DNA of 64,000 nucleotides from assembly GCA_001897675.1 (NCBI GenBank), contig MKUE01000136.1, positions 46,431 to 110,430 of the forward strand. The letters run 5' to 3'. The notes beneath the pieces were generated by a model. It did no database searches and was not told the origin of the DNA. It worked only from the letters and a program-made list of their open reading frames with translations. A program made the translations under genes and the position numbers. This DNA comes from Thiobacillus sp. 65-1059 (GTDB lineage Bacteria; Pseudomonadota; Gammaproteobacteria; Burkholderiales; Thiobacillaceae). The first letter of the stretch is position 1, and each line of letters starts with the position of its first letter. This document shows positions 1 through 64,000 of the stretch, piece after piece.

Positions 1-1
1 C

Positions 2-193
2 GGCTTTTCCCCCGAACACAAGGCGCAGGCCGGACGCGTGCAGTTCAGCAACAAGCCGGGGCGCGGCTGGGGCATGGGGCTGGCGCTCACCCACGCCACG
101 CTGGAACGGCTCGGCGGCGCGCTCATCCTCGCCGAGCGCGATGGCGGCGGCACCCGCGTGCGCATCACGCTACCCTGGGATCAAACGACATGA
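2..193 (+). CDS. Sensor histidine kinase, C-terminal HATPase fragment (5' truncated by window; RegB/PrrB-like by context)
   Basis: Frame-2 reading ...GFSPEHKAQAGRVQFSNKPGRGWGMGLALTHATLERLGGALILAERDGGGTRVRITLPW..., G-box-like GxGLAL; stop overlaps the next ATG (ATGA). Confidence 0.75.
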   Translation, partial: GFSPEHKAQAGRVQFSNKPGRGWGMGLALTHATLERLGGALILAERDGGGTRVRITLPWDQTT

Positions 194-726
194 GCATGAA
201 ACTTCTGATCGTCGAGGACGATGCCGATTTTGCCGCCGCCCTGTCGCGCGCCATGGGCAAGCGCGGCTTCAACGTCGCCCTGGCGCACGACGCCATTGCC
301 GCCGAGGCCGCCGCGGAAGCGTTCGCCCCCAGCCATGCGATCGTCGATCTGAAACTGCCCGGCGACTCGGGGCTGAAAGTCGTTTCGCAGCTTGCCGCGC
401 GCACCCCCGCTCCCGCCATCGTCGTCCTCACCGGCTATGCCAGCATCGCCACCGCGGTCGCGGCGGTACGGCTGGGCGCCCGGCATTACCTGGCCAAGCC
501 GGCGGATGCCGACGAAATCCTCGCCGCGCTGCTGCGCGACCGGCCCGACGATGCGGCGCTGGAAGTCAGCCCCGAGCCGCTGTCGGTGGCCCGGCTGGAA
601 TGGGAGCACATCCAGAAAGTGCTGAACGAGCACGACGGCAATATCTCGGCCACCGCACGCGCCCTGAAAATGCACCGCCGCACCCTGCAGCGAAAACTCG
701 ACAAGCGGCCGCCCAGGGCCGACTGA
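190..726 (+). CDS. Response regulator, RegA/PrrA/ActR type (receiver + Fis-type HTH)
   Basis: MSMKLLIVEDDADFAAAL..., VDLKLPGDSGL, C-terminal HDGNISATARALKMHRRTLQRKL. Confidence 0.9.
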   Translation: MSMKLLIVEDDADFAAALSRAMGKRGFNVALAHDAIAAEAAAEAFAPSHAIVDLKLPGDSGLKVVSQLAARTPAPAIVVLTGYASIATAVAAVRLGARHYLAKPADADEILAALLRDRPDDAALEVSPEPLSVARLEWEHIQKVLNEHDGNISATARALKMHRRTLQRKLDKRPPRAD

Positions 727-795
727 AGCGCGCGCGGAACTTCGCGCCGCCGCGGCAGGTCTGCCACGACACTGTCGTGTTGACGATCTCCCGCC

Positions 796-1476
796 ATGAA
801 TGCAAAAAACCTGCTCGACCAATTGCTGAGTTCCGGCCAGTCCATGCTGTCGGAAACCCTGGGCAGCCGTGCCGATACGGGCGCGCCCGCCAGGCCCGGC
901 TACGCCAACTTCGGCACCGGCATGCTCGCCGGCGGCGTGCTGGGACTGCTGCTGGGCGACAAGCGGGTGCGCAAATTCGGCGGCAAGGCCCTGGCCTACG
1001 GCGGCGCCGCGGCGCTCGGCGCGCTGGCGTTTCGCGCCTACAGCGACTGGCAGCGGCAGAAATCCGCAGCCGGCGCGCCCGGCGCCGAACCCGCGCAATT
1101 CCTGCCGGCGCCGGCGGAAGACCACAGCCGTGCGGTGCTGAAAGCGCTGATCGCCGCCGCCAAGTCGGACGGCCATATCGACGCGCGCGAGCGCGGCCTG
1201 ATCGAAGACAAGCTTGCCGCGCTGGCCGACGACCCCGCGCTGCGCAGCTGGATCGACGCCGAAGTGGCGCGCCCGCTCGACCCGGCCGACGTGGCCGCCG
1301 CCGCCGGATCGATGGAAGTCGCGAGCGAGATGTATCTGGTGAGCGTGCTCGCGGTGGATGCCGAGAGCTTCATGGAGCGCGCCTACCTCGACGCACTGGC
1401 GACGCAGCTGACGCTGCCCGCCGAGCTCAAGGCGCAGCTGGAAACCGAGGCGAAGCGGGCGCTCGCCGCGGCCTGA
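796..1476 (+). CDS. DUF533/TerB-like (YebE family) protein
   Basis: Gly-rich N-terminus, ...LIAAAKSDGHIDARERGLIEDKL... TerB-like motif. Confidence 0.75.
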   Translation: MNAKNLLDQLLSSGQSMLSETLGSRADTGAPARPGYANFGTGMLAGGVLGLLLGDKRVRKFGGKALAYGGAAALGALAFRAYSDWQRQKSAAGAPGAEPAQFLPAPAEDHSRAVLKALIAAAKSDGHIDARERGLIEDKLAALADDPALRSWIDAEVARPLDPADVAAAAGSMEVASEMYLVSVLAVDAESFMERAYLDALATQLTLPAELKAQLETEAKRALAAA

Positions 1477-1480
1477 GTCC

Positions 1481-2311
1481 TCAGTGGCCGGCGCCCCAGT
1501 CGACCACCCCGAAATACGCGGTGGCCAGCACCACGCCGCCGAACGCGATGCGGTACCAGGCGAACAGGGTGTAGTCGTGGCGGCTGACGAACTTGATCAG
1601 CGTGCGCACGGCAATCAGGGCGCTGACGAAGGCCGCCGTCCCGCCGACCATGAACAGCGGGACGTCGTTCAGCTCGAACAGCTGCCAGTTCTTGTAAAGA
1701 TCGTAGGCCGTGGCCGCGAACATGGTCGGGATGGCGAGGAAGAACGAAAACTCCGCCGCCGCCTTGCGTGACAGCCCGAGAAACAGCCCGCCGATGATGG
1801 TCGCACCCGAACGCGAGGTGCCGGGGATCATCGCCAGCGCCTGCGCGAAGCCCACCGCCAGCGCGCGGCGCCAGTTGAGGTCGTCGACGGTCGGCGTGCT
1901 GACAACATGCCTGCGGCGCTCCGCCCACAGGATCAGCACCCCGCCGATCACCAGCGCCGACGCCACCACGATAGGGTTGAACAGATAGCCCTTGATCTCC
2001 TTGTAGAACAGGAAACCCAGCACCGCCGCCGGCAGGAAGCCCGCCATCAGGTTGATCGCCAGCCGCCGCGAGGCCGGCTCGGTGTGCAGCGTCGCCGCCA
2101 CGTGCGAGAGGCGCACGCGATACTCCCACACCACCGCGAAAATCGCCGCCAGCTGGATGGCGATCATGAACACCTTCGCCTTCTCGCCGTTGAAGCCGAG
2201 CAGCTGCCCCGCCAGAATCAGGTGCCCGGTGCTGGAGATCGGCAGGAATTCGGTGACGCCTTCGACCAGGCCGAGGATGAGGGCGTGCAGCAGCAGGACA
2301 GGGTCGATCAT
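1481..2311 (-). CDS. uppP: Undecaprenyl-diphosphatase
   Basis: [19 protein letters not shown] and [14 protein letters not shown] motifs of the BacA/UppP family. Confidence 0.95.
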
Positions 2312-2327
2312 GGCGACGTTCCGGGCA

Positions 2328-2354
2328 TAAAAAAGGCGCGCCGACGGGGCACGC
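2328..2354 (-). terminator. Intrinsic terminator between thiC and uppP
   Basis: Minus strand GGCGTGCCCCGTCGGCGCGCCTTTTTT: GC stem plus T run. Confidence 0.6.
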
Positions 2355-2377
2355 CTGCGGATTATACGCGGGGTGGA

Positions 2378-4472
<2,095 letters not shown>

Positions 4473-4476
<4 letters not shown>

Positions 4477-4560
4477 CTACGGCGGTCTCAACCGCATCAG
4501 GTTCGAAGGGTATGTCTCACTCCATCCGGCGCAACATCCGGCTGGAGACCCCTGGCAAGC
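4473..4560 (-). promoter_or_regulatory. TPP riboswitch (thi box) upstream of thiC
   Basis: Minus strand ...GGAGTGAGACATACCCTTCGAACCTGATGCGGTTGAGACCGCCGTAGGGA..., followed by thiC. Confidence 0.9.
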
Positions 4561-4635
4561 GGCTCAAGGTAGCCGAAATGTGGAATAATTGCAAGGCAAT
4601 ACCCCATCTAACTTATTGATATTCAAGGGCACCGC

Positions 4636-5289
4636 ATGGACATGGAACAGGCGCGCTACAACATGGTGGAACAGCAGATCCGCCCCTGGGATGTGCTGGA
4701 TCAGGACGTGCTCGACCTTCTGTTCAAGGTGCGCCGCGAGGATTTCGTGCCGCAGGCGCACCGCGCCCTCGCCTTCGTCGACATGGAAATTCCGCTTGGC
4801 CACGGCCAGACGATGTGGACGCCCAAGCTGGAAGCGCGCGCCATCCAGGAACTGGCGATCCGCGCCACCGACCGCGTGCTGGAAATCGGCACCGGCAGCG
4901 GCTACCTCACCGCCCTGCTGGCGGCCGAAGCCGCCGCGGTGGTGTCGGTCGACATCGTGCCGGAATTCACCGCCGCCGCGGCGCAGAAGCTGCACGCGCA
5001 CGGCTTCGGCAATGTGACGCTGCACAGCGGCGACGCCGCCCGCGACTGGCCCGACGAAACCGGTTTCGACGTCATCGTGCTGACCGGCTCGACCCCGCTG
5101 CTGGCGGACGCCTTGCGCCGCCGCCTCCGCGTCGGCGGGCGGCTGTTCGCGATTGTCGGCGAGGCGCCCGTCATGCAAGCGCAGCTCGTCACCTGCACCG
5201 CGCCCGGCGCCACCCGCAGCGTGACCCTGTTCGAAACCAGCGTGGCGCCCCTGCTAAACGCGCCGCAGCCGGCAGCTTTCGTATTCTGA
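4636..5289 (+). CDS. Protein-L-isoaspartate O-methyltransferase family protein
   Basis: DRVLEIGTGSGYLTALLA, VGGRLFAIVGE; Pcm-like. Confidence 0.88.
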   Translation: MDMEQARYNMVEQQIRPWDVLDQDVLDLLFKVRREDFVPQAHRALAFVDMEIPLGHGQTMWTPKLEARAIQELAIRATDRVLEIGTGSGYLTALLAAEAAAVVSVDIVPEFTAAAAQKLHAHGFGNVTLHSGDAARDWPDETGFDVIVLTGSTPLLADALRRRLRVGGRLFAIVGEAPVMQAQLVTCTAPGATRSVTLFETSVAPLLNAPQPAAFVF

Positions 5290-5292
5290 GTC

Positions 5293-5610
5293 ATGCGCCA
5301 GTTGCGCCCTGCCGAACTTGCCGCCTACCTGCAGGCCGGACACACGCCGGTGCTGCTCGACGTGCGCGAGTCCTGGGAATGGAACCTGTGCCATCTACCC
5401 GGCGCCATCCTGATCCCGATGCATGAGCTGCCCGCGCGCCTGCAGGAACTGGACAAGGACGCCGAAACCGTGCTCATCTGCCATCACGGCGTGCGCAGCT
5501 TTCACGCCGCCCGCTATCTGGAAACGCTGGGCTTCGGCGACGTGGTCAACCTGTCGGGCGGCGTGGCCGCCTGGGCCGACGAGGTCGATTCGGCCATGCC
5601 GCGCTACTGA
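5293..5610 (+). CDS. Rhodanese-like sulfurtransferase
   Basis: LLDVRESWEWNLCHLPGAILIPM ... VLICHHGVRS (active-site Cys loop). Confidence 0.92.
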   Translation: MRQLRPAELAAYLQAGHTPVLLDVRESWEWNLCHLPGAILIPMHELPARLQELDKDAETVLICHHGVRSFHAARYLETLGFGDVVNLSGGVAAWADEVDSAMPRY

Positions 5611-5637
5611 CCCCCACTATCAAGAACTGGACCCGAC

Positions 5638-6951
5638 ATGCAACTCAAACCCCTGTTTCTTGCCCTGACGCTGGCACTGGCGCCCACCGCCCACGCAGCG
5701 AACCTGTCTGACGTCTTCCGCGACGCGCAGGCCTACGACGCCCAATACGCCGCCGCCCGCGCCGCCTGGCAGGCCGGCCAGGAAAAGGCCGAGCAGGGTC
5801 GCGCCGGCCTGCTGCCCAACGTCAACCTGGGCGGCAACCTGCGCTACAACAATGTGGATTCCAGCCTCCCCGGCGGCGACGCCGACTTCGCTTCCAACGG
5901 CCTGTCGGTCAACGCCGCGCAGCCGCTGTTCCGCCGGCAGAACCAGGTGCTGTACGAACAGTCCAAGGGGCAGGTGAAAATCGCCGGGATGCAGTTCCAG
6001 GTGGCCGAGCAGGATCTCATCCTGCGCGTCGCGCAGGCCTATTTCGACGTGCTGCAGTCGCAGGACAACATCGACTTCATCAATGCGCAAAAAGCCGCCA
6101 TCGCCGAACAGCTGGCCGCCGCCAAGCGCAACTTCGAGGTCGGCACCGCCACCATCACCGACACCCACGAAGCGCAGGCGCGCTACGACCTCGCGGTGGC
6201 GCAGCAAATCGCCGAACAGAACGGCCTCAACATCCGCCTGCGCACCCTGGAAAAGCTGGTCGGCAAGCCGGCCGGCGCGCTCGACGCGCTGATCGAGCCG
6301 GCGCAGTTGAAGGCCGAATCCGGCAACATCGACGACTGGGCCGCGCGCGCCGCCGACGGCAACCTGCAGGCCGAGATCCAGCGCATCGCCAAGGCCATCG
6401 CCGACCAGGAAGTCGAGCGCAACCGCGCCGGCCACTACCCCACGCTCGATGCGGTGGCCGGCTACACCGTCAACAACAAGCAGAATTTCGGCACCACGCA
6501 GGTGGATACCCGCATCGCCAGCATCGGGCTGGAACTCAATCTGCCGATCTATCAGGGCGGGCTGACCAGTTCGCGCGTGCGCGAAGCCGTCGCCAACCAG
6601 GAAAAGGCGCGCCAGGATCTGGAAAACGCCACCCGCGAGGCCGGCCTGCAGGCCCGCCAGGCCTGGCTCAACGTCAGCAGCGGCGTCGCCCGCGTGCAGG
6701 CGCTGGAACAGGCGCTCACCTCCAGCAAGGCGCAACTCGAATCCACCAAGCTCGGCCTGCAGGTCGGCGTGCGCACCAACCTCGACGTGCTCAACGCCGA
6801 GCAGCAGGTGCTGTCCGCGCGCCGCGACCTCGCCGGCGCGCGCTATGCCTACCTGCTGTCCGGACTGTCGCTCAAGGCCGCCGTCGGCAGCCTCGGCCCG
6901 GCCGATCTGGCCGAAATCGACCGCCACCTGAAACCCGCGGCGCCGCAATAA
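5638..6951 (+). CDS. TolC family outer membrane efflux protein
   Basis: Signal peptide plus LSDVFRDAQAYDAQYAAARAAWQAGQEKAEQGRAGLLPNV; TolC-type repeats. Confidence 0.93.
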   Translation: MQLKPLFLALTLALAPTAHAANLSDVFRDAQAYDAQYAAARAAWQAGQEKAEQGRAGLLPNVNLGGNLRYNNVDSSLPGGDADFASNGLSVNAAQPLFRRQNQVLYEQSKGQVKIAGMQFQVAEQDLILRVAQAYFDVLQSQDNIDFINAQKAAIAEQLAAAKRNFEVGTATITDTHEAQARYDLAVAQQIAEQNGLNIRLRTLEKLVGKPAGALDALIEPAQLKAESGNIDDWAARAADGNLQAEIQRIAKAIADQEVERNRAGHYPTLDAVAGYTVNNKQNFGTTQVDTRIASIGLELNLPIYQGGLTSSRVREAVANQEKARQDLENATREAGLQARQAWLNVSSGVARVQALEQALTSSKAQLESTKLGLQVGVRTNLDVLNAEQQVLSARRDLAGARYAYLLSGLSLKAAVGSLGPADLAEIDRHLKPAAPQ

Positions 6952-6991
6952 ACGCGCCGCTGCCCGGAGGCCCGCCCCGGGCCGCTTGCGG

Positions 6992-8272
6992 TCAGCGGGC
7001 CTTCAGCAGCGGCGCAACCAGCCCCGCCACCCGCGCCGCCGCGCCGCGATGGCGCGCGACGAACGCGAGGCCGGCCTCGCCCATGCGGGCGCGCGCCGCA
7101 TCATCGTCCAGCAGCTGCAGCGCGTTCTCCAGCAGGCCGGCGGCGTCGCCCACCCGCAGCGCCGCGCCCGCCTCGATCGCCAGCCGCGTCGCCTCCTCGA
7201 AGTTGAAGGTATGCGGCCCCACCAGCACCGGCCGCCCCGCGCTCGCCGCCTCGATCAGGTTCTGTCCGCCCAGCGGCGCGAGGCTGCCGCCGACGAAGGC
7301 GACGTCGCACGCGGCGTAATAGGCGAACAGCTCGCCCAGGCTGTCGCCCAGCAGCACCCGCGTGCCGGCGTGCAGTTGCGCCCCGTCCAGCTCACTGCGG
7401 CGCTGCCATGACAACCCGGCGGACTCGATCAGCTGCGCCACCGCGTCGAAACGCTGCGGATGGCGCGGCACCAGCACCAGCAGCACCGCGGCCGGCGCGG
7501 CTGCGGCGAACGCACGCAGCAGCGGCGCCTCCTCGCCTTCGCGCGTGCTCGCCGCCAGCAGCACCGGACGCTGTCCCCATTGCGCCTTCCAGGCCGCGCC
7601 GCGTTCGAGCAGCGCGGGCGGCGGCGCGATGTCGAACTTGAGATTGCCAGTGACGTGCACCGATGCGGCGCCCAGCTTGAGCAGGCGCGCGGCGTCGGCT
7701 TCGCTCTGCGCGGCGACGGCGGCGATGCGCGCGAGGCACGCCCGCGCCAGCGCCGGCAGCCGCGCGTAGCCGCGCGCCGAGCGCGCCGACAGCCGCGCGT
7801 TCGCCAGCACCATGGGAATCCCCTGGCGCGCCGCGGCATCGATCAGGTTGGGCCACAGCTCGGTCTCCATCAGGATGCCGGCACGCGGCTGGGCGCGGCG
7901 CAGGAAGCGCCGCACCAGCCAGGCGTAGTCGTAGGGCAGGTAGACGATGGTCGCGAAGCTGCCGTACAGCGCTTCGGCGGTGGCGCGCCCGGTCGGCGTC
8001 ATGCAGCTGAGCAGCAGCGGCGCGTCCGGGTGCGCGGCGCGCAGGGCGGCGACCAGCGGCTGCGCCGCGCGCATCTCGCCGACCGACACCGCATGAATCC
8101 ACAGCGCGCCGGCCGCCGGCGCGGGACCGCGCGCCAGCCGCTCGTTCCAGTGCTGCAGATAACCGCGCTCGCGGCGGCCGCGCCACAACAGACGCAGCGG
8201 AATCAGCGGCGCTGCCAGCAGCAGGGCCAGCCGGTAGAGCGTCCAGTCGAATAGCAGGCGCAGGGTGGGCAT
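6992..8272 (-). CDS. waaA: 3-deoxy-D-manno-octulosonic acid (Kdo) transferase
   Basis: LWIHAVSVGEMRAAQPLV, FVGGSLAPLGGQNLIEAASAGRPVLVGPHTFNFEE. Confidence 0.95.
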   Translation of the reverse strand: MPTLRLLFDWTLYRLALLLAAPLIPLRLLWRGRRERGYLQHWNERLARGPAPAAGALWIHAVSVGEMRAAQPLVAALRAAHPDAPLLLSCMTPTGRATAEALYGSFATIVYLPYDYAWLVRRFLRRAQPRAGILMETELWPNLIDAAARQGIPMVLANARLSARSARGYARLPALARACLARIAAVAAQSEADAARLLKLGAASVHVTGNLKFDIAPPPALLERGAAWKAQWGQRPVLLAASTREGEEAPLLRAFAAAAPAAVLLVLVPRHPQRFDAVAQLIESAGLSWQRRSELDGAQLHAGTRVLLGDSLGELFAYYAACDVAFVGGSLAPLGGQNLIEAASAGRPVLVGPHTFNFEEATRLAIEAGAALRVGDAAGLLENALQLLDDDAARARMGEAGLAFVARHRGAAARVAGLVAPLLKAR

Positions 8273-8327
8273 CGCCGGATTGTAAAGGCGCCGATGCTAG
8301 AATCGATGCCACCCTGGAGGCCAAACA

Positions 8328-9338
8328 ATGAAAATCCTGCTCACCGGCGCCGCCGGATTCATCGGCATGCACGTCGCGCAGATCCTGTTGCAGCGCGGCG
8401 ACGAAGTGGTCGGCATCGACAGCCTCAACGACTACTACGACCCAGCGCTGAAGCTGGCGCGGCTGGAGCAGCTCAAGCCCTGGCCCAACTTCCGCTTCCT
8501 CAAGGACGACATCTCCGACCGCATGACGATGGAGGACCTGTTCGAGAAGGGCCACTTCGACGCCGTCATCAACCTCGCCGCGCAGGCCGGCGTGCGCTAC
8601 TCGCTGAAGAATCCGCACGCCTACGTGCAGTCCAACATCGTCGGCTTCGCCAACCTGCTCGAAGGCTGCCGCCACCACGGCGTCAAGCACTTCGTCTACG
8701 CCAGCTCGTCCAGCGTCTACGGCGCCAACACCAAGATCCCCTTCTCCACCCACGACCCGGTCAACCACCCGGTCAGCCTGTACGCCGCCAGCAAGAAGGC
8801 CAACGAGCTGATGGCGCACACCTACTCGCACCTCTACGGCCTGCCCACCACCGGCCTGCGCTACTTCACCGTGTATGGCCCGTGGGGCCGCCCCGACATG
8901 TCGCCGTGGCTGTTCACCTCCGCCATCCTGGAAAACCGCACCATCGACGTCTTCAACCACGGCGACATGATGCGCGACTTCACCTACATCGACGACATCG
9001 CCGACGGCACCGTCAAAGTCCTCGACCGCATCCCGCAGGGCAACCCCGAGTTCGACCACAAGAATCCCGACCCGGCATCGAGCCACGCCCCCTACCGCGT
9101 CTACAACATCGGCAACCACACCCCGGTACAGCTGATGGACTTCATCGGCACGATTGAGAAGGCCTTGGGACAGGAGGCGAAGAAGAACTTCCTGCCGATG
9201 CAGGACGGCGACGTGCAGGCGACCTACGCGGACGTCGACGACCTCATCCGCGACACCGGCTTCAAGCCGGCGACGACGCTGGAATACGGGATCGGGAAGT
9301 GGGTGGAGTGGTATCGGGGGTATAAAAAACAGGGGTAA
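8328..9338 (+). CDS. NAD-dependent epimerase/dehydratase, UDP-glucuronate 4-epimerase-like
   Basis: MKILLTGAAGFIGMHVAQILLQRGDEVVGIDSLNDYYD; YAASKKANE catalytic motif. Confidence 0.93.
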   Translation: MKILLTGAAGFIGMHVAQILLQRGDEVVGIDSLNDYYDPALKLARLEQLKPWPNFRFLKDDISDRMTMEDLFEKGHFDAVINLAAQAGVRYSLKNPHAYVQSNIVGFANLLEGCRHHGVKHFVYASSSSVYGANTKIPFSTHDPVNHPVSLYAASKKANELMAHTYSHLYGLPTTGLRYFTVYGPWGRPDMSPWLFTSAILENRTIDVFNHGDMMRDFTYIDDIADGTVKVLDRIPQGNPEFDHKNPDPASSHAPYRVYNIGNHTPVQLMDFIGTIEKALGQEAKKNFLPMQDGDVQATYADVDDLIRDTGFKPATTLEYGIGKWVEWYRGYKKQG

Positions 9339-9374
9339 GCCGGGCATCGCCACGATATGGAACTTGCTATTTCG

Positions 9375-9391
9375 GTGTGTATAATACACAC
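9375..9391 (+). promoter_or_regulatory. hicAB operator/promoter: perfect palindrome containing a TATAAT -10
   Basis: GTGTGTAT-A-ATACACAC directly abutting the ATG at 9392. Confidence 0.7.
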
Positions 9392-9580
9392 ATGAACAGC
9401 GCCGAGCTTATCAAGCAGCTGGAGAAATCCGGCTGGGTTCTAAGGGGTGTCAAAGGCTCGCACCATATTTACACCCATCCAGAACACGCTGGCCATATCA
9501 GCATTCCCCACCCGAAAAAGGACTTGGGCGTGGGGCTTGTCCACAAGCTGCTTAAACAAGCGGGCTTGAAGACTGGTTAA
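9392..9580 (+). CDS. hicA: HicA-family toxin (mRNA interferase)
   Basis: MNSAELIKQLEKSGWVLRGVKGSHHIYTHPEHAGHISIPHPKKDLGVGLVHKLLKQAGL; conserved GSHH and HPKKDL. Confidence 0.93.
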   Translation: MNSAELIKQLEKSGWVLRGVKGSHHIYTHPEHAGHISIPHPKKDLGVGLVHKLLKQAGLKTG

Positions 9581-9598
9581 AAAGACTGGAGCTTACCC

Positions 9599-9988
9599 AT
9601 GAGATACCCCATCGCAATTGAACCCGGAGACGCCAAACACGCTTACGGCGTGATCGTTCCCGATCTCCCCGGCTGTTTTTCCGCTGGCGATACCTTGGAC
9701 GAAGCCATCGACAACGCCAGGGAAGCGATCGAGCTGTGGCTGGAAACCGTCATCGACGATGGCGGTGCTGTCCCCACGCCCGGCCAGATTGACCAGCACC
9801 AGGCCAACCCGGAATTCAAAGACCATATCTGGGCAGTGGTCGCGATCGACTTGGCGTCCCTGTCAGACAAAGCTGAACGCGTCAACATCACCTTGCCCGC
9901 CAGAGTATTGCGGCGCATCGATGCTGCCGCCAGGTCGGCGGGCGAGTCTCGTTCCGGGTATATCGCGCGTCGGGCGCTGTCTGCTTGA
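9599..9988 (+). CDS. hicB: HicB-family antitoxin with C-terminal ribbon-helix-helix
   Basis: VIVPDLPGCFSAGDTLDEAIDNAREAIELWLE plus VNITLPARVLRRIDAAARSAGESRSGYIARRAL. Confidence 0.93.
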   Translation: MRYPIAIEPGDAKHAYGVIVPDLPGCFSAGDTLDEAIDNAREAIELWLETVIDDGGAVPTPGQIDQHQANPEFKDHIWAVVAIDLASLSDKAERVNITLPARVLRRIDAAARSAGESRSGYIARRALSA

Positions 9989-10074
9989 TTGACATCCGTA
10001 CCCTTGAAGTTCAGAGGAAATGAGCCCCGCCCCTTCAGCTTTCATGGGTGTGAAGGGCTGTCGTGTGTCCAGGC

Positions 10075-10530
10075 TCAGGCTTTGACTGCGTAGGCCTCCT
10101 TGGCGTGCCGCGCCGCTTCGAGCTCGGCCGGATCGTAGGCCTTGCCGGACCACAGCATCTCGTAGGCGATCTCTTCGTTGCCGTTTTCGCACAACTCGAG
10201 CGCTCTCCGGAACAGGGGCTGAAAGGTCTCCGATTTGTGCGAGCGCTCGTGGAGCTCGAAGGTCGTCCAGAACGTCACGATCAGCGCTTCGCGGCCTTTC
10301 ATCGGGCTTTCGACCGCCTGCCCGATGGTCGAGCCTTCATTCGACACCTGCCCGGAATTCAGCGCGACAAAGCCGCCGACAAAACCCGTATCGGAGTGAT
10401 AGGTTTTGACGTTTTCACACAAAAAAGCCACGCGCTCCTGCAGGTCGTCGACGCTATATTCGGGTTTGAGCACGACGCGATTCACGGTCACGATGCCGTC
10501 GGGGGGGAAGTTCGAGATCAAGCCACTCAT
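10075..10530 (-). CDS. Conserved hypothetical protein (possible antibiotic-biosynthesis-monooxygenase-like fold)
   Basis: Intact 151 aa ORF; REALIVTFWTTFELHERSHKSETF is ABM-like. Confidence 0.5.
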   Translation of the reverse strand: MSGLISNFPPDGIVTVNRVVLKPEYSVDDLQERVAFLCENVKTYHSDTGFVGGFVALNSGQVSNEGSTIGQAVESPMKGREALIVTFWTTFELHERSHKSETFQPLFRRALELCENGNEEIAYEMLWSGKAYDPAELEAARHAKEAYAVKA

Positions 10531-10913
10531 TTTCTACTCCTGTGAATATTGAAAAACATGCCGAATTCGAGCGGGCACAGGATATGAAGAGGCAAACTAT
10601 TTATCAAACGATATTTATCGGCACTTAATATCGATTTGTTCGATACATTGATTTTTCCTTTGTCAACCGACCGCGCCATCCAGTGGCCCACACACGGGCG
10701 GGGCCAGCCCGGATTCCGTTGCTCCGGGGCCGCAAGCAGCAAATTACGCACCGGCATTTTCTGTCTCGCGCAAACCGTTCCGGCTTTCCGCATTGCCCGA
10801 CGGATTGGCTTTGCGAAGAAGCTTTATAGCGTCAAAGGATCGGCTCATACTGGCCAGCCAGTCCTCGTTTGCCGGCAATTGAGCCATTCAGGATCAGCGA
10901 CTTCACCCCACAG

Positions 10914-12326
10914 ATGAACAGTTCCGCGGTCAAAACCTACCTGCCCTGGGTCGTTGCCGTGGCGCTGTTCATGGAGGGACTCGACACCACCATCGTCAAC
11001 ACGGCGGTGCCGGCGATCGCCGAGGGGCTGCAGGTGACGCCCTTGAGCCTGAAGGCGGTGGTGACCAGCTATATCCTGAGCCTGGCGGTGTGCATTCCGG
11101 TGAGCGGCTGGATGGCGGACCGCTACGGCACGCGCCGCGTGTTCGGCATCGCGGTGGCCCTCTTCACCCTGTCCTCGATCCTGTGCGGCCTGGCGCAGAA
11201 CCTGCCGACGCTGGTGGCGGGGCGCACCCTGCAGGGCGTCGGCGCGGCGATGATGATGCCGGTGGGGCGGCTGGCGATCATCCGCACCTTCCCCAAGTCG
11301 GAGCTGCTGCGGGCGATGAACTTCGTCATCATCCCGGCGCTGATCGGCCCCCTGCTCGGCCCCACCGTCGGCGGCCTGATCGTGCACTGGCTGTCGTGGC
11401 ACACCATCTTCTTCATCAACGTGCCGGTGGGGCTGCTGGCGCTGTGGCTGGCGCATCGCCACATGCCGGATTACCGGGGCGAGTCGCGGCGCCCGCTGGA
11501 TGTCGTCGGCCTGCTGCTGTTCGGCAGCGGTGCGGCGCTGCTGTCCTGGCTGCTGGAAATATTCGGCGAACACGAGATCGGCACGGTCGCGGCGACCCTG
11601 CTGCTGGCGCTCAGCTTCGGCCTGCTCGCCGCGTATGTCTGGCATGCCCGCCGGGCGCCGCATCCGCTGCTACGGCCGGGGCTGTTCCGGGTGCGCACCT
11701 TCCGCGTCGCGGTGATCGGCGGCTTCGTCACGCGCCTGGGGGTGGGTGGCATGCCGTTTCTGCTGCCGCTGCTGTTCCAGCTCGGCCTGGGGATGCCGGC
11801 GTGGCAGTCGGGCCTGCTGATGATGCCGATCGCCACGGCCGCCATCGGCATGAAGCTTGTCTCCGCGCGGGTGCTGGCGCGCTTCGGCTACCGGCGCATC
11901 CTGATCGCGAACACGGCCATGATCGGCGCCATCGTCTGCCTGTTCTCGCTGGTGGCCCCGGCCACGCCGATCGGGCTGATCGTGCTGCTGGGCCTGGCTT
12001 TCGGCTTCTTCAATTCGCTGCAATTCACCAGCATTAATTCGCTGGCCTATGCCGACATCGATCCCCCCGATTCGAGCATGGCCAGCACCATCGCCAGCTC
12101 GCTGCAGCAGATGTCGATGAGCTTCGGGCTGGCCTGCGGGTCGCTGGTCGCCGGCTGGTATCTGGGCGAGCTGCCGCAAACCGACCGCGCAGCGGTGACG
12201 GCCGCGCTGCACTACGCCTTTCTGACGCTGGGCGGCCTGACCATCCTGTCGGCGCTGTCGTTCCGCTCGCTCGGCGCCAGGGACGGCGAGAGCGTCAGCC
12301 GCGGGAACGTGCGCGAGACGGTGTAA
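10914..12326 (+). CDS. MFS transporter, DHA2 (14-TM drug:H+ antiporter) family
   Basis: LFMEGLDTTIVNTAVPAIAEGL, multi-TM, GWMADRYGTRRVF. Confidence 0.92.
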   Translation: MNSSAVKTYLPWVVAVALFMEGLDTTIVNTAVPAIAEGLQVTPLSLKAVVTSYILSLAVCIPVSGWMADRYGTRRVFGIAVALFTLSSILCGLAQNLPTLVAGRTLQGVGAAMMMPVGRLAIIRTFPKSELLRAMNFVIIPALIGPLLGPTVGGLIVHWLSWHTIFFINVPVGLLALWLAHRHMPDYRGESRRPLDVVGLLLFGSGAALLSWLLEIFGEHEIGTVAATLLLALSFGLLAAYVWHARRAPHPLLRPGLFRVRTFRVAVIGGFVTRLGVGGMPFLLPLLFQLGLGMPAWQSGLLMMPIATAAIGMKLVSARVLARFGYRRILIANTAMIGAIVCLFSLVAPATPIGLIVLLGLAFGFFNSLQFTSINSLAYADIDPPDSSMASTIASSLQQMSMSFGLACGSLVAGWYLGELPQTDRAAVTAALHYAFLTLGGLTILSALSFRSLGARDGESVSRGNVRETV

Positions 12327-12607
12327 GCGCAGCAATCCCGTGCATGTCGCCGTCGGGCGACACGCACGATCCTGCCTATCCCGCTGTTTTATCGGGCAAT
12401 CCTTCAAACCGGCGGGATTCGGCGTCGCCATTGAGCGACATTTGGCCCCATTTTTTCCTCGTCCCATCCCCGAAAGATTCTCTACCCATCTGTTTGTAAA
12501 AGGGTTTCAACTGCTGGCGCGGGTATTGCTGTTTGCCCCCTGCGGCCAGTTCCGGCCGCAACCACACCAGAGCGTTTTACAACCCAGCACCAAGAGAGAC
12601 CCATCCC

Positions 12608-13225
12608 ATGCTCAAAACTTTCATGCACTCCGGCAATCCCGGCAATTCCAGAAACGACCCGGCCCGGCCGGGCCATACCGGCTACCCCGCCAAACCGGCT
12701 GAATCCCCCAGGCCGGCCGAGACGATCCGCGAGGAAGCCTTGCCGCAGGTTGCCAAATCCGCGCGCAACGACGAGGGCAGCAAGCTCATCGTCGGCCCCA
12801 ACATCAAGCTGAAAGGCTCCGAAATCACCGATTGCGAGATCCTGGTGGTGGAGGGCCGCGTGGAAGCCTCGATGAACAGCCGCGACATCCGCATCGCCGA
12901 AGGCGGCGTGTTTTCGGGCAAGGCCGAGATCGACGTGGCGGAAGTGCGCGGCACCTTCGAAGGCGAACTGACCGCCCGCAAGCGGCTGGTGGTGTATGCC
13001 ACCGGCAAGGTCAGCGGCACGATCCGCTACGGCGCGATGATGGTCGAGGAAGGCGGCACGATTTCCGGCGACGTGGCGACGCTGGCAGCCGGCCCCAGCC
13101 TGGCCAGGGTGCCGGCTGCCGCCGCGCAGCCCCCGGCGCCCGAAGCGGCCGAGGAAAAGACGCCGCAACCGGAGCAGGCCCATTCCGGCTCTCCGTTCGC
13201 CCGCGGCCAGAGGCGGCAGGCTTGA
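12608..13225 (+). CDS. Bactofilin (polymer-forming cytoskeletal protein)
   Basis: IVGPNIKLKGSEITDCEILVVEGRVEASMNSRDIRIAEGGVFSGKAEIDVAEVRGTFEGELTARKRLVV. Confidence 0.9.
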   Translation: MLKTFMHSGNPGNSRNDPARPGHTGYPAKPAESPRPAETIREEALPQVAKSARNDEGSKLIVGPNIKLKGSEITDCEILVVEGRVEASMNSRDIRIAEGGVFSGKAEIDVAEVRGTFEGELTARKRLVVYATGKVSGTIRYGAMMVEEGGTISGDVATLAAGPSLARVPAAAAQPPAPEAAEEKTPQPEQAHSGSPFARGQRRQA

Positions 13226-13432
13226 GCGGAGCCGGGTGGATCACCCGCTGTCGCCGGCAAGCGACAGTGGCGAACCGGTGCCGGGCGCTGGATCGCAACA
13301 TCCTGCGCTGCGGCTCGCGCAAGCTGGCATCGCGCCTGCGCGCGGTGCGGGCGGACGGCGAGCTGAACCGCCTCGCGGCGCTGATGCTCTACCGGGTTCT
13401 GGCCATGGCGAGGCTGAAGGCTGCGGCAGCGG

Positions 13433-14173
13433 CTAAAGCTTCGCGCTGCGCCCGCCGTCGACCGCCAGGATCTGGCCCGTCACGTAGTGCGTATCCATCG
13501 CGAAGAAGCGCACCGCCAGCGCAATGTCGCTGGGATCGCCGGCGCGCTTCAGCATGGTGTGCGAAACGATGCGCTGGCGCGAGACCTCGTCGAAATTGGA
13601 GTCGCCCTCGGGCCACATGATCGGCCCCGGCGCGATGCCGTTGACGCGCACTTCGGGCGCCAGCTCGCGCGCCAGCGACTTGGTCAGCCCGACCAGTCCG
13701 GCCTTGGCGACCGAATAGACGACGTAGCTTTTCATCGGGCGGTCGGCGTGGATGTCGGTGATGTTGATGATGCAACCGCGGCGCCTCTTCAGTTCGGGGG
13801 CGGCGGCCTGCGACAGGAACATCGGCGCCTTGAGGTTGCTGCCCATCAGATCGACCCAGTCCTTCTCGCCGATGTCGCCGACCGGCGTGGGATAGAAGCT
13901 CGACGCGTTGTTGAGCAGCACGTCGAGGCCGCCGAAAGTCGCGACGGTCTGCTGGACCAGGCTCGGCAGACCGCCGGTGTCGTGCAGGTCGGCCTGGATC
14001 AGCGCCACCGAATCGGGACGGATGGCGTTGAGTTCGTCCTGCAGCGCGCGTGCCTCGGTAGCCGAACTGCGGTAGTGGATCATCAGGTTGGCGCCGGCCG
14101 CGTGCAGCAGGCGCGCCGACGCCGCGCCCACCCGCTTGGCCCCGCCGGTAATCAATACGACTTTGCCTTGCAT
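13433..14173 (-). CDS. SDR family oxidoreductase, pteridine reductase-like
   Basis: MQGKVVLITGGAKRVGAASARLLHAAGANLMIHYRSS; YSVAKAGL. Confidence 0.88.
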   Translation of the reverse strand: MQGKVVLITGGAKRVGAASARLLHAAGANLMIHYRSSATEARALQDELNAIRPDSVALIQADLHDTGGLPSLVQQTVATFGGLDVLLNNASSFYPTPVGDIGEKDWVDLMGSNLKAPMFLSQAAAPELKRRRGCIINITDIHADRPMKSYVVYSVAKAGLVGLTKSLARELAPEVRVNGIAPGPIMWPEGDSNFDEVSRQRIVSHTMLKRAGDPSDIALAVRFFAMDTHYVTGQILAVDGGRSAKL

Positions 14174-14247
14174 CGGGATTCGCCCTTATAGTCACTCGAT
14201 CCTGGATTATCCAGCCATTCCGCATTATCCCTGAACTGTCCCGCCGC

Positions 14248-15390
14248 ATGCTGCCCGCTCCCTCCCCCGACGCCCTCGCCCACAGCCGGCGCGTCGCCGC
14301 GCATCTGCGCGCACTGATCGAAAACGCCGGCGGCTGGATCCCCTTCTCGCGCTACATGGAGGCCGCGCTATATGCGCCGGGCCTCGGCTACTACGCCGCC
14401 GGCGCGATGAAATTCGGCGCCGCCGGCGACTTCGTCACCGCGCCGGAACTCACGCCGCTGTTCGGCCGCACGCTGGCGCATGCGATCGCGCCGCTGCTGG
14501 CAGAGAGCGGCGGCGAGGTGCTGGAACTGGGCGCCGGCAGCGGGCGGCTGGCGGTTGACCTGCTGGGCGAACTGGAACGGCTTGGCGCATTGCCGGCCCG
14601 CTATTGCATCCTGGAGGTAAGCGCCGACCTGCGCGAACGCCAGCAGCGCACGATTGCGCGCGCACTGCCGCATCTGCGCGAGCGGGTGCAGTGGCTGGAC
14701 GAACTGCCGGCGCATTTCGGCGGCGCCATCCTCGGCAACGAGGTGCTCGACGCGCTGCCGGTGGAACTGGTGCACTGGACGGAAAGCGGGCCGCTGGTGC
14801 GCGGCGTGGCGCTGGAAGGCGAGGCGTTCGCCTGGCGGGACCGGCCCATCGCCGACCCGCTGCTGCGCGCCCGCGCCGAGGCACTGAACCTGGCGCCCGG
14901 CTATCTCTCCGAGATCAACCTGGCGGCCGATGCGCTGATCGCCTCGCTTGCGCAGTCTCTGGAACGCGGCCTGCTCCTGCTGATCGACTACGGCTTTGCC
15001 GCCGCCGAGTATTACCACCCGCAGCGCCACATGGGCACGCTGCGCGCGCATTACCGCCACCATGCGCTGGACGATCCGTTCTATCTGCCGGGCCTCGCCG
15101 ACCTCACCGCGCACGTCGATTTCAGCGCGGCGGCGCGGGCGGGGATGGTGGCGGGACTCGAACTCGCGGGCTACGCCAGCCAGGCGGGCTTTCTGCTGAA
15201 CGCTGGGCTCGCCGAGCTGCTGATGCAGACGCCGCCCGCCGATGCGGCAGCCTACCTGCCGCAGGCCAATGCGGTGCAGCGGCTGGTGTCGCCGGCCGAG
15301 ATGGGCGAGCTGTTCAAGGTGATCGGGTTGAGCAAGGGCGTGGCGCCGCTGTCGGGGTTTGCGCGCGGTGACCGCCGGCACACGTTGTAA
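14248..15390 (+). CDS. SAM-dependent methyltransferase, MidA/NDUFAF7 family
   Basis: ALYAPGLGYYAAGAMKFGAAGDFVTAPELTPLFGRTLA; LGNEVLDALPVE. Confidence 0.92.
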   Translation: MLPAPSPDALAHSRRVAAHLRALIENAGGWIPFSRYMEAALYAPGLGYYAAGAMKFGAAGDFVTAPELTPLFGRTLAHAIAPLLAESGGEVLELGAGSGRLAVDLLGELERLGALPARYCILEVSADLRERQQRTIARALPHLRERVQWLDELPAHFGGAILGNEVLDALPVELVHWTESGPLVRGVALEGEAFAWRDRPIADPLLRARAEALNLAPGYLSEINLAADALIASLAQSLERGLLLLIDYGFAAAEYYHPQRHMGTLRAHYRHHALDDPFYLPGLADLTAHVDFSAAARAGMVAGLELAGYASQAGFLLNAGLAELLMQTPPADAAAYLPQANAVQRLVSPAEMGELFKVIGLSKGVAPLSGFARGDRRHTL

Positions 15391-15699
15391 GGCGTTCCTG
15401 CCAAGCAAACCGCCCCACCCGCTCGGGCTTTCAGGTTACCTGATTGGCCTTGAGCCATTGACTGTCGTCGACCTGGAATAAGCGAGGAAGGTCGAAGGCG
15501 TCCGGTTATCAGCCATTACGGCCCTTCGGGCCGTTCGTTGCCTCAGTCACCTATCGGCCAGAAGCGGTCGTCTGAGCATTTCTCCCACAGCAGACATTCC
15601 GTCCGGATATCATTGCATATACGGACAAACCGCTTCGACGAACCGACCATGAATCAAGCAGTTACGACACATCAGCATGTTCTACGAAATTTAATAATA

Positions 15700-15715
15700 C
15701 AGACCGACCGGTCTG
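15700..15715. promoter_or_regulatory. TetR/NemR-type operator
   Basis: Perfect inverted repeat CAGACCG-AC-CGGTCTG next to AT-rich taataata. Confidence 0.6.
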
Positions 15716-15725
15716 GTGAATAACT

Positions 15726-15732
15726 GTTAGGC
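15726..15732 (+). mobile_element. Integron core site-like junction (G|TTAGGC), left edge of putative gene cassette
   Basis: GTTAGGC fits GTTRRRY, 5 bp before the ATG at 15738. Confidence 0.6.
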
Positions 15733-15737
15733 ATCCC

Positions 15738-16277
15738 ATGCGCAGCTTTCACGTGAGATCAAGAAGATCAATCTTGGGGTTACTACATCTCGCGACCTAC
15801 CCCGGCGTGGCTATGGCAAGGGGTTATCACAGCCATTCACAAATGCCTGACTGGATGGTTTCGCTTATTCTCATTGTTGGGGCGGCATTTCTATTGCTGT
15901 TTTCGCTTGGAGGTGCCGCCACGAATTGGAATAACAAGAATTACTTGAAGACTGTAGTTTGGGTGACAGTAGCGGGCCTTTCGTGCTGGCTCATTCTGAG
16001 CCAGATTAACTGGGGCTATATGGCTGGCCTTAGTTTTTTAGGTACCTCTTGGTTATTGTTTGGTTTGGTTATTTTTGCGATCGGCTTCTTACTTAAAGTT
16101 CTTGTTGGTATTTTCTTTAAACCGGCCCGCGAAACATCAACCGAGGAATTCATTCAGGGAGCGGCTTCCATTGTAGGCCTCATCGGTGGCTCGATTTTCT
16201 TCATTCTGATGTGGGCAATGATATTTCTTGGTATTCCAATAGCGATCATTTCTAAGCTATTCGGGCTATGGGAGTGA
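15738..16277 (+). CDS. Multi-pass membrane protein of unknown function, cassette gene 1
   Basis: Several hydrophobic segments; lower GC than neighbours. Confidence 0.65.
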   Translation: MRSFHVRSRRSILGLLHLATYPGVAMARGYHSHSQMPDWMVSLILIVGAAFLLLFSLGGAATNWNNKNYLKTVVWVTVAGLSCWLILSQINWGYMAGLSFLGTSWLLFGLVIFAIGFLLKVLVGIFFKPARETSTEEFIQGAASIVGLIGGSIFFILMWAMIFLGIPIAIISKLFGLWE

Positions 16278-16281
16278 CGCT

Positions 16282-16806
16282 ATGCCGCAGACGCTAGATA
16301 TTGAGTCGTTCGATCCACTCGCCTGGGTCAATGCCTACACCCAGACAGCAATACACGGCGCTGTTGTTGAACCGATTCTTCACTTCTCACTAATGTGGAA
16401 TCTCTTTGAGCGAGATGCCTGCGGGAAAGAAGCCACTCGAACAAAGATCGGGGCTATTGTTTCATCTGCAGCTTCGGCCGGTTTGCTCTCGTTAGAGCCG
16501 TTCGCCGAGCATCTCACCTTCTTTCAAGATCGAGCCCAACGTGAAGGCATGGAGATCAAGCAGTATCTAAATGCCCTCAAGATGGAGAATGCAAAGGACC
16601 GTCACCTCGTCCACGAGGTTCTCGACGATCGAACGAATGAACCTAAGAAAGTAGTGCACGCGCTCTTGCTTATTGCTCATCGCGTCCGAAACAATCTCTT
16701 CCATGGGGAAAAGGAGGTCGCCTACCTCCATGCCCAAGTCAGCCTGTTTCGTGCGGTGAACTCGTTGATCGCGACCTACCTCACGGTGACGAAAAGTGCT
16801 GCCTAA
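16282..16806 (+). CDS. HEPN-like domain protein, cassette gene 2
   Basis: HRVRNNLFHGEKE fits the HEPN R-x4-6-H signature; starts 5 nt after the previous stop; stop codon is inside GCCTAAC. Confidence 0.6.
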   Translation: MPQTLDIESFDPLAWVNAYTQTAIHGAVVEPILHFSLMWNLFERDACGKEATRTKIGAIVSSAASAGLLSLEPFAEHLTFFQDRAQREGMEIKQYLNALKMENAKDRHLVHEVLDDRTNEPKKVVHALLLIAHRVRNNLFHGEKEVAYLHAQVSLFRAVNSLIATYLTVTKSAA

Positions 16807-16871
16807 CATTCCCATCAAACATCAAACGGGACGCTCTAAAGCGCGCCCCTTATGTCAGGCGAACGTCTGCT
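16801..16871 (+). mobile_element. attC-like recombination site (3' edge of putative cassette)
   Basis: GCCTAAC (RYYYAAC), then CGGGACGC-TCTAAA-GCGCGCCCC imperfect inverted repeat, TTATGTCA, degenerate right core AACGTCTGC. Confidence 0.6.
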
Positions 16872-17097
16872 TTTCAAACCGGCCAGCTCCCGCTTTGGGT
16901 CGGTAGCAGTCGTTGGAGGGCAAAGTAGCGAGTGGCCGTTCAGACTGAACAAGAGACGGTCTGACACCTCAACCTGAACTTCTGCTCCTGGCCGACAGCC
17001 GTCAACTACCGCCCGGCCTCGAAGCTTGAGCAATCCACGCTGCAAAAAGAAAGCGGCTCCACTTTCGCGAGCCGCTTCAGACACCCTTGCTGCAAAT

Positions 17098-17958
17098 CTA
17101 AACCAGCGGCAGTTGCGCTTCCACTTCCGCTTCCGGCTGCAGGCGGGTGACGCGCACCGCGTGCAGGCGGCGGCTGTCGGCGCGCAGGATGCTGAAATTG
17201 AAGCCGTCGAATTTCACCGATTCGCCGCGCTTGGGCAGATGGCCGAAACGCGACACGATGAGGCCGCCGACGGTGTCGAATTCCTCGTCCGAGAAATGCG
17301 CACCGAGAGTCTGGTTGAAGTCGGCGATTTCGGTGCCGGCCTTGACGCGGAACACGCCTTCCTTCTCGCGGATGATGTTGTCCTCGGTTTCGTCGAAGTC
17401 GTATTCGTCCTCGATGTCGCCGACGATCTGCTCGAGCACGTCCTCGATCGTCACCAGCCCGGCGACGCCGCCGTATTCGTCGACGACGATGGCGATGTGG
17501 TTGCGGTTGGAGCGGAACTCCTTCAGCAGCACGTTGAGCCGCTTCGACTCCGGGATGAACACCGCCGGACGCAGCATGCCGCGGATGTCGGTGTCGGCCT
17601 CGGCGTAGTGGCGCAGCAGGTCTTTCGCCAGCAGGATGCCGATGACGTCGTCGCGGTCCCGGTCGATGACCGGAAAGCGCGAGTGCGCGGTTTCGATGGC
17701 ATGCGGAATGAAGATTTCAGGCGCGTCGTTGATGTCGATGACTTCCATCTGCGCGCGCGGGATCATGATTTCGCCGACCCGCATTTCGGACACCTGCAGC
17801 ACGCCCTCGATCATCGCCAGGGCGTCGGCATCCATCAGACTGTTTTCGTAGGCGCCGTGCAGCAGTTCGATCAACTGCTCGCGGTCTTCGGGCTCGCGCA
17901 TCAGCCAGTGGGAAATGCGCTCAAGCAAACTCGGCTTGGGACTACTGTCGGGCTCCAT
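17098..17958 (-). CDS. corC: CorC/HlyC-family transporter-associated protein (CBS pair + CorC_HlyC domain)
   Basis: VGEIMIPRAQMEVID, RFPVIDRDRDDVIGILLAKDLL, VVDEYGGVAGLVTIEDVLEQIVGDIEDEYD. Confidence 0.93.
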   Translation of the reverse strand: MEPDSSPKPSLLERISHWLMREPEDREQLIELLHGAYENSLMDADALAMIEGVLQVSEMRVGEIMIPRAQMEVIDINDAPEIFIPHAIETAHSRFPVIDRDRDDVIGILLAKDLLRHYAEADTDIRGMLRPAVFIPESKRLNVLLKEFRSNRNHIAIVVDEYGGVAGLVTIEDVLEQIVGDIEDEYDFDETEDNIIREKEGVFRVKAGTEIADFNQTLGAHFSDEEFDTVGGLIVSRFGHLPKRGESVKFDGFNFSILRADSRRLHAVRVTRLQPEAEVEAQLPLV

Positions 17959-17970
17959 GTGGGCAAAAAC

Positions 17971-18409
17971 TCAGGATGAATAGGGACTGGGGATGCGAAA
18001 CCGCTTCAGTATAGCGGCTTCGCGCGATTCCATGATGTCGGCGTCGGCCGGGTCGATGTGGTCGTAGCCTTGCAGATGGAGCACGCCGTGGACGGTCATG
18101 TGGGCGTAATGATGCTGCAGCGGCTTGCCCTGTTCGCGCGCCTCGCGCTCGACCACCGGTGCGCAGATCACCACGTCGCCGCCCAGCACGCCGGGCGAAA
18201 TCTCGCCGTATTCGAAGGTCAGCACGTTGGGCACGTAGCCCTTGTGGCGATAGTCCCGGTTGAGCGACTGCGCCTCCTCGGCGTCGACGATGCGCACGGT
18301 GATCTCGGCGGCGTGTTCCAGCGCGGCGGCAACCCAGCGGCGGATTTGCGCGCGCGCCGGCAGCTCGTCCGCGGCGCTGGCGAACTGCACCGCCAGCCGC
18401 AATTCGGGG

Positions 18410-18423
<14 letters not shown>
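17971..18423 (-). CDS. ybeY: Endoribonuclease YbeY
   Basis: HMTVHGVLHLQGYDH metal site; LNRDYRHKGYVPNVLTFEYGE. Confidence 0.93.
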
Positions 18424-19362
<939 letters not shown>

Positions 19363-19366
<4 letters not shown>

Positions 19367-20703
19367 GCGCTTTCGCTTTCGCTGACGGCGACCTCGCCGC
19401 GCAGACTGTGCGGCAGGGCCTGGGTGATGACGACGTCGACGAAGCGGCCGATCAGGCGCGGCTGGCCGGCGAAGTTGACGATGCGGTTGTTGTCGGTGCG
19501 GCCGGCGAGTTCCTCGGCATTCTTGCGGGCGCGGCCTTCGACCAGCACGCGCTGCACGGTGCCGACCATGGCCTGGTTGACCCGCTGCGCCTGCGCCTCG
19601 ATCTGCGCCTGCAGACGCATCAGGCGCTGCGTCTTCAGTTCGGCCGGGACGTCGTCGGGGTAGTCCGATGCCGGGGTGCCGGGGCGCTTGCTGTAGATGA
19701 AGGAGAAGCTGGCGTCGAAGTCGAGTTCCTCGATCAGCTTCATGGTCGCCTCGAAATCGGCTTCGCTCTCGCCCGGGAAGCCGACGATGAAGTCCGACGA
19801 CAGACAGAGGCCGGGACGCCGTTCGCGCAATTTCCGCACGATCGACTTGAATTCTAGCACGCTGTGGCCGCGCTTCATCGCCGCGAGGATGCGGTCGGAG
19901 CCGGACTGCACCGGCAGGTGCAGGTGCGACACCAGCTTCGGCAGCGTGCCGTAGCACTCGATCAGGCGCTGCGTCATTTCGCGCGGATGGCTGGTGGTGT
20001 ACCTGATCCGTTCGATGCCGGGGATCTCGTGCACCATCTCCAGCAGGAAGGCGAAGTCGGCGCTGCCGCCGTCGTGCAGCGCGCCCTGGTAGGCGTTGAC
20101 GTTCTGCCCCAGGAGGGTGACTTCCTTCACCCCGCGCCCGGCCAGGTCGGACACTTCGGCGATGACGTCGTCGAACGGCCGCGAGACTTCCTCGCCGCGG
20201 GTGTAGGGGACGACGCAGAAGGTGCAGTACTTGGAACAGCCCTCCATGATCGAGACGAAGGCCGAGGCGCCTTCCACCCGCGCCGGCGGCAGGTGGTCGA
20301 ACTTCTCGATTTCGGGAAAGCTGATGTCGACCTGGGCGCGCCCGGTTTCGCGGCGCTGAGCGATCAGTTCGGGCAGGCGGTGCAGGGTCTGCGGGCCGAA
20401 CACCACGTCGACGAAGGGCGCGCGCGACACGATGGCCGCGCCCTCCTGGCTGGCCACGCAGCCGCCGACGCCGATGATGAGATTGGGGTTGGCCGCTTTC
20501 AGGTGGCGCACCCGGCCGAGGTCGTGGAACACCTTTTCCTGCGCCTTCTCGCGCACCGAGCAGGTGTTGAACAGGATGACGTCGGCGTCGTCCGGGGTGG
20601 ACGTCGGGGTCAGACCTTCGGCCAGATTGAGCACGTCGGCCATCTTGTCCGAGTCGTACTCGTTCATCTGGCAGCCGAAGGTTTTGATGTAGATTTTTTT
20701 CAT
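19363..20703 (-). CDS. miaB: tRNA-2-methylthio-N6-dimethylallyladenosine synthase
   Basis: [32 protein letters not shown] radical-SAM CxxxCxxC. Confidence 0.96.
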
Positions 20704-20770
20704 GAGTTTGCCGGGACAGTGAATAGACTGGGGGCAGGGTTTTCGCTGCGCACTGCGGCGAAAAGAAATG

Positions 20771-20847
20771 TGGTGGTGATGAGTGGACTTGAACCACCGA
20801 CCTACGGATTATGAATCCGTCGCTCTAACCGACTGAGCTACATCACC
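20771..20847 (-). tRNA. tRNA-Met (anticodon CAT), 3' CCA encoded
   Basis: Minus strand GGTGATGTAGCTCAGTCGGTTAGAGCGACGGATTCATAATCCGTAGGTCGGTGGTTCAAGTCCACTCATCACCACCA; anticodon loop TTCATAA. Confidence 0.9.
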
Positions 20848-20937
20848 CTGGGGACTGCTTTCCCGGCGCAGGACCGCCGAAAAGGCGCGCATTTTAGCCG
20901 ACGCCGGCAGGGGCTGTCAAAGCACCCCTGCGCCCGC

Positions 20938-21492
20938 TCACTGCGGCCGCAGCCTGGCCAGTTCGTCGAGCAGGCTGATCAGCAGTTCGCGCCCCAGCGG
21001 CCCCATCCCGCCGACCAGCCGGTCGGCATCGCGCTCGCCGTTGACCAGACGGCGCATGCGTCCGCCCAAGAGCGCCATGTCGCCGCCCGCCTTCATCATC
21101 TGCTCGGCCATGTTGGCGAGCACCGACATCGCCTGCGCGTCGCCGCGCGCCGCGGCGTCAATCAGCGCGGCGAGGCCCGGCGCGGCGGCGCTGCCGTCGG
21201 GCTGGGCATCGAGCGGCGGCAGCGTGGCGGGATTGTCGATGCCGCCCAGGATGGCATCGAGCAGGATGGCGTCCTCCTCGTCCAGCCCCAGCTTGATCGA
21301 CGGATCGCGGCGGCCGTTGACGACGTGGCGCAGCGCGCCGGCCAGCCGCGCCCAGCCGGCCTGTTCGGCGGCGTCGAGCTGCTTCATCAGGTCGGGCAGC
21401 TGGCTGCGGTCGCGCAGCGCGTTGACCACGGTGTGGATGAATACGGCGTGAACGCGCAGGACTTGTTCGACGGCGGGAGGAAGCTGGGCCAT
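20938..21492 (-). CDS. Conserved hypothetical protein
   Basis: 184 aa intact ORF with GC-rich coding pattern. Confidence 0.6.
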   Translation of the reverse strand: MAQLPPAVEQVLRVHAVFIHTVVNALRDRSQLPDLMKQLDAAEQAGWARLAGALRHVVNGRRDPSIKLGLDEEDAILLDAILGGIDNPATLPPLDAQPDGSAAAPGLAALIDAAARGDAQAMSVLANMAEQMMKAGGDMALLGGRMRRLVNGERDADRLVGGMGPLGRELLISLLDELARLRPQ

Positions 21493-21493
21493 G

Positions 21494-21547
21494 TCAGGGG
21501 TCAGGGGTCAGGGGTCAGGGGTCAGGGGTCAGGGGTCAGGGGTCAGG
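21494..21547. repeat. Heptanucleotide tandem repeat (TCAGGGG)x7 plus partial copy
   Basis: tcaggggtcaggggtcagggg... read directly; overlaps the 3' end of gluQ. Confidence 0.95.
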
Positions 21548-22462
21548 CAAATTGTCGGGCGCCTGGGCGGGATTGGCAACCGCCGGCCGGGTCGGCACGT
21601 TTTCGATCCGCCAGTGCTCGCTTGCCCACGCCAGCAGTTCGGCCGGCTCGGCACCCTCCAGCTCAACCGGGGGCGGGTGCCCGAGCGCGGCGAGGGCCTG
21701 CGCCAGCATGGCGCCCCGCCCGCTCGCAGGCAGGGCGGGGGCCAGGGTCTGTTTCGACAGCTTCTGTCCGGCGGCATTGGTGACGAGCGGCACATGGGCG
21801 TAGGCCGGCAGGGGCAAGCCCAGCAGCCTTTGCAGGTAGATCTGGCGCGGCGTGTTCCACAACAGGTCGGCGCCGCGCACCACGTGGGTGATGCCCTGGA
21901 AGGCATCGTCCACCACCACCGCCAGCTGGTAGGCGAACAGCCCGTCGGCGCGCCTGACGATGAAGTCGCCGACCTCGTGCGCCAGATTCTGCTGCAGCTC
22001 GCCCTGGATGCGGTCGCAAAAGTGTGTACTCACATCCGGCGAGCGCACGCGCCATGCACGTGCGGCTGCGCCCGACGGCAGCCCGGCCCTGCAGGTGCCG
22101 GGATAGATGATCTCGCCCTCGTGGTTGCGCAGCGCCTGCGCAAGCTGGCTGCGGCTGCAGGCGCAGGGATAGACCGCGCCGAGGGCTTTCAGCTCATCCA
22201 GCGCCGCGGCGTAGGCGTCGTCGCGCTGCGATTGATGGAGCACCGCGCCATCCCAGTGCAAGCCATAGGCTTCCAGCTGGCGCAGGATGGTGGCGGCCGC
22301 GCCGGGCTCGCAGCGCGGACGGTCGAGGTCTTCCATGCGCACCAGCCAGCGCCCGCCAACCGCGCGGGCGTCGAGAAAGCTCGCCACTGCGGCGACCAGC
22401 GAGCCGGCATGCAGGGGGCCGGTGGGCGACGGCGCGAAGCGCCCGATGTAGGTGCCGCTCAA
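21536..22462 (-). CDS. gluQ: Glutamyl-Q tRNA(Asp) synthetase; likely TTG start
   Basis: [41 protein letters not shown]. Confidence 0.93.
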
Positions 22463-23277
22463 GCCGCGCGGGTGAGCATCAGCTGGGCCGGCATCGGCGC
22501 CGGGAAGCCGGCCTCGGCGAGCGCTTCGCGGATGACGCGGTTGCCGTCGAAATACACCTGCCAGTAATGGTCGGTATGGCAGAACGGGCGTACCGCCAGC
22601 ACCGGGCCGACCAGGTTGAATTCGAGGATTTCGACCTCCACCGCCGGCTCGGCCAGCACGTTGGGAATCGCCTGCAGCTTGTCGCGCAGCAGCTGCATGG
22701 CGGCGACGTGGTCGGCGCTGCCTGCGAGCTGGCATTTCAGCTCAACGCGGCGGAAGGCGTTGGTGCTGAAATTCTGGATGGTGTCGCCGAAGATCTTGCC
22801 GTTGCCGACGATGGTGAACACGTTGTCCGGGGTGTCGAGGCCGGTGGCGAACAGGCCGATTTCCCTGACCGTGCCGGTGACGCCGCCGGCGGTGATGAAG
22901 TCGCCCACCTTGAACGGCTTCAGCACGATGAGGAAGGCGCCCGCCGCCAGGTTGGACAGCAGCCCGCCCCAGGCGGCGCCGATGGCGATGCCGATGCCGG
23001 CGACCAGGGCGGCGAAGGTCGTCGTCTGCACCCCGAAGTAGCCGAGAATGGCGACCACCAGCACGATGTTGAGGGTGACCGCGACGAAGCTGCCGATGTA
23101 GCGCATCAGCGTGGGGTCGACCTTCTGCCGGTGCAGCGCGCCCTGCAGCATGCGCCCGACCAGGCCGATCAGCCAGCGGCCGATGATCCAGAAGGCGATC
23201 GCGGCGAGGATTTTCATTCCGGCCTCGGTGGCGTAAGCGGCGGCGATTTCGGTATAGCGCTGGATGTCCTTGTCCAT
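22459..23277 (-). CDS. Small-conductance mechanosensitive channel, MscS family
   Basis: [45 protein letters not shown]. Confidence 0.95.
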
Positions 23278-23369
23278 CTCGGTCTCCCTGAAGACTGAAT
23301 CAAACGATCATGGCATGTCTGATAAAGGATAGTCCGCGCGGCGGAATTCGGACGACTCCGGCATCGCAT

Positions 23370-24008
23370 CTAGAAATCGATGCCGGGCTGCGCCTTCACC
23401 CCCGCGCGGAACGCGTGCTTCTGGTCGGCGACGACCGACACCGTGTCGGCCAGTTCGGTCAGCGCATCCGGCGCGGCGCGCCCGGTGACGACGACATGCT
23501 GCATGGCCGGGCGCTGCGCCAGCGCGTCGAGCACGCTGTCGCTGTCGAGATAGCCATAGCTCAGCAGATAGGTCAGCTCGTCCAGCACCACCAGCTGATA
23601 CGCCGGATCGGCGAGCATGCGCGCGGCGATTTCCCAGCCGCGCGCGGCGGTGGCGATATCCTGCTCGCGGTTCTGCGTGTCCCAGGTGAAGCCGTCGCCG
23701 GTGACGTGCCATTCGACGCCGGACTGCGTGCCGAGGAAGGCCTCCTCGCCGGTGTCGGTGCGGCTCTTGATGAACTGCACCACGCCGACCTTCATGCCGT
23801 GGCCGAGCGCGCGCGCGACCATGCCGAAGGCCGCGGTGCTCTTGCCCTTGCCGTTGCCGGTGACGACGAGCAGCAGCCCGCGCTCGTCGCTGGCGGCGGC
23901 GACGGCAGCGTCGATCAGCGCCTTCTTGCGCGCCATGCGGGCGGCGTGGCGGGCATTTCCGGACGCCTCGCCTGCAGTCCTGCCGGAATTGGATTGCGAA
24001 TCAGCCAT
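23370..24008 (-). CDS. cobO: Cob(I)yrinic acid a,c-diamide adenosyltransferase (CobO/BtuR)
   Basis: GLLLVVTGNGKGKSTAAFGMVARALGHGMKVGVVQFIK; VVLDELTYLLSYGYLD. Confidence 0.94.
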   Translation of the reverse strand: MADSQSNSGRTAGEASGNARHAARMARKKALIDAAVAAASDERGLLLVVTGNGKGKSTAAFGMVARALGHGMKVGVVQFIKSRTDTGEEAFLGTQSGVEWHVTGDGFTWDTQNREQDIATAARGWEIAARMLADPAYQLVVLDELTYLLSYGYLDSDSVLDALAQRPAMQHVVVTGRAAPDALTELADTVSVVADQKHAFRAGVKAQPGIDF

Positions 24009-24079
24009 ATCTTTTCCTTTTCAGTCCAGCCGGGGCAAAGAGGCCCCAGCCCGGCTTCAGGCCGGCTGACCGTGCAGGG

Positions 24080-26095
24080 TCAGCGGAAATCGTAGCGCGC
24101 ACTGACGGCGTAAGTCCTGCGGTCGGCCGGGTAGTAAAAAGTGTCGTTCGCAAGAATGTCCATATTGAAGCCATAGCCCGCGTACGCAGCATACTTCTCG
24201 TCAGTCGCATTGAGGATCTTGGCATCGATCTTCCAGTCACGAATTTGCCAACTCGCCATCAAGTCAAGCTTGGTGTAGGCCGCCAGGCGGCCCGCCTCGT
24301 TCGCATAATCATCGCCGTACCGCCGCTCGCCCACATAATTCAAGCGCGCGGAATAGGCTGCATTCGCTGTCGCGCTCCAGGTCAAACCGGCGCTCGCCTG
24401 CACCCTGGGCACCAAAGGCAGCGCCTTGCCGGCGTAGACACCGCCCCGAATCTCGGCGTCTTCGAGCGTCACGCCGAAATGTCCGCGCAGGCTGTCGGTT
24501 AATCCCAGACTTGCGCTCAACTCGCTTCCCAGACGCCGCGTCCTATCCACGTTCATGTTGCCGCCCATGGGGTCTGAGGTAATTTCGTCCTTCAGATTCT
24601 GCTGATAAATGCTCAAGGAAAGGCTGCCGCGGGCGACTTGCTTCGATGCGCCGATTTCATAAACCGTCCCGTGCTGGGGGCTCAGACCAAGGGCAAAGAC
24701 GGGATCCCAGGTAATCGGATCGAGCCCATACAGTTCGTCGGTATTGGGGAAGCGGTAGGTCGTCCCGACCCTACCGTAGACTTTCCAGCCTTCGGCCAGA
24801 TAACTTATCCCCGCCTCGTAAGCCTCGCGTGTGTCGACGGAATGACCGGACATCGCGGGCCGGTGCCAGCCCGTGTGATCCGTGTACTCCGACTGGCTTG
24901 CCGACTGCTTCAGCCGTTGGGCGCGCACGCCGAGCGTCAATGCCAAGCGCTCGCCAAGCTCCGTGATGTTCTGTGCATAAACAGCATGGCTCGTCTGGGT
25001 CGCGTCCTGCGTGTAGGACTGGTTCCCGGTCGGCGCGGTCAGGCTGTCCGTCGTCCCCCTGAAATAGTCGTATCCCAGCGTGGCGCGATTGCCCAGTCCG
25101 CCGAGCCGATGCCTGATTTTGAGCTTGGGGCTGAAGGAAACGAAGTCGCGCGACAGGTCGCGGGTTTGTTCAACCGGATTGGTCGCATCGCTGTAACCGC
25201 TGCGTTCGTCCCTGGACAGCACCAGGTCGGCGTCCAGCGCCACGTCCGCAGACAGATTGACCGCCACCCCCGGACGAATCCTGAAACCATCGCGGTCCGA
25301 CCTATCGCCCGGATGGCGCGACTTTGTGGGATCGGCCAGATACTCGGCGCTCCAGAGGCCGCCTGGCAGCCCCAATTCCTCCTTGAAGGCTGCCAGGTCA
25401 ACGAATCCGCGCACACGCCCTTGATTCAGGAAATTGATTCTGCCGCCCAAGGAGTAGCGCTCCTGGTCACTGTTGGTCCGCCAGCCGTCGCTGGCGCCAT
25501 ATTGGAAATACAGGCTTGCATCGACCGGACCTGCAGCCCCACCCGTCTGCAGGCTCAGCTCACGCAAGCCGTGGCTGCCACCGCCGATGCTGGCATAGCG
25601 TGCGTCCACCGTCTTCTTGGTGATGATGTTGACCACGCCTCCGCTCGAGCGGTCACCGTACAGGACGGTTCCGCTCCCCGGCATGACCTCGATGCGCTCG
25701 ATGCTCGGCAGCGGGATCAAGGACCAGTCGATCGACCCGGAATCGATTGGATTCAGCCTTTGGCCGTTGAGCAACACGAGCGTATTGCTGGTGGCCGTCC
25801 CTCCGCTACCCGCACCCCGCAAGCCAACCGTGGAATCGATGCCGAGTGCCCCGTATAGGGGAACGACCGTGGCCCCCGCGGTTCCGGCCAGAATATCGGG
25901 GACGCTCGTTGCGGGCATCCGCTCAATATCCTGCCGGGTAATCACGGCGAGACTGGCGGGTGTTCGGGGAGATTGCTCTTCGAAGCGCGTCGGCGTAACG
26001 ACGATGGTATCCCAGACATATTCCGGCAAGGCTTCCGCGTGGACGGGCGAAGCGAGGGCGACGCCGAGGGCGAGCGCGAGAGGGGTTTGACGCAT
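24080..26095 (-). CDS. TonB-dependent outer membrane receptor, BtuB-like (probable cobalamin receptor)
   Basis: DTIVVTPTRFEEQSPRTPASLAVITRQDIERMP plug domain; C-terminal YDFR; downstream of a cobalamin riboswitch. Confidence 0.9.
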   Translation of the reverse strand: MRQTPLALALGVALASPVHAEALPEYVWDTIVVTPTRFEEQSPRTPASLAVITRQDIERMPATSVPDILAGTAGATVVPLYGALGIDSTVGLRGAGSGGTATSNTLVLLNGQRLNPIDSGSIDWSLIPLPSIERIEVMPGSGTVLYGDRSSGGVVNIITKKTVDARYASIGGGSHGLRELSLQTGGAAGPVDASLYFQYGASDGWRTNSDQERYSLGGRINFLNQGRVRGFVDLAAFKEELGLPGGLWSAEYLADPTKSRHPGDRSDRDGFRIRPGVAVNLSADVALDADLVLSRDERSGYSDATNPVEQTRDLSRDFVSFSPKLKIRHRLGGLGNRATLGYDYFRGTTDSLTAPTGNQSYTQDATQTSHAVYAQNITELGERLALTLGVRAQRLKQSASQSEYTDHTGWHRPAMSGHSVDTREAYEAGISYLAEGWKVYGRVGTTYRFPNTDELYGLDPITWDPVFALGLSPQHGTVYEIGASKQVARGSLSLSIYQQNLKDEITSDPMGGNMNVDRTRRLGSELSASLGLTDSLRGHFGVTLEDAEIRGGVYAGKALPLVPRVQASAGLTWSATANAAYSARLNYVGERRYGDDYANEAGRLAAYTKLDLMASWQIRDWKIDAKILNATDEKYAAYAGYGFNMDILANDTFYYPADRRTYAVSARYDFR

Positions 26096-26164
26096 GATGA
26101 ATTCCGGTTTGGGCGCCCGCTTCCCCGCAGGCGCGTTGCACGATCCGCTGGGCGACTTCCGTCG

Positions 26165-26345
26165 CGACAGGGCTCAGGCCGGTATCCGGGCTCGCGCTTG
26201 AAGTGCATCGCCTTCCCGGGCGAACCCAGTGGCGGTGTGATGGACCGTTTAGCGCTTACCGTTGCGGGGGCAGCACAGGCATGGCGGCAAAGCCGCGCAC
26301 CTGTTTCCCGTTTACCCTCGGCGGCGGAAAGCCGCGTCGGCACCT
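26165..26345 (-). promoter_or_regulatory. Cobalamin riboswitch upstream of btuB/cobO
   Basis: Minus strand GGTGCCGACGCGGCTTTCCGCCGCCGAGGGTAAACGGGAAACAGGTG...GCTGCCCCCGCAACGGTAAGCG...; B12-box-type GCCACTGGGTTCGCCCGGGAAGG. Confidence 0.92.
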
Positions 26346-26462
26346 GAAGGCGCGCATTATACGGATCGGATTGAGCGGCCGCACATCGCCCCCTGCGGAA
26401 GCGTCGCTGCGCAGCAGCGGGGCACCCACCGGCGTATCCCTTGCAGATGCTATAGTCCCGCA

Positions 26463-26660
26463 ATGCAAGCCGAACTCGACACCCTCGAAGCCAAAATCCG
26501 CCAGGTGGCCACGCTTTGCCACGCGCTGCGGCAGGAAAACATCGCCCTGCGCCAGCAGCTGCTGGCCGCGCAGCAGGACAACAAGCAGCTGACGGCGCGG
26601 CTGGACGCCGCCAAAGCCCGGCTGCAGGCGCTGCTCGAAACGCTGCCGGAGGACCTGTGA
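26463..26660 (+). CDS. Short coiled-coil protein (TIGR02449/ZapB-like)
   Basis: MQAELDTLEAKIRQVATLCHALRQENIALRQQLLAAQQDN; immediately 5' of zapA. Confidence 0.75.
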   Translation: MQAELDTLEAKIRQVATLCHALRQENIALRQQLLAAQQDNKQLTARLDAAKARLQALLETLPEDL

Positions 26661-26962
26661 TGGCTGCACCGCGTTCCATCGACATCCATATTCTGGGCCG
26701 CGCCTACAAGGTGGCGTGCTCGCGCGAGGAAGAATCCGCGCTGATCGCGGCGGCCGGTTACCTGGACGAAAAAATGCGCGAGATCCGCGACAAGAGCAAG
26801 GTGATCGGCGCCGAGCGCATCGCCATCATGGCGGGACTCAACCTGGCGCACGACCTGCTGACCCAGGGCGGCGGCAGCCTGGTCGAGGAAGCGCGCACGC
26901 GCCTGACGCATTGCAACGGCCTGCTCGACGCGGTGCTGGAAGATCAGGACAAACTCTTCTAA
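26660..26962 (+). CDS. zapA: Cell division protein ZapA
   Basis: SIDIHILGRAYKVACSREEESALIAAAGYLDEKMREIRD; RIAIMAGLNLAHDLL. Confidence 0.92.
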   Translation: MAAPRSIDIHILGRAYKVACSREEESALIAAAGYLDEKMREIRDKSKVIGAERIAIMAGLNLAHDLLTQGGGSLVEEARTRLTHCNGLLDAVLEDQDKLF

Positions 26963-26970
26963 ACTGGCGT

Positions 26971-27154
26971 TGTTCCCTGCGGTGTTCGAGGCTGGTTGCA
27001 ATTTCTCTGAACCAATGCATACGTGCAAGGCTGCGGTCTATTCCGATGCGGGTGTGCGCGTGACATGTCTCATGTGCCCAAAGTGTCTTTGAACGCGGCC
27101 GTCTTGAACCCAGGTTCAAGAGTCCGCAGCCAGTCACGGCACAGGCGGGGAACC
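26971..27154 (+). ncRNA. ssrS: 6S RNA
   Basis: Location between zapA and fau; complementary ends TTCCCTGCGGTG...CAGGCGGGGAA; ~185 nt noncoding. Confidence 0.85.
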
Positions 27155-27165
27155 CTCATTTCCTG

Positions 27166-27756
27166 ATGGATAAATACACCCTGCGACGCCAACTCAAGGC
27201 CGCGCGCAACGCGATGCGGCCGGCCCAGCGCCGTCACGCCGCGCGCGCGTCGCTGCGGCTGGCGCTGCGCCACGGCCTGCTGCTGCGCGCGCAACGCATC
27301 GGTTTCTATCTGCCGCAGGGCGGCGAATTCGACGTCCACCCCCTGCTCAATCAGGCGCTGTGCATGCGGCGCGACTGCTATCTGCCGATTCTGCCGCGCC
27401 GCGGGCGGGTGATGCGCTTCGGGCGTGTCGGGCGCGACACGCGCATGTCGCCGAACCGCTACGGCATTCCCGAGCCGCTGGATGCAAGGCCGCTGCGCGC
27501 GCGCCAGCTCGACCTGCTGCTGATGCCGCTGGTGGGGTTCGATCTGCAGGGCCGTCGCCTGGGGATGGGCGGCGGCTACTACGATGCGACACTGGCTTTC
27601 ATGCAGCACCGGCGGCTGTGGCGCAAGCCGCGCCTGGTGGGCGTCGCCTACGAATGCCAGCGGGTGGAGGCGCTGCCGCACGAACCGTGGGACATGCCGC
27701 TCGACGCGGTGCTGACCGAGCGCCGGCTGCACCGCTTCGACTCGACCCCTCGCTGA
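27166..27756 (+). CDS. fau: 5-formyltetrahydrofolate cyclo-ligase family protein
   Basis: DLLLMPLVGFDLQGRRLGMGGGYYDATL. Confidence 0.92.
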   Translation: MDKYTLRRQLKAARNAMRPAQRRHAARASLRLALRHGLLLRAQRIGFYLPQGGEFDVHPLLNQALCMRRDCYLPILPRRGRVMRFGRVGRDTRMSPNRYGIPEPLDARPLRARQLDLLLMPLVGFDLQGRRLGMGGGYYDATLAFMQHRRLWRKPRLVGVAYECQRVEALPHEPWDMPLDAVLTERRLHRFDSTPR

Positions 27757-27778
27757 ACCGGCGTCAGCCAGGCGGCAT

Positions 27779-29296
27779 TCAGTCCTTCACAATTTCGCGG
27801 TCGAGTTCGCCGCTTCCCAGCTTGTTTTGATAGTCGGTCAGCATAGCCCGCACCTTGCCGCTCAGCAGATAAAGCCCCAGCAGGTTGGGGAAGGCCATCG
27901 CCAGCACCAGCAGGTCGGTGAAGTCGACCATGTTGGACGCGCTCGCCACCGAGGCGATGACAATGAACGCGAGGAAGGCCACCCGGTAGGCGATCGAGGT
28001 CCGTTCGCCGAAGAGATACGCCCAGCAGCGCTCACCGTAGTAGGACCACGAGATCATGGTGCTGTACGCGAATAGCACCACCGACAGCGTGAGGATGGCC
28101 GGGAACCAGTCCGACACCGTGGCGAACGCCACCGAGGTCAGCGCCGCTCCCTTGTTCGCCTCGCGGATCGCCAGGGTGGCCGGGTCGTTGTAGACGCCGG
28201 TGATGACGATGACCAGCGCAGTCATGGTGCAGATGATGATGGTGTCGATGAAGGGCTCGTAGAGCGCGACCATGCCCTGGCGGATCGGGTACTTGACCGA
28301 AGCGGTCGAGTGCACGATCGCGGCCGAGCCGAGGCCGGCCTCGCTTGAGAACGCTGCGCGCTTGAAACCCTGCACCAGCGCACCCACCATGCCGCCCGCC
28401 ACCGCGATCGGCGCAAAGGCTTCGGTGACAATCTTGGCGATCGCCTGCGGGAGCTGCTCGATATTGCCCAGGATGATCCACAGGCAGGCCGCCAGGTAGA
28501 TCAGGATCATGCCCGGCACCACCGCTTCGGCGGTGTGGGCGATGCGGCGCAGGCCGCCGATGATGACCACGCCCACCGCCACCCCCATGATGAGGCCGTA
28601 GGCGATCGGCGCGTCGTTGAAGAAAGGGATCTGCTCCTGCACCGCGCCCAGCGACTGGCTCACCTGGAACGCGCTGCCGGCACCGAACGAGCCGAGCACG
28701 GTGAACACAGCGAACATGCCGGCGAGGACTTTGCCGGTGCGCGGCAGATTGAATTCGGCGAAACCCTTGGACAGGTATTCCATGGCGCCGCCCATGATAT
28801 GCCCGTCGGGACGCACTTCGCGGTAGCGCTGCGCCAGCGTGGCCTCGGTGAATTTGGTGGTCATGCCGAGAAAGCCCGCGACGATCATCCAGAACGTGGC
28901 CCCTGGCCCGCCGATCGAAATCGCGATCGCGACGCCTGCGATGTTGCCGAGCCCGACCGTGGCGGAAAGCGCGGTGGTCAACGCCTGGAACGAGCTCACC
29001 TCGCCCTTGTCGTCCGCCGTATGGTACTTGCCTCGCAACACCCTGAATCCGTGACGCATCATGCGCAGGTTGACGAAGCTGAAGCGCAGGGTCAGGTAGA
29101 CCGCGCCGATTATCAGCCAGGCGACGATGAAAGGCATCGACGCTTCGCCGGGAAACACGTCGTAGAAGATGACGCTGGCGAGATAGCCATTCAGGCTGCC
29201 GAAGAAGGCGTCGATCCGGCCAGGCTCGGCTGCCTGGGCGAACTGCGAAAACAGCGCTGCGGCTGCGAATGCGAAGAACCGATAAGGATGAACCAC
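27779..29296 (-). CDS. Amino acid carrier, alanine/glycine:cation symporter (AGCS) family
   Basis: LSATVGLGNIAGVAIAISIGGPGATFWMIVAGFLGM; FKRAAFSSEAGLGSA. Confidence 0.94.
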   Translation of the reverse strand: MVHPYRFFAFAAAALFSQFAQAAEPGRIDAFFGSLNGYLASVIFYDVFPGEASMPFIVAWLIIGAVYLTLRFSFVNLRMMRHGFRVLRGKYHTADDKGEVSSFQALTTALSATVGLGNIAGVAIAISIGGPGATFWMIVAGFLGMTTKFTEATLAQRYREVRPDGHIMGGAMEYLSKGFAEFNLPRTGKVLAGMFAVFTVLGSFGAGSAFQVSQSLGAVQEQIPFFNDAPIAYGLIMGVAVGVVIIGGLRRIAHTAEAVVPGMILIYLAACLWIILGNIEQLPQAIAKIVTEAFAPIAVAGGMVGALVQGFKRAAFSSEAGLGSAAIVHSTASVKYPIRQGMVALYEPFIDTIIICTMTALVIVITGVYNDPATLAIREANKGAALTSVAFATVSDWFPAILTLSVVLFAYSTMISWSYYGERCWAYLFGERTSIAYRVAFLAFIVIASVASASNMVDFTDLLVLAMAFPNLLGLYLLSGKVRAMLTDYQNKLGSGELDREIVKD

Positions 29297-29393
29297 CGCC
29301 TGACCCCATTGAAATAATTTGTTATCGGCGGCAACGATAACAAACTTGCGGCCCTAACGGGCTGCGCTGCGCGTGCGTCCCTTCCGGAAAAGC

Positions 29394-29419
29394 AAAGGCC
29401 GACCCATGGGTCGGCCTTT
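29394..29419. terminator. Perfect 26-bp palindrome, probable terminator 3' of the cytochrome c gene
   Basis: AAAGGCCGACCCATGGGTCGGCCTTT. Confidence 0.7.
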
Positions 29420-29437
29420 GTCGGGCACGTCCTCAGA

Positions 29438-29758
29438 TCACTTCAGGCTCAACACCCATTCGACGATCTTCTCCACGTCTTCATGCTTGACCTGTGCGTT
29501 CGGCGGCATGGGAATCGGCCCCCACACCCCTTTGCCGCCGGCTTTCACCTTGGCGACCAGCTTGTCTTTCGCGGTCTTGTCGCCGGCATATTTTTTGGCC
29601 ACGTCCTTGAAAGCAGGGCCGACAATTTTCTTATCCACGCCGTGGCAGGACATGCACGCGTTTTTCTGGGCCAGCGCCTGTTCGGAATCGGCAGAAGCGA
29701 CGCCGGACATGGCCAGCAGGGCAGCGGATGCTGCAGTCATCATCAATTTCTTCATCAT
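29438..29758 (-). CDS. Class I cytochrome c (c551/c552-like)
   Basis: Signal peptide; NACMSCHGVDKKIVGPAFKDVAKKYAG (CxxCH); IPMPPNAQV. Confidence 0.93.
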   Translation of the reverse strand: MMKKLMMTAASAALLAMSGVASADSEQALAQKNACMSCHGVDKKIVGPAFKDVAKKYAGDKTAKDKLVAKVKAGGKGVWGPIPMPPNAQVKHEDVEKIVEWVLSLK

Positions 29759-29892
29759 TACAGTGTCTCCGTGGAGGTCGGGTTGAGCGCGCGCTATCTG
29801 TCTAGCCACTATCGCGCCTCCAATATTAAGGAAAATCCTCCGCCACGCAAGACATGGACTCGCTTTTTTGCTAGCCCGCCGGTAAAACATTG

Positions 29893-30690
29893 TTATTCGC
29901 GTTCGACCAGTTCGCGGTAGGCATGCCAGCTGGCGTGCCCCAGCCAGGGGAAAACCACCGCCATGGCGATGAAATCCGTCGCCATTCCGATAGCGATCAG
30001 GCCAGCGATCAATGCCCCCCACAACAGCATCACCGGGAAATTGAGCCGGGTCGCCATGAAGCTGGTCACCAGCGCGGTGGCGAAATCGACCTTGCGGTGC
30101 AGCAGCATCGGCAGCGACACAACCGAGAGGCTGAACATCATCAGCGCCAGCACGCCGCCGAACGCCAGGTAGGCCAGCACGAAATCGGTATGTTGCCGCA
30201 CCGCATTGATGCTGAGCAGATCGGACAGGCCGCCGATTCCCGAACCGCTGAGGAACAGTCCGACCAGGATCGCCGAAGTGCGCTCCCATGAAATCAGGAC
30301 GAACACCAGCATCACGGCGAACAGCCCCAGGGAGGAGGGATTGGCGCGCCACGCCAGCAGGGGAACGAACAGTTTGGGAAGCTTGTGGTGGTGCTCCAGC
30401 CGGTGGCTCAGGCAATAAAACACGATGGCCAGCGCCGGAGCGATGAACAGGAAGCCCGAAACCAGCGCCATCGCCAGATGCGGCCTGTCCTCCGCAGCAT
30501 GCACCAAACCGTAGCCCAGCAGCGCGAAGACGGCCCCGTAGAACAGGCTCAACGGCCACGCCCGGGCAAAATCCTTTGCGCCGTCGCGCAGCCAGCGCAG
30601 CGGCTGCTCGAACGTCACGCGGCGGATGCCCGGCAGATTCATATGGGCGACCTGCGGATGGAAAACCGCGGATTCGGTGTGTGTGCTCAT
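29893..30690 (-). CDS. DUF2189-like integral membrane protein
   Basis: Multi-TM; PLRWLRDGAKDFARAWPLSLFYGAVFALLGY. Confidence 0.75.
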   Translation of the reverse strand: MSTHTESAVFHPQVAHMNLPGIRRVTFEQPLRWLRDGAKDFARAWPLSLFYGAVFALLGYGLVHAAEDRPHLAMALVSGFLFIAPALAIVFYCLSHRLEHHHKLPKLFVPLLAWRANPSSLGLFAVMLVFVLISWERTSAILVGLFLSGSGIGGLSDLLSINAVRQHTDFVLAYLAFGGVLALMMFSLSVVSLPMLLHRKVDFATALVTSFMATRLNFPVMLLWGALIAGLIAIGMATDFIAMAVVFPWLGHASWHAYRELVERE

Positions 30691-30773
30691 GATCGCTCCC
30701 GATGACAAAATCAACTGTCTGTTTGATAGCAGGCGCCGCCACGGGTTCCTAATAGCAAATGCTGATGAACCCC

Positions 30774-32807
<2,034 letters not shown>

Positions 32808-32953
32808 GGCGTTGTTCCGGGTTCGGTACGAAGCAGTTGGGCGGGCCGTCATCGAGACGGCATTCAAGCCTGGAGCGCCCCTCAATAATAGTTGATAAAA
32901 TCGGTCAACAATTGTACGCTCACTGCCCGTCGCCTAAAACGCAGGAGTCCCCC

Positions 32954-33532
32954 ATGTCGCAAGAATTATTCGCCGCCGCCCGCTCGGGCGATGCCGTCCA
33001 GATCAAGAATCTGCTTGAGGCCGGTGCGGCCCACGACGCCGCCGACGAGGCCGGCGAAACCGCGCTGATGCACGCCGCCCACGGCGGCCACGTTGCGGCG
33101 GTGCAGGCGCTGATCGCCGCCGGCGCCGACGTCAATGCCAAAGCGCCGCAGGGCTGGACGGCACTCGCCAAGGCCGCCTACAACGGCGAAACCGGACGCG
33201 GCTACGTCGAGGTCATCGACGTGCTGCACCAGGCCGGCGCCTCGCTCGACGACCGCATCTTCTTCGGCATCACGCCGCTGATGCTGGCCGCCGGCGGCGG
33301 CGATGCTTCGGTGGTGGAATGGCTGATCAACAGCGGCGCCGACGTGCTCGCCGTCAACGAGGGCGGCCGCACCGCGCGCATGATGGCGAACGACAAGTTC
33401 TACGTGGACGTGATCAACCTGCTGACCGATGCCGAGCGCCAGCTCGGGGTTTCCGAAGAGGGCGCCTGCCCGACGACCAAGAGCGTGGTCAAGCCGCAGG
33501 TGGTCAACCTGATGAAGCCGGCTACGCACTGA
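32954..33532 (+). CDS. Ankyrin-repeat protein
   Basis: GETALMHAAHGGHVAAVQALIAAGADVNAKAPQGWTALAKAAYNG. Confidence 0.9.
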   Translation: MSQELFAAARSGDAVQIKNLLEAGAAHDAADEAGETALMHAAHGGHVAAVQALIAAGADVNAKAPQGWTALAKAAYNGETGRGYVEVIDVLHQAGASLDDRIFFGITPLMLAAGGGDASVVEWLINSGADVLAVNEGGRTARMMANDKFYVDVINLLTDAERQLGVSEEGACPTTKSVVKPQVVNLMKPATH

Positions 33533-33553
33533 CTGCGCGCCTGGCTGGCGCGA

Positions 33554-34159
33554 TCAGCGGTCCAGCCAGGCGGTCAATTCCTGCCACTGCTCGATGTCGC
33601 GCTCGGCGACATGGTGCGGCAGGTCGAACAGGCTCTTGCCCTCGAACGCGGCGTTGACGTAGTGCTGGGTGTTGCGCAGGCAAGCCAGCACTGGCAGTTC
33701 CTGCTGCGCCATGAACTGCTCCAGGGTGACGCCGGCGCGGGTGCGCGGATCGACGCGCATGCCGACCACGCCGACGAAGGCATGGCCCTTGCGCACGGCC
33801 TTTTCGGCGTGCAGCGCGGCGAGAAATCCCTGGCTGGCGCGGATGTCGAACAGCGACGGCGCGATCGGCACCACCACCTTGTGCGCGAGCTTCAGCGCGC
33901 GCTCCAGATTCCTGCCGTGCAGCCCGGCGGGCGAGTCGATCACCAGCCAGTCGCCACCGCCCTTCTGTCCCTCGCGCAGCAAGCCGATGTCCGGCAACGC
34001 CATGTCGCGCATCGCCAGCCAGTGGGTGGCGGATTTCTGCCGGTCGAGGTCCAGCATCGCCACACGCTCGCCGGTTGCGGCCAGATAGCCGGCCAGGTTG
34101 GTCGACAGCGTGGTCTTGCCGCTGCCGCCCTTGGGGTTGGCCACCAGAATCACGCGCAT
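33554..34159 (-). CDS. ParA/MinD-like ATPase (orphan, no adjacent parB)
   Basis: VANPKGGSGKTTLSTNLAGYLA deviant Walker A; LDLDRQKSATHW. Confidence 0.9.
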   Translation of the reverse strand: MRVILVANPKGGSGKTTLSTNLAGYLAATGERVAMLDLDRQKSATHWLAMRDMALPDIGLLREGQKGGGDWLVIDSPAGLHGRNLERALKLAHKVVVPIAPSLFDIRASQGFLAALHAEKAVRKGHAFVGVVGMRVDPRTRAGVTLEQFMAQQELPVLACLRNTQHYVNAAFEGKSLFDLPHHVAERDIEQWQELTAWLDR

Positions 34160-34180
34160 GCCTGCTCCTTAGAAAACCGA

Positions 34181-34242
34181 TTTATCCGCGAAGGAAACCC
34201 CAAGACTTTGTAATGGCCCCAGGGATTTTCTTCGCGGATAAA
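34181..34242. repeat. Long-armed inverted repeat between the ilvD-fusion gene and the parA-like gene
   Basis: tttatccgcgaaggaaa ... ttttcttcgcggataaa, 16/17 complementary arms, ~28-nt loop. Confidence 0.85.
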
Positions 34243-34246
34243 AGCC

Positions 34247-37033
34247 TTACAACGCCTCCACGCTATACGTCACCGCCAGCGTGTGCGTCTCGCCCGGCGC
34301 CACGGTGACGACGTTGTCCATCGCGTTGGCCGACTCGACGCAGACCATTTCGCGCCAGCCGGCGCCGGACTTGCCGCGGCCCATGTCGCCCATCTTGTCG
34401 GCCTTCTCGGTCCACGGCGTCCACACGATGGTGGACAGCGAGCCGGTCTTGGCGATGCGGATGCGGCGCTTGAGGCCGGGGTCGACGATGATGCAGTCGG
34501 CCGGCGTATCGACGTAGACACGGTCGACCTCGCCATCGAAGGCGATGCCGCCGCGTTGCTGCTTGCGCGCGAAGTTGTCGACCTTGTCGTGGTAGTCGCA
34601 GCCCTCCAGCCCGGCGACGCTCACCGCGCCGATGTCGCTGACCTGCAGGTAGGTGTGCAGCGCCTCGCCGATCTTCACCGGGGCATCGCCGGTATTGGTG
34701 GTGGCGAGCCGCAGCTCCAGCCTGTCGCCCACCACCACGCTCAGCGTCAGCTGGGTGGGATGCGGCCACTGCGCGCGGGTCTGCTCGTTGTCCACCAGCT
34801 GCAGGGTGATTTCGGTCCTGGCGTCGTTGCGCTTGCGGCTGCCAATGACCGTCCACGGCACGGTGCGGGCGAAGCCGTGCGCGGGGTAGCCGGATTCGGC
34901 ATCGTGCGCGCCGAACCACGGCCAGCACACCGGGGCGCCGCCGCGGATGGATTTGCCGGCGGCGAACTTGGCGGCGTCGGACACCCACACCACCGGCGCC
35001 TGCTGCGACTTGGGGCGGAAGCTCACCACGTGCGCGCCCTGCAGGCAGATCGTCGCGCGGCCGCCGTGGTTGTCGATGTCGGCATACACAAGACCACCGG
35101 CGCCGACGCGGAAGCTCAACTGGCCGGGAATGGCGAAGCGCGCCAGCGGGTCGGCATGCACCTGCGCCTCGGTCGGATGCTCGACCAGACTGACGTCGCG
35201 CACCGCGCCGAAGGCGGCGGACGTCGTCATCGCCGCATAGGCGCGCAGCGCGGCCGACACGGCGCGCGTCCGGCTGACCGGCTTCCACGCGGCGGCGCCC
35301 CTGGCATCCATCGCGGCGCGGCGGCGCTCCAGCTCGGCGTCCGTCACGCGCAGGCTGATCGTGCGCTGCGGGATGTCGATGTCGATCATGTCGCCCTCCT
35401 CGACCAGGCCGATGTTGCCGCCCTCCGCCGCTTCCGGCGAGGCATGGCCGATCGACAGCCCCGAGGTGCCGCCGGAGAAGCGGCCGTCGGTGATCAGCGC
35501 GCAGGCCTTGCCGAGGTCCTTCGATTTGAGGTACGAGGTCGGGTAGAGCATTTCCTGCATGCCGGGGCCGCCGCGCGGGCCTTCGTAGCGGATCACCACG
35601 ACGTCGCCGGCGACGATCCTGTCGCCGAGGATGGCTTCCACCGCGGCGTCCTGCGATTCGAACACGCGCGCAGGTCCGGAGAATTTCCAGATGCTCTCGT
35701 CCACCCCCGCAGTCTTGACGATGCAGCCGTCGGCAGCGAGGTTGCCGTACAGCACCGCCAGCCCGCCGTCCTTCGAGTAGGCATGCTCGATGTCGTGGAT
35801 GCAGCCGTTGACGCGGTCGTCGTCGAGCCTGGCGAAGCGGCGGTCCTGCGAGAACGCGGTCTGGGTCGGCACGCCGCCGGGCGCGGCGCGGAAGTAGTCC
35901 TTCACATCCTTGTCTTTGGTGCGGCGGATGTCGTAGACGTCGATCTGCTCGCCCAGGGTCTTCATCAGCACGGTCGGCACGTCGCGGTGGACCAGGCCGC
36001 CGCGCTCCAGCTCGCCGAGGATCGCCATCACGCCGCCGGCGCGGTGCACGTCTTCCATGTGGTAGGTCTGGATCGACGGCGCCACTTTGGACAGATGCGG
36101 CACGCGGCGGCTCATGCGGTCGATGTCGGCCATGGTGAAATCGACCCCGGCCTCGTGCGCCGCGGCCAGCAGGTGCAGCACGGTGTTGGTCGAACCGCCC
36201 ATCGCGATGTCGAGCGCGATGGCATTCTCGAACGCGTCGAAGCTGGCGATCGCGCGCGGCAGCACGCGGGTGTCGCCGTCCTCGTAGTAGCGGCGGGTGT
36301 TGCGGACGATGAGGCGCGCGGCGGCGAGGAACAGGTTACGGCGGTCGGCGTGGGTCGCCAGCAGCGAGCCGTTGCCCGGCAGCGAAAGCCCCAGCGCCTC
36401 GGTCAGGCAGTTCATCGAATTGGCGGTGAACATGCCCGAGCACGAACCGCAGGTCGGGCAGGCCGAGCGCTCGAGCTGGTTGACCTTGTCGTCGCTGAAC
36501 TTGGCGTCGGCCGCCGACACCATGGCGTCGACCAGGTCGAGCTTGATGGTCTGCTTGTCCCACACCACCTTGCCGGCTTCCATCGGCCCGCCGGAGACGA
36601 ACACCGTCGGGATGTTCAGCCGCAGCGCGGCGTTCAGCATCCCCGGGGTGATCTTGTCGCAGTTGGAGATGCACACCAGCGCGTCGGCGCAGTGCGCGTT
36701 GACCATGTACTCGACCGAGTCGGCAATCAGATCGCGCGAAGGCAGCGAATACAGCATGCCGCCGTGGCCCATGGCGATGCCGTCGTCGACCGCGATGGTG
36801 TTGAATTCCTTCGCCACGCCGCCGGCCGCCTCGATCTCGCGCGCCACCAGCTGGCCCATGTCCTTGAGGTGCACGTGGCCCGGCACGAACTGGGTGAACG
36901 AGTTGGCGATGGCGATGATGGGCTTGGAAAAGTCGCCGTCCTTCATGCCGGTGGCGCGCCACAGCGCACGCGCTCCCGCCATGTTGCGGCCACGGGTGGT
37001 TGTCCAGGAACGGTAGTCAGGCATGATGCTCAC
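34247..37033 (-). CDS. ilvD: Dihydroxy-acid dehydratase (IlvD) fused in frame to D-hexose-6-phosphate mutarotase/aldose 1-epimerase-like domain
   Basis: One 928-aa ORF: residues 1-~615 IlvD ([26 protein letters not shown] ... AVRDVS), then [42 protein letters not shown] ... (YeaD-like). Confidence 0.85.
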
Positions 37034-37112
37034 TCAATCTATAATCAGCCGGTCATTTTACCCGCGCTTTGACCTCCCCGAATCCCGATCCCTGAATCCC
37101 GGCCCCCACCCC

Positions 37113-37895
37113 ATGCTCGTCCATCCGCAATTCGATCCCGTCGCCCTGCAGCTCGGCCCGGTCGCCGTCCACTGGTACGGCCTCATGTACCTCGTCGCCT
37201 TCATGCAAGTCATCCTTCTCGGCCGCTGGTGCATCGCGCATCGGCCGTGGACCGGCTGGAACGCCAGGATGCTCGACGACGTGCTGTTCTACGGCGTGCT
37301 CGGCGTCATCCTCGGCGGGCGGCTGGGCTACGTGCTGTTCTACAAGCCGGCGGAATACCTGGCCAACCCGCTCGACATCCTCAAGCTGTGGGAAGGCGGC
37401 ATGAGCTTTCACGGCGGCTTCCTCGGCGTGCTCGTCGCGATGATGCTGTTCGCGCACCGCCACCAGCTGCGCTGGCTCGCCGTCACCGACTTCATCGCCC
37501 CGCTGGTGCCGCTGGGGCTCGCCGCCGGCAGGCTCGGCAACTTCATCAACGGCGAACTGTGGGGGCGCGCCACCGACCTGCCGTGGGGCATGCTGTTCCC
37601 GCAGGCGGGCGACGGCATCGCGCGCCATCCCTCGCAGCTGTACCAGTTCGCCGGCGAAGGGCTGTTGCTGTTCGTCATCCTGTGGCTCTATTCCAGCAAG
37701 CCGCGCCCGCTCGGCGCCGTCTCCGGCGTGTTCCTCATCGGCTACGGCAGCCTGCGCTTCCTCGCCGAGTTCGCCCGCGAGCCCGACAGCTTCCTCGGCC
37801 TGCTGGGGCTGGGCCTCTCCATGGGGCAATGGCTGAGCCTGCCGATGGTCGTCGCCGGCATCCTCATGCTGCGCTGGGCGCAGCGCCGCGCGTGA
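37113..37895 (+). CDS. lgt: Prolipoprotein diacylglyceryl transferase
   Basis: [39 protein letters not shown]. Confidence 0.95.
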
Positions 37896-38257
37896 TCGAG
37901 CGGCTGTGGAAGCTAGGCGGCTGGCTCGGCATCGCCGCCATGCTGGCGCTCTCGCTGACGCCCCCGATGCTGGGCGAAAGCGGCAGCCACGCCGACAAGA
38001 TCGTCCACTTCGCCGGCTATGCCGTGTTGATGTTCTGGTGGGCGCAGCTCGTCGTGGAGCGGCGCTGGAAGCTCGCCGTGGCGGTGGCGCTGTTCGGCGC
38101 CGCCATCGAACTGCTGCAGGGCCTCACCCCCGACCGCCAGCCCGATGGGCTCGACGCGCTGGCCAACACTGGCGGCGTCCTGCTCGGCTGGTTTTTTGCC
38201 CGCCTGCTGCCCAATCTGCCCGCTCGACTCGCGGCGCTTTCCGCATCGCGTCACTGA
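37892..38257 (+). CDS. VanZ-like family protein; GTG start overlapping the lgt stop
   Basis: [51 protein letters not shown]. Confidence 0.85.
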
Positions 38258-38276
38258 CGCTATAATCCGCCGCACT

Positions 38277-38352
<76 letters not shown>

Positions 38353-38494
38353 TCACAACCAGGCCAGATAAGCTCAATGTCTTTCGACAAGCCCAAATGA
38401 GCAAGAGCCACGAAACCTTTGAATTTATCCAGGATATTGCCGGTTGCAGGCCCTGCCAGCCACTGCAGCATGAGTCTGCGCGCGAGATCACTGC

Positions 38495-40420
38495 GTGACC
38501 GCTGCCGAACTGCTCGAAAGCCTCAACCTCCTCGATGAGCACGAGCGCATCGAGGCCAAGCGTGCCTCCGACGCTGGCAAATCCGTGCTGGAAACAATTT
38601 GCGCCTTTGCCAACGAGCCCGGTCTGGGTGGCGGCTGGATCGCATTGGGCGTCGTCCGTGAAGAGATGGCGCTATTCCCGTCCTACGAGGTTGAGGGCAT
38701 CGAGCAGCCGGACAAGCTCTCGGCGGACATCGCCAGCCAGTGCCGCGACATATTCAATGTGCCCTTGCGGGTGGACATCTCGACAGAAAACGTCCAGGGC
38801 AAAAATGTCGTTGTCGTTTTCGTCCCCGAGGCGCAACCGCAGGACAAACCCGTCTTCTTCAAAAGCCAAGGGCTGCCCAAGGGCGCATTCCGCCGCATCG
38901 GCAGCACCGATCAACGTTGCACCGACGACGACCTGGCGGTGTTTTACCAGGGGCGCCAGCAGGAAAGCTTCGATGCCGGCATCGTCGCCGACGCCTCCCT
39001 GGAGGATTTCTCGCCCGAGGCCATTGCCGACTACCGCCAGTCCCGCGCCGAAGCCAACCCGGATGCCGAGGAGCTGCGCTGGCCCGACGAAGAATTGCTG
39101 CAATCCTTGGGCGCCATCCGCCGCAATCAAAAAGGGGAGTGGAAGCCCACCGTCGCCGGTCTGATCCTGTTCGGCAAGCCCTCGGCCTTGCGCCGCTGCT
39201 TTCCCATGACCCGCGTCGATTACATCCGCGTTCCCGGCCGCGATTGGGTGCCCGATCCCGACCGCCGTTTCGACACCGTCGAACTGCGCGATTCATTGTT
39301 CCGCCTGATCCGCCGCGCCCAGGCCGCAGTCCTCGACGATCTGCCCAAGAGCTTCGGCCTAGACGAAGGCGCGCTGCAGCGACAGGACAAGCCGGTGATC
39401 CCCCTGCGCGTCATCCGCGAGGCGCTGGTCAATGCGCTGATGCACCGCAGCTACCGCAGCCACAGCCCGGTGCAAATCATCCGCTACGCCAACCGGCTCG
39501 AAATCCGCAATCCCGGCTTCTCGCTCAAGTCACCCGAGCACCTGGGCGAACCCGGCTCCCAGCCGCGCAACCCCAAGATCGCCGCAGTCCTGCATGAGAC
39601 CCGCTTTGCCGAAACCAAGGGCAGCGGCATTCGCGTCATGCGCGAGAGCATGGAACAGGCCGGCCTCACCCCGCCGCTGTTCGAATCCGACCGGGGCGCC
39701 GACCAGTTCGTTGCCCGCTACTTCTTCCATCACTTCCTCGGCGAAGACGACATCGTCTGGCTTGCGCAATTCCGCGACTTGCACCTCACCGATGAAGAGG
39801 CCAAGGCGCTGATCGTGGTCAGGGAAGCCGGCGCCATCGACAACGCCACCTACCGGGAACTGAACAAGGTCGATGCCCTCGCCGCCAGCGGCGCCTTGCG
39901 CCGGCTGCGCGACGCTGGCCTGCTGGCGCAGAAGGGCCGGGGCTCGGCCACCTACTATGTGCCGACCGACCGGCTGGGAAGCAGCGGAGAGCGCTTATCT
40001 AGTAACCCCCCGGCCTTATCTGCCCACCCTGAAGCCTTATCTAGGGAGCTCGGCGATTTGTCTAGGGAGTCTCCCGGCTTGTCTAGGGAGTCAGAAACCA
40101 TAACCAGCGAGCAGGAAAGCGCCCGGCAGGAAGCCCGGCGGGTCTTGCTGGCCGCCCTGCCCGGCGAATTGGCTGCCCGGCTTGGCGCCCTGGGCCGGCG
40201 CAGCCCGCCCGACGACGTACGCGCGGTGGCACTCGGCCTCCTGCGTCATCAGGCGTGGCGGCTGGAAGAACTTGGCACCCTGCTGCAACGCAATCCTGAA
40301 TACATCCGGCAAAAATACGTGCAGCCGTTGCTCCAGGCTGGGCTGATCACCATGACCCATCCTGAAGAGCCAAACGATCCGCAGCAGGCGTACCGAGCGG
40401 TATCGGACGCAAAAGAGTGA
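38495..40420 (+). CDS. AlbA_2/Schlafen-like putative DNA-binding protein with RecG-like C-terminal HATPase_c_4-type region
   Basis: ERIEAKRASDAGKSVLETICAFANEPGLGGGWIALGV; IREALVNALMHRSYRSHSPVQIIRYANRLEIRNPG. Confidence 0.82.
   Translation: MTAAELLESLNLLDEHERIEAKRASDAGKSVLETICAFANEPGLGGGWIALGVVREEMALFPSYEVEGIEQPDKLSADIASQCRDIFNVPLRVDISTENVQGKNVVVVFVPEAQPQDKPVFFKSQGLPKGAFRRIGSTDQRCTDDDLAVFYQGRQQESFDAGIVADASLEDFSPEAIADYRQSRAEANPDAEELRWPDEELLQSLGAIRRNQKGEWKPTVAGLILFGKPSALRRCFPMTRVDYIRVPGRDWVPDPDRRFDTVELRDSLFRLIRRAQAAVLDDLPKSFGLDEGALQRQDKPVIPLRVIREALVNALMHRSYRSHSPVQIIRYANRLEIRNPGFSLKSPEHLGEPGSQPRNPKIAAVLHETRFAETKGSGIRVMRESMEQAGLTPPLFESDRGADQFVARYFFHHFLGEDDIVWLAQFRDLHLTDEEAKALIVVREAGAIDNATYRELNKVDALAASGALRRLRDAGLLAQKGRGSATYYVPTDRLGSSGERLSSNPPALSAHPEALSRELGDLSRESPGLSRESETITSEQESARQEARRVLLAALPGELAARLGALGRRSPPDDVRAVALGLLRHQAWRLEELGTLLQRNPEYIRQKYVQPLLQAGLITMTHPEEPNDPQQAYRAVSDAKE
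39995..40099 (+). repeat. Five in-frame 21-nt repeats encoding LSxxxxx heptapeptides
   Basis: LSSNPPA-LSAHPEA-LSRELGD-LSRESPG-LSRESET; DNA units start TTATCTAG/TTGTCTAGG. Confidence 0.85.
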
Positions 40421-40452
40421 GTGGATCAGAACAAGAATGATTGAAGGGTGAG

Positions 40453-40860
40453 ATGGCCAACAACAAAGAAACCGAAAAGAAACCGAACGGGCGGAACTGC
40501 ACAAGACGATCTGGCGCATCGCCAACGACCTGCGCGGCAGCGTGGACGGCTGGGACTTCAAGACCTACGTGCTCGGCATGCTGTTCTACCGCTTCATCTC
40601 GGAAAACCTGACCAGCAACCTCAACGAACAGGAGCGCAAGGCCGGTACTCCGGATTTCGACTACGCCCGCTTGAGCGATGCCGACGCCGAATTCGGCCGC
40701 GCCGAGACGGTGAAGGAAAAGGGCTTCTACATCCTGCCTTCCGAACTGTTTGCCAATGTGCGGGCCCGCGCCCGGCATGACGCCAACCTCAACGAAACGC
40801 TCTCCCGTATCTTTGCCGACATCGAAGGCTCGGCCAGCCACAGTTTCTTGATTGGCAATG
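40453..40860 (+). pseudogene. hsdM (type I R-M methyltransferase) remnant: N-terminal part only, frameshifted near start and truncated
   Basis: Frame shift near 40470-40481, then ETERAELHKTIWRIANDLRGSVDGWDFKTYVLGMLFYRFISENLTSNLNEQE ... SRIFADIEGSA, then unrelated sequence. Confidence 0.8.
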
Positions 40861-40964
40861 CCCCGCAGAAAGACGCTCTATTACGCTCTGCCCCAGTAGC
40901 GAGTAGTTCGGCAGTAAACCCCGCACCACCTATTCAAGTCCAACAAGATATAAGAAATCCAACT

Positions 40965-40989
40965 AGCCCGCGTAAATGCGGGCTTTTTC
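40965..40989 (+). terminator. Intrinsic terminator
   Basis: AGCCCGC-GTAAAT-GCGGGCTTTTTC. Confidence 0.75.
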
Positions 40990-41010
40990 TATTATTGGCC
41001 TGATGCCCCT

Positions 41011-43662
<2,652 letters not shown>

Positions 43663-43864
43663 TTTTCGCCTCCCGTCCAATAGCCCGGCCTTCACGCCTG
43701 AGCATAGCAATCCGGCCGGTCCAGCCAAGCCGAAGGCCGGCCTTCCGCCCGAACCACGCCGCCGACAGCGTCTATGCTGTGTTTAGCGCGCCCGATTCGG
43801 AAACGCTCGGCCGGCGCCAAAGCAAACAGCCGGCAAACCCGCCCGTGACCACAAGGAGAACGCA

Positions 43865-44446
43865 ATGAAATTAATAGGATGGTTGATCCTGCCTGCATTG
43901 ATGGCGGGAGCGGCTGCCTGGGCCGCCGAAGCACCTGCGGCAAAACCGGTTGCGGGAAGCGAAACTTCCATGCAGAAAGCCGAGGACAGCGCAAGGCAGG
44001 CGGCAGAGGAAGCCAAAGCGGCGCTGCGGAAGGCAGCAGACGCCGCCGCCGTGGCCCTGGAAAAAGCCGAGCTGGCCGTCAGCGAGGCGTCGCAGAAAAC
44101 CGCCAATGCGGCCAGACAAGCGGCGAAGGATGCCGAAGAAGCAGCAAGGCTCGCCGCGCACAAGGCCGCCGAGGCCAGCAGAAAAGCCACCGCGACCTCC
44201 ATGGACGCCGCTCGCAAAGTGGAGGAATCCGCGAAGAAAGCGGCGGTCGCCAGCAAGGGGGCGATGGCGAAGGCGGTGGCGGCGGCCGAACAGACGGCCA
44301 GGTCGGGCGGCGCGGCGGCACGCAAAGCGGCCGAAGAAGCAAGGGACGCGGCACGCAATGCGATGGAAGCCGCCAAGGCGGCGGCAGACCGGGCGTTGGC
44401 AGGCGGGGATATGGCGCGCAACGCCAAGGAAGGTGCGAAGAAGTAA
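43865..44446 (+). CDS. Secreted Ala/Lys/Glu-rich helical (coiled-coil / LEA-like) protein
   Basis: Signal peptide MKLIGWLILPALMAGAAAWAAEA; periodic KAAExARxAA pattern. Confidence 0.75.
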   Translation: MKLIGWLILPALMAGAAAWAAEAPAAKPVAGSETSMQKAEDSARQAAEEAKAALRKAADAAAVALEKAELAVSEASQKTANAARQAAKDAEEAARLAAHKAAEASRKATATSMDAARKVEESAKKAAVASKGAMAKAVAAAEQTARSGGAAARKAAEEARDAARNAMEAAKAAADRALAGGDMARNAKEGAKK

Positions 44447-44465
44447 GCGCGCGTTGGATCGCCGG

Positions 44466-45314
44466 TCAGCCCAGCTCCACCCATACCGGCTGATGGTCCG
44501 ATGCCGCAGTCGCGGTATCGATGCCGTGCGCCTTGAGGCGATTCACCAGGCCTTCGGTGACGAAGACGAAATCGAAGCATTCAGGCCGGCTGACGAAATC
44601 GACCGGGTGGATGCCGACCGTGGGAGCATGCGGTTCGCCGGGATGCAGCACTTCCCAGGCATCGCGAAAGCCGGGTTCGCCGCCGGCGAACGGGGCGAGG
44701 ATTTGCGCTCGCTCGGGTGCCGAGGCGGGGAAGTTCATGTCGCCGCACAACAGCGCCGCGGCGGGCCGCGGAAACACCTCGAACGAACCGCCCTGCTCTT
44801 CGGCCAGCGACGAGCGCGCCGCCATGGCGCAGGCTTCGGCGTGCAGGCGGCGGATGGCGTCGATCTGCATCACGCGCTGAGGCCGCGAGTAGTACTCCAG
44901 ATGCGTGGTCATCACCCGCAGCGGGCCGACATCAGCTTCGACCACGGCCTCGATCAGCACCCGCTGCATGCTGGGCGCGTCCGGCTCGGCCGGCCACGGC
45001 AAGAAATGCCGCCATACCTGGCCGACGGGCAGACGGGAGAAGAGGGCGTTGCCGAAGCACTTGCGGCCGCCGCGGCCGTCGGGCACGTCGGTCGCCGCGC
45101 CGTAGACCGCCGCGTAGCCGGGCAGGCCGGCGGCCAGCTCGGCCATCTGGTCCTCGCCGCGGCTGCCTGGCAGACCGGGGAAGTTGACCGCGACCTCCTG
45201 CAGGCAGATGACGTCGAAATCGCCCAGTTCACCAAGGGTGCGCAGGGTGCGCGCAAGGTCGACCCGGCCGTCCAGGCCACGCCCCCATTGAATGTTCCAG
45301 CTCAGCAGCTTCAT
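44466..45314 (-). CDS. Endonuclease/exonuclease/phosphatase family protein
   Basis: MKLLSWNIQWGRG; ICLQEV; LLCGDMNFP; SDHQPVWVEL. Confidence 0.9.
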   Translation of the reverse strand: MKLLSWNIQWGRGLDGRVDLARTLRTLGELGDFDVICLQEVAVNFPGLPGSRGEDQMAELAAGLPGYAAVYGAATDVPDGRGGRKCFGNALFSRLPVGQVWRHFLPWPAEPDAPSMQRVLIEAVVEADVGPLRVMTTHLEYYSRPQRVMQIDAIRRLHAEACAMAARSSLAEEQGGSFEVFPRPAAALLCGDMNFPASAPERAQILAPFAGGEPGFRDAWEVLHPGEPHAPTVGIHPVDFVSRPECFDFVFVTEGLVNRLKAHGIDTATAASDHQPVWVELG

Positions 45315-45539
45315 GGACAGTCTCCTTCGCAGGGGAGGGAAGCGGGCATTCCCACTCGCGCGCCCAGTTCCGGCCCGCACGGAACCCCTTGCCACGGCAA
45401 GGCTTCGGCAAAAAAAGCAGCCCAAATAATTGTTGTAATTCGCAGGGCACGGAATTAGAATTTTGTACTTTTCGCTAAAATTTTTTGTTTTTTACGGCTT
45501 GCCGCTGGGCAGGCCGTTGTTGACTGGGCACACGGAATC

Positions 45540-51466
<5,927 letters not shown>

Positions 51467-51555
51467 ATCCGCCGCATAGGCGCGACGGCAGGCGCCCTGC
51501 CGCCGCGCCTGCCCAATCGGGGTATGCTGCGACTTTGCCGCCGCTCGCTGTCCGG

Positions 51556-52989
51556 ATGCTTCCTGGCCCTTATTACCCCCGCTCGTTCACCATCCTGGTC
51601 ATCGTCGCCATGAGCGTGCTGATCGTGCCGCTGGCGAGCGGCCTGATCAATGCGGTGCACGTGCTGCAGGGGGTGGTCGACACCCAGCGCCAGTTCACCC
51701 GCAACAGCCTCGCCATCACGCGCGACGTGCGACAGATCGTCGAATCGGTCAGCCAGTTGCAGCGTGCCGCCGGGCAATACCATCTGCTGCAGGACGCCGA
51801 GTTCGGCCCCGCCCTGCGGACACGCTTCAGCGAACTGCAGGCCCAGCTGGCGCAGCTCGATACGCAACTCGTCGACGCCGCGTCGCACGCCACGCTGGCC
51901 GCGCTGCGAACACGCAGCCGGGCGCTATATCGCCAGCTGCAGCCGGGGGCGTTTCTCGACAGCCCCCGCTTCCATGCGCTCGACCCTGCCTTCGATGCGC
52001 TGCATGCCAACGCGCGAACGCTGCTCGTCCAGGCCGACGCCGCCGTGCAGCGCGAGCTGCAGGCACTGGAAACGGCGGTGCAGACCACCCGGCAGCGGCT
52101 GATCGTGCTGGCGCTGGCACTGATTCCGCTGACGCTGCTGCTGGCCGCGGTGTTTTCCTGGATGATCAACCGCCCGATCAAGCAGCTCAAGGCCTCGATC
52201 CAGCAGCTCGGCCGCGCCGACCTCTCCCCCTTGCCGGCGATCAGCGGACCGCAGGACATCGTCGAACTGGGGCGCGAGGTCGACTGGCTGCGTCAGCGCC
52301 TGCAGGCGCTGGAAGAGCAGAAGCTGCGCTTCCTGCGCCACGTTTCGCACGAGCTGAAAACCCCGCTTGCCTCGCTGCGCGAGGGCGTGGCGCTGCTGGG
52401 CGATGAACTCGCGGGCAGTCTCAACCCGCGCCAGCGCAGCATCGTCGGCATCATGGACGGCGGCAGCCGCGAGTTGCAGAAGCGCATCGAAGACCTGATC
52501 CGCTATGGCGGCATGATGCGCGACGCCACCCTGCCGCCCGCCGTCCCGCAAGCGCTGGCCGCTGCCCTCGCCAACGTGCTGGCGCGGCAGCGGCTGGCAC
52601 TCGACGCACGCGGAATCCGGGTCGAGACGCAGCTGGCCGCCGCCACGCTGCGCGCCGATCGCAATCAACTGGAAACCGTACTCGACAACCTGTTGTCCAA
52701 TGCGATCAAATTCAGCCCCGAGGGCGGGCGCATCCTGGTGAAAAGCGCGCCCGCCGGGGATGCCGTCGCAGTATGGGTGTGCGACCAGGGCGACGGCATC
52801 CCGCAGGCCGAGCGCCCGCGCGTTTTCGAACCGTTTTTCCAGGGCGCGCGCCAGCCTGCCAGCACGATCAAGGGCAGCGGACTGGGACTGTCGATCGTGC
52901 GCGAATACCTGCTGGCCGCCGGCGGCAGCATCGAGGTGATCGATTGCCCGCCGTGGTCGACCTGCTTTAAATTAACCTGGCCCGCTTAA
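51556..52989 (+). CDS. Sensor histidine kinase, GlrK/QseE-like
   Basis: HAMP; RHVSHELKTPLASLREGVALL; GLGLSIVREYL. Confidence 0.9.
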   Translation: MLPGPYYPRSFTILVIVAMSVLIVPLASGLINAVHVLQGVVDTQRQFTRNSLAITRDVRQIVESVSQLQRAAGQYHLLQDAEFGPALRTRFSELQAQLAQLDTQLVDAASHATLAALRTRSRALYRQLQPGAFLDSPRFHALDPAFDALHANARTLLVQADAAVQRELQALETAVQTTRQRLIVLALALIPLTLLLAAVFSWMINRPIKQLKASIQQLGRADLSPLPAISGPQDIVELGREVDWLRQRLQALEEQKLRFLRHVSHELKTPLASLREGVALLGDELAGSLNPRQRSIVGIMDGGSRELQKRIEDLIRYGGMMRDATLPPAVPQALAAALANVLARQRLALDARGIRVETQLAAATLRADRNQLETVLDNLLSNAIKFSPEGGRILVKSAPAGDAVAVWVCDQGDGIPQAERPRVFEPFFQGARQPASTIKGSGLGLSIVREYLLAAGGSIEVIDCPPWSTCFKLTWPA

Positions 52990-53007
52990 CCTGGCCCTTG
53001 CCCCGCG

Positions 53008-53480
53008 ATGACGCTTAAATCGGTTCTTCTTGCCGGCCTGCTGCTATTGAGCGCCTGTGCCGCCCCGCCCGCCCCCGAGCGTCCGCCCTTCCGCGCCGTC
53101 CAGGCCGAACCGGGCGGGGCCGCCGCACTGTTGGGCGAACTGGCGCGGGTGGCGGCGCTGTCCGCCGAGCAGCGGCGGCGCGAACTGGCCGAACTGGAAG
53201 GCGAACGCCGCCACGACGACGCCCGCCGCTTTCAGCTGGCCGCCCTGCTGGAACGCGAGGACGGCGTGGAGGCGCTCGAACGCAGCCTCAAAATCCTCGG
53301 CACGCTCAGCGAGGCCGACCCACGCGCGCAGGCGCTGCTCGATCTGATGAAAAAATCGCTCAAGGCGCGCATCGAACTCAGGCAGCAAACTGCGCGCGCG
53401 CAGGAATTGCAGGACAAGCTGGAGCAGATCAAGGCGCTGGAAAAATCCCTGCAGCAGCGCACCATTCCCGCCAAAACGCC

Positions 53481-53484
<4 letters not shown>
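53008..53484 (+). CDS. Small lipoprotein between GlrK- and GlrR-like genes (QseG-position)
   Basis: Lipobox LLLLSAC; coiled-coil C-terminus; operon position. Confidence 0.75.
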
Positions 53485-54833
<1,349 letters not shown>

Positions 54834-54994
54834 ACGTCGGGCGCAGGCGACAGCGGACCTTCACCGACGCCGCCCCGGCGCCAGCAGGGAATGCCAGGCG
54901 CTTGATTCAAAAGCAGATCGTTCATCTGGCACATCCCCTGCAAGAGGCGGATACCGCCTTCGCGCGCCTTCATCAACGCTGAGAGGAGAACGCC

Positions 54995-55162
54995 ATGTTC
55001 GGATGGGCCATTACATTTCTGATCGTCGCCATCGTCGCCGGCGTTTTCGGCTTTGCCGGCGCGGCAGGCACCGCAGCCTGGATCGCCAAAGTGCTGTTCG
55101 CCGTCGGTCTGGTGGTGTTTCTGGCATTGCTGACCGGCGGCCGCCGGCCGCCGGCGCCCTGA
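54995..55162 (+). CDS. DUF1328-like small membrane protein
   Basis: [55 protein letters not shown] (55 aa, below the supplied ORF cutoff). Confidence 0.85.
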
Positions 55163-55182
55163 AACCTGCCGCATCGCATTAC

Positions 55183-55205
55183 GGGGAGCCTGGCTCCCCT
55201 TTTTT
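55183..55205 (+). terminator. Intrinsic terminator downstream of DUF1328 gene
   Basis: GGGGAGCCTGGCTCCCCTTTTTT. Confidence 0.8.
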
Positions 55206-55467
55206 ATGCTTCCTTCCAGCCCTTTTCCCGGATGTCGCTGAATCCATACAGAAGAATCAAATAAAAACAAAGGCTTGAAAAAACACGCCTCAATCCGTCG
55301 CCGGCAGGCGACAAATCAGCCCGCCTTTTCCGGGCGGCCCGCCCGTCCGGCCCGAGAGGGTTTTCTATCCGCATGATTTTATTAATGAAAACACAACTGG
55401 CACGGTTGTCGCTGGATGGCGGATCGAGTGCACCTGCATTCGAATCGACTCATTACAGGAGATAGAC

Positions 55468-55953
55468 ATGAAATCCTTTGACCAACGTTTCCTTGATTTG
55501 ACCCTTGCCGGCGTGCTGAGCGTCTTCGCCGCTGCGCCGGCCCTGGCCGCTCCGGCAACACCCAGCTTCAAGGCCTATGACGGCAACGGCGACGGCACGA
55601 TCAGCCTGGAGGAATTCCAGGCTCAAGGCGGTCAGGAACAGGCTTTCCGCGAAGGCGACGCCAACCGCGACCAGCGCCTGAACAGCGACGAATTCATCAA
55701 GGCCAGCGCCAACAACGACCGCATCAAGGCCGGCAAATATGTCGACGACGCCTGGATCACCGCCAAGGTGAAAGCGCTGCTGCTGAAGGACGAAGGCGCG
55801 AAGGGTCTGGGCGTCAACGTGGAAACCCACAAGGGCACGGTCCAATTGTCCGGCTGGGTAAAAAACGAAGCGCAAATCGCCCAGGCCGAAAAAATCGCGC
55901 ACAGCGTCGAGGGCGTGAAAGGCGTCAAGAACGACCTGCGGATCAAGCCTTGA
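55468..55953 (+). CDS. Exported EF-hand + BON domain protein
   Basis: DGNGDGTISLEEF and DANRDQRLNSDEF EF-hands; VNVETHKGTVQLSGWVKNEAQIAQAEKIAHSVEGVKGVKNDLRI BON. Confidence 0.88.
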   Translation: MKSFDQRFLDLTLAGVLSVFAAAPALAAPATPSFKAYDGNGDGTISLEEFQAQGGQEQAFREGDANRDQRLNSDEFIKASANNDRIKAGKYVDDAWITAKVKALLLKDEGAKGLGVNVETHKGTVQLSGWVKNEAQIAQAEKIAHSVEGVKGVKNDLRIKP

Positions 55954-56023
55954 GCGGCGGCCGCGGGACCAGGCCGGCGGCGTACCGCCGCCGGTTATCC
56001 GATGGAACCAGGAGAACCGACCT

Positions 56024-56347
56024 ATGCGCACGACCATGCAACATCTCAACGACGAACACATGCAGCTGTACGAATGGAGCGGGGCCGGGATCGCCTCCGC
56101 CATCCCGGCAGGATCCAAGCGCAGCCATCCCTGGCATGCCTCCTATGGCGTGCTGGCGGTGCTGACCAGCCTGCTGATCCTGAACGGCTGCGACAACGCC
56201 GGCACCGCCGAGCGGGCGGGCGAGCAGGTCGACCAGGCCGCGCAGGCGCTCAAGGATGGGGCGGAGCCGCGGGTCGATGCCGCCGCGGAAGAAAGCGGAC
56301 GCGCGCCGGACGATGCCGGCGGGCGGGCCGACGGGAAGCCCGAGTAA
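56024..56347 (+). CDS. Putative small lipoprotein (start uncertain)
   Basis: Hydrophobic VLAVLTSLLILNGC lipobox-like segment, then charged helical tail. Confidence 0.5.
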   Translation: MRTTMQHLNDEHMQLYEWSGAGIASAIPAGSKRSHPWHASYGVLAVLTSLLILNGCDNAGTAERAGEQVDQAAQALKDGAEPRVDAAAEESGRAPDDAGGRADGKPE

Positions 56348-56398
56348 TGCGGCACACAAGCCGGCTGCCCGGCTTGTGTGCCGCAGCCGGCTCGCCGA

Positions 56399-57556
56399 TC
56401 AGAATTTGTAGCTGTACATCAGCTGCCAGTTCAGCTGGCTGTGCTCGGTGGTCACGCCGCCGTTGCCGAAAGGCGGCGGGTTCACGTTCGTCCCCGTCAC
56501 CGCAACCTCCGGCACGACGCTCAGGGCGAAGTTGAGTTCGGACTGCGAGCTGAACGCGTAGCCGAAGCCGACGGTGTAGTGGTCCTCGACGATCGCCGGC
56601 CACAGGTAGCTCATGTGCTGATCGGGGATGGGGTTCTTGCCGTGGTTGTAGCCCAGGCGGCCGGTGAAGGCGTCGGTGAACCTGTAGGACAGGCCCAGCG
56701 ACACCACGATCTGGTCGTCCCAGTCCTGCTGGAACGGCGCCGTTCCCGCCCCCCCCGGATAATGGATGGTCACGGTATTCATGCTGTCGCCCCACAGCAC
56801 GTCCTTGACGTCGGCCGCGACCATCAGCCGGTCGTTCGCCTGCCAACTCACGCCGAGGCCGACCATCGCCGGCATGTCGAAGCCTTCGACCCGGTAGCCG
56901 TCGCCCTTGAGGTCGGGCAGGTTGCCGGCGGTCTGGTAGACGCCGCCGACGGTGAGCGCCTCGCTGAGCTTGTAGGTGAAACCGAACTTGGCCGCGACGC
57001 TGTAGCCCTTGGCCGCGCCGGTGAAGTCGCTGTCGTCCTTGAAGTCGATGCCGAAATTCGTGACCACCATGTCCATCCCCGCCCACACGACGTCGACGCT
57101 GCCGCCGATGTTGAAGCGGTCGTTGACGGCATAGGCCAGCGGGAAGATCACGCGGCCGACGCCCACCTGCGCCATGTCGCCACCGGCGTACTCGGTGCCC
57201 ATGCCGCCCTGGCCGTAGATGCCGGCGCCCCAGGTCAGCTTGCCCTGCTTCTTCGCATAGCCGATCGCCGGCATGTAGAAGGCGTCGGCGCTGGACTTGC
57301 CCACGCCCGGGGTTGCGACGTCGGGACCGACGAAGCCCACCATCACGTCGAGGCGGCTGCCTTCGGCCATCATCGCCAGCGTCGCGGGATTGTTGGCCAT
57401 CGCGGCGGTGCCGTTGTCGTACGCCATCGCCGCGCCGCCCATGCCTGCGGCGATGGGGCCGTAGCCTTCCATGAGCATGCCGTTGGTGGCCGCAGCCAGG
57501 CCAGGCACGGTTAATCCCACCGCAGCCACGCTGGCCGCGAGTTTCTTCAGTTGCAT
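56399..57556 (-). CDS. OmpP1/FadL family outer membrane protein
   Basis: ATNGMLMEGYGPIAAGMGGAAMAYDNGTAAMANNPATLAMM; C-terminal YSYKF. Confidence 0.93.
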   Translation of the reverse strand: MQLKKLAASVAAVGLTVPGLAAATNGMLMEGYGPIAAGMGGAAMAYDNGTAAMANNPATLAMMAEGSRLDVMVGFVGPDVATPGVGKSSADAFYMPAIGYAKKQGKLTWGAGIYGQGGMGTEYAGGDMAQVGVGRVIFPLAYAVNDRFNIGGSVDVVWAGMDMVVTNFGIDFKDDSDFTGAAKGYSVAAKFGFTYKLSEALTVGGVYQTAGNLPDLKGDGYRVEGFDMPAMVGLGVSWQANDRLMVAADVKDVLWGDSMNTVTIHYPGGAGTAPFQQDWDDQIVVSLGLSYRFTDAFTGRLGYNHGKNPIPDQHMSYLWPAIVEDHYTVGFGYAFSSQSELNFALSVVPEVAVTGTNVNPPPFGNGGVTTEHSQLNWQLMYSYKF

Positions 57557-57828
57557 CAGGGGTCTCCTACGACGCGGGTTGGTATCAGGCAAAACCGAAA
57601 ATTCTAACTCAGTAAATAAGACGCCTCTATAGGCAGGGCGCCTGCCGGCAGCGTTCAGCCCCCCATGAATCGGCAGATTCCGGCGAAACCTGACCCCTGT
57701 CGCCGTTACATTGCGTTACACCCCGTTACCGGCCCCAAACATCCCGCTTACACGGCCTCCTTACAGTGCAGTTGTCCGCTGACGCAACATTCCGGCAGCG
57801 GCATCACTCAAACAAAAGGAGCCGCACC

Positions 57829-58233
57829 ATGAAAAACACCCTGATGAAAACCGCCCTCGGCATTCTGGCGCTAGGCCTGACGGCAACCGGCGCGCAGGCC
57901 GGCTGGACGCACGGCCGCGACGGAAACAGGCACGCCGATCAGCAAACCCGGGCGTACAGCCAGCAGATCGATACGCGCCAGCAGCGGCAGATGGAACGCA
58001 TCGAAAGCGGCCTGCATGGCGGGCTTCTGAGCCGCGCCGAATTCCGCGAACTGACGCATGAACAGCACGCCATCCGCGCCATGGAACGCCGGTTCCGCGC
58101 AGACGGCGTGATCGATGCGCGCGAATTCAGGCGCCTGAGCCATGCGCTGGACCTCGCCAGCCACAACATCAAGACCGCAAAACATGACCGTCAGGTGCGT
58201 TATGCTCACGGCCATCCATCCCGGTTCAATTAA
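57829..58233 (+). CDS. Small exported protein of unknown function
   Basis: Signal peptide MKNTLMKTALGILALGLTATGAQA; helical Arg/Gln/His-rich body. Confidence 0.65.
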   Translation: MKNTLMKTALGILALGLTATGAQAGWTHGRDGNRHADQQTRAYSQQIDTRQQRQMERIESGLHGGLLSRAEFRELTHEQHAIRAMERRFRADGVIDAREFRRLSHALDLASHNIKTAKHDRQVRYAHGHPSRFN

Positions 58234-58326
58234 GCGGGCCGGCGCGGCGCGCGGGTTGGCGCCTGCCGCTACGACACAACCGCGTTTCGCCGTTAAACCT
58301 CAATCGCGACAAGCAAGGAGCATCCC

Positions 58327-58896
58327 ATGAAGGCATCCGTCACTCTGGCCCTGGCCGCACTGGTGGCCGCCGGCCCGGCGCTGGCCGACCCGCCCGGCCA
58401 CGCGCCCGCGCACGGCTATCACAAGAAGCACCGTGACCACGACCACAAGCAGCATAAAAAAGCCCGGCATTACAAGGGCAAAAGCGGGGTGGCGTATGTC
58501 CACGATTACGGCATTTCGTCGGGCCGCTGCAACCGCGACGAGATCGGGGCGGTGATCGGCGGGGTCGCCGGCGCCGTCATCGGCGGCCAGGTGGCCGGCC
58601 GCGACGATCGCGCGGTCGGCATGGTGGTCGGCGGCGTGCTCGGCGCGGTGCTGGGACACGCCGTCGGCGACAGCATGGACGAGCGCGACCGCGCCTGCAT
58701 GGGCCACGCGCTGGAACTGGGCCGTCCCGGCGTCCCGGTGGCATGGCGCCACGAGGGCCGCGACTACCGCTTCACCCCGCGCGGCGACGCACGCGACGGC
58801 TGCCGCTACGCCACCCTCGCCGTCAACGGCCGCACGCCGCGCGACGTGCTGGCGTGCCCCTCCGGGCGCGGCGAATGGCGCTTCCGCCGCAGCTGA
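58327..58896 (+). CDS. Exported His/Lys-rich protein with glycine-zipper 2TM-like segment
   Basis: HGYHKKHRDHDHKQHKKARHYKGK; IGAVIGGVAGAVIGGQVAGRDDRAVGMVVGGVLGAVLGHAVGD. Confidence 0.8.
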   Translation: MKASVTLALAALVAAGPALADPPGHAPAHGYHKKHRDHDHKQHKKARHYKGKSGVAYVHDYGISSGRCNRDEIGAVIGGVAGAVIGGQVAGRDDRAVGMVVGGVLGAVLGHAVGDSMDERDRACMGHALELGRPGVPVAWRHEGRDYRFTPRGDARDGCRYATLAVNGRTPRDVLACPSGRGEWRFRRS

Positions 58897-58974
58897 CCGT
58901 CCGCGGCCCAGGGCCGGGATGCCAAGCCTGCTAGAATGCCGGCTTTGCGTCCCGGCCATATCCCTGGCACAGCC

Positions 58975-60054
58975 ATGTCCGCTCTCAAGAACGATACTTT
59001 TCTGCGTGCGCTGCAGCGCCTGCCCACCGACTACACCCCGCTATGGCTGATGCGCCAGGCCGGGCGCTATCTGCCGGAATACAACGCCACGCGCGCGCGC
59101 GCCGGCGATTTCCTGACCCTGTGCAAGACGCCCGACCTGGCGACCGAAGTGACGCTGCAGCCGCTGGCGCGCTATCCGCTCGACGCCGCGATCCTGTTTT
59201 CCGACATCCTCACCGTGCCCGACGCCATGGGCCTCGGCCTGTATTTCGCGCAGGGCGAGGGCCCGCGCTTCGAGCGCCCGCTGCGCGACGAGTGGGAAAT
59301 CCGCGACCTCTCCGCCCCCGATCCGACCGACAAGCTCGGCTACGTGATGGACGCGGTCAGAAGCATCCGCCGCGCGCTCGACGGCTCGGTGCCGCTGATC
59401 GGCTTTTCCGGCAGCCCCTACACGCTGGCCTGCTACATGGTCGAAGGCGGCGGCTCGGACGACTACCGCCACATCAAGACCATGCTGTACAGCCGCCCCG
59501 ACCTGCTGCACCGCATCCTGGAAGTGAACACCCGGGCGGTGATCGACTACCTCAACGCGCAGATCGAGGCCGGCGCGCAGGCGGTGATGATTTTCGATTC
59601 CTGGGGCGGCAGCCTCACCCCCCACGCGTACAAGGAATTCTCGCTCGACTACATGGAGCGCATCGTCGCCAGCCTGATCAAGGAACGCGAAGGCCGCCGC
59701 GTCCCCAGCATCGTCTTCACCAAGGGCGGCGGCAACTGGCTGGAAGCCATGGCCGGCATCGGCGCCGATGCCGTCGGACTCGACTGGACCGTCGATATCG
59801 GCGAAGCGCGCCGCCGCGTGGGCGACCAGGTGGCGCTGCAGGGCAACCTCGATCCCAGCGCCCTGCACGGCACGCCCGACAGCATTCGCGCCGAGGCCCA
59901 TCGCATCATCGACAGCTACGGCAACCACCCCGGCCACGTGTTCAACCTTGGCCACGGCATTTCGCAGTTCACCAACCCGGACAACGTCAGCGTGCTGGCC
60001 GAGGCCGTGCACAGCCGCAGCCGCGCCGTGCGTGCCGCGCCCGTTTCCGCATAG
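58975..60054 (+). CDS. hemE: Uroporphyrinogen decarboxylase
   Basis: [46 protein letters not shown]. Confidence 0.97.
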
Positions 60055-60120
60055 CGCCTGAGCGAACTTTTTCACCCTGCAGCGTCTTAAATTCCAGCCT
60101 TACATTTATCGGGACCTACC

Positions 60121-60975
60121 ATGAAACGCATCTTGATCAGCCTGTTTGCTCTTTTCATCGGCTTCGGCTTCGTCGTGCACGACGCCGAAGCCAAGCGCAT
60201 GGGCGGCGGCAAATCCTTCGGCATGCAGCGCAGCGCCCCCGCCAAACAGAATGCCGCGCCCACCCCGCAGCGCCAGCAGCCCGGCGCTGCGCCGACGGCC
60301 GCACCGAAGAAAAACTCCTGGATGGGCCCCATTGCCGGCCTCGCCGCAGGTCTGGGCTTGGCCGCGCTGTTCTCGCATCTGGGAATGGGCGAAGAAATGG
60401 CCAATTTCCTGATGCTGGCGCTGCTGGCGCTGGCCGCTTTCATGCTGTTCCGCTTCTTCATGCGCCGCAACGCCCCGGCCAGCGCACCCGCGATGCAGTA
60501 CGCCGGCATGCCGCCCGGCGGGATGAATCCTGGCGCGCCCGCGGCATTTGACGCCAGCCCCGCCCCGTTGAGCGGCGGTGCTGCTGCCGCGCATTCCTTC
60601 CCGCCCGGGTTCGACGCCGACGCCTTCGCGCGCGAAGCCAAGCTCAACTTCATCCGCCTGCAAGCCGCCTTCGACGCCGGCAATCTGGACGACCTGCGCG
60701 CTTTCACCTCGCCCGAAATATTTGCCGAACTGTCCATGCAGCTGGCCGAGCGCGGCGACGCCGCGCAAACGACCGACGTGATGACGCTCAATGCCGAGGT
60801 GCTGGAAGCCGTCGACGAAAGCAACCGCCATCTCGTCAGCGTGCGCTTCACCGGCCTCGTTCGCGAGTCCGCCGACCAGGGCGCCATGCCGCTCGACGAA
60901 GTCTGGCACCTCACCAAACCGGCCAGCGGCCAGGGCGGCTGGGTGATTGCCGGCATTCAGCAACAACAAAGCTAG
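60121..60975 (+). CDS. Tim44-like domain protein
   Basis: GGGKSFGMQRSAP, central TM, C-terminal FIRLQAAFDAGNLDDLRAFTSPEIFAEL. Confidence 0.9.
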   Translation: MKRILISLFALFIGFGFVVHDAEAKRMGGGKSFGMQRSAPAKQNAAPTPQRQQPGAAPTAAPKKNSWMGPIAGLAAGLGLAALFSHLGMGEEMANFLMLALLALAAFMLFRFFMRRNAPASAPAMQYAGMPPGGMNPGAPAAFDASPAPLSGGAAAAHSFPPGFDADAFAREAKLNFIRLQAAFDAGNLDDLRAFTSPEIFAELSMQLAERGDAAQTTDVMTLNAEVLEAVDESNRHLVSVRFTGLVRESADQGAMPLDEVWHLTKPASGQGGWVIAGIQQQQS

Positions 60976-61042
60976 AATAAACAATGGCCTGCGCGCCACC
61001 AAGGTGCGCAGGCGGCCGGTTTTCGATGAAAGCGGCATTGAC

Positions 61043-61051
61043 TTATGCACA
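61043..61051 (+). promoter_or_regulatory. DnaA-box-like TTATGCACA
   Basis: Exact match to TTATNCACA in an AT-rich intergenic region. Confidence 0.5.
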
Positions 61052-61217
61052 GTTTTGGCGCTGGAGAGATTTTTTTGCGGCAAACTCTTGACAGCCCAGC
61101 CTCATTTGCAAGTCACTGAAAATTAAAAACTTACCGAATTGCCTGCTTTTTAGTCGGTGATGCCTGTCCGCCTGAATACGGGCGTTTGGGAGCAGTCGAC
61201 ACAAATCACCCACACAA

Positions 61218-61226
61218 TTATCCACA
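61218..61226 (+). promoter_or_regulatory. DnaA box TTATCCACA
   Basis: Exact consensus DnaA box upstream of priA. Confidence 0.6.
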
Positions 61227-61313
61227 GCTTGCGTGGACAACGCTGAATAAGTCTTTTATAACAGCCTCTTAGTAGATTTTCACAAACATTCAACCAAGAT
61301 TCACCGCTAACTC

Positions 61314-63497
61314 ATGCCGTCCATTCTTCAGGTCGCGCTCGATACGCCGCTCCACCGGTTGTTCGACTACCGCCTGCCGGACGGCCTTGACGCAGTGCCG
61401 CCGGGCAGCCTGGTCGAAGTCCCGTTCGGCCGCACCCGCCAGGTCGGCGTCGCACTGGGCGCGGCCGCAGACAGCGCCGTCGAGGCCGGCAAGCTGCGCC
61501 ATGCGATCCGCGTGCTGGACGACCGCCCCGCGCTGTCTCCCGACACCCTCCGCCTGGCGCAGTTTTGCGCCGACTATTACCACTATCCGCTGGGCGCGAT
61601 CCTGCTGGCCACGCTGCCGCCGCGCCTGCGCAATGCCACGCCGTTCGTTGCCGATACCCCCTGGCTGCTGCTGACCGATGCCGGGCGGGCGGCGCAGCCC
61701 TCCGCGCGCGCCAGGGCGCAACGCGCGCTGCTCGACGCCTTGCGCACGGCGCCGCAGCCGCGCGAAACCTTGCGCGCGCAGAAGCAAAGCCGCCACGCGG
61801 CCGCGCTGGTCGCTGCCGGCTGGGCCGCGTGGGCGCAGCTGCCGCCGCAGGCGGCCGGCGCCCAGCTGGACGATCCGCTGCCGCGCAGCGCCCCTTCTCC
61901 GGCACCCGCCGCGACCGTCGAGCAGCAGGCCGCGCTCGACCGCCTGCTGCCGGCGCTCGCGCAATTCGGCGTGCACCTGGTCCACGGCGTCACTGGCAGC
62001 GGCAAGACCGAGCTGTACCTGCGCCTGATCGACGCGGTGCTGGCGGCGCAAAAACAGGCCTTGGTGCTGATTCCCGAAATCGCCCTCACCCCGCAACTGG
62101 AGCAGCATTTCCGCCGCCGCTTTACCGGACGCCGCATCGTCACCCTGCACAGCGGGCTGGCCGAAACCGCGCGTACCGAAAACTGGCTCGCCGCGCCCGG
62201 CTGCGACGTCCTGCTCGGCACCCGGCTGTCGGTGTTCGCGCCGCTGCCGCGACTGGGGCTGATCGTGGTGGACGAGGAGCACGACGCCTCGTTCAAGCAG
62301 CAGGACGGCCTGCGCTACTCGGCGCGCGACGTCGCCATCGCGCGCGGCAAGCAGGCCGACGTGCCGGTGCTGCTCGGCTCCGCCACGCCCTCGCTGGAAA
62401 GCTATGCGCAGGCGCTTTCCGGGCGCTACCGGCTGGTCGAACTGAAGCAGCGCGCGATCAGCCAGGCACAGCTGCCGGACATCGAACTGGTCGATCTGAA
62501 GCACGTTCCGCTCGACAACGGCCTCAGCCGCCCCGCCTTGCAGGCGCTGACCGAAACCCTGGCGCGGGGCGAGCAGAGCCTGGTTTTCCTCAACCGGCGC
62601 GGTTACGCCCCGGCGCTGTACTGCCCGAGTTGCGCCTGGGTGTCGCCCTGCCCGCGCTGCTCGGCGCGGCTGGTGCTGCACCGCACCGCGCACCGGCTGA
62701 AATGCCACCACTGCGGACACGAGGCGCGCATCCCGGCCGAATGTCCGGGCTGCGGCAACCCCGACCTGAAACCGCTCGGCCAGGGCACCCAGCGGCTGGA
62801 GGAGACGCTCGCCGCCCTGCTGCCCGCCGCGCGCATCCGCCGCATCGACCGCGACACCATGCGCCCGCGTGCCTGGGCCGAACTCGGCGAGGCGGTGCAC
62901 GGCGGCACGGTCGACATCCTGGTCGGCACCCAGATGCTGGCCAAGGGCCACGACTTCCCCAACATGACGCTGGCGCTGATCCTCGACACCGACGGCGCGC
63001 TCTACAGCCCGGACTTCCGCGCCACCGAACGCCTGTTCGCCCAGCTGATGCAGGTGGCGGGACGCGCCGGACGCGCCGACAAGCCCGGCCGCGTGCTGAT
63101 CCAGACCGCCTTCCCCGATCACCCGCTGTTCCGCTACCTGCAGCGCCACGACTACGCCGGCTACGCGCGCACGCTGCTGGCCGAACGCAGGCAACTCGAG
63201 CTGCCGCCCGCCACCCGGCAGGTGTTGCTGCGCGCCGAGGCGACCACCATGGACGCCGCGCTCGCCTTCCTGCAGCGTGCCGCTACGCTGGCACCCGATA
63301 TGGCCGACGTCAGCGTATTCGGCGTCACCCCCGCGGCGATGGCGCGCGTGGCCAACCTGGAACGCGCGCAACTGCTGGTGCAGTCGGCCTCAAGACTGGC
63401 CCTGCAGGCCTTCGTGCGCGACTGGCGGCCGCGGCTGGACGGCATCCGGCCGCGCGTGGCGCGCTGGTCGCTCGACGTCGATCCCCTGGTGTTTTGA
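61314..63497 (+). CDS. priA: Primosomal protein N' (replication restart helicase)
   Basis: LVHGVTGSGKTELYLRLIDAVLA; VDEEHDASFKQQDGLRYSARDVA; zinc-binding CPSCAWVSPCPRC. Confidence 0.96.
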   Translation: MPSILQVALDTPLHRLFDYRLPDGLDAVPPGSLVEVPFGRTRQVGVALGAAADSAVEAGKLRHAIRVLDDRPALSPDTLRLAQFCADYYHYPLGAILLATLPPRLRNATPFVADTPWLLLTDAGRAAQPSARARAQRALLDALRTAPQPRETLRAQKQSRHAAALVAAGWAAWAQLPPQAAGAQLDDPLPRSAPSPAPAATVEQQAALDRLLPALAQFGVHLVHGVTGSGKTELYLRLIDAVLAAQKQALVLIPEIALTPQLEQHFRRRFTGRRIVTLHSGLAETARTENWLAAPGCDVLLGTRLSVFAPLPRLGLIVVDEEHDASFKQQDGLRYSARDVAIARGKQADVPVLLGSATPSLESYAQALSGRYRLVELKQRAISQAQLPDIELVDLKHVPLDNGLSRPALQALTETLARGEQSLVFLNRRGYAPALYCPSCAWVSPCPRCSARLVLHRTAHRLKCHHCGHEARIPAECPGCGNPDLKPLGQGTQRLEETLAALLPAARIRRIDRDTMRPRAWAELGEAVHGGTVDILVGTQMLAKGHDFPNMTLALILDTDGALYSPDFRATERLFAQLMQVAGRAGRADKPGRVLIQTAFPDHPLFRYLQRHDYAGYARTLLAERRQLELPPATRQVLLRAEATTMDAALAFLQRAATLAPDMADVSVFGVTPAAMARVANLERAQLLVQSASRLALQAFVRDWRPRLDGIRPRVARWSLDVDPLVF

Positions 63498-63581
63498 GGC
63501 CTTGCGCGCGGCGCTTATAATCGCCGACTACCCATTTCCGAACACTGAGGATGCGAGGCTTGCTCCCTCCTCTTTGTAATC

Positions 63582-64000
63582 ATGTCCGACACCCATCCGC
63601 TTAAACAACAGATCGCCCGCCTGATCGGCGAGGCCCTCGAAACCGTGGCGCCCGACGCCGCCGTCAGCCTCGAAATCGAGCGCCCGAAAAACCCCGCCCA
63701 CGGCGACTTTTCCAGCAACGCCGCGATGCAGCTGGCGCGTCCGCTGAAGAGGAATCCGCGCGAGCTGGCGCAGCTGATCCTGACCGAACTGCCGAAATCA
63801 CCGCTGATCTCCAGGACGGAAATCGCCGGCGCCGGCTTCATCAACTTCCACCTCGCGCCTGCCGCCTGGCACGGCGTCGTGCCGCAGATCCGTGCGGCCG
63901 GCGCGCAATTCGGCCGCGGCGCCGCCGGCGCCGGCCACAAGGTGCTGGTCGAATTCGTTTCCGCCAACCCGACCGGCCCGCTGCACGTCGGCCACGGCCG
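63582..64000 (+). CDS. argS: Arginyl-tRNA synthetase (3' truncated by window)
   Basis: MSDTHPLKQQIARLIGEAL ... LVEFVSANPTGPLHVGHGR (HIGH-type motif HVGH). Confidence 0.95.
   Translation, partial: MSDTHPLKQQIARLIGEALETVAPDAAVSLEIERPKNPAHGDFSSNAAMQLARPLKRNPRELAQLILTELPKSPLISRTEIAGAGFINFHLAPAAWHGVVPQIRAAGAQFGRGAAGAGHKVLVEFVSANPTGPLHVGHG

Follow-up and report, generated by a model that had tools for sequence, protein, structure and literature searches.

A probable integrase-less mini-integron with an attI-like site and conserved ends carries a HEPN-like gene cassette in Thiobacillus

Introduction

Gene cassettes that lie without an integrase are usually read as products of decay or of off-target insertion. 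CALINs can arise by off-target insertion (PMC8618304). Apart from those of class 1, attI sites have been little characterized and go undetected by software (PMC9024848), so that a family of mobile attI sites would be invisible to programs that consider only intI and attC. A Tn402-like class 1 integron with MITE-like units on either side is known from Gillings 2009, as cited in PMC8618304. HEPN domains, which are found among cassette-encoded proteins, carry an Rx4–6H motif with a polar residue after the R at the end of helix 3, and HEPN proteins in integron cassettes have been proposed as dormancy RNases (PMC3710099); HEPN backup effectors have been described in BREX (PMC12839542). A survey of the open-access literature for orphan or solo attI sites, intI-less integrons and integrons with MITE-like ends did not bring up any account of an element like the one reported here.

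Results

In the stretch of 64,000 nucleotides analyzed here (the window), positions 15726 to 16871 had been predicted to hold a lone integron-type gene cassette with a degraded right core. The marks named in that prediction are all present: GTTAGGC at 15726–15732, GCCTAAC at 16801–16807 overlapping the TAA of the second ORF, the stem CGGGACGC/GCGCGCCCC, and TTATGTCAGGC and GAACGTCTGC. GC content is indeed lower in this segment (0.46–0.51 as compared to 0.62–0.72 in the surroundings). A covariance model of attC, built from 16 sites in integron arrays from this genus and the order to which it belongs, gave its best match in the whole 64-kb window exactly at the cassette end (16820–16860, + strand, 20.1 bits, E 0.0057), the next-best match reaching 10.9 bits and E 1.2; the prediction of an integron-type cassette with a degraded right core is confirmed. 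Damage to the site accounts for the incomplete match: extra bases lie between R'' and L'', and R' has lost GTT (GAAC here, GTTGAAC in intact copies). The attC core is near-identical to attC sites in integron arrays of the genus (e.g., L182). The cassette, comprising two ORFs and attC, was accordingly placed at 15727–16860 (+) by its low GC, its TTAGGC start, its attC end and the different cargo found at this position in sister copies, and the degraded attC at 16801–16860 (+) by the attC model. An Rfam scan gave no match at the cassette locus; elsewhere in the window it matched a cobalamin riboswitch (26161–26362), a TPP riboswitch (4457–4563) and 6S RNA (26971–27155), all ordinary.

The second ORF (16282–16806, +) encodes a HEPN-like protein of 174 aa with the motif RVRNNLFHGEK, a predicted RNase as judged by family alignment and structural model. 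Among 31 aligned members of a family that spans Proteobacteria, Bacteroidota, Acidobacteria, Chloroflexi and others, E43, R84, R134 and the run R136-N-N-L-F-H141-G-E-K are invariant. The AlphaFold model (pLDDT 92.7) is all-helical, with the invariant E in an early helix and R136-N-N-L-F-H141 at the end of helix 121–140, before the last long helix. Foldseek with this model returned no match at E 0.001, the family profile matched no PDB sequence, a search for pEK499_p136 (PF18736) members, in which no control gave a signal either, found none, scans of both ORFs with Pfam, NCBIfam and PADLOC gave nothing above cut-off, and the 31 family members shared no consistent Pfam match. Motif, helix layout and defense context all fit the HEPN identity originally assigned, but Foldseek gave no significant fold match.

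Relatives of the HEPN-like protein were found with an HsdR-like protein on one side and an HsdM-S fusion on the other (L025), in BREX between PglX and PglZ (L054), with the PglZ neighbor recurring at L059, L060 and L064, beside AAA/SMC-type ATPases with PADLOC matches (L033, L050 and L053), beside a Piwi protein (also L033), and next to HsdS (L061); several other scanned neighbors gave no PADLOC match. Relatives with RNNLFHGEK are mostly tightly spaced within BREX, type I R-M and AAA/SMC-type loci. The link of the family to defense is by association and suggestive, the neighbors being hand-picked rather than a measured enrichment. A defense role for the protein is likely, most likely as an RNase that would cut RNA and arrest growth during phage attack, and the RNNLFHGEK family is a candidate for a common backup RNase.

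The first ORF (15738–16277, +) encodes a predicted membrane protein of 179 aa with about four hydrophobic segments, for which no convincing relative was found in 399 genomes of the order, in plasmids or in viral contigs, nor any relative in the HEPN-relative loci fetched. The two proteins had been proposed to form a dedicated two-gene defense or toxin–antitoxin system, a reading that agrees with the close spacing of the ORFs (4 nt as measured, rather than the 5 nt first given), with a GGGAG stretch before the second start, and with the location of HEPN relatives in defense operons. The co-occurrence check nevertheless found no membrane-gene partner beside HEPN relatives. The two closest relatives (67% and 66% identical) lack the membrane gene, and that of Rhodoferax antarcticus (67% identical) forms a cassette alone in an intI-bearing integron. 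As the membrane gene has no relatives among the sequences searched, the two-gene system is unsupported, and we consider it quite improbable; the membrane protein may be a co-expressed passenger, or a partner.

The predicted extent proved too small: the cassette is real, and the true unit is a repeated element at 15554–16902, composed of a left part of 172 bp (end plus attI), the cassette, and a right end of 42 bp. The left end (LE; 15554–15603, +) is inverted-repeat-like (TCGGCCAGAAGCGG...AGCAGACATTC) and forms the conserved start of the copies in the genus. The attI (15598–15726, +) runs up to the crossover G15726^T15727 and was recognized by its conservation to the crossover in genus copies and its likeness to the attI of an intI-bearing integron, L210. 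The right end (RE; 16861–16902, +), recognized by its conserved start, combines the attI resident half (GTTGAAC elsewhere) with an inverted-repeat-like end, CCGCTTTGGGTCG, and nearly all complete copies agree on the base at which it begins. The layout is constant, comprising the left part, a crossover G^TTRRRY, one or more cassettes, and a right part that starts G^TTGAAC in intact copies. Inverted, the consensus ends agree imperfectly in two blocks, TCGGCCAGAAGCGG / CCGCTTTGGGTCG and AGCAGACATTC / GAACGTCTGCT, at about 10 of 13 and 10 of 11 bases. A mini-ORF of 24 codons, read from the sequence at 15649–15723 (+), ends just before the crossover; most genus copies share it, and L187, L188 and L190, which belong to other families, have it in the same frame. 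It is a predicted ORF only, and its conservation may instead be that of integrase-binding DNA. No sigma-70-like promoter (Pc) was recognized in the left part (15390–15800). End-like motifs (TCGGCCARAAGCGG...) are also dispersed without attI (16940–16995 of the window; L225–L236), and window positions 16947–16995 match many places in the genus.

The element lies between convergent genes for a methyltransferase (14248–15390, +) and a CorC-like protein (17098–17958, −). These flanking genes are separated by 45 bp in the closest relative, G061; G013 matches 127 bp to the left and about 165 bp to the right of the insert, yet carries another insert. A base-exact empty site for the window copy was not found in the orthologous intergenic regions of G061 and G013. 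The G013 insert (L101, 2770–3435) is about 0.67 kb long and has one ORF, no recognized attC, and the same chromosomal flanks as the window site; the convergent-gene interval shared by the two is perhaps an insertion hot spot.

Of 56 genomes in the genus, 19 carry the left segment, whole or in part, at a total of 37 places; the right 42 bp are present on many of these contigs, oriented alike. Fetching 35 loci for comparison yielded 19 further copies with both ends. The left part of the window element is 79–90% identical to 16 compared copies and the right part 76–93%, bar one misaligned copy. One genome (G025) holds the element at up to five places, each with different cargo. Comparison of the 33 cargo proteins that reach 100 aa, drawn from 20 copies including that of the window, gave no match between copies at E 1e-3, and the only cassette shared at the DNA level is that of L146 and L149, which lie at different loci (89% over 477 bp). 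The window copy holds one attC, and some others have two or three by the attC model; attC-model matches end at the RE junction in roughly every second copy, among them L146, L148, L149, L153 and L154. At L152 (G019:C137) and L156 (G067:C29), 700 bp of both flanks are shared (91% and 87%), so that these represent the same chromosomal site in two species. Their cassettes are unrelated and neither has intI between left end and attI, making this pair the strongest natural example of cassettes being exchanged where intI is missing in cis. The HEPN-type motif RN-x3-H occurs in 5 of 33 element cassette proteins as compared to 1 of 145 background ORF proteins (p 0.0009; p 0.004 after removal of one probable chance match). 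The left consensus is absent from plasmids, and the exact left pattern from the viral contigs searched.

Across the order (399 genomes), further families also have the inner 135 bp of the left part. Over these 135 bp, the attI consensus is 83% identical to the attI that separates intI from the first cassette in L210, from a genome of another family (G091), where the order is LE (4168), intI (5244..4306), attI (5353–5487), five cassettes and RE (8494). This intI is intact (313 aa) and divergently oriented; four of the cassettes have attC matches at E ≤ 0.022, and the last a weak one (E 0.13). Past the 3' end of intI, on the side remote from attI, comes the LE sequence, which matches the outer 50 bp of the left part; the right end follows the last attC. 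As read from this sequence, the complete form is end, intI, attI, cassettes, end. Since the L210 ends enclose intI, the genus copies look as if they derive from such a form by loss of intI, LE having become fused to attI. In other families, intI-less copies also have LE close to attI, with differing junctions that suggest either repeated deletion or subsequent erosion. In a genome of another order of the class (L241, G678:C13), the two stretches found on either side of intI in L210 lie immediately next to each other, with identities of 92% (73 bp) and 94% (201 bp) around the missing gene; such likeness across orders points to horizontal transfer.

These comparisons bear on the original view of the locus as a lone, CALIN-like or secondary-site insertion (i.e., attG-like or CALIN-type insertion at a non-specific chromosomal site). 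A single cassette with no intI recognized in the window would be expected from such an event. The same 172 bp and 42 bp, however, recur at many places around cassettes unrelated to one another, and the left part is the attI of an integron that has intI; because the cassette occupies the attI of an element that is itself repeated and has conserved ends, we set this view aside as extremely improbable.

No integrase lies near the cassette, as the original prediction had it, and no integrase ORF lies between LE and attI. The only intI above the family cut-off in the same genome sits on another contig (G000:C72) and belongs to a different type, sharing about 50% identity with the L210 intI and having an attI of different sequence. 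Integrases of the L210 type were found at five loci in the genus (L203, G012:C67; L204, G016:C5; L205, G032:C3; L206, G016:C22; L208, G022:C209). They are 58–84% identical to that of L210 over matched pieces; three of the five copies are broken, and their attI sites have diverged. Across the 36 genus genomes in which co-occurrence was counted, the element is carried by all four with an L210-type integrase and by 9 of the 32 others (p 0.012, small numbers).

Target-site duplications were not recognized in the flanks of copies. A joined-flank search for four element sites found insert-free sites in relatives for two copies, at junctions too diverged to show a target duplication. No transposase ORF was recognized between the ends of L210, and none could be tied to the element ends. 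Spread by recombination between repeats is therefore possible, given also that end motifs occur alone. In its full form, this alternative holds that the copies are decayed chromosomal integrons scattered by homologous recombination between extragenic repeats, without dedicated mobility. Occurrence of the end motif TCGGCCARAAGCGG without attI, the missing target duplications and the frequent frameshifts in related genus integrases are consistent with such decay; the constant placement of the ends relative to attI in about 20 copies, the up to five places with different cargo in G025, and the intI-less copy in another order with an attI 94% identical are not readily accommodated by it. We judge it rather unlikely, and transposition in trans is the preferred inference for movement of the element.

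Discussion

Taken as a whole, 15554–16902 is very probably one copy of a dispersed, integrase-less mini-integron, the anatomy and history of which are well supported at the level of sequence comparison. An ancestor with intI would have given rise to the genus elements by deletion of intI; cassettes would then be captured at attI by site-specific recombination, with IntI supplied in trans, and the whole unit would spread through its ends, probably with a transposase acting in trans. Cassette swapping by homologous recombination is a possible alternative to site-specific capture. Besides the missing target-site duplication and transposase and the differing integrase of the same genome, points against the mini-integron reading are that no cassette-free element was found in the 56 genus genomes (pattern search, 3 mismatches) and that no sigma-70-like promoter was recognized in the left part.

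A broader proposal, to which we give tentative credence somewhat short of an even chance, is that of a “distributed integron,” in which many mobile attI sites, each with a single or few cassettes, are scattered along the chromosome in place of one array beside one integrase, and are loaded and exchanged in trans by an integrase elsewhere in the genome or by passing mobile elements. If true, each copy would bring its cassette into new genomic surroundings; many of the loads look defense-like. The excess of RN-x3-H proteins suggests that element cassettes provide a travel route for defense genes. Widespread mobile attI sites that have lost intI would constitute a further origin of integrase-less cassettes, and the question of whether an attI platform can work and be selected without an integrase in cis is thereby made testable.

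Among described HEPN proteins, that of an integron cassette (PDB 3jrt) and the pEK499_p136-like (B) group (PMC3710099) resemble the window protein in the Rx4H motif with N after R at a helix end, in their occurrence in integron cassettes, and in their R-M and Pgl/BREX neighborhoods; unlike the known superfamily, the window protein has no Pfam, NCBIfam, PADLOC or significant fold match. As cited in PMC8618304, MITE-flanked class 1 integrons share with the present element a non-autonomous mobility of integron parts by repeat ends; here, in contrast to what is described there, the ends belong to the mini-element itself and intI is missing. With integrons in general, the element has in common an attI-like docking site, the TTRRRY crossover and attC-ended cassettes, whereas the genus copies examined lack intI and are bounded by constant ends, and an integron is one array whereas these elements occur as several small copies per genome. 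CALINs and single-attC elements (PMC9024848, PMC8618304) likewise hold one or more cassettes without an integrase, and annotation software would place the window element in this class. A CALIN, however, is defined by attC alone; the window element adds a conserved attI and conserved ends, and with these present, new cassettes could be accepted.
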